From an uncultured Bacilli bacterium (GTDB lineage: Bacteria > Bacillota_I > Bacilli_A > RF39 > UBA660), in the NCBI GenBank assembly GCA_944350315.1, contig CALVON010000033.1, positions 1 through 46,217 of the forward strand: 46,217 nucleotides of DNA, given 5' to 3'. Both the position numbers and the translations under genes were made by a program. The notes below the pieces were generated by a model. It was not told the DNA's origin, searched no databases, and worked only from the letters and a program-made list of their open reading frames with translations. This document shows, piece after piece, positions 1 to 46,217 of this stretch (positions are counted from its first letter, which is position 1; the number at the start of each line of letters is the position of its first letter).

Positions 1-153
1 CAATGTTTACTTGGAATGCCAATATTAAAAGATTCAATGAATGATGATATTTTAGAAGGATGTTTAAATGTTTATATTAAAGAACTTTATCCTAAAATTG
101 AAGGAATTATAGAAACATATAAAAATATAGATTTCAAGGAGAAATATTTATAA
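1..153 (+). CDS. 3' end of an unidentified protein (partial)
   Basis: An open frame enters from the left edge and runs 50 codons to TAA at 151-153. The visible tail is soluble and mixed acidic/basic, ends in KEKYL, and shows no motif I recognise. Its stop overlaps the ATG of the next gene by one base (TAATG), so the two are probably translationally coupled and in one operon. The start and most of the protein lie outside the window, so no function is proposed. Confidence 0.6.
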   Translation, partial: QCLLGMPILKDSMNDDILEGCLNVYIKELYPKIEGIIETYKNIDFKEKYL

Positions 154-659
154 TGGATAATAGAAGTAAAAAGTTTATTTTTATTCCATTTTGTTTAATG
201 GCACAAGCATATCAAGCTCAGGGAATAGTGAAATATGAATGGAAAAGTTCGATAAGACCATTTATGGATTTAATTCTTGATCATGATATCAATATTATTC
301 AAATGCCTTGTGCAGAAACAGAATTTAAGAATAGTTTAATTCGTGAACCTAAAGGGATTACTAAATACAATACTAAAGAGTTCAATGAGCATTGCAAGAC
401 TTTAGCTAATAAAGTTACTAATCAAATAAAAAATTTAATAGAATCAAATTATGAGATAGTAGCAATATTGGGAATAGAGCAGTCGCCATCTTGTTGTGTA
501 AATTATATATATACAAATAAAGGAATGGAAAAAAGAATGGGGCTGTTTATGCAAGAATTATATGAAAATACAAAAGAATTAAATATTCCTATAATAGGTA
601 TAAATAGAAAATATATAAATAAATCTTTAACAGAGTTAGAAAAATTACTAGACAGTTAA
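153..659 (+). CDS. TudS-related (DUF523-like) putative desulfidase
   Basis: A 168-residue soluble protein. Its architecture matches the TudS/DUF523 family, whose characterised member removes sulfur from thiouracil using a [4Fe-4S] cluster. Visible family marks are an early cysteine (FIPFC, about residue 14), IIQMPCAE near residue 52, a histidine-cysteine pair (EHCK), and ILGIEQSPSC near residue 110, where family members usually read SPSCGV. Here the motif is SPSCCVN, so a second cysteine replaces the glycine. The spacing resembles the short stand-alone TudS-related proteins of clostridia. The start overlaps the upstream stop by one base. Substrate is unknown; the family call is fairly firm, the reaction is inferred. 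Confidence 0.72.
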   Translation: MDNRSKKFIFIPFCLMAQAYQAQGIVKYEWKSSIRPFMDLILDHDINIIQMPCAETEFKNSLIREPKGITKYNTKEFNEHCKTLANKVTNQIKNLIESNYEIVAILGIEQSPSCCVNYIYTNKGMEKRMGLFMQELYENTKELNIPIIGINRKYINKSLTELEKLLDS

Positions 660-690
660 AATTAAAACATTATAGTAGATATTATGAAGT

Positions 691-743
691 AGTCAGTTGC
701 ACAAATACATATTAAAACTAATTAGACATAATATACAAACTAG
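691..743. repeat. Degenerate intergenic repeat, copy A
   Basis: An AT-rich segment containing AGTTGCAC, then ACATAT, an AACTAA-like motif and ATAATATA followed by AAAC. It lines up with 1513-1569 and more weakly with 2483-2534. All three copies lie in the gaps between small envelope genes of this accessory region. It may be a promoter-bearing repeat or the remains of a mobile element. The remaining bases of the 660-872 gap show no gene. Confidence 0.35.
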
Positions 744-872
744 TCACGTTGAATGTGTTTCAGTATTACATCTTAAAATAAACTAAACTTCTGCTAGAGA
801 TGATTCAACTTTTAATTTATTGAGTTTTTATTGATTAGGTTATAAACTTAATTAGAAGGAGGAAAGTTTAAG

Positions 873-1487
873 ATGAAGAAAGGAAAAATTATTTTTGGTA
901 TTATTTTAATAATAATTCTAGGTCTGTTAATATTTGGATTTGTTAGATATTTAGATAATAAAGGAGAGGAAATAGATACTAAAACTGATGCTCAAAAGTT
1001 TGTATCTGAATATACTAAGGTTTCAATAGACAATGTCTTTGTTTATAAGAATGTAGATGAAATTATAAAAATATTAGAACATGGTACAGGTATAGTATAT
1101 TTAGGTTTTCCAGAATGCCCTTGGTGTCAGGAATATGTTTATTATCTAAATGAGGTAGCTAAAGAAAATGGAGTAAAAAAAATATATTATTTTAATATTT
1201 TAGAAGATAGAAATGATAATACTGAAAATTATTTAAAAATAGTAGATTTATTAAATAATTATTTACAATATGATGAAGAAGGAAATAAAAAAATTTATGT
1301 TCCAGCAGTAATAGCTATTAAAGATGGTAAAATATTAGGTTTTGATGATGAAACAGCTTGGAATACAAAAGGCTATGAAACACCTGAAGAATACTGGAAA
1401 AATGAGGATTTAGAAGGATTAAAAAATAAATTCATTAAAATGTTTAAAGATATTGAACAAAATGTATGTACTGATTGTAATAGATAA
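873..1487 (+). CDS. Membrane-anchored thioredoxin-like protein (CPWC)
   Basis: A 204-residue protein with a hydrophobic anchor at about residues 5-26 and an extracellular thioredoxin-fold domain. The active-site motif is FPECPWCQ near residues 79-86, preceded by a hydrophobic beta strand (GIVYLGF). A cis-proline loop (VPAV) sits near residue 143 and an acidic helix follows. A second cysteine pair, CTDC, closes the protein. This layout fits a surface thiol-disulfide oxidoreductase or bacteriocin-accessory-type thioredoxin; the substrate cannot be told. The ATG has a strong GGAGGA site. It stands alone between repeat-bearing gaps, so it is probably monocistronic. Confidence 0.72.
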   Translation: MKKGKIIFGIILIIILGLLIFGFVRYLDNKGEEIDTKTDAQKFVSEYTKVSIDNVFVYKNVDEIIKILEHGTGIVYLGFPECPWCQEYVYYLNEVAKENGVKKIYYFNILEDRNDNTENYLKIVDLLNNYLQYDEEGNKKIYVPAVIAIKDGKILGFDDETAWNTKGYETPEEYWKNEDLEGLKNKFIKMFKDIEQNVCTDCNR

Positions 1488-1512
1488 TGGGGTGTTAATC
1501 TAAATATTATAA

Positions 1513-1569
1513 ATAGTTAGTTGCACCAAAACATATCATAATGAACTAAATATAATATATAAACAAAGT
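1513..1569. repeat. Degenerate intergenic repeat, copy B
   Basis: Shares TAGTTGCAC, ACATAT, AACTAA and ATAATATA in the same order as 691-743, with short indels. It lies just after the thioredoxin-like gene. The rest of 1570-1790 is AT-rich DNA in which I see no coding signal. Confidence 0.35.
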
Positions 1570-1792
1570 ATATAGAGATTGTTTGTTTATTAAACTTATA
1601 TTAAATTTTATAAAATAAAAAAGAACTATACAATATATGATAAATAGATGTTTTAGTATTATATATTTTTTACATACAAGTTATAGTTGTATGAGTGTTT
1701 TAACATAATATAAATTTCTATTTATCAAATATATAATAGTTTTTTTATTTTGATAAAGTATAAATACTAAATAATTGAATTGGTATGATATA

Positions 1793-2063
1793 ATGGACAT
1801 AGATGGCGAAATTATGTTTTTGCCTAAAATAAAATTTAGAGATATGACTTTATAAGAGAATATAGACGTATAAAAACTGTCTAAAAAAGTTGACAATCTA
1901 TTTTAAAATAGATAAATATAATCCCGAGATATTTAAACAAAGATTTTATAGGCGAAATAATATGTATGGAGATGAATTCTCGCATAATTTGTTTTTAAGA
2001 AATTACTCTAGTCCTGTATATGGATTTGAAGATATGCGCCAGTTTCAAAAAGCAAGAAAGTAA
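1793..2063 (+). pseudogene. Degraded unidentified coding remnant
   Basis: Within a gene-free gap of about 600 bases there is protein-like sequence broken across frames. An ATG at 1793 opens 20 codons (MDIDGEIMFLPKIKF...) and stops. A different frame continues with FIREYRRIK, and a third frame runs from about 1866 to TAA at 2061-2063, with tracts such as NPEIFKQRFYRRNN and NYSSPVYGFEDMRQF. The last stretch has normal codon texture and balanced residues, unlike random AT-rich translation. At least two frameshifts are needed to join the parts. I do not recognise the parent family. A TATAAT overlaps the first ATG, so the 5' limit is uncertain. Confidence 0.4.
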
Positions 2064-2095
2064 TAAAATAAATTATAATTTAGGGGAATGATATA

Positions 2096-2443
2096 ATGAA
2101 TAAATTAGTTTTACTTATATTAATGTTTATAATAACTTTTTTATCAACAGAAATATTTATGATACTTGATTATAAATATGATATTAGAATAAAATATTTC
2201 TCATTTGTAGCAAAGAATAAAATATTATTTTATATATTTCTTATTCTTTGGATTATTATATTAGTACCTATTATATTGGTATGTAATAATTATTATATTT
2301 TTTTAATACTTGTTTTATATTTAACTTTATTTTTAAATTTTTATCATAGGATAAGAAGTTGGAGATCTGCATATAAAGTATATATTGAAAATATTGATTT
2401 ATTAAAAAAATCTAAAGAGAAAATTAAAAATAAAAAAAAATAA
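2096..2443 (+). CDS. Small membrane protein, unknown
   Basis: A 115-residue protein with three likely membrane segments at about residues 3-23, 43-64 and 67-87, and a lysine-rich cytoplasmic tail (KKSKEKIKNKKK). An RRxRSW-like basic loop (YHRIRSWRSAYK) follows the last segment. The start has a GGGGA ribosome site. No family is recognised. It lies with another small hydrophobic gene (2568) and the two are separated by a copy of the intergenic repeat. Confidence 0.5.
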   Translation: MNKLVLLILMFIITFLSTEIFMILDYKYDIRIKYFSFVAKNKILFYIFLILWIIILVPIILVCNNYYIFLILVLYLTLFLNFYHRIRSWRSAYKVYIENIDLLKKSKEKIKNKKK

Positions 2444-2482
2444 AAAAGTATATTATGAAAACTTATTTATATTTAAACGAAT

Positions 2483-2534
2483 TGGTTATGGTGTACAAAA
2501 ACATATATACATTAAATATAAATACGTAAACTAA
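2483..2534. repeat. Degenerate intergenic repeat, copy C (weak)
   Basis: Contains GGTGTACAAAAACATAT and a following AT-rich tract with AAACTA, resembling copies A and B at 691 and 1513. The match is loose and could be chance in DNA this rich in A and T. Confidence 0.2.
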
Positions 2535-2567
2535 TATAATTAGAGAATAATTCTTAGATGGATATAT

Positions 2568-2979
2568 ATGAAAAACAAATTAATATTATATATTAGTGTT
2601 TTTATATTAAGTCTTTTATTTATAATAATTGATAGATTTTTTGTAGTAAAAATGTATGGATGGCTTGAATTTATTTTATTAATATTTTCAATTGTTACCT
2701 TAATGTTTAGTATTTTGAAGTTGTATCATTTAATTAATATGCCAATGCAATTAAAAAGCATTTTACTAATAGTTTTTATTCTTTTTACATCGAGTTTTTT
2801 TTATAATAAGTATTGATTATAAAAGATATAAAAATTTATATGATCCATTATTTAATATTGGCTATGAAGTAAAAATGGATTATAATATGAATATATATAC
2901 TGGAGATGTATATATGTGTAGAAGTATATTCTATTTATTAAATATTAAAATTAGTGAAATTAATATTAATAATAGATAG
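2568..2979 (+). pseudogene. Small membrane protein gene, frameshifted at a T8 tract
   Basis: The ATG at 2568 opens an 82-codon frame with hydrophobic segments near residues 4-23, 31-50 and 60-78, ending in TGA at 2814-2816. Just before that stop is a run of eight T (2795-2802). Shifting frame by one base there continues the reading for a further 54 codons to TAG at 2977-2979, with plausible protein (IDYKRYKNLYDPLFNIGYEV...). The intact product would be about 136 residues. This is either an inactivated gene, a phase-variable homopolymer, or a sequence error. Family unknown. Confidence 0.45.
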
Positions 2980-3105
2980 AATGATTGCAATATTATAATA
3001 ATACTAAATTAAAAAAAATTATAAAAAAATGTAAATTTTTGATACAATATATTTAATTGAGATGTTTTAATATAAAAAAATATTAGCATTATTAAAGGAG
3101 TATGT

Positions 3106-3438
3106 ATGGAAAAAATATATAATAAGTTAGTAAGAGATAATATACCTGATATTATTGAAAAAGATAATGAGATTCCTGTTACTAGAATATTATCACTAGA
3201 TGAATATAGGGTAGAGTTATATAAAAAATTAAAAGAAGAATGTAATGAACTTATATCTGCAAAAGGAAGAGAAAATATTTTATGTGAAGCGGCAGATGTT
3301 TTTGAAGTATTAAAGTCAATTGCGGAATTAGAAGATATGAGTATAGATGATGTTATGGAAACATCGAAGCACAAGAGATTAAAAAGAGGTGGTTTTTCTA
3401 AAAGAATATTTTTAATTAAATCAATGAAAAAGAATTAG
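3106..3438 (+). CDS. MazG-like nucleoside triphosphate pyrophosphohydrolase
   Basis: A 110-residue all-alpha protein. It begins with the KLVRDNIPDII signature of stand-alone phosphoribosyl-ATP pyrophosphohydrolase/MazG-like proteins. Metal-binding acidic residues appear as KLKEECNEL (about 44-52) and EAADVFEVL (about 65-73), equivalent to the ExxE and ExxD pairs of the superfamily. The C-terminal part carries a basic GGFSKR motif, also usual in this subgroup. These enzymes hydrolyse non-canonical NTPs to NMP and pyrophosphate. The ATG follows a good GGAG site. The next, very small gene (3449) starts 11 bases downstream and is likely co-transcribed. Confidence 0.8.
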   Translation: MEKIYNKLVRDNIPDIIEKDNEIPVTRILSLDEYRVELYKKLKEECNELISAKGRENILCEAADVFEVLKSIAELEDMSIDDVMETSKHKRLKRGGFSKRIFLIKSMKKN

Positions 3439-3448
3439 GATGTGTAAA

Positions 3449-3598
3449 ATGATGAGAAAAATTAAGATGGATGATTATGAGCTTAGAATAATAATTAGGG
3501 CATTGAATGAAATGCGTAATCAGTTGATAAGAGAGAAAAAAGATACAGATGTAATTGATGAACTATTATTAAAATATATTGATATATTAGAAAAATAA
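3449..3598 (+). CDS. 49-residue conserved-looking small protein
   Basis: ATG at 3449 (or 3452) to TAA at 3596-3598. The protein is compact, charged and helical, with MDDYELRIIIRALNEMRNQL followed by a DVIDELLLKYI tract. Small proteins of this type are common in accessory DNA of clostridia and related bacteria; their function is not known to me. It lies 11 bases after the pyrophosphohydrolase gene and 33 bases before the Ppx/GppA-like gene, which suggests one transcript. Confidence 0.6.
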   Translation: MMRKIKMDDYELRIIIRALNEMRNQLIREKKDTDVIDELLLKYIDILEK

Positions 3599-3631
3599 TA
3601 ATGAAATATTTTTAGATTGGAGTAAATTATT

Positions 3632-4522
3632 GTGAAGAAATTTGGAATTATAGAAATAGGAAGTAGTAATACAAAGACACATATATATGAAAATGGTAAG
3701 GTTATATATGAAGATAATACTACAATTGAATTTAAGAAAAATTATAAAAATAATAATAAAATAATATTAGAAGATTTAGAAATATTATATAAAATTATAG
3801 AAAGAGCTCTTGAATATACTTTAAATATTAATATTTATGGATGTAGTATATTTAGAAATATAACAAAAGATGAATTTGATAAGATAAATGATATTATATA
3901 TAATAAATTTAATTTAAAAATAGAACTGGTTAGTCAAGAAGATGAAGCATATTATACGGCTTTAGGGTGTTATAGTAATATAGACTATAGAGATAATATG
4001 TGTATATTTATTGGTGGCGGTGGTTCGGTTGAACTTATTTTTGTAAAAAATAAAAAGATTGTTGACAAGAAATATTATGATTTTGGAGTTGTTGATGTAA
4101 CTAATCAATATGAAAGTTTAAAAAGTGATATTCCGGATGTTACTTTTGATGAAGTATATAATTATGTAGATAATCTTATGGGAGATATAGATATTATGGC
4201 TGATGTTTTAGTATTAGCAGGTGGTGACCATTTTTATTGGTATAATAATGCTAAATATAAATTATTTGAAAATGATTTGTATGACAGTGTTGATCAGGAG
4301 TATATGTTACCAGTTGATGTGAGTGATAAGTATGATAGGGATTGTTTCTTTAAATCATTAGGTGAAATAAAGAATAATAGCGATAATCCTAAATGGTTTG
4401 ATGGAGCTAGAGCAATGAAGGTAGTAACTAATGTAGTATCACATAAAATAAATGCTAAATATATTATTCCTACTAAAATAAATATGGAAAATGGATTAAA
4501 AAATAAAATTATGAGTGAATAG
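3632..4522 (+). CDS. Ppx/GppA-type phosphatase-like protein
   Basis: A 296-residue protein with an ASKHA ATPase-fold start (GIIEIGSSNTKTHIYENG), where exopolyphosphatase/GppA enzymes read DxGSxSxR. The second phosphate loop appears as CIFIGGGGSVEL near residues 128-139, and the interdomain SQEDEAYYTALG region near 108-119 matches the family's EEA motif. The usual first aspartate of the family is a glutamate here (IEIGSS). Start is GTG at 3632 with a GGAG site. The size equals the two-domain core with no C-terminal HD domain. Substrate could be polyphosphate, pppGpp or something else. Confidence 0.7.
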   Translation: MKKFGIIEIGSSNTKTHIYENGKVIYEDNTTIEFKKNYKNNNKIILEDLEILYKIIERALEYTLNINIYGCSIFRNITKDEFDKINDIIYNKFNLKIELVSQEDEAYYTALGCYSNIDYRDNMCIFIGGGGSVELIFVKNKKIVDKKYYDFGVVDVTNQYESLKSDIPDVTFDEVYNYVDNLMGDIDIMADVLVLAGGDHFYWYNNAKYKLFENDLYDSVDQEYMLPVDVSDKYDRDCFFKSLGEIKNNSDNPKWFDGARAMKVVTNVVSHKINAKYIIPTKINMENGLKNKIMSE

Positions 4523-4540
4523 TTTATTTAAGGTGATAAA

Positions 4541-4863
4541 ATGTACTAGTATAAGGAAATGGCTAAATATTATGATATTTTTTATAGTAATAAGTCATAT
4601 AATAAGGAAGTTAAATTTTTAATAGATTTAATATCTTCTAAAATTGGAATTATGATGAGATTACTTCTAGAGAGTATACAAAAATTAATTATATAATCAA
4701 TGATAAATCTTATCATGATACTCATGAATTATTGATTTATAAGATTGATAAGATAAAAGAAATATTAAATAAATATAACTTAAATTATAATTTATATGAG
4801 AATTATTCATTTAGTGATGCAAATAAGATGAGTAAAAATATTGAGATAGTTATTAATAAATAG
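4541..4863 (+). pseudogene. Broken class I SAM-dependent methyltransferase
   Basis: The ATG at 4541 meets a TAG at the third codon. In the same frame MAKYYDIFYSNKSYNKEVKFL follows, the usual N-terminus of a small methyltransferase. After about 35 codons the frame is lost. A different frame, from about 4640 to TAG at 4861-4863, gives the C-terminal part (NWNYDEITSREYTKINYI..., HDTHELLIYKIDKIKEILNKY). The intervening segment that should hold the SAM-binding glycine motif is absent, so this is a stop plus an internal deletion and not only a sequencing slip. The parent would be near 230 residues. Confidence 0.68.
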
Positions 4864-4887
4864 ATGTGTATTTTTTACACATTTTTT
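4864..4887 (+). terminator. Intrinsic terminator
   Basis: Seven-base stem ATGTGTA/TACACAT with a five-T loop, followed by a T run. It closes the decaying accessory block just before the ABC transporter promoter. Confidence 0.6.
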
Positions 4888-4894
4888 CTTTTAA

Positions 4895-4927
4895 GTAACT
4901 TAGTTGTAACTTTGTATATCATATAAT
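4895..4927 (+). promoter_or_regulatory. Promoter with GTAACTT direct repeats, probable response-regulator site
   Basis: GTAACTT occurs at 4895-4901 and again at 4906-4912, an 11-base period, and a TATAAT -10 box lies at 4922-4927. No good -35 hexamer is present, so the repeats sit where an activator would replace it. This is the layout of OmpR/PhoB-family operators. The obvious candidate regulator is the one encoded at 8296. The 9-mer AACTTAGTT here is also present upstream of the second ABC system at 31489-31497. Confidence 0.55.
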
Positions 4928-4953
4928 TGATTTGTAATGAGAGGAGTAGATAT

Positions 4954-5625
4954 ATGGAAATTTTGAGAGTTGAAAATTTAACTAAAGTATATGGAAAAGA
5001 TACTACTAAAGTTGTTGCTTTAGATAATGTTTCTTTTTCCGTAGAAAAGGGTGAATTTGTAGCTATTGTTGGAGCATCAGGTAGTGGTAAATCAACTTTA
5101 CTACATTTAATCGGGGGAGTTGATAGGCCAACTTCTGGAAAAGTTTTTATTGATGGGAAAGATATTTTTAAATTTGATGATGATAAATTAGCTATTTTTA
5201 GAAGAAGGCAGGTAGGATTAATATATCAATTTTATAATTTAATACCAATATTAAACGTAGAAGAAAATATTTGTTTACCTTTGTCTTTGGATAATCGTGA
5301 AATAGATAGGGAAAAACTAAATGATATGTTAAAACTTTTAGGATTACAGAATAGAAAAAATCATCTTCCTAGTGAACTTTCTGGAGGTCAGCAACAAAAG
5401 ACTAGTATTGGGAGAGCACTTATAACTAATCCCGCAATAATTTTAGCGGATGAACCTACTGGTAATTTGGATTCAAAGGCAAGCGATGAAATAGTAGCTT
5501 TATTAAAAAAGTCAAATAAAGAATTAAAACAAACAATTATTATGATTACTCATAATATGGAAATTGCCAAGGTTGCTGATAGAATAATAAAAATTGAAGA
5601 TGGAAAAATTGTTATGGAGGAATAG
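4954..5625 (+). CDS. ABC transporter ATPase, MacB/BceA-type
   Basis: A 223-residue ATP-binding subunit for an FtsX-type export or peptide-sensing transporter. Walker A is GASGSGKST near residues 39-47, the Q-loop lies in YQFYNL, the signature is LSGGQQQK and Walker B is IILADEPTGNLD, followed by the H-loop ITHN. ATG at 4954 is chosen over an upstream TTG at 4927 because GAGAGGAG ends eight bases before it and the TTG is part of the promoter region. The permease gene follows two bases after the stop. Duplicated-permease partners and the neighbouring two-component genes suggest a role in antimicrobial-peptide or cell-envelope stress response. Cargo unknown. Confidence 0.88.
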   Translation: MEILRVENLTKVYGKDTTKVVALDNVSFSVEKGEFVAIVGASGSGKSTLLHLIGGVDRPTSGKVFIDGKDIFKFDDDKLAIFRRRQVGLIYQFYNLIPILNVEENICLPLSLDNREIDREKLNDMLKLLGLQNRKNHLPSELSGGQQQKTSIGRALITNPAIILADEPTGNLDSKASDEIVALLKKSNKELKQTIIMITHNMEIAKVADRIIKIEDGKIVMEE

Positions 5626-5627
5626 GT

Positions 5628-8243
5628 ATGAATTTGTTAAATAAATTAACAATCAAAAATTTAGTGTTAAATAAAAAAAGAACGATTGTTACTGTAATAG
5701 GTATTATGTTATCTGTTTCTTTAATAACGGCAGTATCGACAATGTATAATAGTGCAATTAAATCTTTAATAAATTTTGAAATAAGAGAAAAGGGAGACTT
5801 TCATGTAGCTTATTATAATGTTTCTAAAGAAGAAATAGATACTTTTAGAAATAATAGAAGTATAGAGGAATTAAATTTAGTAGAAAATATTGGTTATGCA
5901 AAAATAGATTCTAAAAATGAATATAAACCTTATGCTTATATAAAAGCATTTACTAAAAGTTCTTTAGAAAATTTATCTATAAAATTAGTAGAGGGAAGAT
6001 TACCAGAGAGTGGTAATGAAATATTAATACCAACACACTTAAAAACTAATGGTAGATTAACTTTAAATGTAGGAGATGTAATTACTTTAGATGTTGGTAG
6101 GAGAGTAGATAATGAAGGTAATGAATTAAATCAAAATAACCCTTATTATACTAGTGAGGAAGAGGGGGATGACTTAATTGAAAAAATTGTAGATACTGAT
6201 AGTGTTACTTATAAAGTAGTAGGTATTATTGAAAGACCGGCATCTAATATAGAGGGTTATACAGCACCTGGTTATACATTTATAACTTATTTTGATGAAG
6301 ATAATATAAGTAATTTTGTTGATATATATGCTAAATATAATAAAAGTGATATAAAGAAAGCTTATGAAGTAACAGCTAACATTATTGGGGTAGATAAAGT
6401 ATTATTTGAAAAATATTATTTAGAAGAATTGGTAACTAGTGAAGAAATTGATAAATATGTAGAACAAATGACTAAGGCTTTATATGATATAAATGTTAAT
6501 GATTATTTAATTGATTTAGAAACTAATCCTATAAAAAATAGTGGCGTTGGAGGGTTAGGAGTAGTAGTTGGTATAGTTATGGCTATTATTGTAGTAACAT
6601 CAGTATTTTGTATTAAAAATAGTTTCGATATTTCAATAACGGAAAAGATTAAACAATATGGTATGTTAAGAAGTGTTGGAGCTACTAAAAAGCAAATAAG
6701 ACATAATGTATTATATGAAGCAACTATTTTAGGAATAATTGGTATTCCGTTAGGAATATTATGTGGATTATTAGCTTCTTATATTTTAATTATTGTAAGT
6801 AATTATTATTTGGGTGACTTTATGTCTTCAGATATAAGATTAATGTTTTCTTTTTCAGTTGTGGCTATAATAATAGCTATTATATTAGGTATAGTAACTA
6901 TTTACGCATCAGCGTTTAAAAGTGCTAAAAAAGCATCTCATATATCGCCAATAGAGTCAATTAGAAATAGTGGGAAAATAAATGCTAAAAAAGTAAAATC
7001 ACCGAAAATTATTAATAAATTATTTGGAATAGGTGGTGAATTATCTTATAAAAATTTAAAGAGAAATAAAAAGAAATATCGTACTACGGTTATATCTATA
7101 ATAGTATCTGTAGCAGTTTTTATTGCTTTGACTAGTTTTATGAACTTTGCATTTTCAGCTATTAAACAAGAACTTAATATAAGTGAATATAATTTATCTT
7201 TGACGGCGACTGATTATACAGATATGGAATATAGAAAAATAATTGAAACAACTTCTTTTGATAATATATCAAATTATACTATATTAAGAGAATCAGAATT
7301 AAAGTTTTCTAATGACCATTATAATCAAGAATATATAGATTGGTTGAATTTAAAATTAGATGATTATATAAATAGTTATATAGGCATTATTAGCTTGGGA
7401 GATTATCAATATAAGAAATATATAGAGTCTCTTAATTTAGATTATAATGTTATGAAAGATAAAGCTATATTAATGGATTATTCTAATGTATCAAGATATA
7501 ATGAAGAAGAAGATAAGTTTGAAAGTAAATATTTACATATATATAACTTTAAAGATCATGATATAATTAGTGGTACTTTATCTGATGAATCTAATTTCAG
7601 TATAGAAATATTTAAAGTAGTAGAAGATAAGCCATTTGCTTTAAGTAATCTTAATAATGCATTAATTGTTAGTGATGAGGTTTTCAATAAATTATTTTCA
7701 TCTAAAGTATTAAGTATATATTATGATTCTAGTAATGCAAATAAATTACAAGATGATATAGATGAATATTTAACTGATGTCGAATATTCTTTAAATAATA
7801 GTGAAGAGCATGTTAGAATGATGAATAATTTATTTACATTAATAGGAATATTTTTATATGGATTTATTATTGTTATAACGTTAATTGGTATTACAAATAT
7901 ATTTAATACAATAACTACTAATATGGAATTAAGGCGTCGAGAATTTGCAATGTTAAAGTCAGTAGGAATGACGAAAAATGAATTTATGAGAATGATTAGG
8001 TTAGAAAGTTTATTTATGGGGTTAAAAGCTTTGATAATAGGAATACCGATAGGAATACTTTTATCATACGTAATATATTATTATTTTGTTTTTAGTTCTG
8101 GATTACCATATAAATTGCCAATAGTAGCAATATTACTTGCAATTATAACAGTGTTTATTTTAATTTCTATTATTATGAAGTATTCTATTAATAAAATAAA
8201 TAAACAAAATACTATTGAAACAATAAGAAATGAAAATATTTAA
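5628..8243 (+). CDS. FtsX/MacB-family ABC permease, duplicated
   Basis: An 871-residue membrane protein with two FtsX units. The first has a membrane segment at about 17-37, an extracellular domain, and three segments between about 305 and 435. The second repeats this with a segment near 485-507, another extracellular domain and three segments near 735-860. Each unit ends its core with the cytoplasmic coupling pattern seen in this family (EKIKQYGMLRSVGATKKQIR and RRREFAMLKSVGMTKNEFMR). A long tail ends NTIETIRNENI. The ATPase is encoded two bases upstream. This is the architecture of peptide/lipid mechanotransmission transporters. A terminator follows the stop. Confidence 0.86.
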   Translation: MNLLNKLTIKNLVLNKKRTIVTVIGIMLSVSLITAVSTMYNSAIKSLINFEIREKGDFHVAYYNVSKEEIDTFRNNRSIEELNLVENIGYAKIDSKNEYKPYAYIKAFTKSSLENLSIKLVEGRLPESGNEILIPTHLKTNGRLTLNVGDVITLDVGRRVDNEGNELNQNNPYYTSEEEGDDLIEKIVDTDSVTYKVVGIIERPASNIEGYTAPGYTFITYFDEDNISNFVDIYAKYNKSDIKKAYEVTANIIGVDKVLFEKYYLEELVTSEEIDKYVEQMTKALYDINVNDYLIDLETNPIKNSGVGGLGVVVGIVMAIIVVTSVFCIKNSFDISITEKIKQYGMLRSVGATKKQIRHNVLYEATILGIIGIPLGILCGLLASYILIIVSNYYLGDFMSSDIRLMFSFSVVAIIIAIILGIVTIYASAFKSAKKASHISPIESIRNSGKINAKKVKSPKIINKLFGIGGELSYKNLKRNKKKYRTTVISIIVSVAVFIALTSFMNFAFSAIKQELNISEYNLSLTATDYTDMEYRKIIETTSFDNISNYTILRESELKFSNDHYNQEYIDWLNLKLDDYINSYIGIISLGDYQYKKYIESLNLDYNVMKDKAILMDYSNVSRYNEEEDKFESKYLHIYNFKDHDIISGTLSDESNFSIEIFKVVEDKPFALSNLNNALIVSDEVFNKLFSSKVLSIYYDSSNANKLQDDIDEYLTDVEYSLNNSEEHVRMMNNLFTLIGIFLYGFIIVITLIGITNIFNTITTNMELRRREFAMLKSVGMTKNEFMRMIRLESLFMGLKALIIGIPIGILLSYVIYYYFVFSSGLPYKLPIVAILLAIITVFILISIIMKYSINKINKQNTIETIRNENI

Positions 8244-8244
8244 T

Positions 8245-8266
8245 AAAAAGAGCTATGGCTCTTTTT
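8245..8266 (+). terminator. Intrinsic terminator after the permease gene
   Basis: AAAAAGAGC, loop TATG, GCTCTTTTT. A TATAAT box follows at 8271-8276, 20 bases before the response-regulator ATG, so the two-component genes probably also have their own promoter. Confidence 0.7.
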
Positions 8267-8295
8267 GTGTTATAATTAAATAAGGAGTGATAGGA

Positions 8296-8949
8296 ATGAA
8301 TATTTTGCTAGTGGAAGATAATCTGTCAATAATTAAGGGATTAGAATATGCGTTTTTAAAAAATAATTATAATTTTAGTTATAAGACTAATGTAAAAGAT
8401 ACAATTACTTATTTAAAAGATAATAGGCCTAATTTGATTATATTAGATGTTTCACTTCCTGATGGTAATGGTTTTGATTTATATGAAAATACAATTAAAT
8501 TATTAAGTATACCAACGATATTTTTAACAGCTAGAGACTGTGAAGATGATATTGTTAAGGGGTTAAATATAGGGGCTGAAGATTATATAACAAAGCCTTT
8601 TAGTAGTAAGGAATTACTTGCTAGGGTTAATAAAATATTAATGCGTTTTCAAAAGAAAAATATTATTAAGATTGATAATATTACATTTGATATTGATAAA
8701 ATGATATTATATAAAGATGGTCAAAAAGTAGATTTAACTTCACTTGAATTAAAACTTATAAATTTATTATTTACTAATGTAGATAAAGTTGTAACTAGAA
8801 GTATGATTCTTGATAAAATTTGGGAATGGACGGGAAATGATGTGGATGACCATACAATAACAGTATATTTTAAAAGAATAAGAGAAAAAGTTGGGGATAA
8901 TTTAATTACAACAATAAAGGGAATAGGTTATAGAGTAGATGAAAAATAA
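8296..8949 (+). CDS. OmpR-family response regulator
   Basis: A 217-residue regulator with an N-terminal receiver (acidic pocket ED at residues 7-8, phospho-acceptor D51 in LIILDVSLPDGNG, T in FLTARD, K in YITKPFS) and a C-terminal winged helix (from about residue 125, ending TTIKGIGYRVDEK). ATG at 8296 is preferred over GTG at 8287 because TAAGGAG covers that GTG. The stop overlaps the kinase start. It probably binds the GTAACTT repeats upstream of the ABC ATPase gene and controls that transporter. Confidence 0.88.
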   Translation: MNILLVEDNLSIIKGLEYAFLKNNYNFSYKTNVKDTITYLKDNRPNLIILDVSLPDGNGFDLYENTIKLLSIPTIFLTARDCEDDIVKGLNIGAEDYITKPFSSKELLARVNKILMRFQKKNIIKIDNITFDIDKMILYKDGQKVDLTSLELKLINLLFTNVDKVVTRSMILDKIWEWTGNDVDDHTITVYFKRIREKVGDNLITTIKGIGYRVDEK

Positions 8950-10135
8950 GATAGAATTAAAAAAGTATTTAATTATTACATTTATTATAACAATATGTTT
9001 ATTTATTTTGTTTTTTGTAATGAATATAATTGAATATCATAGATATACTGTTAATTTTAATAATAAGATAGAACAAGTTGTATCTTTATTGTTAGAAAAA
9101 TATCCTATGATAACAGAAGCAGAGATTATGGAATTATTAAATGATGATAAAGAAAGTAGTTTAGCTATTTTTGATAAGTATGGTATTGATTTGGATAGAG
9201 ATTCAATAATTATAAATAATGATAAAGATTTTGTACTTTTTATAATTATAAATATGGTTTATTTAATTTTTTTAGTAATAATACTTTTATTAATATTTTT
9301 AAAATATAATAGGAAAAAGGATAGAGAAATAGAAGATATTATAAATTATGTAGAACAAATTAATAAAAAAAATTATGAATTAAAGATAGATACAATTTCT
9401 GAAGATGAATTATCTATTTTAAAAAATGAAATATATAAGACAACGGTAATGTTAAAAGAAGCGGCGGAGAATTCTAATATAGATAAGATGAATTTAAAAA
9501 AATCTTTAGAAGATATATCTCATCAAATTAAGACTCCGTTAACGAGTATTTTAATAATGTTAGATAATTTAATAGATGATCCAGATATGGATATAGTGGT
9601 TAGAAATGAATTTATTAAAGATATTAAAAGAGAAGTTATGAATATTAATTTTTTTGTTCAAAATATTTTAAAATTATCGAAATTTGATGTTAATATGATT
9701 CATTTTATTAAGGAAAAAGTTGTTATTAAGAAAATTATTGATGAGTCAATAAAGAATGTTTCTTCTTTATGTGATTTAAAAAATATAAAAATAGATGTTA
9801 ATGGTGAAAGTGATATTTTGTTATATTGTGATTATAGGTGGGAAATTGAGGCAGTTACTAATATATTAAAAAATTGTGTAGAACATTCTGATAATGATTT
9901 AAAGATTGAAATTAATTTTAGCCAAAATAGTACTTATTGTCTATTAGAAATAAAAGATTTTGGAAGAGGAATATCAGATAAAGATCTACCACATATATTT
10001 GAAAGATTTTATAAAGGGGAAAAATCTTCCTTTGATAGTATAGGAATAGGGTTAGCACTTGCGAAGAAAATTATTGAGGAAGATAATGGAATCATTAGTG
10101 TTAATTCTAGTGATAGAGGGCATTGTTTACAATAA
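8939..10135 (+). CDS. Sensor histidine kinase, C-terminus frameshifted
   Basis: A 398-residue kinase with membrane segments at about 10-31 and 98-121 and a short extracellular loop of some 65 residues. The HisKA phospho-site is H195 in DISHQIKTPLTSI, and the ATPase domain has the N-box (NILKNCVEHS), DFGRGIS and GIGLALA. It overlaps the regulator gene by 11 bases. The last residues are odd: after SSDRG the frame reads HCLQ and stops. Restoring one base near 10120 would give SSDRG-T-LFTIKYFKV and a stop at 10150-10152, which is the normal final strand of this family. The kinase therefore seems to have lost about ten residues through a one-base deletion. Confidence 0.82.
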   Translation: MKNKIELKKYLIITFIITICLFILFFVMNIIEYHRYTVNFNNKIEQVVSLLLEKYPMITEAEIMELLNDDKESSLAIFDKYGIDLDRDSIIINNDKDFVLFIIINMVYLIFLVIILLLIFLKYNRKKDREIEDIINYVEQINKKNYELKIDTISEDELSILKNEIYKTTVMLKEAAENSNIDKMNLKKSLEDISHQIKTPLTSILIMLDNLIDDPDMDIVVRNEFIKDIKREVMNINFFVQNILKLSKFDVNMIHFIKEKVVIKKIIDESIKNVSSLCDLKNIKIDVNGESDILLYCDYRWEIEAVTNILKNCVEHSDNDLKIEINFSQNSTYCLLEIKDFGRGISDKDLPHIFERFYKGEKSSFDSIGIGLALAKKIIEEDNGIISVNSSDRGHCLQ

Positions 10136-10234
10136 AATATTTTAAAGTGTAATATGTTTTATGTTGTTGGTTTAAAAGCTTAAATACTGTGATATAATGA
10201 ATATGATAAAATCTTTATTTATAGAGGAGAGAAG

Positions 10235-11110
10235 ATGGAATTAGTTAAATTAGGAGAAAGAACATATTGTATTAAAAATAATACAAATATAGGGGTATAT
10301 TTAGTAAATGATAAGGATGTTTATTTAATAGATACTGGTATTGATAAGGATGCTGGAAGAAAAATATTAAAAATAATTAATGAAAATAATTTTAATGTAG
10401 TAGGAATAATTAATACACATTCAAATGCTGATCATATTGGGGGGAATGGGATAATTAGTGAAAGAACTGGAGCTAGTATTTTAAGTCATGGAATTGAGAA
10501 TGCATTTATGAAAGAGACTATTTTAGAACCATCTTTTTTGTATGGAGGATATCCTTTTAAAGAACTTAGAAATAAGTTTTTAATGGCTAAGAATAATAGT
10601 TTAGTTTTAGAGATAGAAGATAATTTACCTAGAGGATTAGAATATTTTCATCTAGGTGGTCACTTTTTTGATATGATAGGAATAAAAACTAGTGATAATG
10701 TTTATTTTTTAGGAGATTCTTTATTTAGTGAAGAGACAATAAATAAATATCATGTATTTTTTATATATGATGTTTCAGCATATTTAGAAACTTTAAATTA
10801 TTTAGATAGTATTAATGGGACATTTTTTGTTCCTTCACATGTTGAACCATTAAATAATATAAAAGAATTAATTGCTTTGAATAGAGAAAAAATTTATGAG
10901 ATAGAAAATACTTTGTTAGAAATATGCCAAAGTAGAAAGAAATTTGAAGATATTTTAAAAGAAATATTTGATAAATATCAGTTGATAATGAATACTAATC
11001 AATATGTATTAGTAGGTAGTACTATTAAATCGTATTTATCATGGATGAGGGATAATGAAAAGTTGGAGATAGAAATAGATAACAATTATATGTATTTTAA
11101 AACTATTTAG
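10235..11110 (+). CDS. Metallo-beta-lactamase-fold hydrolase
   Basis: A 291-residue protein starting with the typical MBL strand pattern (YCIKNNTNIGVYLV, VYLIDTGID). The metal motif reads THSNADHIGGN at residues 61-71, so the second histidine of the classic HxHxDH is an asparagine. The third-ligand region is LGGHFFDMIGI, the bridging aspartate is in FLGDSLF, and a last histidine is in VPSHVEP. The C-terminal part is helical and may be a regulatory or winged extension. Glyoxalase-II-like or other thioester/phosphodiester hydrolysis is possible, but the substrate is unknown. A TATAAT box lies at 10193-10198, and the SDR gene starts 14 bases after the stop. Confidence 0.78.
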   Translation: MELVKLGERTYCIKNNTNIGVYLVNDKDVYLIDTGIDKDAGRKILKIINENNFNVVGIINTHSNADHIGGNGIISERTGASILSHGIENAFMKETILEPSFLYGGYPFKELRNKFLMAKNNSLVLEIEDNLPRGLEYFHLGGHFFDMIGIKTSDNVYFLGDSLFSEETINKYHVFFIYDVSAYLETLNYLDSINGTFFVPSHVEPLNNIKELIALNREKIYEIENTLLEICQSRKKFEDILKEIFDKYQLIMNTNQYVLVGSTIKSYLSWMRDNEKLEIEIDNNYMYFKTI

Positions 11111-11124
11111 TATATGGAGGATAT

Positions 11125-12132
11125 ATGGAAAGAGTATATATAGTTACTGGGGCAAATGGTTTTTTAGGGAATAATGTTATTAGAAAGTTAGTAGATTTTA
11201 AAGATGAAATTAGAGCTTTAGTTTTACCAGATGATAAGTTAAAATCATTAGAGGGGTTAGATTGTAAGATATATTATGGCAATGTTCTTGATAAAAATAG
11301 TCTTGAGAATATTTTTGATGTTGATCCAGATAAAGAGGTAGTTGTTATTCATTTAGCAGCTATAGTTTATATTAAATCAAAATATAATAAAATGGTATAT
11401 GATGTAAATGTTAATGGTACTAAAAATATAATTGATAAAGTTTTAGAGAAAAATGGAAAATTAATATATGTAAGTAGTGTGCATGCAATAACTGAAAAAC
11501 CTAATAATGAAGTAATTACTGAAATAGATAAATTTGAACCGGATAAAGTAGTAGGATTATATGCTAAAACTAAGGCAGAAACTGCTAATTATGTAAAAAA
11601 AATGGTCAAAGAAAAAGGATTAAGAGCATGTATTCTTCATCCTTCAGGAATTATTGGGCCATATGATTTTGGAAGTACGCATTTAACACAGATGATTATT
11701 GATTTAGTAAATGGAAGACTCACTGCATGTGTGAAAGGGGGATATGATTTTGTAGATGTAAGAGATGTAGCGGATGGGGTAATTAGTGCTATTGATAAGG
11801 GAAGAGATGGCGAATGTTATATTTTAGCTAATAAATATTATACTGTGCATGAGTTGGTAGATATGATTAGTGAGGTAGCTAATAGAAAAAAAATAAAGAG
11901 TGTTTTACCTCTTTGGTTTGCTAAATTAACAGCTCCATTATCAGAACTATATTATAGTATTCTTAAACAACCACCATTATATACAAGTTATTCATTATAT
12001 ACTCTTAATACTAATGGTCATTTCTCTTCAGATAAAGCAAGAGAGGAACTTGGATATAAAAATAGAGATATGAAAGTAACTATAAAAGATACTTATGATT
12101 GGTTAAAGAATAATGGAAGAGTAAAAGAATAA
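11125..12132 (+). CDS. Extended SDR, NAD-dependent epimerase/dehydratase family
   Basis: A 335-residue protein. The dinucleotide motif TGANGFLGNNVI is at residues 8-19, VIHLAA follows near 78, the catalytic serine region is YVSSVHA and the tyrosine-lysine pair is YAKTK near residue 147. The C-terminal half is the substrate domain. The overall pattern is closest to dihydroflavonol-reductase-like or epimerase members acting on nucleotide sugars or steroid-like alcohols; I cannot tell which. It follows the MBL gene by 14 bases and is probably co-transcribed. Its stop directly abuts the stop of the convergent minus-strand gene. Confidence 0.82.
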   Translation: MERVYIVTGANGFLGNNVIRKLVDFKDEIRALVLPDDKLKSLEGLDCKIYYGNVLDKNSLENIFDVDPDKEVVVIHLAAIVYIKSKYNKMVYDVNVNGTKNIIDKVLEKNGKLIYVSSVHAITEKPNNEVITEIDKFEPDKVVGLYAKTKAETANYVKKMVKEKGLRACILHPSGIIGPYDFGSTHLTQMIIDLVNGRLTACVKGGYDFVDVRDVADGVISAIDKGRDGECYILANKYYTVHELVDMISEVANRKKIKSVLPLWFAKLTAPLSELYYSILKQPPLYTSYSLYTLNTNGHFSSDKAREELGYKNRDMKVTIKDTYDWLKNNGRVKE

Positions 12133-12972
12133 TTATTTATAATTTTTAATGACAGTTTGATGATGAGAATTTTTTTGATTAAAATAAAGATATTCAGGAA
12201 ATTCTTTTTTTAATGTTCTTTTTAATGAGCTGTCAATAATTTTTTCACTAGCAATAAAATATGATTTTCCTACCCCTAAAAGTGAATGTGATAAATCTTT
12301 ATATGTTAGTAAGAAATCTCTTAATCTTAATAATTCAGAGGGTACTAACTCATTAAAGTCATTATAAAGAATAGAACTAATATATTCTACTGGGGTATAA
12401 TGTTTTGGTAGTTGTTCAAATCTTTGTTCTGTGGATATTTTAATATTGGGAACAATAATTAAATAATTTTTATAGGGATTATTAGATAATTTTGTTATTT
12501 TGTCACCAGTACTAGTTATTTTGGCATATCCACCTTCAATAAAAAATGGTGCCTCATAGTTTACTAAAGAAGATATAAATTTAAGTTCACGAATAGAAAG
12601 ATTTGTTTTATATAGTGAATTTAATCCTTTTATAAAGTTAGCAATAATAGATCCTTTATCTCCTAATCCAGAATCAATAGGAATATTTTTTTTAATAATT
12701 ATAGTTATATTTTCTTTTGGAATATCAGTATAACTAAAAAATAATTGGTATGCTTTTAATAAATCATTATATAAGTAATCTTGAACTTCTTTAGAAGAAA
12801 TTATTGATAATTCAGATAATGAATTTGGCGATTTAAAGATTGTAAGATTATCATATAAATCGATAGTTTGATTAATTTCTTTTAAATAGTGAAGCTTTTT
12901 TTGTTCATTATAGCCAGTTACATTAAAAAATAAATTTATTCTAGCAGGACAACTGATGTCAATTGTAATCAT
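12133..12972 (-). CDS. IspE-like GHMP kinase, altered active site
   Basis: A 279-residue GHMP-family kinase most like 4-diphosphocytidyl-2-C-methyl-D-erythritol kinase, which acts in the MEP isoprenoid route. Matching landmarks are ARINLFFNVTG (IspE: KINLFL.V.G), the ID.YDNL segment, KKNIPIDSGLGDKGSI (IspE: GLGGGSSDAA), YEAPFFIEGG (IspE: ADVPFFL) and a late LGVGKSYF. Three expected features are changed: the start-motif lysine is R11, the catalytic aspartate before VPFF is E140, and the glycine-rich loop has lost two glycines. It may be a paralogue or an inactive copy. ATG at 12972 is chosen because an AAGGA site precedes it; a longer frame begins at 13005. It is the only clear minus-strand gene. 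Confidence 0.66.
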   Translation of the reverse strand: MITIDISCPARINLFFNVTGYNEQKKLHYLKEINQTIDLYDNLTIFKSPNSLSELSIISSKEVQDYLYNDLLKAYQLFFSYTDIPKENITIIIKKNIPIDSGLGDKGSIIANFIKGLNSLYKTNLSIRELKFISSLVNYEAPFFIEGGYAKITSTGDKITKLSNNPYKNYLIIVPNIKISTEQRFEQLPKHYTPVEYISSILYNDFNELVPSELLRLRDFLLTYKDLSHSLLGVGKSYFIASEKIIDSSLKRTLKKEFPEYLYFNQKNSHHQTVIKNYK

Positions 12973-13043
12973 TTTATTCCTTCTTTCGTTTATTGATTTT
13001 AGCATAAATTTTATTTTATTGCAAATATTATTTAATAAAGGAC

Positions 13044-13072
13044 TTGTGAAAATAAAAAATGTATGGTAATAT
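13044..13072 (+). promoter_or_regulatory. leuS promoter
   Basis: TTGTGA at 13044-13049, 17 bases, then TAATAT at 13067-13072, with an extended TG element before the -10. It immediately precedes the T-box leader. Confidence 0.65.
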
Positions 13073-13079
13073 ATTATTA

Positions 13080-13290
13080 GTTTTTTAAAGGCCGATAATA
13101 GAAGTAGTAATAAAAGGTATATATAAAGAGAGAATACGGATGGTGAAAGTATTTTATATTAATTTTATGAACTTGTCTATTTAGCTGATTAATTTCCGCA
13201 GAAATGCGTTAAAATTAGAGTGTATAACAGTAGTTATAAAATAAGGTGGTACCGCGGGTAATCTCGTCCTTATATTTATAACTTTTTTTA
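13080..13290 (+). promoter_or_regulatory. T-box leader of leuS (leucine)
   Basis: A tRNA-sensing transcription attenuator. Stem I contains AGTA near 13104, AGAGAGAA, and the distal GGTGAAAG. The specifier loop reads GAA followed by CTT at 13172-13174, a leucine codon. The antiterminator has the T-box core AAGGTGGTACCGCGG at 13243-13257, whose TGGT would pair with the ACCA end of uncharged tRNA. A competing terminator forms between 13232-13246 and 13268-13282 and is followed by seven T (13283-13289). Leucine starvation should therefore raise leuS expression. Confidence 0.9.
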
Positions 13291-13302
13291 TGGAGGAAAA
13301 AT

Positions 13303-16116
13303 ATGTATAATTTTACAAAAGTTGAAAAAAAATGGCAAAAGTATTGGGAAGAGAATAAAACATTTAATGCTGTTAATGGTAGTGAAAAGGAACCATATTA
13401 TGTATTAGTAGAATTTCCTTATCCATCTGGGTCAGGACTTCATGTTGGTCATGTTAGAAGTTATACGGCACAAGATGCATTAGCAAGAGTAAAAAGAATG
13501 CAAGGATATAATGTATTATTTCCAATGGGATGGGATGCTTTTGGTGCTCCAGCTGAACAATATGCAATAGCTAATCATATTCATCCTAAAGATGCCGTTA
13601 AAGAAAATATTAAAACATTTAAAAAACAAATGTTATCTCTTGGTTTTTCTTTTGATTGGGATAGAGAATTTTCGACGACAGATCCAGAATATTATAAATG
13701 GACACAATGGCAATTTTTGCAATTTTATAAGCATGGAATGGCTTATAAGGCTAAGACATTTGTTAATTGGTGTCCAAAGTGTTTGAGTGTATTATCAAAT
13801 GAGGATGCTGCGGGTGGAGTTTGTGAAAGATGTGGCACTAAGGTTATGCAAAAGGAAAAAGAGCAATGGATGCTTAGAATGAGTGATTATGCAGAAGATT
13901 TAATTAAAGGACTTGATGATACGAATTTTGCAGATAGAGTTAAGTTAGGACAAATTAACTGGATAGGTAAATCAATTGGTGCTGAGGTAGTATTTAAAAT
14001 AGATGGCTCTGATAAAGAATTTACAGTGTTTACCACTAGATGTGATACTTTATTTGGAGCAACTTACTGTGTACTAGCTCCTGAACATGAGTTAGTAGAT
14101 GTAATAACGACAAAAGAACATAAAGAAGAAGTTGAAAATTATAAGCAAGAGTGTATGCTAAAGAATGATTTAGAAAGAACAGAACTTAATAAAGATAAGA
14201 CTGGTGTGTTTACTGGAGCTTATGCAATTAATCCGGTAAATGGTAAAAAAATTCCAATTTATATAAGTGATTATGTCTTGGTTAGTTATGGAACTGGGGC
14301 AATAATGGCAGTTCCTGCACATGATGAAAGAGACTATGACTTTGCTAAAAAGTACAATATTCCAATAATTCAAGTTTTAGAAGAAGAAACGGGAAAACCT
14401 GTAGAAAACGAATTTAAAAAAGATTCAATCGTAGCAATATTGTATGATGAGAAAAATGATAAGTATTTAACTATAAATTGGCATAATATGGGTGGTAGAC
14501 TTTTTGTAGGAGGAACTATTAAGGAAGATGAGACTGCTTTAGATTGTGCTATTAGAGAAATTAAGGAAGAAACTGGATATAGTAATATAGAGTTAGTTAT
14601 GGAATTACCAAAAATAAATCATCATTATTATGCTTATAATAAGGATAAATATTTTAATATTGAATCAACAGGATTTTTATTTAAGTTATTAGATGATAAA
14701 AGAGAATGTCAAATTTTAGATGATGATGAAGAGTTTGATGTTGAATGGGTTGATGAGAAAACTATCAATAATGAAGTAAGTGATGCCCTACATAAAAAAA
14801 CTTATGAATATGCAAAAAAACCAGGTGCAATGGTAGGAGATGGTATTCATATTAATTCAGAATTTTTAAATGGGCTACATAAAGAAGAAGCTATAGATAA
14901 AATGTTAGAATTTTTAGAAGACAATAAATGTGGTAGAAAAAAAGTAAATTACAAGATGCGTGATTGGATTTTTTCAAGACAAAGGTTTTGGGGAGAGCCA
15001 ATACCAATGGTGTATTGCGAAAAGTGTGGATGGCAACCAATACCAGAATCAGAATTACCACTTGTACTTCCTGATGTAGCAGAATATGAGCCTACTGATA
15101 ATGGAGAGAGTCCACTTGCTAAGATTACTGATTGGGTAAATACTACTTGTCCAAAATGTGGTGGTAAAGCACGTAGAGAAACAGATACAATGCCAAACTG
15201 GGCAGGTTCTTCATGGTATTTTCTTCGTTATATGGATCCTCATAATGATAAAGAATTTGCTTCAATGGAGGCAATGAAGTATTGGAAGAGAGTAGATTGG
15301 TATAATGGAGGAATGGAACATACAGCAAGACATTTATTATATGCAAGATTCTGGGTACAATTTTTATATAATATTGGTCTAGTTCCTTCAAAAGAAATGA
15401 TTTGGACTAGAGTAAGTCATGGAATGGTTTTAGGATCAGATAATCAAAAGATGAGTAAGTCAAAGGGAAATGTTATTAATCCAGATGATATAGTAAGTGA
15501 TTATGGAGCTGATGTATTACGTGTATATGAGATGTTTATGGGAGATTATACGCAAGATGCTCCTTGGAGTACTGATTCACTTAAAGGATGTAAGAGATTT
15601 ATTGATAGAGTATATCGTTTAAAAAATAAACTTAATAATAATGAGGGTTACACTAGTAAATTAGAAGTTATTCAAAATAAGACTATTAAGGGAGTAACTT
15701 ATGATTTAGAGAGAATGGGTTATAATACATATATTTCTAAATTAATGATTTTGACTAACGCTTATGAAGAAGTTGATAGTATATCAAAAGATGATTATAG
15801 ATTATTATTGATATTACTTAATCCAGTAGCTCCACATATTACTGAAGAACTTAATGAAGAGATGGGTTATGATTTAATTTCATCTTGTAGTTGGCCAGTA
15901 AGTGATGATAGTAAACTAGTAGAAAATGAAAAAGAAATTGCTGTTCAAGTAAATGGTAAAGTTAGAGGAACAATTAACATTAAGATTGGCGAAGATGAAG
16001 ATAGTATTAAAAATAAAGCCTTGAGTTGTGAGAATGTAAAGAGACATTTAGAAGGGCTTACAGTAGTTAAAGTAATGGTTATTAAAAATAAGATAGTAAC
16101 AATTGTTGCTAAATAA
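13303..16116 (+). CDS. leuS: Leucyl-tRNA synthetase with an inserted Nudix domain
   Basis: A 937-residue class Ia synthetase that charges tRNA-Leu. HIGH is present as HVGH (about residue 48), the zinc-finger cysteines as CPKC and CERC (about 155-180), TTRCDTLFGATY and AVPAHDERDYDFA belong to the editing domain, and KMSKSKGN lies near residue 720. The anticodon-binding and C-terminal domains end the protein. Between IIQVLEEETGKP (about 360) and GAMVGDGIHINSEFLNG (about 507) there are some 130 extra residues carrying a full Nudix box at 404-426 (G404, E410, R418, E419, E422, E423, G425). Ordinary bacterial LeuRS is shorter and has only a short linker there. ATG at 13303 follows GGAGG and the T-box terminator. 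Confidence 0.96.
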   Translation: MYNFTKVEKKWQKYWEENKTFNAVNGSEKEPYYVLVEFPYPSGSGLHVGHVRSYTAQDALARVKRMQGYNVLFPMGWDAFGAPAEQYAIANHIHPKDAVKENIKTFKKQMLSLGFSFDWDREFSTTDPEYYKWTQWQFLQFYKHGMAYKAKTFVNWCPKCLSVLSNEDAAGGVCERCGTKVMQKEKEQWMLRMSDYAEDLIKGLDDTNFADRVKLGQINWIGKSIGAEVVFKIDGSDKEFTVFTTRCDTLFGATYCVLAPEHELVDVITTKEHKEEVENYKQECMLKNDLERTELNKDKTGVFTGAYAINPVNGKKIPIYISDYVLVSYGTGAIMAVPAHDERDYDFAKKYNIPIIQVLEEETGKPVENEFKKDSIVAILYDEKNDKYLTINWHNMGGRLFVGGTIKEDETALDCAIREIKEETGYSNIELVMELPKINHHYYAYNKDKYFNIESTGFLFKLLDDKRECQILDDDEEFDVEWVDEKTINNEVSDALHKKTYEYAKKPGAMVGDGIHINSEFLNGLHKEEAIDKMLEFLEDNKCGRKKVNYKMRDWIFSRQRFWGEPIPMVYCEKCGWQPIPESELPLVLPDVAEYEPTDNGESPLAKITDWVNTTCPKCGGKARRETDTMPNWAGSSWYFLRYMDPHNDKEFASMEAMKYWKRVDWYNGGMEHTARHLLYARFWVQFLYNIGLVPSKEMIWTRVSHGMVLGSDNQKMSKSKGNVINPDDIVSDYGADVLRVYEMFMGDYTQDAPWSTDSLKGCKRFIDRVYRLKNKLNNNEGYTSKLEVIQNKTIKGVTYDLERMGYNTYISKLMILTNAYEEVDSISKDDYRLLLILLNPVAPHITEELNEEMGYDLISSCSWPVSDDSKLVENEKEIAVQVNGKVRGTINIKIGEDEDSIKNKALSCENVKRHLEGLTVVKVMVIKNKIVTIVAK

Positions 16117-16147
16117 AAGTATCTATAGAAATGTAGATGCTTTTTTT
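16117..16147 (+). terminator. leuS terminator
   Basis: AAGTATCTA at 16117-16125 pairs with TAGATGCTT at 16134-16142 across an eight-base loop, with a T7 run. It begins right after the leuS stop. Confidence 0.75.
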
Positions 16148-16171
16148 ATGGGTAGATGCTTTTTTTATGGG
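16134..16171 (+). repeat. Perfect 19-base tandem duplication
   Basis: The terminator's right arm, T run and ATGGG (16134-16152) are repeated exactly at 16153-16171. The duplication gives two alternative 3' arms and two T7 runs for one left arm. Confidence 0.85.
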
Positions 16172-16177
16172 TAATTA

Positions 16178-16207
16178 TTGACAATGTTTATGTAGAATAG
16201 GTATAAT
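16178..16207 (+). promoter_or_regulatory. Consensus sigma-A promoter for the LRR gene
   Basis: TTGACA at 16178-16183, an 18-base spacer, and TATAAT at 16202-16207. Both hexamers are perfect. It lies 47 bases upstream of the ATG at 16255. Confidence 0.8.
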
Positions 16208-16254
16208 ACTATTAGTATATAGTAGATATGAGCAAGGATTGAGCGAGGATTTTT

Positions 16255-18066
16255 ATGAATAGAGATTTAAATATAATTAAGAAAAAATATGGTGAAAAAA
16301 TGATGCATTTTTGTAGAGATAATTTTTCTACTATATTAGAAACAGAGGGATTATTGCCAAAGATTCTTTTGGAAAATTTTCATGAAAGTCATAGTTTGTA
16401 TGATGATTTAGTTAAGAATTCAAAAGAAGATGATTTTAAAAATTATATTTATAAAATATATGGTGATTTAGTCTTTTCTTTAAATAATTTTCAGGTTGAT
16501 CATCATATTGAAGAAACACCAGAAGAGTTAATGAATAAGGCAGGGTATGTATTAAGGGAATGTTTAACGGAAAAAGATATTCAAAGTTATAAAAAATATT
16601 ATGCTAAAGGTGAAGAGATTTGTACTTTTAAAGGTGGAAGGTTAAATAAATGTCGAGTATTTTTTGCTGTAAAAAAGAATGTTGATCAAATAAAAAGGGA
16701 AAATTTTGGTAAACCAAGAAGACAAGATGAATATGGGACTTCAGTTATAAGTATTCAATTTTTAAAAGACGGAACAAATACATTATCAATAAAAAATAGA
16801 TATAATCATGTGGTTCGTGATTGTGATAGTACATTTTCTAATGATTTAGATAATATAATTGCTGGTTTAACAGATGCATTTGCGAATACATATGGGTTAG
16901 AACAAAAATATAAAAGCAATGATTTTGAAATTCCAGGGTATGTAAGAGCAAACGATGGAAAATATTATAAATATAATTATGAGATTAATAATATTTATTA
17001 TTGCCCTGATAATATAATAATTGATAATTTTGAAGTTAAAAAATTTGATAAGAGTAAGTATTTAGTATTAGATTATTTTATACTTAGTTTGGATAAAAAA
17101 AATAAAGGGGTTACTCTTTATGATGAGAATGTTAAGGATAGTTTTCCTGAAATATTTAATGATATAGATAAAATAGATATTAGTAATATAGAAAATGGAA
17201 AGATAATAAAAGTTACATCTAAAGATGGTAATGTTATAGAAATTACAATTGATAAGGATAATAAAATTATTGGGTTAAATATAGGGAGAGTAAAAGAAGT
17301 AGGACCATATTTTTTATCAGATAATCGGACACTAGGAGTGTTTAAAGCAGATTGTTTAGAGGTAATTAATAATGACTTTCTTCCAGATGCTTCAATGTTA
17401 ATGACATTGAATATTCCTTTAGTAAGGACAATTGGTGATAATTCTTTGATATCTTTATTATTGTTAAAAATGTTCGATGCTCCGTCTTTAGAAAGAGTAG
17501 GGAGAAATTGTCTTAGAGATGTGCTTTCAGTAGTACGAATAAATACTCCAAAATTAGAAGAAGCTAACGATAGTTTTTTAAAAAATTGTTTTGATCTTAC
17601 AGAAATTAATATTCCAAAATTGAAAAGAGGAGGAGATTCATGTTTGCTATATGCCAATAAGTTGAAAAGATTTGATGCTCCTTCTTTAAAACACGTTGGA
17701 AATCAATTTTTAGAAAATGCTTATGAATTAGAAGATTTTAGGGCACCATGTCTTAGAGATACGGGTAACTATTTTTTGCTTAAAGCACCTAATTTATTAA
17801 CTTTTACTGCTTCTAATTTGGAAAAAATTGGAATTTCTAGTATGTGTAATTGTTCTAATTTGTTAGTATTTAGTGCTCCTAAGTTGACTCAAGTTGAGGA
17901 TAATTTTTTACAAAATTCAGCACTTAGAGATACAGTATTAGAAAATGTTTCTAAAAATAAAAAAAGAAGTACTTATGAAGGATTAAAAGAAGAATTATTG
18001 AGAGGCATAGATAGTTTTTCACCATATGATGAGTTAAATGGTTATGGTGGAAGAGGTGGAAAATGA
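16255..18066 (+). CDS. Leucine-rich-repeat (LRR_5/BspA-like) protein
   Basis: A 603-residue protein without signal peptide or membrane segment. The N-terminal 350 residues are of unknown fold. From about residue 370 to 580 there are BspA-type repeats of some 21-24 residues, with recurring units such as LxxFDAPSLKHVGNQFLENA and LLVFSAPKLTQVEDNFLQN. LRR_5 proteins usually bind other proteins; here the lack of an export signal suggests a cytoplasmic role or non-classical export. The C-terminus is glycine-rich (GYGGRGGK). The stop overlaps the next start in ATGA. A perfect promoter drives it, so it may be well expressed. Exact role unknown. Confidence 0.75.
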   Translation: MNRDLNIIKKKYGEKMMHFCRDNFSTILETEGLLPKILLENFHESHSLYDDLVKNSKEDDFKNYIYKIYGDLVFSLNNFQVDHHIEETPEELMNKAGYVLRECLTEKDIQSYKKYYAKGEEICTFKGGRLNKCRVFFAVKKNVDQIKRENFGKPRRQDEYGTSVISIQFLKDGTNTLSIKNRYNHVVRDCDSTFSNDLDNIIAGLTDAFANTYGLEQKYKSNDFEIPGYVRANDGKYYKYNYEINNIYYCPDNIIIDNFEVKKFDKSKYLVLDYFILSLDKKNKGVTLYDENVKDSFPEIFNDIDKIDISNIENGKIIKVTSKDGNVIEITIDKDNKIIGLNIGRVKEVGPYFLSDNRTLGVFKADCLEVINNDFLPDASMLMTLNIPLVRTIGDNSLISLLLLKMFDAPSLERVGRNCLRDVLSVVRINTPKLEEANDSFLKNCFDLTEINIPKLKRGGDSCLLYANKLKRFDAPSLKHVGNQFLENAYELEDFRAPCLRDTGNYFLLKAPNLLTFTASNLEKIGISSMCNCSNLLVFSAPKLTQVEDNFLQNSALRDTVLENVSKNKKRSTYEGLKEELLRGIDSFSPYDELNGYGGRGGK

Positions 18067-18356
18067 GAGTTGATTTAGTTATAGAAAGAATTAATGATTA
18101 TAAGTACTTTTTAAAAGATAGTGATATGAATGAATATATTCTTAATATGGAATTTTATGATATTGATAAAATACCTAAGGTAGGTGATAAGATTAATATG
18201 CATAAAAATATGGTTAATAATTTAGATAATTATTTGTATTCTTTTGGAAATGTTGATGCAATTTATGGTAAGAAAATAGATAATTTATTAGATGAAGATA
18301 TTATTGTTCTTTTAATTGATAATAAAAAAATATATTTAAAAAGATTTTATGGATAA
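18063..18356 (+). CDS. Hypothetical 97-residue protein coupled to the LRR gene
   Basis: A short soluble, acidic protein rich in Asp and Ile/Leu, with a VGDKINM tract that looks like a small beta-barrel turn. The strand pattern (VDLVIERIND, KYFLKD, IIVLLIDNKKIYLKRF) suggests an all-beta fold, but I recognise no family. Its ATG overlaps the LRR gene's TGA by four bases, so it is translated with it and may act together with it. Confidence 0.6.
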   Translation: MRVDLVIERINDYKYFLKDSDMNEYILNMEFYDIDKIPKVGDKINMHKNMVNNLDNYLYSFGNVDAIYGKKIDNLLDEDIIVLLIDNKKIYLKRFYG

Positions 18357-18422
18357 TATATAGTTAGTAATATTTTTGCTCTAAATATACAAAAAACTAT
18401 TTAATTTTTTTTAAATGTTTGA

Positions 18423-18428
18423 TATAAT
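18423..18428 (+). promoter_or_regulatory. TATAAT -10 box
   Basis: A perfect -10 hexamer 20 bases before the lipoprotein ATG at 18448, with only a weak TTTAAT at 18400-18405 as -35. It lies inside the longer open frame that begins at 18415, which supports the later start. Confidence 0.45.
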
Positions 18429-18447
18429 TATGAAGAGTAGGTGGAGT

Positions 18448-19092
18448 ATGCATAAGAAATTACTTATAATTATGATAACGATATTATTTATTTTAACTGG
18501 TTGTGTGCGACTTACTGATAATTTAAGTGATACTATTAATGAAATACTAAAGAATGAAACGACATCTGTTAATACTGTATCTACTGGATATGAATTATAT
18601 ATACCTATTGGGGTTACACAAGTAACGGATAATGAATATAATCAAAAATTTAAAATTAGAGATAGATATATTTATTTATATGTAGATACTGTAAGTTATT
18701 ATTATAAAAGTGAACTTAATTATAAGAAATCTAGTGATTATAATTACTATTATTATCAAATTTCTAATAATGGAAAGACTGGATATGTAGGAATTAATAA
18801 GGTAGATGATGATAGTTATTTTTGCGTGATAGTTTATAATTATTCTAAGATTGAGTTTTATTCTGATTTAAATGATTTACCAATTATTTTTGCCAATTCT
18901 TTGATTATTCAAAATAGTATAAAATTTAATGATGAGTTGATAAAATTAGAGCTAGAAAGTAATATAACAGACGGTAGAGAAATTAAATATGAACTTGATA
19001 AACCTGTAGATAGTGAAAGTACTTTTTCTCAATATTTACAAGAATATGTTGCTGAAGAAGGAATGGAAGTAGAACTGCCAGATGATAATTAA
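18448..19092 (+). CDS. Predicted lipoprotein, unknown function
   Basis: A 214-residue protein with a lipoprotein signal: MHKK, a hydrophobic stretch and the lipobox LTGC (cysteine near residue 19). The exported part is tyrosine-rich, has a KSSDYNYYYYQISN tract and ends in an acidic tail (EEGMEVELPDDN). The start at 18448 follows GGTGGAG and replaces an upstream ATG at 18415 that overlaps the promoter. The next gene starts 18 bases after the stop. It may be part of the envelope cluster that follows. No family recognised. Confidence 0.72.
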   Translation: MHKKLLIIMITILFILTGCVRLTDNLSDTINEILKNETTSVNTVSTGYELYIPIGVTQVTDNEYNQKFKIRDRYIYLYVDTVSYYYKSELNYKKSSDYNYYYYQISNNGKTGYVGINKVDDDSYFCVIVYNYSKIEFYSDLNDLPIIFANSLIIQNSIKFNDELIKLELESNITDGREIKYELDKPVDSESTFSQYLQEYVAEEGMEVELPDDN

Positions 19093-19110
19093 TTTGAAAG
19101 AGGTGTAATA

Positions 19111-20067
19111 GTGAAACTATTAGATAAAATAAAAGATTTGTTTATGGATGAAATAGCAGAGGAAGATGAGGTAGAATTAGTAGAGGAAGAAAATAAAGAA
19201 TATCGTGAGCCTCCTAAAGATGTACTTCCTAAGGTAATGAGGGATACTATAAAAAGAGAAGAGGGAAATGAAGTATTAAAAAATGAAAATGTTTCTTTTT
19301 TACAAAATGAAGTTAAAAAAGAAATTAAGGAAGAAACTAAAAAGTTTAATTTTCCGATCGATTTTACAGATGAACTTCCTACTAGAAATTCTAAACCTAA
19401 TAGTAATGTAAATGTTTTAAAAGTAGAAAAAGAAGTTTCTAAAAAAGTTTCAGAACTTTATCCAAAAAAGGAAGAGATTAGAGTAAAACCAAAGTTTAAA
19501 GCAACGCCAGTAATTTCTCCAGTTTATGGTATTTTAGATAAAAATTATCACAAAGATGAAGTAAAAGAAAAAACTGATGATATATCTACGATGAAAAGAC
19601 CTTCTAAGAAAGTTGATTTTGAAACAGTTAGGAAAAAAGCATTTGGTAATTTGGCTGACGAAATAAAGGATAATTTGATGTGTGAAAATTGTGAGTTATA
19701 TCGTGAAGTAAAAAAGATTAGCTCTCTTAGTGAGGATGATTTATTATATGATATGACGGTAGATGAAGATGAAAAGATGACGATTGAGAAGGCGTATGAT
19801 AATTATGAAGAATTTGGTGTTGCATATGAGCCTAATAACAAGGGAAAACATGAGAATGACGTCGATGCAAAAGACGATGTAGTGCAAGATAAAGATGATA
19901 TTATTGTTGATAATAATAATTTAGATAAACAAATAGATAATAAAGATGATATACCTTCTAGAAGTGATAAGCAAACAAATAGTATAGAGAAGAAAAAAGA
20001 AGATAAAGTAGATGATGATTTTTTTGATCTAATAGATTCTATGTATAAAGAAAGGACGGATGATTAA
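19111..20067 (+). CDS. Acidic, mostly disordered protein with an SPVYGILDKNY motif
   Basis: A 318-residue, highly charged protein with no signal peptide or membrane segment. The N-terminus (KLLDKIKDLFMDE) could be an amphipathic helix. A compact motif, FKATPVISPVYGILDKNYHK, lies near residues 130-149 and is the only region that looks ordered; I believe similar motifs occur in related Firmicutes, with no known role. A CxxC pair (CENC) is near residue 192. The rest is Asp/Glu/Lys-rich. Start is GTG with a GAGGTG site. The stop overlaps the next ATG by one base, tying it to the DUF948-like and YtxH genes. A division or envelope scaffold is conceivable but unproven. Confidence 0.6.
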   Translation: MKLLDKIKDLFMDEIAEEDEVELVEEENKEYREPPKDVLPKVMRDTIKREEGNEVLKNENVSFLQNEVKKEIKEETKKFNFPIDFTDELPTRNSKPNSNVNVLKVEKEVSKKVSELYPKKEEIRVKPKFKATPVISPVYGILDKNYHKDEVKEKTDDISTMKRPSKKVDFETVRKKAFGNLADEIKDNLMCENCELYREVKKISSLSEDDLLYDMTVDEDEKMTIEKAYDNYEEFGVAYEPNNKGKHENDVDAKDDVVQDKDDIIVDNNNLDKQIDNKDDIPSRSDKQTNSIEKKKEDKVDDDFFDLIDSMYKERTDD

Positions 20068-20345
20068 TGCAAGAAATTTTATCAATAATTTTGTATGCTC
20101 TTGGTTCTATTTTATTAATAGTTTTAATAATATTAGGTATAAAATTGATAATTACAATGAATAAAATTGAAAAAATTACCGATGATATTAATGGTAAATT
20201 AAAATCTTTAAATGGTTTTTTTTCAATAATTGATTTTACTACTGATAGATTAGCTACTATTACTGATAAATTTGTTGATGGAGTTACGTCACTTATTAGA
20301 AGATTATTTAATAAAAAAAAAGAGGAGGAATATAAAGATGAATAG
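20067..20345 (+). CDS. Small membrane protein, DUF948-like
   Basis: A 92-residue protein with one N-terminal membrane segment (about residues 5-28) and an amphipathic remainder that may form a coiled coil (KIEKITDDINGKLKSL), ending in a basic-acidic tail. DUF948-type proteins often precede YtxH proteins in Firmicutes, as here. Its ATG overlaps the previous stop (TAATG), and its end overlaps the YtxH start by eight bases, so all three genes are one coupled unit. Confidence 0.65.
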   Translation: MQEILSIILYALGSILLIVLIILGIKLIITMNKIEKITDDINGKLKSLNGFFSIIDFTTDRLATITDKFVDGVTSLIRRLFNKKKEEEYKDE

Positions 20346-20766
20346 AAAAAAAGGTAGTTTGTTAAAATTTGTAACTGGTATGGGTTTAGGTGTTGGTGTT
20401 GGAATGCTGTTTGCTCCAAAATCAGGTGAAGAACTTAGAAAAGATTTAAAGAAGAAAGTCGATGAGCTATTAAAAAAAGTAAAAGAGATGGATGTTAGAG
20501 AAGCTGCTGATGACTTTGTAAAAAAAATAAATGAATTAAAAGAAGATATTGAAGATTTAGATAAGGAGAAAGTTTTAGCAATTGCCAAAAAGAAAGGTGA
20601 AGAATTAAAGGTAAAAGCTAATGAACTTTTAGATTTAGCAAAAGAAAAAGGGACTCCTGTTATTGAAAAGGCAGCTGATGAAGTAAGACAAAAAGCAATT
20701 CAAGTAACTAAAGAAGTATTAAAGAAATTAGAAAAAGAAGAAAGTAAAGAAGAGACAAGTAAATAG
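20338..20766 (+). CDS. YtxH domain-containing protein
   Basis: A 142-residue protein with an N-terminal glycine-rich hydrophobic segment (FVTGMGLGVGVGMLFAPKSGEELR), the hallmark of YtxH, followed by about 110 residues of charged helix likely to be a coiled coil. YtxH family members are general-stress or envelope-associated proteins with no defined biochemical role. The ATG at 20338 follows AGAGGAGG; a longer frame from 20272 would overlap the upstream gene without a ribosome site. The gene closes the three-gene unit and is followed by a T-rich stretch (20769-20780). Confidence 0.82.
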   Translation: MNRKKGSLLKFVTGMGLGVGVGMLFAPKSGEELRKDLKKKVDELLKKVKEMDVREAADDFVKKINELKEDIEDLDKEKVLAIAKKKGEELKVKANELLDLAKEKGTPVIEKAADEVRQKAIQVTKEVLKKLEKEESKEETSK

Positions 20767-20810
20767 TTTCTTTTTTTTTTATTTTGATATATAATTATTA
20801 TGGTGGTATA

Positions 20811-21206
20811 ATGAATAGTAGAGGATTTACTTTAATTGAATTGATTGTGACAATTGCTCTTTTAGCAATAATTGCTGTGATATCTTTTGTATCTATTAAT
20901 AGTATTGTTAATCAAAGTAGAGTTAATGATTGTGAAACTTTAGTTAATAATATAAAAAGTGCTACAAACAGTTATGTTAGTGATAATCGATATAACAAAG
21001 ATTTTGTTAACTTAGTTGTAGACTATTCGATTAATATAACTGCTAGGCAATTAATTGATAATAATTATTTGAGTGGAGAAATTGCTGATCCTTTTAATAA
21101 AGAGGTAGTACTTGATTCAGAGAGTATTATAATAACGATTTCTTTAAATGATGATTATACAGTAGATACTGTAGCGGTAAGTGGAATTACATGTGATGTT
21201 AGCTAG
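20811..21206 (+). CDS. Type IV prepilin-like protein
   Basis: A 131-residue protein with a class III signal: MNSRGFTLIELIVTIALLAIIAVISF. Cleavage and methylation would be expected after the glycine, leaving Phe1 and Glu5 of the mature pilin. The C-terminal part is a small globular domain with two cysteines that could form a disulfide (one near residue 40, one near the end, ITCDVS). No peptidase, ATPase or other pilin gene is nearby, so the assembly system must be encoded elsewhere. The ATG at 20811 is preferred over TTG at 20784 because it begins the conserved signal and follows GGTGG. Confidence 0.82.
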   Translation: MNSRGFTLIELIVTIALLAIIAVISFVSINSIVNQSRVNDCETLVNNIKSATNSYVSDNRYNKDFVNLVVDYSINITARQLIDNNYLSGEIADPFNKEVVLDSESIIITISLNDDYTVDTVAVSGITCDVS

Positions 21207-21315
21207 TTATATGTTGTTAAAATAATGACAATTTTTGCATAAAATATAAAAGTAAATATATATTACTTGTTAATAGATATTTAATATGTTAGAATATAGA
21301 TAAGTAGGTGATTGA

Positions 21316-21522
21316 ATGGGAGAGTCTGAGATAAAAAAGACAATTAAGGAAGTAAGTAGTAGTATGAAAGAAATGGATTATGATCCGATAACGCAAATTG
21401 TGGGATATTTAATTAGTAATGATTTAGGATATATTCCTGAGTTTGATGATAATAGGAATAAAATTGCTCAACTTGATAGAACTTTAATTTTGGAATGTAT
21501 GATGAAAGAATTTTTAAAATGA
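21316..21522 (+). CDS. ireB: IreB family regulatory phosphoprotein (UPF0297)
   Basis: A 68-residue protein with the family core YDPITQIVGYLISNDLGYIPEFDDNRNKI. In Enterococcus IreB is a substrate of the kinase IreK and modulates cephalosporin resistance; B. subtilis calls it YrzL. Near the N-terminus a KKTIKE tract contains a threonine that could be a phosphosite. It begins the conserved ireB-ruvX-DUF1292 cluster, and its TGA overlaps the ruvX ATG in ATGA. Confidence 0.9.
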   Translation: MGESEIKKTIKEVSSSMKEMDYDPITQIVGYLISNDLGYIPEFDDNRNKIAQLDRTLILECMMKEFLK

Positions 21523-21935
21523 GATGTTTAGGATTAGATTTAGGAAGTAAAACATTAGGAATTGCTATTAGTGATTTAACTAATTGTATTGCATCTGTAT
21601 ATAAGACAATATTTTTTTTAGATGATGATTATGATAGTTTAATTAATCCTTTAAGGGAAATAATTAATAAAGAAAATATTGATACTTTAGTTTTGGGTTT
21701 TCCTAAAAATATGAATAATACTTTGGGTAGTAGAGCAATGATAACTTTAGATTTTAAAGAAAAATTAGAGAAAGAACTTGGCCTTAAAGTAATTTTAGAA
21801 GATGAAAGACTTACTTCGGTAATTTCTAATAATGTATTGATAAAAGCAGATATGTCTAGAAAGAAAAGAAAGAAAAAAGTAGATGGAATTGCAGCAGTAA
21901 TTATTCTTCAGGGATATTTAGATAAATTGAAATAG
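21519..21935 (+). CDS. ruvX: RuvX/YqgF-type Holliday junction resolvase
   Basis: A 138-residue RNase H-fold nuclease, thought to act in Holliday junction resolution or 16S rRNA maturation. It begins with LGLDLGSKTLGIAISD (first catalytic aspartate), continues with DTLVLGFPKNMNNTLGSRA and has LEDERLTS and the final VDGIAAVIILQGYL (last aspartate). ATG at 21519, overlapping the ireB stop, is chosen over the upstream ATG at 21495 that lies wholly inside ireB. Confidence 0.9.
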   Translation: MRCLGLDLGSKTLGIAISDLTNCIASVYKTIFFLDDDYDSLINPLREIINKENIDTLVLGFPKNMNNTLGSRAMITLDFKEKLEKELGLKVILEDERLTSVISNNVLIKADMSRKKRKKKVDGIAAVIILQGYLDKLK

Positions 21936-21946
21936 GGTGTGAAAAA

Positions 21947-22225
21947 ATGAATGAAAAACAAAAATTTGTTGTATTAGATGAACATGGAAAAGAGGTTGTT
22001 TGTGAACCTTTATTTACTTTTGAATCAGAAGAAACAAATAAACAATATGTTGTTTATACAGATAATTCTAAAGATAAAAATGGTAATATAAGAGTTTTTG
22101 CGTCAATATATAAAATTAATGGTGATTCACAGGAATTATTACCAATAAAAACAGAAAGAGAATGGAAAGTTATTGAAACTATTTTAGATACAATTCAAGA
22201 GGAAAGTAAAAAAACAGGAGAATAG
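21947..22225 (+). CDS. DUF1292 protein (YrzB-like)
   Basis: A 92-residue protein with the DUF1292 pattern: FVVLDEHGKEVVCEPLFTF, then KQYVVYTDN, then IRVFASIYKI and the C-terminal WKVIETILD. Function is not established. It sits in the conserved position between ruvX and mltG, with 11 and 3 bases to its neighbours, so the four genes form one operon. Confidence 0.88.
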   Translation: MNEKQKFVVLDEHGKEVVCEPLFTFESEETNKQYVVYTDNSKDKNGNIRVFASIYKINGDSQELLPIKTEREWKVIETILDTIQEESKKTGE

Positions 22226-22228
22226 TTT

Positions 22229-23299
22229 ATGAAGAAGTATAAAATAGTTGTAATAATTTTGACAGCTTTATTAGCTTTGGTTTTTACTTTGGGATTTTTT
22301 TATAATTATTTAATTTCACCAGTATCTAGAAAAAGCGAAAAGGTTGTTGTAGAAATAAAAGAAGGTAGTATTTATTCTATTGGAGATACTTTATATGAAA
22401 ACGATCTTATTAGAAATGTTTTTATTTTTAAATTATATGTTAAATTAAATGGGATTAATTCTTTAAAAGCATCGACGTATCAATTTGATAAAAATATGAA
22501 TTTAAAAGAAATTATTGAAATGATGGAAGAAGGTAATTCATATAATCCAGATCAAATAACAATTACTTTTAAAGAGGGATTAAATGTTAGAAAAATAGCA
22601 AAAGTAGTAGAAGAAAATACGAATAATAGTTATGATGATTTTATGAATCTTATGAATAATGATGAATTTATAGATGAAAAAATTGCCGAATATTGGTTTT
22701 TAACTGATAGTATTAAAGATAGTAAAATATACTATCCATTAGAGGGGTATTTATTTCCAAATACGTATGCTTTTTTAAATAAAGATGTAAGTTGTGAAGA
22801 AATTGTTAATACTATGCTTGATGAGATGGAAAAACAATTAGAAAGTTATCGTGAAAAGATAGATAATAGTGAATATAATATTCATCAGCTTATTACTTTA
22901 GCATCTATTGTTGAATTAGAGGGTGCTAGTGCTTCTGATAGGGCTTCAGTTGCGGGTGTCTTTTATAATCGAATTAAAGATGGCTGGGTTTTAGGATCAG
23001 ATGTTACAACATATTATTTTTTAAAAATAGATGACTTTAAACAAAGTTTAAATGGAAATAAAGATTTATATACATGTGATTATGCATATAATACTAGATG
23101 TACTTCATTCGTTGGTTTACCTGTTGGGCCAATTTCTAATCCAGGAAAAGAATCTATTGATGCTACTATTAACTATAATAGACATAATTATTATTATTTT
23201 GTAGCGGATTGTAGTGGCAAGACTTATTTAAGTAAGAATGCAACAGAACATTATAATACAATTCAAAAATTAAAAAATGAAAATAATTGGTGTGCTTAA
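22229..23299 (+). CDS. mltG: Endolytic murein transglycosylase MltG
   Basis: A 356-residue membrane-anchored enzyme that cuts nascent glycan strands and helps terminate peptidoglycan polymerisation. There is one N-terminal membrane segment (about residues 5-27), then a LysM-like subdomain (VVVEIKEGSIYSIGDTLYEN) and the YceG catalytic domain. The catalytic glutamate is in LASIVELEGA near residue 230; the family reads ASIVEKE. YYPLEGYLFPNTY and the final FVGLPVGPISNPG, with NYYYFV, are also typical. A terminator follows the stop. Confidence 0.93.
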   Translation: MKKYKIVVIILTALLALVFTLGFFYNYLISPVSRKSEKVVVEIKEGSIYSIGDTLYENDLIRNVFIFKLYVKLNGINSLKASTYQFDKNMNLKEIIEMMEEGNSYNPDQITITFKEGLNVRKIAKVVEENTNNSYDDFMNLMNNDEFIDEKIAEYWFLTDSIKDSKIYYPLEGYLFPNTYAFLNKDVSCEEIVNTMLDEMEKQLESYREKIDNSEYNIHQLITLASIVELEGASASDRASVAGVFYNRIKDGWVLGSDVTTYYFLKIDDFKQSLNGNKDLYTCDYAYNTRCTSFVGLPVGPISNPGKESIDATINYNRHNYYYFVADCSGKTYLSKNATEHYNTIQKLKNENNWCA

Positions 23300-23322
23300 A
23301 GATGTGTTATTGGCATCTTTTT
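23298..23322 (+). terminator. mltG terminator
   Basis: AAAGATG and CATCTTT form a seven-base stem with a nine-base loop, followed by T. The hairpin overlaps the mltG stop codon. Confidence 0.7.
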
Positions 23323-23379
23323 CTTGTATTATAATAAGTTTCGTTTTAAGAAATATACATGTGAATTTTGGAGGAAGTT

Positions 23380-23964
23380 ATGGAAGAAAAATTATTATTA
23401 ATTGAAGAATATGCAAAAGAAAAAAAGATTCCTATTATGATGAAAGATGGGATTGAATTTTTATGTAAATATATTAAAGAGCACAATATAAAAAGTATAT
23501 TAGAAATAGGAAGTGCTATAGGGTATTCAGCTATTAAAATGGCTCTAGTAGATAAAGATATTAAAGTTGTTACAATAGAAAAAGATATTAATAGATATAA
23601 TGAAGCAATAAAAAATATTAATGATTTTAAGTTGGTTAATCAGATAAAGATAATTAATGATGATGCATTAAATACAGAAATAGATGGGAAATTTGATTTA
23701 ATTTTTATTGATGCTTCTAAGGGAAATAATATTAATTTTTTTAATAAATATAGTAAGAATTTAAGTAGTTGTGGTATAATAGTGACCGATAATTTATCTT
23801 TTCATGGTCTTTGTGAAAATGAAGAGTTAATTAAAACAAAAAATCAAAGGGGAATAGTTAAAAAGATTAAAGCATTTATTGAATTTTTAGATAATAATAA
23901 AGATTTTTATACAGAATATGTAGAAGTTGGAGATAAAATTGCTATATCTAGAAAAAAAGGTTGA
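23380..23964 (+). CDS. SAM-dependent O-methyltransferase (YrrM-like)
   Basis: A 194-residue class I methyltransferase of the caffeoyl-CoA/catechol O-methyltransferase type. The SAM motif is ILEIGSAIGYSAIKMA near residues 40-55, the acidic ribose-binding motif is VVTIEKD and the metal/substrate region is FDLIFIDASKG. B. subtilis yrrM, whose product acts on 5-hydroxyuridine in tRNA (TrmR), occupies the same place next to yrrN/yrrO, which supports that role here. ATG at 23380 follows GGAGG; the TTG at 23368 is part of the ribosome-site region. Confidence 0.85.
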   Translation: MEEKLLLIEEYAKEKKIPIMMKDGIEFLCKYIKEHNIKSILEIGSAIGYSAIKMALVDKDIKVVTIEKDINRYNEAIKNINDFKLVNQIKIINDDALNTEIDGKFDLIFIDASKGNNINFFNKYSKNLSSCGIIVTDNLSFHGLCENEELIKTKNQRGIVKKIKAFIEFLDNNKDFYTEYVEVGDKIAISRKKG

Positions 23965-23975
23965 GGTAATATTTT

Positions 23976-24782
23976 ATGGAAGTATTAGAAATATATACAA
24001 AGGATAATATAGATTCATTGATGGTAGATGATAGGAGTGCTAAAGAAATTATGGATAATTTTTTTAGAAACTATCCTTCTAGTTATCGTAGAAATTATGA
24101 TAGAAATTTAAAAAAGATACAGATTTGTAGGGTGGATGAATATTTTGATTTTGATGGTAGCGGTGCTGTAGCTAAAATTTATTTAAAAAATGATAAAATA
24201 ATTTTAAGTAATTTAGAAAATATTATACATGAACTTATGCATATGGCTCATTATGATAGAAAAAAAGATTTGTTGGCAATTTCTTCTAAAGAATTATTAT
24301 GGGAAGATCCTTTAATAGAAGGAGCAACAGAGTTTTTATCAAGTAAGGCTATTGGTGAACCTTGTGCGGCATATATATTTGAATCATTTGTAGTAGATAT
24401 GTTATCTTCAATTGATAATTTTTTTGAACCTTTCTTTATTCCTAATTATAAAAAGTTTATAAAAATGTTTCCTTGTGAAAAAGATATTTTAACGTTGATG
24501 TATGCTCTTAGTTTTTATTATTTTTATCAAGATATTGAATATGAAAATCCTAATTATGATGTTGTTAGTAAGAAGTTGGGTGAAGCAATAAAGACAGTGA
24601 TCAATGCATTAATTAGTATTGAAAGTTCAATTTTTAGAGATGAGACCGCAAGGGATTTATATAGTGAAAAATTTATGGATTTAATAACTAGTGAATTTTT
24701 AGAAATACATATAATAGATTATTTTAGTGATTATAAAGATTATACATATGAGCAATTAAAAACAAGAATTCTTAGGAGGTAA
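23976..24782 (+). CDS. Putative zinc metalloprotease-like protein (HELMH)
   Basis: A 268-residue soluble protein with HELMH at residues 85-89 in NIIHELMHMAHYDR and a glutamate in DPLIEGATEFLSS (E115) about 26 residues later, the spacing of a gluzincin third ligand. No signal peptide is seen, so it would act in the cytoplasm unless exported otherwise. The rest is helical and unfamiliar. It sits between the methyltransferase and the first U32 gene, a place that is normally empty in the B. subtilis yrr operon. Spacings of 11 and 4 bases show it is part of the operon. Protease activity is inferred from the motif only. Confidence 0.55.
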   Translation: MEVLEIYTKDNIDSLMVDDRSAKEIMDNFFRNYPSSYRRNYDRNLKKIQICRVDEYFDFDGSGAVAKIYLKNDKIILSNLENIIHELMHMAHYDRKKDLLAISSKELLWEDPLIEGATEFLSSKAIGEPCAAYIFESFVVDMLSSIDNFFEPFFIPNYKKFIKMFPCEKDILTLMYALSFYYFYQDIEYENPNYDVVSKKLGEAIKTVINALISIESSIFRDETARDLYSEKFMDLITSEFLEIHIIDYFSDYKDYTYEQLKTRILRR

Positions 24783-24786
24783 TATA

Positions 24787-25596
24787 TTGAGTAAAATATT
24801 AGTTAGTGGTAATTCCTTGGAACATATTAATAAGTTATTACATAAAGATATAGATGGAGTTATATTATATATAGATAAGTTATCTGTAAATAGTAATTTT
24901 TATGTTGATATAGATATGTTAAATAGTATTAATTTTATGAATAAAGAAGTTTTTTTATGTGTAAATAAAATTATGCATAATAGTGATTTAGAATATTTAA
25001 GATATTTTATTAAATGTATTAAAGATAAGAATGTTAAAATTTTATTTTATGATATGGCAGTATATAATATATGTAGTGAATATGGAATAACTGATAAATT
25101 AATAATATATCAAGATCATATGAATGCTAGCGTTTTATCTAATAAATTTTATTATGGTTTAGGGATAAAAGGTAGTTTTGTTACGAATGATATTACATAT
25201 GATGAATTAATGGAGATTAAGGATAAGACAAATATGTGTATCTTATTTTTAGGATATGGATATCAACCAATATTTTATTCAAGGAGATATTTAGTTAGTA
25301 ATTATTTAAAATATATTGGATGTAATAAGGGAGATAAATATAGTGTTGTTAGTGATATGGGGGTTGAATATCCTATTAGTGAAGAGCAATATGGGACAAC
25401 TTTATATACTAAAACAGAAATTAATTTAATTAATTATTTATCTTCTTTAGAGAAAATTGATTATATTGTTATGAATAGTGTAAATATTGATGATGATAAA
25501 TTTAGTATGATGGTAGATAAATTTATAAGAAGAGATAAGTTAGATAGTACTTATTTGGGTTTTTTTAAGATTAAAACAATATATAAAGTAAAGTAG
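24787..25596 (+). CDS. U32 peptidase-like protein, TrhP1/YrrN type
   Basis: A 269-residue protein, shorter and more divergent than the next gene product. It follows the order of the yrrN half of the yrrN-yrrO pair: (beta/alpha) barrel strands such as IDGVILYIDKLS, NKEVFLCVNKI, VKILFYDMAVYNIC and KLIIYQDHMNAS. No cysteine cluster is visible. In B. subtilis TrhP1 and TrhP2 act together in prephenate-dependent 5-hydroxylation of wobble uridines in tRNA. Start is TTG at 24787 with a close GGAGG. The next gene starts seven bases later. Confidence 0.72.
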   Translation: MSKILVSGNSLEHINKLLHKDIDGVILYIDKLSVNSNFYVDIDMLNSINFMNKEVFLCVNKIMHNSDLEYLRYFIKCIKDKNVKILFYDMAVYNICSEYGITDKLIIYQDHMNASVLSNKFYYGLGIKGSFVTNDITYDELMEIKDKTNMCILFLGYGYQPIFYSRRYLVSNYLKYIGCNKGDKYSVVSDMGVEYPISEEQYGTTLYTKTEINLINYLSSLEKIDYIVMNSVNIDDDKFSMMVDKFIRRDKLDSTYLGFFKIKTIYKVK

Positions 25597-25603
25597 GTGA
25601 AAA

Positions 25604-26797
25604 ATGAATAAAGTTGAATTATTATCACCGGCTGGTAATATGGAAAAATTAAAAATAGCTTTGTTATATGGAGCTGATGCAGTATATTTAGGGGGAATTG
25701 ATTATAGTTTAAGAGCAAATGCTAAAAATTTTACTCTTGATGATATAAAAGAAGCTTGTGAGTTTGCTCATAATTTAGGTAAAAAAATATATGTAACAGT
25801 AAATATAGTTTTTCATAATGAAGATACAGTTGGTTTAGTAGAATATTTAAAGAATTTAGCAAAATATCATGTAGACGGAATAATTGTTTCTGATCCTTTA
25901 GTAATAAATATTGTTAAAGAGAATAAAATTGAATTACCAATTCATATATCAACTCAATATTCTTCGGTAAATTATGAAACAGTTAATTTTTGGAAAAAAA
26001 TAGGAGTAGAAAGAGTTGTTTTAGGAAGAGAAGTATCTAGAGATGAAATAAAAGAAATTATTGATAAAACAGGAATGGATGTGGAGATATTTATTCATGG
26101 AGCAATGTGTTCAAGTTATTCTGGTAGATGTGTTTTATCTAATTATTTAACTAATCGAGATGCTAATCGCGGAGGTTGTGCACAAATTTGTAGATGGAAT
26201 TTTGATTTGATTAAAGATAATCAGAAAATAGATAATAAAATAAAATTTACAATGTGTTCTAAAGATTTATGTATGTTAAAATATATTCCTGATATTATTG
26301 ATATTGGAGTATGTAGTTTAAAAGTTGAAGGAAGAATGAGAAGTGTCTATTATATTGCAACAGTTATTAATACATATCGAAGAGCAATAGATGATTATTA
26401 TAATGGAGAATTAACTTTAGAAAAATATAATCATTATTTAAAAATATTGAATAGAGTTGCTAATAGAGATAATGTAGCTCAGTTTTTTGACAAATTTCCG
26501 ACAGAAGATGAGCAGTATTTTTTAGGAAGAGAAGAGGTTTCTAATCAAGATTATTTGGGGATGGTTGAAGGTTATTTTGATGGTTATGTTGAAATTAGAG
26601 TAAAAAATTACTTTAAAATTGGAGATGTTGTTGAATTTATATCTCCTAAAAGAGATACTTTTGAATTTAAAATAACTGAGATATATGATAAAGATAATAA
26701 TTTGTTAGATTGTGCTAGACACCCAGAAGAAATAGTAAGATTCAAGCTGGATAAAGAAGTGTCTATTTATGATATAATGAGAATTAAAGTGAAATAG
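25604..26797 (+). CDS. U32 family tRNA hydroxylation protein TrhP2/YrrO type
   Basis: A 397-residue protein of peptidase family U32 with the N-terminal ELLSPAGNMEKLKIALLYGADAVYLGG and the conserved IFIHGAMCSSYSGRCVLSNY near residues 163-182. Cysteines in GGCAQICRW, MCSKDLCML and VCSLKVEGRMRS match the iron-sulfur-binding pattern known for TrhP-like U32 proteins. It would hydroxylate uridine 34 in tRNA together with the preceding gene product; the neighbouring YrrM-like methyltransferase would then modify the hydroxyl. Spacing and order match the B. subtilis operon, though the uridine kinase gene usually found before greA is missing. Confidence 0.9.
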   Translation: MNKVELLSPAGNMEKLKIALLYGADAVYLGGIDYSLRANAKNFTLDDIKEACEFAHNLGKKIYVTVNIVFHNEDTVGLVEYLKNLAKYHVDGIIVSDPLVINIVKENKIELPIHISTQYSSVNYETVNFWKKIGVERVVLGREVSRDEIKEIIDKTGMDVEIFIHGAMCSSYSGRCVLSNYLTNRDANRGGCAQICRWNFDLIKDNQKIDNKIKFTMCSKDLCMLKYIPDIIDIGVCSLKVEGRMRSVYYIATVINTYRRAIDDYYNGELTLEKYNHYLKILNRVANRDNVAQFFDKFPTEDEQYFLGREEVSNQDYLGMVEGYFDGYVEIRVKNYFKIGDVVEFISPKRDTFEFKITEIYDKDNNLLDCARHPEEIVRFKLDKEVSIYDIMRIKVK

Positions 26798-26807
26798 AAA
26801 AATATGC

Positions 26808-26836
26808 TTGACAAAAAGTTAAATAACTAGTAAAAT
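26808..26836 (+). promoter_or_regulatory. greA promoter
   Basis: TTGACA at 26808-26813, 17 bases, TAAAAT at 26831-26836. It starts 10 bases after the trhP2 stop and 27 bases before the greA ATG. Confidence 0.75.
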
Positions 26837-26862
26837 GTTGAAATGTTAAAAGAGGTGATGAG

Positions 26863-27327
26863 ATGAGTAACAAAGTATATTTAACTAATGAAGGTTTTTT
26901 AGAAATAGAAGAAGAATTAAATCATTTAAAAGAAGTTAAGCGTCCTGAGATAATTAAGGCTTTAAAGGATGCAAGAGCTTTAGGTGATTTATCTGAAAAT
27001 GCAGATTATGATGCTGCTAGAGATGAGCAGGCAAAAGTAGAGGGAAGAATTTCTGAACTTGAAAAGTTGTTAGAGACTGCTGAATTAATTGAAAAAAGAA
27101 ATAATGATAAAGTAGGGCTTGGTTCTACAGTAAAAATTTTGTATGATGATGAGGATGATGTTGAAGAATACCGTATAGTGGGTTCTAAGGAAGCAGATCC
27201 ATCAAATAATAAAATTTCAAATGAAAGTCCATTGGCTAAAGCCATTATTAATGCTAAAATTGGTGATATTTGTGTTGTTGAAAGTCCAAATGGAAGTTAT
27301 AATGTTAAAGTTTTAGAAATTAAATAA
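26863..27327 (+). CDS. greA: Transcription elongation factor GreA
   Basis: A 154-residue protein of normal length. The N-terminal coiled coil begins with VYLTNEGFLEIEEELNHLKEVKRPEI, and the catalytic tip is GDLSENADYDAARDEQ with its two acidic residues. A C-terminal FKBP-like domain ends in SPNGSYNVKVLEIK. GreA rescues backtracked RNA polymerase by stimulating transcript cleavage. It has its own promoter and is followed after nine bases by tig, so the two are co-transcribed. Confidence 0.95.
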   Translation: MSNKVYLTNEGFLEIEEELNHLKEVKRPEIIKALKDARALGDLSENADYDAARDEQAKVEGRISELEKLLETAELIEKRNNDKVGLGSTVKILYDDEDDVEEYRIVGSKEADPSNNKISNESPLAKAIINAKIGDICVVESPNGSYNVKVLEIK

Positions 27328-27336
27328 GGAGTAGGT

Positions 27337-28599
27337 ATGAAAGAAGAAATTAAATTTAATGTAAAAGGAAAAGAGTGGGAAGATTTACAAAATGTAGCAT
27401 TTGATAAAGTGAACAAAAAAGCTAAAATAGATGGTTTTAGACCAGGTAAGGCTCCAAGAAGTATATATGAAAAAAAATATGGTAAACAAGATATATTGTT
27501 TGAAGCTGCAGATATGGCAATAAAAAAAGAGTATGAAAGATTAATTAAGGATGATAAAAGAATGCCTGTTATCGAGCCTAAAGTAGATTTAGTAAAATGT
27601 GATGATAAAGAATTAGAAGTTAATTTTATTTTTGTTGGTGAACCAAAAGTTGTTCTTGGAGAATATACTAATTTGGGTATTAAAAAGGATAAAGTTAAAG
27701 TAACTAAAGAAGAAGTAAAAGAAAGAATTGATGCCCTACTTAATGATTATGCTGATTTAGAAGTTAAAGATGGTAGTGTATCAGATGGCGATATTGCTAT
27801 TATTGATTTTAAAGGTTTAAAAGATGGAGTAGCATTTGATGGTGGAACAGCGGAAAACTATTCACTTACAATTGGAAGTAAAACTTTTATTCCTGGATTT
27901 GAAGAAGCTATTATTGGAATGAATAAAGGAGAAGAAAAAGATATTCCTTTGACTTTCCCTGAAGACTATATGTCAGATGAATTAAAGGGTAAGGAAGTTG
28001 TCTTTAAAGTAAAAGTTAATGAGATAAAAACAAGGGTTGTTCCTAAACTAGATAAAGATTTCTTTTTAGATTTAGGTATGGAAGGTGTTAATTCTAAAGA
28101 AGATTTAGAAAAAGAAATTACTCATGAATTAGAACATCAAAAAGAACATGAAATTGAGCATGTATATGAAGAAAAATGTTTAGAAAAAGCATCAGAAAAT
28201 ATGAAAATAGATCTTTGTGATGAATTAGTAGATGATGAAGTAGAACATATGTATAAAGAATTTATTGATAGAATGAAGATGCAAGGTATTAGTGAAGAGA
28301 TGTATTATCAGTATACTAAATCTAAAAAAGATGATATAACTAATCAAATGAAGCCAGATGCTATTAAAAGATTAAAATACCGTTATTTATTAAAAGAGAT
28401 AATTAAAAAAGAGAAAATTAAAGTAACTGATAAAGAAGCAAAAGATAGAGTTAAAGAAATGGCAAAGATGTATAGTGTCGATGAAGAGACAATTTTAAAA
28501 GAAATTTCTCTTGAAAATATTAAATTTGATAAAATGTATCAAAAAGCACTAGATATAGTTTGTGCAAATGAAGTAAAGAAAGAAAAAGAAGAAAAATAA
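27337..28599 (+). CDS. tig: Trigger factor
   Basis: A 420-residue ribosome-associated chaperone and prolyl isomerase. The ribosome-binding signature is GFRPGKAPRSIYEKKYG near residues 33-49, the FKBP domain spans about 140-230 (DIAIIDFKGLKDGVAFDGG, FIPGFEEAIIGMNKGEEKDI), and the C-terminal helical arms follow. The N-terminal domain is about ten residues shorter before GFR than in most species, since the first beta strand starts at once; the AAGGAG site supports this ATG. The end is lysine-glutamate rich. A terminator follows. Confidence 0.95.
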   Translation: MKEEIKFNVKGKEWEDLQNVAFDKVNKKAKIDGFRPGKAPRSIYEKKYGKQDILFEAADMAIKKEYERLIKDDKRMPVIEPKVDLVKCDDKELEVNFIFVGEPKVVLGEYTNLGIKKDKVKVTKEEVKERIDALLNDYADLEVKDGSVSDGDIAIIDFKGLKDGVAFDGGTAENYSLTIGSKTFIPGFEEAIIGMNKGEEKDIPLTFPEDYMSDELKGKEVVFKVKVNEIKTRVVPKLDKDFFLDLGMEGVNSKEDLEKEITHELEHQKEHEIEHVYEEKCLEKASENMKIDLCDELVDDEVEHMYKEFIDRMKMQGISEEMYYQYTKSKKDDITNQMKPDAIKRLKYRYLLKEIIKKEKIKVTDKEAKDRVKEMAKMYSVDEETILKEISLENIKFDKMYQKALDIVCANEVKKEKEEK

Positions 28600-28604
28600 A
28601 AAAA

Positions 28605-28635
28605 ACTATCAATTTTGATTGATAGTCTTTTTTTT
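28605..28635 (+). terminator. tig terminator
   Basis: Eight-base stem ACTATCAA/TTGATAGT with loop TTTTGA, A run before and T run after. A TATAAT at 28642-28647 follows and may serve the next gene. Confidence 0.8.
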
Positions 28636-28677
28636 ATTTGATATAATATTCCTAGTTTATAGTTGGAGTGTGATTAA

Positions 28678-29193
28678 ATGGCTAATGAATTAGCAAGTAG
28701 TTTAGTAGAATCTTTTTCTTCACTAACTTCTTTAAAATATGGTAAGGAATTAATTGTTTTTATTATTTCTATGTTACCAATATTAGAACTTAGAGGTGGT
28801 TTAATAGCATCTGCGTTGTTAGGACTTGATGGATTATCTAGTTTTATAATTTGTTTTTTGGGTAATATTATACCAATTCCATTTATTTTATGGTTAATTA
28901 CGCCAATATTTGATTGGTTAAAAAAGACAAGATTATTTAGAGGATTAGTAGGTAAATTAGAGAATAAAGCAATGAGTAAAAAAGAGCAAATTGAAAAACT
29001 TCAATATATTGGTCTTATGCTTTTTATTGGTATTCCACTTCCAGGAACAGGAGCATGGACTGGTTGTTTAATAGCAGCATTGTTAGATATGAACAAGAAA
29101 AAAGCAATGTTATATGCTATTTTAGGAGTTGTTATGGCAGGAATAATAATGATGATATTGTCATATGGAATACTTGATAATATTATTCATTAA
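28678..29193 (+). CDS. COG2426 small multidrug-export-family membrane protein
   Basis: A 171-residue membrane protein with about four to five helices. Typical marks are LPILELRGGLIAS near residues 38-50, GNIIPIPFILW near 62-72, a cytoplasmic loop with KLENKAMSKKEQIEKLQYIG, and LFIGIPLPGTGAWTGCLIAALL near 120-141. The family is annotated as small multidrug export, but its substrate is not proven. Start ATG at 28678. It stands between two terminator/promoter regions and looks monocistronic. Confidence 0.82.
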   Translation: MANELASSLVESFSSLTSLKYGKELIVFIISMLPILELRGGLIASALLGLDGLSSFIICFLGNIIPIPFILWLITPIFDWLKKTRLFRGLVGKLENKAMSKKEQIEKLQYIGLMLFIGIPLPGTGAWTGCLIAALLDMNKKKAMLYAILGVVMAGIIMMILSYGILDNIIH

Positions 29194-29208
29194 AATTAAA
29201 AAAAATAC

Positions 29209-29237
29209 TTGAAAATTGAATAAATTAATGGTATAAT
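29209..29237 (+). promoter_or_regulatory. Promoter of tRNA-Lys
   Basis: TTGAAA at 29209-29214, 17 bases, TATAAT at 29232-29237 with an extended TG. It lies 29 bases before the tRNA. Confidence 0.8.
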
Positions 29238-29266
29238 CTTAATTGTCTTTTGTAAGACAGTTATTT

Positions 29267-29342
29267 GGGCTGTTAGCTCAGTTGGTAGAGCAACTGACTC
29301 TTAATCAGTGGGTCTAGGGTTCGAATCCCTAACAGCCCACCA
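29267..29342 (+). tRNA. tRNA-Lys (anticodon CTT)
   Basis: Full cloverleaf with seven-base acceptor stem GGGCTGT/ACAGCCC, an anticodon stem ACTGA/TCAGT enclosing CTCTTAA (anticodon CTT), a T loop with GGTTCGAATCC, and an encoded CCA at 29340-29342. Confidence 0.95.
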
Positions 29343-29368
29343 TTTAAAATAAAAAAGTGAAAAATCTC

Positions 29369-29397
29369 TTGATATATCATTAACCGTATGATATAAT
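29369..29397 (+). promoter_or_regulatory. Promoter of the tRNA-Ile/tRNA-Glu pair
   Basis: TTGATA at 29369-29374, 17 bases, TATAAT at 29392-29397. The pair therefore has its own promoter 20 bases ahead and need not depend on the tRNA-Lys transcript. Confidence 0.75.
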
Positions 29398-29416
29398 CAA
29401 ATAGCAGAAACAAAAT

Positions 29417-29493
<77 letters not shown>

Positions 29494-29501
29494 TTTTGTT
29501 T

Positions 29502-29578
29502 GGCCCGTTGGTGAAGTGGTTCAACACACATGCCTTTCACGCATGCATTCATGGGTTCAAATCCCGTACGGGTCACCA
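29502..29578 (+). tRNA. tRNA-Glu (anticodon TTC)
   Basis: Acceptor stem GGCCCGT/ACGGGTC with one wobble, anticodon stem CATGC/GCATG enclosing CTTTCAC (anticodon TTC), T loop GGTTCAAATCC, encoded CCA. It starts eight bases after tRNA-Ile. Confidence 0.95.
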
Positions 29579-29591
29579 TTTTAAAATATAT

Positions 29592-29612
29592 CCCTTGTAA
29601 TTAAGGGTTTTT
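29592..29612 (+). terminator. tRNA cluster terminator
   Basis: CCCTT/AAGGG stem with a six-base loop and a T5 run, 13 bases after the tRNA-Glu CCA. Confidence 0.65.
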
Positions 29613-29811
29613 ATTTTGTGTTTTTTATATTTAAAAAAAACATAGACTATTGGATTATAAATATGCTAAAATAATATTGAATGGATAATATTAGAATAGC
29701 ATGTAGTAATAATTTTATTTAATATTATTAATTTTGTTGTGTAAAGATTAATGATAGATTTCTTGTTATTATGCCTTTCATTCAAATTAGTAATAAGGAG
29801 GATTATTTCAT

Positions 29812-30135
29812 ATGAAAGATTTTGAAAAAATGAGAAAATATTTGGAGCGTGATTTTGAATTTTTGTTTGTTCTATATGTTCTTTTAACAATTCCCTACTT
29901 TTTTCTAGGATTTGTTGGATTATATGTAATATTATTAAGAACAGTAATTGTCATTTTCTTTGCTATTGGTATTAGCCTTGCAATAAAAGGTAAACCACAG
30001 GCTGCTATTGTTGGAATATTGACAAGCATTTTGATGATTTTAACTTTTTCATTAACTTCTTTGCTTGGAATATTTATGTTGATTCATTCAATTTTATATT
30101 TATATTATGACGCTAAAAAAGACAATATTAGTTAA
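29812..30135 (+). CDS. Small membrane protein, unknown
   Basis: A 107-residue protein with a charged N-terminus (KDFEKMRKYLERDFE) and three or four hydrophobic segments between about residues 17 and 100, ending in a basic-acidic tail. The AAGGAGG ribosome site is strong, so it is likely real. It lies 42 bases before ackA and may be co-transcribed. No family is recognised. Confidence 0.62.
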   Translation: MKDFEKMRKYLERDFEFLFVLYVLLTIPYFFLGFVGLYVILLRTVIVIFFAIGISLAIKGKPQAAIVGILTSILMILTFSLTSLLGIFMLIHSILYLYYDAKKDNIS

Positions 30136-30177
30136 TTACTTATTTTTAAATTAACACAAAATTATGAGGAGGATAAT

Positions 30178-31392
30178 ATGAATGGAAAATATTTAGTTGT
30201 TAATTGTGGAAGTTCATCGTTAAAATTTTCTTTATTTATTATGCCAGAAGAAAAAGAATTAATTTCTGGGTATATTGAGAAAATAGGGCAGGACGATAGC
30301 TTTTGGACTATTAAAATAGATGGTAATAAAATAGGTGGTAAAGCCTTTTTAAAAGATCATGTTGCGGCAGTTAATGTAATGATAGATGAATTAATAAAAA
30401 ATAAAGTGATTAATTCGCTTAATGAAATTAAAGGAATTGGACATAGAGTTTTACATGGTGGAGAGTTTTATAATGATTCTGTTATAATAAACGATGATGT
30501 TATAGAAAATATTAATACTTTAGTAAAATTAGGACCATTACATTTACCTTCAGAATTAGATGGAATTAAAGCTATGTCTGAAAATATTCCTACAGCTAAA
30601 GCTGTTGCTGTTTTTGATACGGCATTTCATCAAACTATGCCTGATTATAATTATATGTATGCTCTGCCTTATGAATGGTATAATAAATATAGAGTTAGAA
30701 GATATGGGTTTCATGGAACAAGTCATAAATATATAACAGAAGTTATGAAGAAAAAATTAAATAAGGAAGATGTTAATTTAATTATTTGTCATGTTGGTAG
30801 TGGAGCAAGTATTTCTTGTATTAAGAATGGCGAATGCTATGATACTTCTATGGGTTTAACTCCTTTAGAGGGATTGATGATGGGAACACGTTGTGGTAAT
30901 ATTGATGCGGCAATTATAAAATATATAAATGATGTTACTACGTTTAATCTTGAACAAATTATGGATATTCTTAATAAGAATAGTGGTTTATTAGGGGTAT
31001 GTGGAAAAAGCGATTTTAGAGATTTGACTAAAGCGAGAGATGAAGGAGATAATTTAGCTATTTTAGCATATAAGATGTATTGTAAATCAATTATAAAATA
31101 TATAGCGGAATATTATTTTGAGTTAGATGGTACGGTTGATGCCGTGGTGTTTACTGCAGGAGTTTTAGAAAATAATATTAAAATACGTGAGGACATAATT
31201 AATAGTGTTAGTAATACAATGAAAGTTAAAATTAATAAAGATAAAAATGATAATATTGGATATGGTAAAGAATATAAAGAAGGAATAATTACAACTGATG
31301 ATTCAAAAATACCTTTTTATGTTGTTCCTACTTCTGAAGAAATAATGATTGCAAGAGATACCTATAGAGTAATAAATGATAGTTTGGCATAA
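30178..31392 (+). CDS. ackA: Acetate kinase
   Basis: A 404-residue ASKHA-fold kinase making ATP and acetate from acetyl phosphate. VVNCGSSSLKFSLF is the N-terminal phosphate loop. GHRVLHGG, the catalytic VFDTAFHQTMP (aspartate), YGFHGTSHKY and CHVGSGASIS are the substrate and metal sites, and MGLTPLEGLMMGTRCGNID is the family signature. Its presence suggests fermentative energy metabolism. No phosphotransacetylase gene is adjacent. Confidence 0.95.
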   Translation: MNGKYLVVNCGSSSLKFSLFIMPEEKELISGYIEKIGQDDSFWTIKIDGNKIGGKAFLKDHVAAVNVMIDELIKNKVINSLNEIKGIGHRVLHGGEFYNDSVIINDDVIENINTLVKLGPLHLPSELDGIKAMSENIPTAKAVAVFDTAFHQTMPDYNYMYALPYEWYNKYRVRRYGFHGTSHKYITEVMKKKLNKEDVNLIICHVGSGASISCIKNGECYDTSMGLTPLEGLMMGTRCGNIDAAIIKYINDVTTFNLEQIMDILNKNSGLLGVCGKSDFRDLTKARDEGDNLAILAYKMYCKSIIKYIAEYYFELDGTVDAVVFTAGVLENNIKIREDIINSVSNTMKVKINKDKNDNIGYGKEYKEGIITTDDSKIPFYVVPTSEEIMIARDTYRVINDSLA

Positions 31393-31445
31393 TATACAAA
31401 TTATCATTTATTTTTTTATTATAATATATGTTATAATATAAAATG

Positions 31446-31502
31446 CAACTGAAAATTTACAAAAAACAACTTAAAGTTGGTAGATTGCAACTTAGTTATA
31501 AT
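31446..31502 (+). promoter_or_regulatory. Operator array and -10 box of the second ABC locus
   Basis: CAACT occurs at 31446, 31467 and 31488, spaced exactly 21 bases, two helical turns. The middle copy is part of a palindrome, CAACTT-A-AAGTTG (31467-31479). The last copy runs into AACTTAGTT, also found at the first ABC promoter, and TATAAT follows at 31497-31502, about 27 bases before the regulator ATG. Such phasing fits cooperative binding by a dimeric regulator. Confidence 0.5.
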
Positions 31503-31528
31503 ATAAAATTGCGTTAGAGGTGAAGAAA

Positions 31529-32899
31529 ATGAGATTTTGTGATAAGTTACAAAAATTAAGAAAAGAAAATAATATAACACAAGAGGGATTAGCAGATAAA
31601 CTTAATGTATCTAGACAAGCTGTTAGTAAATGGGAGTCTGGCAGTGGTTATCCGGATACTGAAAAGTTAATTATGATTAGTAAGATATTTAAAGTAAGTT
31701 TGGATGAATTAATAAATGATGGAGAATTAGAAAGAAAAGATATTGATGAAAAAATTAATATTAAAGATTTAATTAATAAAATGTTAGATTTCCTTTCTAA
31801 AACAATTAATATGTTTTCTTCGATGAAATTTAAAGAAAAAATAAAATGTTTATTTGAAATGGGATTAATTATTTTATCAATAGTATTAGTATCCTTAATA
31901 TCAATTAATATTGTTTGTGGACTAATAAGAAAAATATTTATATTTTTACCAGATAATTTATTATATATAATAATTAATTTAGTAGATGTTTTATTTTATA
32001 TTATTTTTCTTGTATTAGGAATTATTATAACAATAAAGATATTTAAAATTAGGTATTTAGATTATTATGTATTTATTGAAGATGATACTATAGATAATAG
32101 GGTTATTGAAAAACCTATTCCTGAACTTCAAGATAAAGAAAAAGTAAAAGTAGTTATTAGAGATCCTAAAGATAGTAGTTTAAATATATTTGAGAAAATT
32201 TGGTCTTTTTGTTTATGGATTATGAAAATATGTGGTTTTTTTATTTCAATACCAGTTATATTAATGTTTATCTTTTTAATGGGAATATTTATAATTAGTT
32301 TATTTTATTTTTCATATGGTCTTTTATTTAATGGTATAAGTGTTGCTATTTTAGGATTAATATTATTTACATATTTATTAATTGAATTTATTTATAATTT
32401 AATATTTAATAGAGAACATAAATTTAGAAGAATATTTATAATATTTATTATTAGTATTAGTTTAATGGGAATAGGATTTGGATTATCGATAAGTGATATT
32501 AGTAATTTTTCAATTGTGAAAGAAGATAATGATGTATATGACAGTAAAATTATCCAAATGAAGGATGATTTGATATTAGCAGATATAAATTATCTTCCAG
32601 ATGATAGGATTAAAATTGATAATTCTATAGATTATATAAAGATAGATATTGTACAAAAAGAGAATATTGATGTTTATATGAGTGAACATATTGATTATGA
32701 TTATGAAGATATGAAAAATTATACTATTTTGTATTTGTATGCAGAATGTGATGAATTTAATTTATATAAGGATATAGTTAATAACTTAAAAGAGAAGAAA
32801 ATTTTAATTAATGATAGGTTATGGGAAATAGATAAAATTTATATATCAGATGATAACTTGACGAAAATTAAAGATAATTATGCAAACTATGTAAATTAA
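31529..32899 (+). CDS. XRE-family regulator with membrane domain
   Basis: A 456-residue protein. The first 60 residues are a Cro/C1-type helix-turn-helix (LRKENNITQEGLADKLNVSRQAVSKWESG). Several membrane segments follow, including near 105-130, 140-168 and 235-330. The C-terminal 130 residues are soluble and acidic. HTH proteins with multi-span membrane tails often sit beside FtsX-type transporters and may sense the transporter or its ligand. ATG at 31529 follows GAGGTG; a GTG at 31520 lies within that site. The first transporter gene starts 61 bases after the stop. Confidence 0.78.
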   Translation: MRFCDKLQKLRKENNITQEGLADKLNVSRQAVSKWESGSGYPDTEKLIMISKIFKVSLDELINDGELERKDIDEKINIKDLINKMLDFLSKTINMFSSMKFKEKIKCLFEMGLIILSIVLVSLISINIVCGLIRKIFIFLPDNLLYIIINLVDVLFYIIFLVLGIIITIKIFKIRYLDYYVFIEDDTIDNRVIEKPIPELQDKEKVKVVIRDPKDSSLNIFEKIWSFCLWIMKICGFFISIPVILMFIFLMGIFIISLFYFSYGLLFNGISVAILGLILFTYLLIEFIYNLIFNREHKFRRIFIIFIISISLMGIGFGLSISDISNFSIVKEDNDVYDSKIIQMKDDLILADINYLPDDRIKIDNSIDYIKIDIVQKENIDVYMSEHIDYDYEDMKNYTILYLYAECDEFNLYKDIVNNLKEKKILINDRLWEIDKIYISDDNLTKIKDNYANYVN

Positions 32900-32960
32900 T
32901 TTACTTAAATATTTTATATTGATATAATGTAGTAAACATAGTATTAATATGGAGGTTATT

Positions 32961-35177
32961 ATGCTTAAACTTAAAAATGTTTCTAAATTTTATCACAATA
33001 ATGGGGTTATTGCAGCTGGATTTAGTAAAGTAAGTATTGATTTTAAGATTGGGGAATTTGTAGCAATTGTTGGAGAATCTGGTTCAGGAAAAAGTACTCT
33101 TCTTAATGTAATATCAGGCCTTGATAGTTACGAAGAAGGGGAAATGTATATTAATGATGAAGAAACTAGTCATTATAGTGAAAGTGATTTTGAAGAATAC
33201 AGAAAAAAGTATGTTTCAAATATTTTTCAAAATTTTAATTTAGTAAATAGTTATACAGTATATCAAAATGTTGAATTAGTACTTTTACTAAATGGTTATA
33301 AAAGAGAAGAAATAAAAGAGAAAGTATTATCAATTATTGATCAAGTAGGACTTAGTAAATATAAAAATACGAAAGCTTCAAAGTTATCTGGTGGTCAGAA
33401 ACAAAGGGTGGCTATAGCAAGAGCATTAGCAAAAGAAACACCAATTATTGTGTGTGATGAACCTACGGGTAATCTTGATAGTAGAGCAGCAAAAGGTATT
33501 ATTAAATTACTTAGTGACATTTCTTATAATAAATTAGTAATTGTAGTAACACATAATATTTCAGAAATTGAAAATTTAGCTACTAGAATTGTAAGGATGC
33601 ATGATGGAAAAATAGTATCAGATAAAAAAATAAAAGAGATAGATAATGATATAGATGTTGGAACGGTTAGTTGTAAAAATATAGGATTATTTAATACGAT
33701 TAGATTAGGTTTTAGAAATACTTTTAATATATTTTCAAAATTTGCTTTGATGTTTTCAGTATTTTTATTTATTACAGTTAGTCTACTTAGTGTATATGGA
33801 TCTTTAAAGAAAAGTGAATATGAAAATTCTAAAAATGGAAATAATTATTATTTTAATGACTTAAGTGATACGAGAATTGTTATTAGAAAAACAGATGGTT
33901 CTACTATTAATAGTGATGATTTAGAAAATATTAAAAAAATTAATAATGTAGAAAATATTGCTATAAATGATTTATTGTTAGATAAATATTTGTGGTTTCA
34001 AAATGAAAATGGAGATATTTCTTTTAATGCCACACTTAATGATATATCATTTCTTAATAAAAAGATATCTTATGGTAAGATGCCTGAAGCAGATAATGAG
34101 GTATTAATAGAAGTAAGTGAATATGATTATTATTTTAATGAAAGATTAGAAGATGCTCTTTCTGAAATATATTATTTAAATGGCGATAAAAGTTCATTTA
34201 ATTTAAAAGTAGTTGGAGTAGTATATTCAAATGATTTATTATATTCAAATAGTATAATATATGGAAGTAGTCAATTATTAAATAATTATATGAAAACAGT
34301 AAATAGGGAATATAGTAATGTAGTTATAAATACAAATAATAAAAATTATAATAGCTATAATTCTATTGGTGATAATTTTACAATTATACCTAGTGATAAA
34401 GTTATTAGTGGATGTAGTTATGTATCAGAAAATATTAATTATATTTGTAGTAATTATGATTGTAAAAATAAAAGTTTAAATATTATGATTGATAATTTAT
34501 ATTATAGTGATAAATTAGAGTTAAAAATATGTAATGTTTATAATGATAAGAATGTTAATAAATTGCTTGATATAAATAAAGATAATTATCAATATGGTTC
34601 AATTTTTATAAATTTAGACGATTATAATAGCTTATTTGATAAAGGAGTATATCAATCTAGTGTTTTTGTTAATCATGTAGATAATATAGATGATGTTAGT
34701 AATTTACTTGAAAATATGGGGTATGATACTTTACAAATTAGAAAAACATTAAATAATGATGGTAGTGATGCAGCACAAATATTAAAGATTATTAAATTAA
34801 TTATAATTATAATTTTAGTATTAACTTTATTTTTTATTTCATATTTTGTAATTAAATTAATACTTAAGTCACGAAATATTTATTTTTCAACATTAAGAAT
34901 ATTAGGTGGTAGTTTTAAGCAAGTAAAAAGAATAACTGATGTAGAGTTATTAATTAATTCATCTTTAGCATACTTTAGTTATATATGTTTAATGATATTA
35001 GTTTCAAAAGGAATTTTTAAAATTACTTTTATTAGTAATATTTTAGAATATTTAAAATTAAAAGATTATATTTTAATGTATATTATTTTAGTGTGTATGT
35101 CTTATTTAATATCTACTAGATTTGCTTCAAAGATATTTTCAAAAAGTGCTTTGAAGAGTTATAGGGAGGATATATAA
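32961..35177 (+). CDS. ATPase-FtsX fusion transporter, subunit 1
   Basis: A 738-residue MacB-like half-transporter. The N-terminal 220 residues are the ATPase (Walker A GESGSGKST, signature LSGGQKQR, Walker B IIVCDEPTGNLD, H-loop VTHN). A membrane segment at about 250-275, an extracellular domain of some 330 residues, and three segments near 610-715 form an FtsX unit. The extracellular domain carries several cysteines around residues 495-515 that may form disulfides. Start ATG at 32961 is preferred over 32949, which overlaps the GGAGG site. The stop overlaps the next ATG. Confidence 0.86.
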   Translation: MLKLKNVSKFYHNNGVIAAGFSKVSIDFKIGEFVAIVGESGSGKSTLLNVISGLDSYEEGEMYINDEETSHYSESDFEEYRKKYVSNIFQNFNLVNSYTVYQNVELVLLLNGYKREEIKEKVLSIIDQVGLSKYKNTKASKLSGGQKQRVAIARALAKETPIIVCDEPTGNLDSRAAKGIIKLLSDISYNKLVIVVTHNISEIENLATRIVRMHDGKIVSDKKIKEIDNDIDVGTVSCKNIGLFNTIRLGFRNTFNIFSKFALMFSVFLFITVSLLSVYGSLKKSEYENSKNGNNYYFNDLSDTRIVIRKTDGSTINSDDLENIKKINNVENIAINDLLLDKYLWFQNENGDISFNATLNDISFLNKKISYGKMPEADNEVLIEVSEYDYYFNERLEDALSEIYYLNGDKSSFNLKVVGVVYSNDLLYSNSIIYGSSQLLNNYMKTVNREYSNVVINTNNKNYNSYNSIGDNFTIIPSDKVISGCSYVSENINYICSNYDCKNKSLNIMIDNLYYSDKLELKICNVYNDKNVNKLLDINKDNYQYGSIFINLDDYNSLFDKGVYQSSVFVNHVDNIDDVSNLLENMGYDTLQIRKTLNNDGSDAAQILKIIKLIIIIILVLTLFFISYFVIKLILKSRNIYFSTLRILGGSFKQVKRITDVELLINSSLAYFSYICLMILVSKGIFKITFISNILEYLKLKDYILMYIILVCMSYLISTRFASKIFSKSALKSYREDI

Positions 35178-37612
35178 TGATAAAGATAGTTAATTTAAAT
35201 AAATATTATAATCGTAGAAAAAAGAATCAAATTCATGTTATTAATAATACAAATATTGAATTACCTGATAAAGGACTTGTTGCATTATTAGGCCCTTCTG
35301 GATGTGGAAAGACAACACTATTAAATGTAATTGGTGGACTAGATAATGTAAGTAATGGACATGTTTATATAGATGGAAAAAATATTACAAGTAAGTGTAG
35401 TCATAAAAAAGATAAAATTAGAAATTTAAGTATAGGTTATATTTTTCAAGATTATAAATTAATTGATACGATGAGTGTTTATGATAATGTATCGCTAGTA
35501 TTAAAGATGATAGGTATCAATGATAAAAATGAAATAAAAAAGAGAGTAGATTATATATTAGAAAGAGTTGGAATGTATCGCTATCGATATAGACCGTGTG
35601 GAATGTTATCTGGAGGTCAAAGACAACGAGTAGGAATAGCTAGAGCTTTGGTAAAAAATCCTGATATTATACTAGCAGATGAACCGACAGGTAATTTAGA
35701 TAGCAAAAACACAATTGAAATAATGAATATTATTAAATCTATTTCTAATGATAAACTTGTTATATTAGTGACTCATGAGGTTGAATTAGCTAAATTTTAT
35801 GCTACAAGAATATTAGAGATATATGATGGAAAGATAGAAAAAGATTATATAAATAAGAATAATGATAAAATAGATTATAAACTTGATAATACACTATATT
35901 TAAAAGATTTTAAATATAATAATAAAAATAATGATAATAATATTAATATTGATTATTATAGTGATGAAGTAAATAAATTAAATTTAATAATTATTTGTAA
36001 AAATGGAAATATTTATATTAAAAATAAAGATAATGAAAAATTAGAAGTTATTGATAGTAATTCTAATATTGAGATTGTCAATGATCATTATAAAAAATTA
36101 GATAAAAAGATATATGAAAAATATTCTTTTGATTTTAATAATATTATTAATAATAATATAGACCTTAAGTATAGTTCTGTTTTTAATATTTTTAACCTAA
36201 TTTCTTATGGTTTCAAAAAAGTATTTAAATATAATTTTTTAAAAAAAATATTATTATTGGGATTCTTTTTATCAGCTATTTTTATGACATATTCAATTAG
36301 TAATATATTTGGTCTTTTAAGTGTTGATGATGATGAGTTTATTAAAACTAATAAAAATTATTTAAAGTTAGATAACAATAAGATAAGTGTAGAAGATTTT
36401 AAAAAATATGAAGATGTAGGAGGTATTGAATATATAATTCCTGGTGATAGTCAAGTAAAACTTTTAGTTGATGATAAAAAATACTATCAAACACTTGATG
36501 CAAACTTATCTATTATCGGTTCAATAGCTAGTCTAGATATGATTAGTGAAAATGATGTAGTACTTGGTGAGATGGCTAGTGATAAGAACGAAATACTAAT
36601 AGATAAAATGGTTTTTGATAGAGCTTTGAATATAGAGATGATAGGTTATTATGAATTATCTAAAATGATTGATAGTTTAGTTAGAGTAAAAACAGGTATA
36701 CTTGAATATAAAATTGTTGGGGTAGTAGACTTGGGTAGCCCTTCAATATATGTTTCTGAAAGTGAACTAATTAATATTATTTCTAATAGTAAATATGAAG
36801 GAGATTTATTTGGCAATGAAATTAATGATGTTGTAAATAACAATTTAGTTTATGATTATAATTTATATAAAGAGAAAATAACTATTACTACTGGTAGAGC
36901 TCCTGATAATGATTATGAAGTAATTATTAATGATAATCAGAAAGATATGTATAAATTAAATCAAGAAATTGATAATGTCAAAGTTAATAATAATAAATTA
37001 AAAGTAGTAGGTTTTTATAAATCTTATGATGATACAAATAATTATTATGTTAATAGTAATACTATAAAATATGATTTAATTTTAAATAGTAAAGGAGCAA
37101 TGATATATTCTAAAGATAAAGATAAAACTATTAATGATTATAAGGAAAATTCTATAAATTTATTAGATGTATATGAAATGGATCGAGAAAATTATATTAA
37201 CAGAATTAAAAATTCAGTTAATTCTGGTTTAGTTGTATCATTTGTAATACTAGGAATATCTTTAATAGAAATAATCTTAATGATTAGATCATCATTTTTA
37301 TCTAGAGTAAAAGAAGTTGGGATATATAGAGCAATAGGTGTTAAGAAAAGTGATATTTATAAAATGTTTTCTTCTGAAGCAATAGCAATTACTACCTTAG
37401 TTTCAGTTCCAGGAGTATTATTTATGAGTTATTGTCTATATGTAATGAGTAGTATTAGTATAGTTGCGAATAATTATGTTATAAATATTGGAATTGTAAT
37501 TTTATGTATTATAGTAATGTATTTATTTAATATATTTGTTGGACTAATTCCAGTATTTAATACCATTAGAAAAAGCCCTGCAGAAATTCTTAGTAGTCAT
37601 AGTATTGATTAG
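35177..37612 (+). CDS. ATPase-FtsX fusion transporter, subunit 2
   Basis: An 811-residue protein of the same design: ATPase domain 1-220 (GPSGCGKTT, LSGGQRQR, IILADEPTGNLD, VTHE), a long Asn/Lys-rich linker (about 225-340), a membrane segment near 352-375, an extracellular domain, and three segments near 675-800. The FtsX coupling loop reads SRVKEVGIYRAIGVKKSDI. It overlaps subunit 1 in TAATG and both differ clearly in sequence, so the pair probably forms a heterodimer instead of the homodimer known for MacB. No separate membrane-fusion gene is present. Cargo is unknown. Confidence 0.86.
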   Translation: MIKIVNLNKYYNRRKKNQIHVINNTNIELPDKGLVALLGPSGCGKTTLLNVIGGLDNVSNGHVYIDGKNITSKCSHKKDKIRNLSIGYIFQDYKLIDTMSVYDNVSLVLKMIGINDKNEIKKRVDYILERVGMYRYRYRPCGMLSGGQRQRVGIARALVKNPDIILADEPTGNLDSKNTIEIMNIIKSISNDKLVILVTHEVELAKFYATRILEIYDGKIEKDYINKNNDKIDYKLDNTLYLKDFKYNNKNNDNNINIDYYSDEVNKLNLIIICKNGNIYIKNKDNEKLEVIDSNSNIEIVNDHYKKLDKKIYEKYSFDFNNIINNNIDLKYSSVFNIFNLISYGFKKVFKYNFLKKILLLGFFLSAIFMTYSISNIFGLLSVDDDEFIKTNKNYLKLDNNKISVEDFKKYEDVGGIEYIIPGDSQVKLLVDDKKYYQTLDANLSIIGSIASLDMISENDVVLGEMASDKNEILIDKMVFDRALNIEMIGYYELSKMIDSLVRVKTGILEYKIVGVVDLGSPSIYVSESELINIISNSKYEGDLFGNEINDVVNNNLVYDYNLYKEKITITTGRAPDNDYEVIINDNQKDMYKLNQEIDNVKVNNNKLKVVGFYKSYDDTNNYYVNSNTIKYDLILNSKGAMIYSKDKDKTINDYKENSINLLDVYEMDRENYINRIKNSVNSGLVVSFVILGISLIEIILMIRSSFLSRVKEVGIYRAIGVKKSDIYKMFSSEAIAITTLVSVPGVLFMSYCLYVMSSISIVANNYVINIGIVILCIIVMYLFNIFVGLIPVFNTIRKSPAEILSSHSID

Positions 37613-37644
37613 TGTAAAAATATTTTAATAATTAATAATAAAAA

Positions 37645-37678
37645 TGGCCTTTAAGCATTTTACATAAAGGCCACTTTT
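37645..37678. terminator. Hairpin within the left inverted repeat, likely bidirectional terminator
   Basis: TGGCCTTTA/TAAAGGCCA with an 11-base loop, followed by CTTTT on the plus strand and by a T5 run on the minus strand. It ends the ABC operon and would also stop the minus-strand promoter at 37690-37719 after a transcript of about 45 bases. Confidence 0.65.
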
Positions 37679-37689
37679 ATTATGTATAA

Positions 37690-37719
37690 ATTATAACATA
37701 TTCATGATATTTTTGTCTA
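37690..37719 (-). promoter_or_regulatory. Minus-strand promoter inside the cassette
   Basis: On the minus strand TAGACA (37719-37714), 18 bases, TATAAT (37695-37690) with an extended TGT before the -10. It is conserved in the copy at 46139-46168. No comparable promoter points at the surface gene; the best plus-strand candidate is TTGCAA near 37729 with a poor -10. Confidence 0.6.
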
Positions 37720-37855
37720 TATCTAGTTTGCAAGAAAACTTAAAAATAATTTATGTTATATTTATACAATTCTTTTAATTATAGGGTTTAGCATTAAAAT
37801 AAATAGCCTTTAAGTAAAATGCTTAATGACCTTTTCGGAGAAAGTCGGAGGAAGT

Positions 37856-39652
37856 ATGGATAAGAATAAAAAAATAATAATCATATTATCAGTTTTAACA
37901 GTAATATTTACAGTAATTGGAGGGACACTTGCTTATTGGAGATGGCAAACTACAGAAGCACAAAAAACAAATGTTGTTTTTACTGTTTCAAAAGATTTTT
38001 CATGTGCAGCTGATGGTGGTGGTAATATTGAACCAGGAGATGTGTTAATTGTACCAACAGAAGTGACGGAAGAAAATAGTGCCTATTATATCAAAAGAAC
38101 AGTAACGGTAACCCCAACGATTAATGTAGCAGATAAAACTGTCTATATGGATTTATGGTTAGATATAAATAGTATAGGTGCAGGACTATCTAATAGTGAT
38201 TACTTTATGTATTCATTTACTAAAACAGATACTAGTCCATATGATGATGTAGTTGTAACAGGTAATTTTAAAGGAAAAAAAGTTGGGGATAAGGTAGCAT
38301 TGCTAGACGGAAAAGATTATTTGTCCAGTATAACTGATACATATTATTTATGGATATGGTTAGATGCCGAAGAAACTTCGCCTTCGACAATGAATCAAGC
38401 GTTTAGCTTATCATTAAATGGCAGTTGTACTGATAACGATATTATTAATGAACCAGTATTAGATGAAGGAATGATCCCAATAACCTTTGATGTATCAGGG
38501 GATAATACGATAATAAAAACAGTATCAACAAGTGATAGTAGTTGGTATAATTATTCAAATAAAGAATGGGCTAATGCAATATTAGTAACAGAATCATCAA
38601 GAAGTAAATATTTAGATACAACTAATGTAGAAGTAAATCAATCAGATATCTTAGCATATTTAGTATGGATACCAAGATACAAATATAAAATATGGACATT
38701 ATCTAAAAATAGTACAGGTCAAGAGCAGGAAATAGAAATCGTATTTGAATCAAAAGATGAAATTTCAACTGGCACCCAAGTCGGAGAATATATAACTCAT
38801 CCAGCGTTTTGGTGGGATAATGATAGTGATGGAGTAAGAGATGCTGGTGAAGAATTATCCGGAATATGGGTAGGTAAGTTTGAAACAACGGGAACAGCAG
38901 ATGTGCCAACAATATTGCCTAACTTAGTATCGTTAACTAAAAAAAATATATCCACCCAGTTTCAAATCTCATTAAAATTTGCAGGTGGTACACTATCAGG
39001 AAGTAATGTAACATTTACTGGTTCATCAACATATGGATTAGATAGCAACATTGACAGTCATATGATGAAAAATAGTGAATGGGGAGCAGTAGCCTATTTA
39101 TCACATTCCAAATATGGAGCAAATAGGGAAATATATTTTAATAATAGTAGTAGATATTATACAGGAAGAAGTGGTGGCAATGTTGGTGAAAGTGTATCAG
39201 CTAGTACTAAAGGAAAATATACCTGGGATGGCTTTTTAACTAGTGACAACACTACAAGAGATTTGACTAAAGTTGCTAGTACAACAGGGAATATTACTGG
39301 AGTATATGATATGGTAGGTGGAACAGTAGAATATGTAATGGGAAATTATAATTCTACTATTAAAATTAGTGGTTTTACATCTATGCCTCAAAAAAAATAC
39401 TACGATAAATACACCACTACAAACGGTTTAACTGCATGTAATGGTGGAGTATGTTTTGGCCATGCTTTATCAGAAACGAATTCTTGGTATTCAGATTCTT
39501 TTAATTATGCTTCTAGTTCATATCCATGGTATAGTCGAGGTGGTAGGGCAGATAATAATGGTAAGTTACTTGGGATTTTTATGAATGGTATTGGTGATGG
39601 GGATAGTGATAGTAAAATTAGCTTTCGTGTAGTTTTAGTGAATTTAAACTGA
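37856..39652 (+). CDS. Surface protein with SipW-type signal and FGE-like C-terminal domain
   Basis: A 598-residue exported protein. The signal (KKIIIILSVLTVIFTVIGGTLAYW) resembles SipW-class signals of TasA/camelysin proteins. A beta-rich domain with paired cysteines (FSCAADGGG, SLNGSCTDND) spans about 30-205. From about 215 the sequence has WYNYSNKEWANAILVTES, LAYLVWIPRYKYKIW, LSGIWVGKFETTG, KNSEWGAVAYLSHSKYG, GNITGVYDMVGGTVEYVMGNY and ISFRVVL. This is a formylglycine-generating-enzyme/C-type-lectin-like arrangement found in many gut Firmicutes surface proteins, and it may bind ligands. The inverted-repeat cassette lies directly upstream. ATG at 37856 follows GGAGG. Confidence 0.75.
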   Translation: MDKNKKIIIILSVLTVIFTVIGGTLAYWRWQTTEAQKTNVVFTVSKDFSCAADGGGNIEPGDVLIVPTEVTEENSAYYIKRTVTVTPTINVADKTVYMDLWLDINSIGAGLSNSDYFMYSFTKTDTSPYDDVVVTGNFKGKKVGDKVALLDGKDYLSSITDTYYLWIWLDAEETSPSTMNQAFSLSLNGSCTDNDIINEPVLDEGMIPITFDVSGDNTIIKTVSTSDSSWYNYSNKEWANAILVTESSRSKYLDTTNVEVNQSDILAYLVWIPRYKYKIWTLSKNSTGQEQEIEIVFESKDEISTGTQVGEYITHPAFWWDNDSDGVRDAGEELSGIWVGKFETTGTADVPTILPNLVSLTKKNISTQFQISLKFAGGTLSGSNVTFTGSSTYGLDSNIDSHMMKNSEWGAVAYLSHSKYGANREIYFNNSSRYYTGRSGGNVGESVSASTKGKYTWDGFLTSDNTTRDLTKVASTTGNITGVYDMVGGTVEYVMGNYNSTIKISGFTSMPQKKYYDKYTTTNGLTACNGGVCFGHALSETNSWYSDSFNYASSSYPWYSRGGRADNNGKLLGIFMNGIGDGDSDSKISFRVVLVNLN

Positions 39653-39770
39653 TTATGTTTTTGAAAAGATGGTTTGTTGCTAATTTTTGGATATAAAAAA
39701 GACTGTAAATAAAGTGTCAAATCTATTGATATATAATAAATTTTGATTAAAATAATTACTCAAGAAAAGG

Positions 39771-39823
39771 AAGTGACTATTATTATTATTTAATATTGTT
39801 AATAATAATAGTTGCTTTATTTT
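39771..39823 (+). terminator. Hairpin ahead of lon
   Basis: ACTATTATTATTA at 39776-39788 pairs perfectly with TAATAATAATAGT at 39800-39812, with AAG/CTT beyond a small internal loop, followed by a T-rich stretch. It may terminate the surface-protein transcript or act as an attenuator of lon. It is not a CIRCE element. Confidence 0.5.
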
Positions 39824-39838
39824 TTGGAGTAGGTGATT

Positions 39839-42124
39839 ATGATGGTTGAAACTAATTTACCAATATTTTTTCTAAGAGATATAGTGTTATTACCTTATAA
39901 TGAGCTTAGAATTGAGGTATCTACTGATATAGAAAAGAGGATACTAGATGTTAGTGAAAAACGCCATGATAATCATATTTTATTTGTTAATTTGACTGAT
40001 GCATTAGAAGAAAAACCTAATATTAGAAAATTACCTAAAATGGGTATTTTAGGTAAAGTTAAAACTAAATTAGAACTTCCTAATGGGGTAATTAGATTAG
40101 TGGTTATGGGAATAGATAGGGCAGAAATAATTAATTGTATTGAGAATGATGAAAATATATATGAGGCTTTTGTGATACCTACTAAAGAGTATGATTATAA
40201 TGAACTTGAAGCAAATGCATTAAAAAGAATACTTTTTAAAGATTTAAATGATTATATTGAAATATCTTCTTATATATCTAATAATGTATTAGGAAGAATT
40301 AGTGGTATAAATGGATTGGGAAGATTATCTGATATTATTGTTTCTGAATTACCAATTGATTATATGCAAAAAATTAAGTATATAGATATGCCTAATCCAA
40401 TGAATAGAATTAAATTAGTTATTGAAGATTTAAATCGTGAGATGGAAACGGTTAAATTAGAAAATGAGATAGAAGAAAATTTAAAAAATAAATTAGATGA
40501 GGAACAAAAAAATTATATTTTAAAAGAGAAAATAAAATTAATTAAAGAAGAGATTAATGAAGTTGATATAAAAGATAATGATATTGAAAAACTTGTTAGT
40601 AAAATAAATAAAAATAATTATCCAGATTATGTTTATGATAGGATAATGGAAGAGATGAATCGTTATGAACTTACTTCACCAACTAGTCCAGAACTTTCTA
40701 TTATTAGAAATTATATTGATTGGTTAATTAGTTTACCTTGGAATAATTATACTAAAGATAAAAGTAATATAGATGATGTTATGGGTAAATTAAATAATAC
40801 TCATTTTGGACTTGAATCAGTAAAAGAGAGAATTATTGAATATATTGCCGTTGGTAAAAAAATAAAAAACAATAAGAGCCCAATACTTTGTTTGATTGGA
40901 CCACCTGGTGTTGGAAAGACAACAATGGCAAAATCTATTGCTCATGCATTGGGAAGAAAATTTGTAAAAATAAGCGTTGGTGGAGTACATGATGAAGGAG
41001 AAATTGTTGGTCATAGAAGAACTTATATGGGAGCAAGTCCAGGTAAAATTATTCAAGGACTTAAGAGAGTTAGAGTAAATAATCCAGTATTTCTAATTGA
41101 TGAGATAGATAAGCTTACTAAAGATTATAAGGGTGATCCGGCATCTGCATTATTAGATGTTCTTGATAGAGAACAAAATGGAATGTTTTGTGATAATTAT
41201 GTAGAACTTGAGTATGATTTATCTAATGTTATGTTTATTTTGACAGGTAATGATGAATTGGCAATACCAGATGCTTTAAGAGATAGATTAGAAATAATTA
41301 ATTTATCTAGTTATACTTTAGCTGAAAAAGAAATTATTGCTAGTAATTATATTATTCCAAAGTTAGAGAAAGATTATGGAATAAAATTAAATTTTAGTAC
41401 TACTAATATAAAAAATATTATTTTTAATTATACGAGGGAGTCTGGGGTTAGACAGTTAGAGAGATGTTTAGATAAAATATTTAGAAAGGTTTTAATAAAT
41501 AATGGTGATGTTGATACCAAAAATATTAATATAAAAGAATATTTGGGTAATTATAAATATCGTGAGATTGCTAATGAAAAAGAAAGTTATATTGGAGTTG
41601 TTAATGCTTTAGGATATACACCATATGGTGGATGTGTTCAAAAAATATCTTCTTTAATGTATAGTGGAGATGGTAAATTAATATTTACTGGAATGCTAGG
41701 AGACGTAATTAAAGAAAGTGGCTATGTAGCTGTTAGCTATATTAAAGGTAACGATAAAATAATGGATATTGATAGTAAAATATTTGGTATAAATGATTTT
41801 CATATACATTTTGAAAATGGAGGTATACCTAAAGACGGACCATCAGCTGGAGTTGCTGTTATTACTGCATTGCTTAGTTTGATTAAAAAAGTTCCTATTG
41901 ACAGTTCAATAAGTATGACTGGAGAAATAACTTTAAGAGGAAAAGTTTTACCAGTAGGTGGTATAAAAGAAAAAGTTTTAGCAGCGATTAATAATAATAT
42001 TAAAACTATTTATATACCAATTGATAATAAAGAAGATTTAAAAGATATTCCAAGAGAACTATTAAAAAGTATAAAGATTAAATATATTAATAATTATTTA
42101 GAAATATATAATGATTTATTTTAA
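39839..42124 (+). CDS. lon: ATP-dependent protease Lon
   Basis: A 761-residue LonA. The N-terminal substrate domain starts LPIFFLRDIVLLPYNELRIEV. Next come the coiled coil, an AAA+ module with GPPGVGKTTMAKS near residue 354 and FLIDEIDKL, the sensor region FILTGNDE, and the protease domain with catalytic serine in PKDGPSAGVAV (near 668) and lysine in GGIKEKVLAA (near 711). Lon degrades misfolded and regulatory proteins. ATG at 39839 or 39842 both suit the GGAG site at 39826; an upstream GTG at 39833 is less likely. A terminator follows. Confidence 0.95.
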   Translation: MMVETNLPIFFLRDIVLLPYNELRIEVSTDIEKRILDVSEKRHDNHILFVNLTDALEEKPNIRKLPKMGILGKVKTKLELPNGVIRLVVMGIDRAEIINCIENDENIYEAFVIPTKEYDYNELEANALKRILFKDLNDYIEISSYISNNVLGRISGINGLGRLSDIIVSELPIDYMQKIKYIDMPNPMNRIKLVIEDLNREMETVKLENEIEENLKNKLDEEQKNYILKEKIKLIKEEINEVDIKDNDIEKLVSKINKNNYPDYVYDRIMEEMNRYELTSPTSPELSIIRNYIDWLISLPWNNYTKDKSNIDDVMGKLNNTHFGLESVKERIIEYIAVGKKIKNNKSPILCLIGPPGVGKTTMAKSIAHALGRKFVKISVGGVHDEGEIVGHRRTYMGASPGKIIQGLKRVRVNNPVFLIDEIDKLTKDYKGDPASALLDVLDREQNGMFCDNYVELEYDLSNVMFILTGNDELAIPDALRDRLEIINLSSYTLAEKEIIASNYIIPKLEKDYGIKLNFSTTNIKNIIFNYTRESGVRQLERCLDKIFRKVLINNGDVDTKNINIKEYLGNYKYREIANEKESYIGVVNALGYTPYGGCVQKISSLMYSGDGKLIFTGMLGDVIKESGYVAVSYIKGNDKIMDIDSKIFGINDFHIHFENGGIPKDGPSAGVAVITALLSLIKKVPIDSSISMTGEITLRGKVLPVGGIKEKVLAAINNNIKTIYIPIDNKEDLKDIPRELLKSIKIKYINNYLEIYNDLF

Positions 42125-42128
42125 TTAT

Positions 42129-42162
42129 AAGATTGCTTAATAAGTATAGAGCAGTCTTTTTT
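42129..42162 (+). terminator. lon terminator
   Basis: AAGATTGCT/AGCAGTCTT, nine pairs with one G-T, 12-base loop, T6 run. Confidence 0.72.
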
Positions 42163-42240
42163 GATATAAAAATTTTTTAGTATATGTTGTAAAAAAATTT
42201 TAAATATGCTATATTTATATAGAAAGTAGATGATATATGT

Positions 42241-43053
42241 ATGAAAAAAGTCTTTATTTTTTTTGGCTGTTTATTTATTTTTTTGCCTACTGTATATGCT
42301 GATAATATAAATATAGATTGTCCTGATAGTATAGCAGAAAATCAAGTATTTGTATGTGAGATAACAGGGGATACTAATACGGATGTATCTTCAATAAATG
42401 CTGAAATAATTTTATCTGATGATTTATCATTGGTAGGTTTTATTCCTAGTGATGAATGGTTGGGAAATGGCTTAGAGGGAGTTATAGATTTGTATAGAGA
42501 TGATTTTGTTAATAATAGTTTTAATATCGGTTATTTAAAGTTAAAAAATAATGGCGGAGAAAATAATATTATTAGTATTGAATCCATTTATTTTTATAAT
42601 AGTAATAAAGAAGAGAGTATAGTAGATTCTGTTACTAATAGTATTTTGATTGATGATAATGTAGATGAGGGGACAGATTTAGATATTATAAGTAGTGCTT
42701 ATTTAGCAGATATAAAAATAGATAATTATAATATTAATTTTTTAAGAAATGTATATGAATATGACTTAAAAATAAATAATGAAGATAAATTAAATATTTT
42801 GCCTATTTTAGAAGATAATAGTTCATCTTATTATATTATGGGAAATAGTGATTTAGAAAATGGCAGTGTAATTAGAATTGAAGTTAAATCAGAAGATAAA
42901 TTACTTAATCAGCAATATTTAATTAATATTATTAAAGATAATGAAGTAGTAGAAGAAAATAGAGATTATAGTATAATATTTATAATAATAATTATTATTT
43001 TGGTAATATTTAATGTAGTTAGATTTATATTAAGAATTAGAAAAAAACAGTAA
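42241..43053 (+). CDS. Membrane-anchored beta-sandwich surface protein A
   Basis: A 270-residue protein with a signal peptide (MKKVFIFFGCLFIFLPTVYA, cut after VYA), an exported domain beginning INIDCPDSIAENQVFVCEI that resembles cohesin-like sandwiches, and a Cadherin-like beta-sandwich repeat (AYLADIKIDNYNINFLRNVYEYDLKI, about residues 156-182). A C-terminal membrane helix (about 243-262) with a basic RIRKKQ tail holds it in the membrane. It shares order and motifs with the protein at 44031, so the two are paralogues. Unlike that one it has no sortase-type motif. Function unknown; adhesion or complex assembly is possible. Confidence 0.68.
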   Translation: MKKVFIFFGCLFIFLPTVYADNINIDCPDSIAENQVFVCEITGDTNTDVSSINAEIILSDDLSLVGFIPSDEWLGNGLEGVIDLYRDDFVNNSFNIGYLKLKNNGGENNIISIESIYFYNSNKEESIVDSVTNSILIDDNVDEGTDLDIISSAYLADIKIDNYNINFLRNVYEYDLKINNEDKLNILPILEDNSSSYYIMGNSDLENGSVIRIEVKSEDKLLNQQYLINIIKDNEVVEENRDYSIIFIIIIIILVIFNVVRFILRIRKKQ

Positions 43054-43104
43054 AATTTATATTACTTAAATTCGCAAAGTGAAAGTGTTTACAAGGAGGG
43101 TGTG

Positions 43105-43662
43105 ATGAAAAAAAATATTAAATATATTGATTGTGATGGTGTTATATTAGATACTGAAACTGGATTGTTTGATGAATATAATAAATTAAAACAACAAGAT
43201 CCAACCTTAAAAAGATTAGTATATTTACAACAACTAAATTGGCAATATTGGATTAGACAAGCCAAGATTATTGGTAATGCAATTGAAATATTAAAGCAAC
43301 AAAATCCAGACGATGTTGCAATTTTGACAAAGGTGCATTCGTTAGCAGAAGGGTTAGCAAAGATTGAATACTTTAGAGAGTTGGGTGTTAAAAACAATGT
43401 TATTTTAGTTCCTAATGATATAAAAAAAAGTAGTGTAGTTCAAGCAACTGGGAATTTACTTCTTGATGATTCGATTAAAAATCTTGATGATTGGGCTTTG
43501 TATGGTGGTATTCCTATGTTTTTCAATCAATTTGGAGAAAATAAAGAGATATTTAAAGAACAAACTACTTTAAATGAATGTTATCCTTTAATTACTTCTT
43601 TAGAAACTTTTTTTTCTAAAGAAACTGATGATTATTGTAAAATAATGCGTTTAAAAAGATAA
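43105..43662 (+). CDS. HAD-superfamily hydrolase
   Basis: A 185-residue HAD protein. Motif I is YIDCDGVILDT (nucleophile and acid/base aspartates near residues 8 and 10), motif II is probably ILTKVHS, and LLLDDSIKNLDDW near residue 120 supplies the motif IV acidic pair. The middle cap is a small helical segment. The closest general type is the NIF/5'-nucleotidase-like HAD group seen in phage and accessory DNA. ATG at 43105 suits the AAGGAGG site better than GTG at 43102. Substrate unknown. Confidence 0.72.
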   Translation: MKKNIKYIDCDGVILDTETGLFDEYNKLKQQDPTLKRLVYLQQLNWQYWIRQAKIIGNAIEILKQQNPDDVAILTKVHSLAEGLAKIEYFRELGVKNNVILVPNDIKKSSVVQATGNLLLDDSIKNLDDWALYGGIPMFFNQFGENKEIFKEQTTLNECYPLITSLETFFSKETDDYCKIMRLKR

Positions 43663-43892
43663 ATAAAATTTTAAATTGCTACTATAAAAATAGTAACTAA
43701 TAAAATATTTCATTAAAAAAATTAAAATGCATTTTGAATCAACAAATTATTATTGTAATGATCACTAAAAAAACTACTTAAATTTCTGGATGATGATGAT
43801 AAGATTTTAATAAAAAATGATATATCACAAAAGGATTTTTTTCTTTGTATTTTAAATTTACTTTGCAAATTGAAATTTATATTAAAAGTTGT
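43663..43892. other. Gene-free stretch, possible coding debris
   Basis: About 370 bases (to 44030) separate the HAD gene from the next one. The first part has a hairpin-like CTACTAT/ATAGTAA. One frame from about 43778 gives a 35-codon tract (KFLDDDDKILIKNDI...) without a start. It may be the remnant of a gene. I see no other feature until the promoter at 43893. Confidence 0.25.
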
Positions 43893-43921
43893 TTGACATA
43901 TATTAAAATAATTGATAAAAT
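43893..43921 (+). promoter_or_regulatory. Promoter ahead of surface protein B
   Basis: TTGACA at 43893-43898, 17 bases, TAAAAT at 43916-43921. About 100 bases of leader precede the ATG at 44031. Confidence 0.65.
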
Positions 43922-44030
43922 AATAATAGATTATTAAATATCAGAATTATATTGATAATAGTAGTAGTAATTATTATATTATTGATTTAGAGGCTGGTTT
44001 ATGAATGGTATTGTTTTTGGAGGTAATACT

Positions 44031-45203
44031 ATGAAAAAAATAACTAAATTGGTATTTGGTTTGTTATTGACAATTTTACCATTTAAAGTTAATGCCTTTA
44101 CTGGAGGTATATCAGTTTCTTGTACACCATCAACTTTATTGGGTGGAGAATATACAGAGTGTTTAATTAAGGGGACAGCTGATGAAAATGTCACTAGTAT
44201 TGAAACAACTGTTTCTGTGGGAAGTAGTATGAGTATTGATTCTTTTACACCAAGTAGTTCATTTTCTGGAAATGGAATAAGCAGTGGAAAGATATTAGTA
44301 ACTAGTACTGGTGTAACAGGGAGCTTTGATATTGGGACTTTAAAATTAAAAATTGCTGATAATGCTAGTGGTAGTATAAGTTTTAGTTTGACTAATACAG
44401 TATATACTGATAGTAATGGTGGAAAAAATAATATATCTGATTCAAGTGCATCAATTACTGTTTCTAATCCTGTAGTAACAAAAGGTCTTAAGAGTTTAAA
44501 AATATCAAATGTTAAAAGTTCATCTTTTGTTTTTTCTCCTAATAATTATAATTATAACCCGGTAATAACTGCTAGTACTTTTTCTATTGAGGCTATACCT
44601 GTTAATGATGATGATAGTATTAAAATTGTTAATATTGAAAATGAAGGGACTGCATTAGATCCCAATAGTATTACATTTTATCCAAATGGAACAACCATGG
44701 GAATAAAAATAATTGTTGGCGATGGGGGAACTGGAAATGAGTATACATTACTTATTTCTAGAGAAGTTAGTAGTAATTATGATAATTCATTAAAGACTGT
44801 TACTATAGGAGGAAAAAATATTTCGTTAATTAGTGGGCAATATAAATATGATGTTTATTTAGATAATGTTACAAATTATCAAGTTACAGCTACTTTGAAT
44901 GATCCAAATAATTTTGAAATTGATAAGTTTAATGGCGGTGTAGGATATTACAGTGGTGAACATGAAGTTTTGCTTGTTATTAATCCTAAAGATTCTTCTA
45001 CAGGTTATGAAGGAGTGACATATCAATTTAATGTAAAAAAGACTAGTAGTACACCACCTTCTAGTAGTAGTAAGCCAAGTGAACCTTCTGGTGGAAATCC
45101 ACAAACTGGGAATATTTCAATATTTATAATAACAGTAATTCTTATATGTTCATTAATTGTTAGTCTTAATTTATATAAAAAGAATATGCAAAATACTAAT
45201 TAA
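44031..45203 (+). CDS. Beta-sandwich surface protein B with NPQTG sorting-like motif
   Basis: A 390-residue exported protein. The signal peptide is MKKITKLVFGLLLTILPFKVNA. The cohesin-like domain (ISVSCTPSTLLGGEYTECLIKG) is followed by two Cadherin-like beta-sandwich segments (GLKSLKISNVKSSSFVFSPN and NSLKTVTIGGKNISLISGQ). A Ser/Pro linker (PPSSSSKPSEPSGG) leads to NPQTG near residue 356, a hydrophobic helix and a YKKN tail. NPQTG resembles sortase B-type NPQTN and LPXTG signals, so wall anchoring is possible; no sortase gene is in the window. ATG at 44031 follows GGAGG; an upstream ATG at 44001 is less likely. Confidence 0.75.
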   Translation: MKKITKLVFGLLLTILPFKVNAFTGGISVSCTPSTLLGGEYTECLIKGTADENVTSIETTVSVGSSMSIDSFTPSSSFSGNGISSGKILVTSTGVTGSFDIGTLKLKIADNASGSISFSLTNTVYTDSNGGKNNISDSSASITVSNPVVTKGLKSLKISNVKSSSFVFSPNNYNYNPVITASTFSIEAIPVNDDDSIKIVNIENEGTALDPNSITFYPNGTTMGIKIIVGDGGTGNEYTLLISREVSSNYDNSLKTVTIGGKNISLISGQYKYDVYLDNVTNYQVTATLNDPNNFEIDKFNGGVGYYSGEHEVLLVINPKDSSTGYEGVTYQFNVKKTSSTPPSSSSKPSEPSGGNPQTGNISIFIITVILICSLIVSLNLYKKNMQNTN

Positions 45204-45220
45204 AAAATATGTATAATAAT

Positions 45221-45246
45221 AAGGGACAAATATTAGTCTCTTTTTT
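45221..45246 (+). terminator. Terminator after surface protein B
   Basis: AAGGGAC/GTCTCTT with one G-T pair, followed by T. Confidence 0.6.
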
Positions 45247-45269
45247 CATATATATAAATAGGTGATTAT

Positions 45270-46079
45270 ATGATACTTTTTATAAAGGGGTTAGTAATCG
45301 GTATAGGTAAAATAATACCAGGTGTGTCTGGGGCATTATTGGCAGTTAATTTTAATCTATATGAAAAAGCAATTAGTTCAGTTGTTAATTTCTTTGATGA
45401 TTGGAAAAATAATTTAAAGTTTTTAATTATATTAGGAAGTGGAATATTATTAGCAATAATACTAGGAAGTAAAATGGTGATGTATTTACTTAATAATTAT
45501 AAATTTATTACAATGATGTTTTTTATTGGATTAATTAGTGGAGGTACATATAATTTTGGAGTCAATATTAAATATAATCATAAAAATATTTTAATTATTG
45601 GATTGGTAGTAATATTTTTATTATTTATTAGTTTAGGAAAAGTTAATTATATATATATAATTAAAAATAATTTTTGGGATAATATAATTTTTTTTATAGG
45701 GGGAATAATTGAAGTTATTTCATCAATTGTACCTGGAATTAGTGGAACAGCATTATTACTAGTATTAGGAATATATGATTCAATTTTATTAATGATTTCT
45801 AATCTTTTTAATGTTAATTTTATTTTTAATAATATTAATTTATATATTAGTTATGGAATAGGAATGATGTTATCATTTATTATGGGAATTCTTTTAATTA
45901 ATTATTTATTAAAAAAGTATCGTGATACATTAAATGTTATAATATTAGGGCTATGTTTTTATAGTATTTTAATGTTATTAATAATTACTTTTTCAATAAA
46001 TATAGGTATAATTGAATTTATATGTGGATGTATGCTATTAGTAATTGGTTTGTTAGTGGGATGTATTTTAGATAGTTGA
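45270..46079 (+). CDS. DUF368/PopT-type polyprenyl-phosphate transporter
   Basis: A 269-residue membrane protein with about eight helices. It contains the DUF368 repeated re-entrant motifs GKIIPGVSGALLAVNFNLYE (about 12-31) and SSIVPGISGTALLLVLGIYD (about 150-169). DUF368 proteins (PopT) carry undecaprenyl phosphate back across the membrane for wall synthesis. The N-terminal glycine (GLVIGIGK) is usual in the family. ATG at 45270 follows AGGTG. Downstream is the second copy of the promoter-bearing repeat. Confidence 0.85.
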   Translation: MILFIKGLVIGIGKIIPGVSGALLAVNFNLYEKAISSVVNFFDDWKNNLKFLIILGSGILLAIILGSKMVMYLLNNYKFITMMFFIGLISGGTYNFGVNIKYNHKNILIIGLVVIFLLFISLGKVNYIYIIKNNFWDNIIFFIGGIIEVISSIVPGISGTALLLVLGIYDSILLMISNLFNVNFIFNNINLYISYGIGMMLSFIMGILLINYLLKKYRDTLNVIILGLCFYSILMLLIITFSINIGIIEFICGCMLLVIGLLVGCILDS

Positions 46080-46093
46080 TTTTTATATAAAAA

Positions 46094-46122
46094 TGGCTTT
46101 TAAGTACTTTACTTAAAAGCCA
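46094..46122. terminator. Hairpin of the second copy
   Basis: A perfect 13-base stem (TGGCTTTTAAGTA/TACTTAAAAGCCA) with a CTT loop. Relative to 37645-37673 one stem pair changes from C-G to T-A, which keeps the pairing. It also serves to end the popT transcript. Confidence 0.7.
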
Positions 46123-46138
46123 CCGTTATTATACATAG

Positions 46139-46168
46139 ATTATAACATAATCATGGTATTTATGTCTA
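46139..46168 (-). promoter_or_regulatory. Minus-strand promoter of the second copy
   Basis: TAGACA (46168-46163), 18 bases, TATAAT (46144-46139) with extended TGT, the same hexamers and spacing as at 37690-37719. Confidence 0.6.
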
Positions 46169-46217
46169 TATTTAAATTACAAAAATGTTTTTATAAATAT
46201 CTTCTATATTTATACAA

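Follow-up and report, generated by a model that had tools for sequence, protein, structure and literature searches.

The locus studied here raises the question of why a surface-protein gene of an uncultured Bacilli bacterium should carry, between inverted repeats, a promoter that points away from it. The window, by which we mean the whole stretch of DNA analysed, is 46,217 nucleotides long (contig CALVON010000033.1) and belongs to an assembly of 1.18 Mb in 46 contigs (GCA_944350315.1, hereafter G000). The features of this locus, and those of a second one at the contig end, are as follows.

37634..37672, minus strand: left hairpin (37646-37672) with its minus-strand T run (37645-37634), which together are predicted to terminate the OFF transcript
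37649..37669, plus strand: putative left recombination site, CTTTAAG-CATTTTA-CATAAAG (7-base centre flanked by the two arms)
37656..37821, no strand: putative invertible segment of 166 bases, with exchange assumed inside both 7-base centres
37690..37719, minus strand: promoter TAGACA-18-TATAAT within the segment, directed leftward (OFF)
37808..37828, plus strand: putative right recombination site, CTTTAAG-TAAAATG-CTTAATG, with a centre reverse-complementary to that of the left site
37847..37851, plus strand: GGAGG, the ribosome binding site that serves the surface gene, lying beyond the segment
37856..39652, plus strand: surface-protein gene, 598 aa, with an N-terminal membrane anchor and no Pfam family
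46098..46118, plus strand: left site (centre TACTTTA) of the second switch, located where the contig ends; the locus runs on into contig C21 with a right site and another surface gene
46139..46168, minus strand: promoter of the second switch, TAGACA-18-TATAAT, also OFF

The first-pass annotation of this DNA had claimed a minus-strand TAGACA-18-TATAAT promoter within the repeats, directed away from the surface gene at 37856, and this was confirmed. The -35 element (TAGACA) lies at 37719-37714 and the -10 element (TATAAT) at 37695-37690, separated by an 18-base spacer; 11 of the 12 consensus letters are matched, and a TG stands ahead of the -10 (extended -10). The claimed absence of a comparable forward promoter also held, as no forward promoter with at least 9 of 12 matches was found between 37632 and the ATG at 37856. 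The surface gene belongs to a family of about a dozen paralogous genes in G000. The paralogues on contigs C25, C1 and C34 have no sites, and their promoters are directed toward the gene. Both ATAGACAAAAATA and TATAATTTATA are common to the minus strand of the window segment and the forward promoter of the repeat-less C25 paralogue, and no stretch of 11 bases is common to that promoter and the plus strand of the segment. Since the promoter of the repeat-less paralogues is the window promoter reversed, the promoter typical of the family is present in the window, but turned around.

As in an inverton, inverted repeats surround this promoter upstream of the gene. The 21-base repeat with one mismatch was found as originally described, 37651-37671 pairing with 37806-37826, and the gap of 30 bases from the right repeat to the surface gene is correct (37826 to 37856). 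This pair of arms is unique in the window at a spacing of 20-250, and an equivalent repeat appeared in none of 40 dinucleotide-shuffled windows and in none of 3000 shuffles of the local 248 bases. The similarity of the arms stretches to 41 nt at 80% (37642-37682 and 37795-37835).

A DNA search of the genome revealed two further complete copies of the element before surface genes, on contigs C4 and C21, the former being 88% identical to the window locus across the whole unit; their segments span C4:39028-39207 and C21:8-186. At all three complete loci the promoter is directed away from the gene (OFF). Half-elements, made of a left site and an outward promoter with the right site missing, lie on C36 (L172, about 7795-7900), C19 (L171, about 6316-6446) and C43 (L173, 7962-8052); they have lost the right site, and their neighbours, judged by eye, are not surface-like (a tRNA, phosphoketolase-like and rpsF-like genes). 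It should be noted that the right ends of the window (46091-46217) and of contig C34 each overlap the start of C21 by exactly 127 bases. The branch point of this overlap is the left edge of the switch site, giving one switch with two alternative left flanks, perhaps because the site has been rearranged or a repeat has collapsed.

Every site has the same layout of palindromic arms flanking a 7-base centre. The centre is CATTTTA at the window locus and at C4, and TACTTTA at C21, the inverted copies being identical within each locus. Tyrosine recombinases require identical crossover regions. At the window locus the crossover centres agree at seven of seven positions, and the centres match after inversion in seven of nine loci from three species (G000, its sister species G005, and G310 of another genus), even though they vary between loci; two of the three G005 loci have imperfect centres (6/7 and 4/7). 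When the right-hand centres were permuted across all loci, the observed identity was reached 4-5 times in 200000, and with the permutation confined within genomes the signal was modest (p about 0.02-0.04).

The hairpin and T run that had been claimed for the left repeat, in the path of the minus-strand promoter, are real (-24.6 kcal/mol, z -7.2) and sit shortly downstream of an ABC-transporter gene ending at 37612. Read from the OFF promoter, the left hairpin has -24.6, -22.8 and -19.5 kcal/mol at the window, C4 and C21 loci, respectively, with z below -6 and a T run next to it. With the segment flipped in silico, this promoter reads into the right junction instead, which folds at -6.7, -7.4 and -6.4 with z above 0. 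The right site would be unable to form a terminator because its outer arm is degenerate and the ribosome binding site comes next. At all three G000 loci, the terminator is thus predicted to form in the OFF state only, and promoter direction together with terminator folding predicts that the orientation of the segment sets the transcription of the surface gene.

The orientation with the promoter facing the gene, which the first-pass annotation expected from a flip, exists at three homologous loci of G005, a genome of the same genus. Here, three surface genes have the same architecture, with about 160 bases between the sites and a promoter, TTTACA-17-TATAAT, directed toward the gene (ON in three of three); one of these loci is identical to the public contig CAMGAM010000024.1 over 700 bases. 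The distance from TATAAT to the G(G/A)CC of the near site is 17 bases both in the window and at the G005 locus on C9. When the inner segments of G000 and G005 were compared, the flipped alignment was better in nine of nine non-independent pairs of paralogous loci, whose orthology is not proven, and the unflipped alignment was hardly above chance. For the best pair (C21 and G005-C24), 0 of 5000 shuffles attained the local score of the flipped alignment, as against 3492 of 5000 for the unflipped one. The window segment alone, flipped against G005-C78, gave a weaker result (324 of 5000). Opposite orientations are seen between the two species, at paralogous loci, and the window assembly has one of them. 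On the minus strand of the G005 locus on C9 (L255), a second forward promoter, TTGACA-17-TATAAA, lies outside the segment about 35 bases left of the left site, and weaker versions of it are visible by eye at the other two G005 loci.

The window itself holds no recombinase, as had been stated, since all tyrosine and serine recombinase matches of the genome are on other contigs. The genome search for such an enzyme suggested in the first-pass annotation led to a candidate tyrosine recombinase of 322 aa on contig C1 (C1:44833-45798), which keeps the residues conserved in tyrosine recombinases (R154, H259, R262, H285 and Y295). This third tyrosine recombinase occurs in two of the seven genomes of the genus, G000 and G005, which are the two with switches. 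The two proteins are 66% identical and have the same next gene, encoding a surface Ig-like/amidase protein. Neither an orthologue of the C1 recombinase nor, in a DNA search, the element was found in G002 (95% complete); the remaining four genomes of the genus without the recombinase are 70-79% complete.

A different enzyme (XerC/XerD-like, a large serine recombinase or RecA) might carry out the inversion instead, a doubtful alternative that touches just the identity of the enzyme and leaves the remaining explanation intact. The genome also encodes XerC- and XerD-like proteins, a partial integrase and four large serine recombinases. However, XerC- and XerD-like proteins are spread over the genus, including members without switches (G001 has zero tyrosine recombinase matches), whereas the C1 recombinase was found only alongside switches and belongs to a clade that includes likely hsdS invertases. 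In the tree, the G000 and G005 recombinases fall in a 100/100 clade of nine, together with those of G310 (52% identity), G374 and G335 and four hsdS-associated ones. Each of the latter four is placed between two divergent hsdS genes and flanked on either side by inverted repeats of 34-84 bases, and through these neighbours the C1 recombinase resembles hsdS invertases such as PsrA of Streptococcus pneumoniae (PMC7096588); unlike theirs, its putative target is a promoter segment. The distribution suggests that one recombinase clade moves between the shuffling of restriction-specificity genes and the switching of surface proteins.

The four loci with hsdS-flanked recombinases (L202, L203, L204 and L208), in which hsdS was recognised by Pfam in L202 and L204 and by motif in L203 and L208, are probably type I restriction loci subject to phase variation. 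At L209, L210, L212 and L213, more distantly related recombinases (about 40-46% identity) have flanking inverted repeats about 1.1-1.3 kb apart with palindromic arms that differ (CATAAAG..CTTTATG, CGTAGAATA..TATTCTACG). Words of 8-9 bases are common to the G005 sites and the hsdS repeats (shuffle p 0.015-0.05), and the G000 sites have no words in common with these repeats above chance. The idea that the half-sites are hsdS repeats, suggestive for G005 alone, was dropped. No strong inverted repeats that could represent a site next to the recombinase gene were found in the scanned regions of L160 and L197.

In our view, the window locus is very probably a phase-variable promoter switch in which the C1 recombinase inverts the 166-base segment and turns the surface gene OFF and ON. 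The recombinase, encoded elsewhere, would recombine the two inverted palindromic sites. In the OFF state, as assembled, transcription from the promoter would start at about 37683 and run left into the left site, where the hairpin and T run would end a short transcript and keep it from continuing antisense through the upstream ABC-transporter gene. In the flipped ON state, the promoter would face the gene and the surface protein would be made. We infer that inversion by the C1 recombinase is ongoing within the population. Several points speak against this reading, namely the half-elements beside non-surface genes, the imperfect centres of two G005 loci, the modest signal of centre identity within genomes, the distance of the C1 recombinase from the switch, the limited completeness of four of the five genomes of the genus without it, and the uniform states (three of three OFF in G000, three of three ON in G005), which disfavour independent random flipping. 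The predicted state common to all complete switches of a genome may reflect bias, coordination or locking. Meanwhile, a minority orientation could vanish in assembly because the contig ends overlap by 127 bases, far more than the length of the repeats.

Alternatively, the promoter could once have been invertible and now be locked, with relic sites, fixed OFF in G000 and ON in the sister species, and the gene silent or otherwise promoted. The single orientation of all three complete copies in each genome, the existence of half-elements without a right site and a point change in the inner arm of the window's left site (CATAAAG) fit such a history. We nevertheless consider it quite improbable, as the reading frame, ribosome binding site and promoter of the surface gene are all intact, the centres are still identical within a locus despite differing between loci, and the genome has an intact recombinase. 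That no inversion takes place at all, the element being a dispersed non-coding one that combines a bidirectional terminator of the upstream gene, a reverse promoter for a short hairpin RNA and a right arm serving as an mRNA leader hairpin, accords with hairpins directly after stop codons at several loci and with a promoter-hairpin half standing alone at C36, C19 and C43, but is very unlikely because it leaves unexplained why the sister species has the reverse orientation, why the two centres are identical after inversion, why the promoter is shared with the forward promoters of the paralogues and why the recombinase co-occurs.

Paired sites also occur in G310, where three pairs of sites ahead of surface genes were found independently through the paired-site pattern. 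The layout is different in these loci: the left site forms a hairpin whose T run lies within the segment, and flipping costs both hairpin stability and the T run; by pattern, a promoter outside the left site (TAGACA-17-TATACT) was found on C68 only. Among 386 genomes of the family, the paired-site pattern occurred in G000, in G310 and once within a gene in G044, the last being taken as chance. A word search of viral contigs gave three matches, none with a second site, which were likewise taken as chance. It is conceivable, although we regard it as unlikely, that a single recombinase of the hsdS-invertase type has been co-opted as a master switch, bringing dispersed surface switches to the same state in each lineage (three of three OFF, three of three ON and three of three OFF in the three species). 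The same kind of site would then serve two designs, an invertible promoter in the genus of G000 and an invertible terminator in the other genus.

This kind of switch is already known from mycoplasmas and Clostridioides difficile; the proposed one belongs to an uncultured Bacilli group. The mpl (P35) family of Mycoplasma penetrans undergoes multiple independent promoter inversions (Horino et al. 2003, as cited in PMC10502178 and PMC2268961). As far as described there, both systems combine a surface-protein family in a low-GC lineage with a small invertible promoter per gene at several loci per genome. The likeness is one of arrangement, as mpl comprises 38 clustered lipoprotein genes, whereas here a few of about a dozen dispersed membrane-anchored proteins are involved and the rest have fixed promoters. 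In repeat length and segment size, the locus resembles the RecV switches of C. difficile, flg (154 bp between 21-bp repeats, PMC5386303) and cwpV (195 bp between 21-bp repeats, PMC2784873). One tyrosine recombinase, RecV, serves several loci there (PMC5386303), as is proposed here, and an intrinsic terminator has been proposed for the OFF state of cwpV (PMC2784873), as is predicted here. The promoter is inside the segment here and outside it in cwpV; the G310 loci resemble cwpV in having a terminator built from the left site and the segment (PMC2784873). The flg switch was first inferred from opposite orientations across genomes, the same route as taken here. With the invertible promoters of Bacteroides and gut invertons (PMC11892184, PMC8748976), the system has in common dispersed loci and a promoter between inverted repeats, often at surface genes; the bacterial group is different and the likeness is in the layout of the locus. 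No paper describing switches of this type in these bacteria came up in a literature search, a negative of little weight. The analysis extends promoter inversion to a group represented here only by metagenome-assembled genomes, the source bacterium being probably host-associated, and provides a named candidate recombinase and, across three species, nine loci whose sites are laid out alike.

The structural model of the surface protein has low confidence (pLDDT 55) and shows just an N-terminal helix and a beta-rich domain. Its Foldseek matches were discarded as too weak, and a C-type-lectin-like C-terminal domain was a guess for which confirmation failed. From about residue 200 onward, the protein and its relatives (L063-L142) have a C-terminal part in common with many proteins of related genomes that start with the prepilin-like N-terminus GFTLIELLAV; one of these genomes has about 30 such loci.
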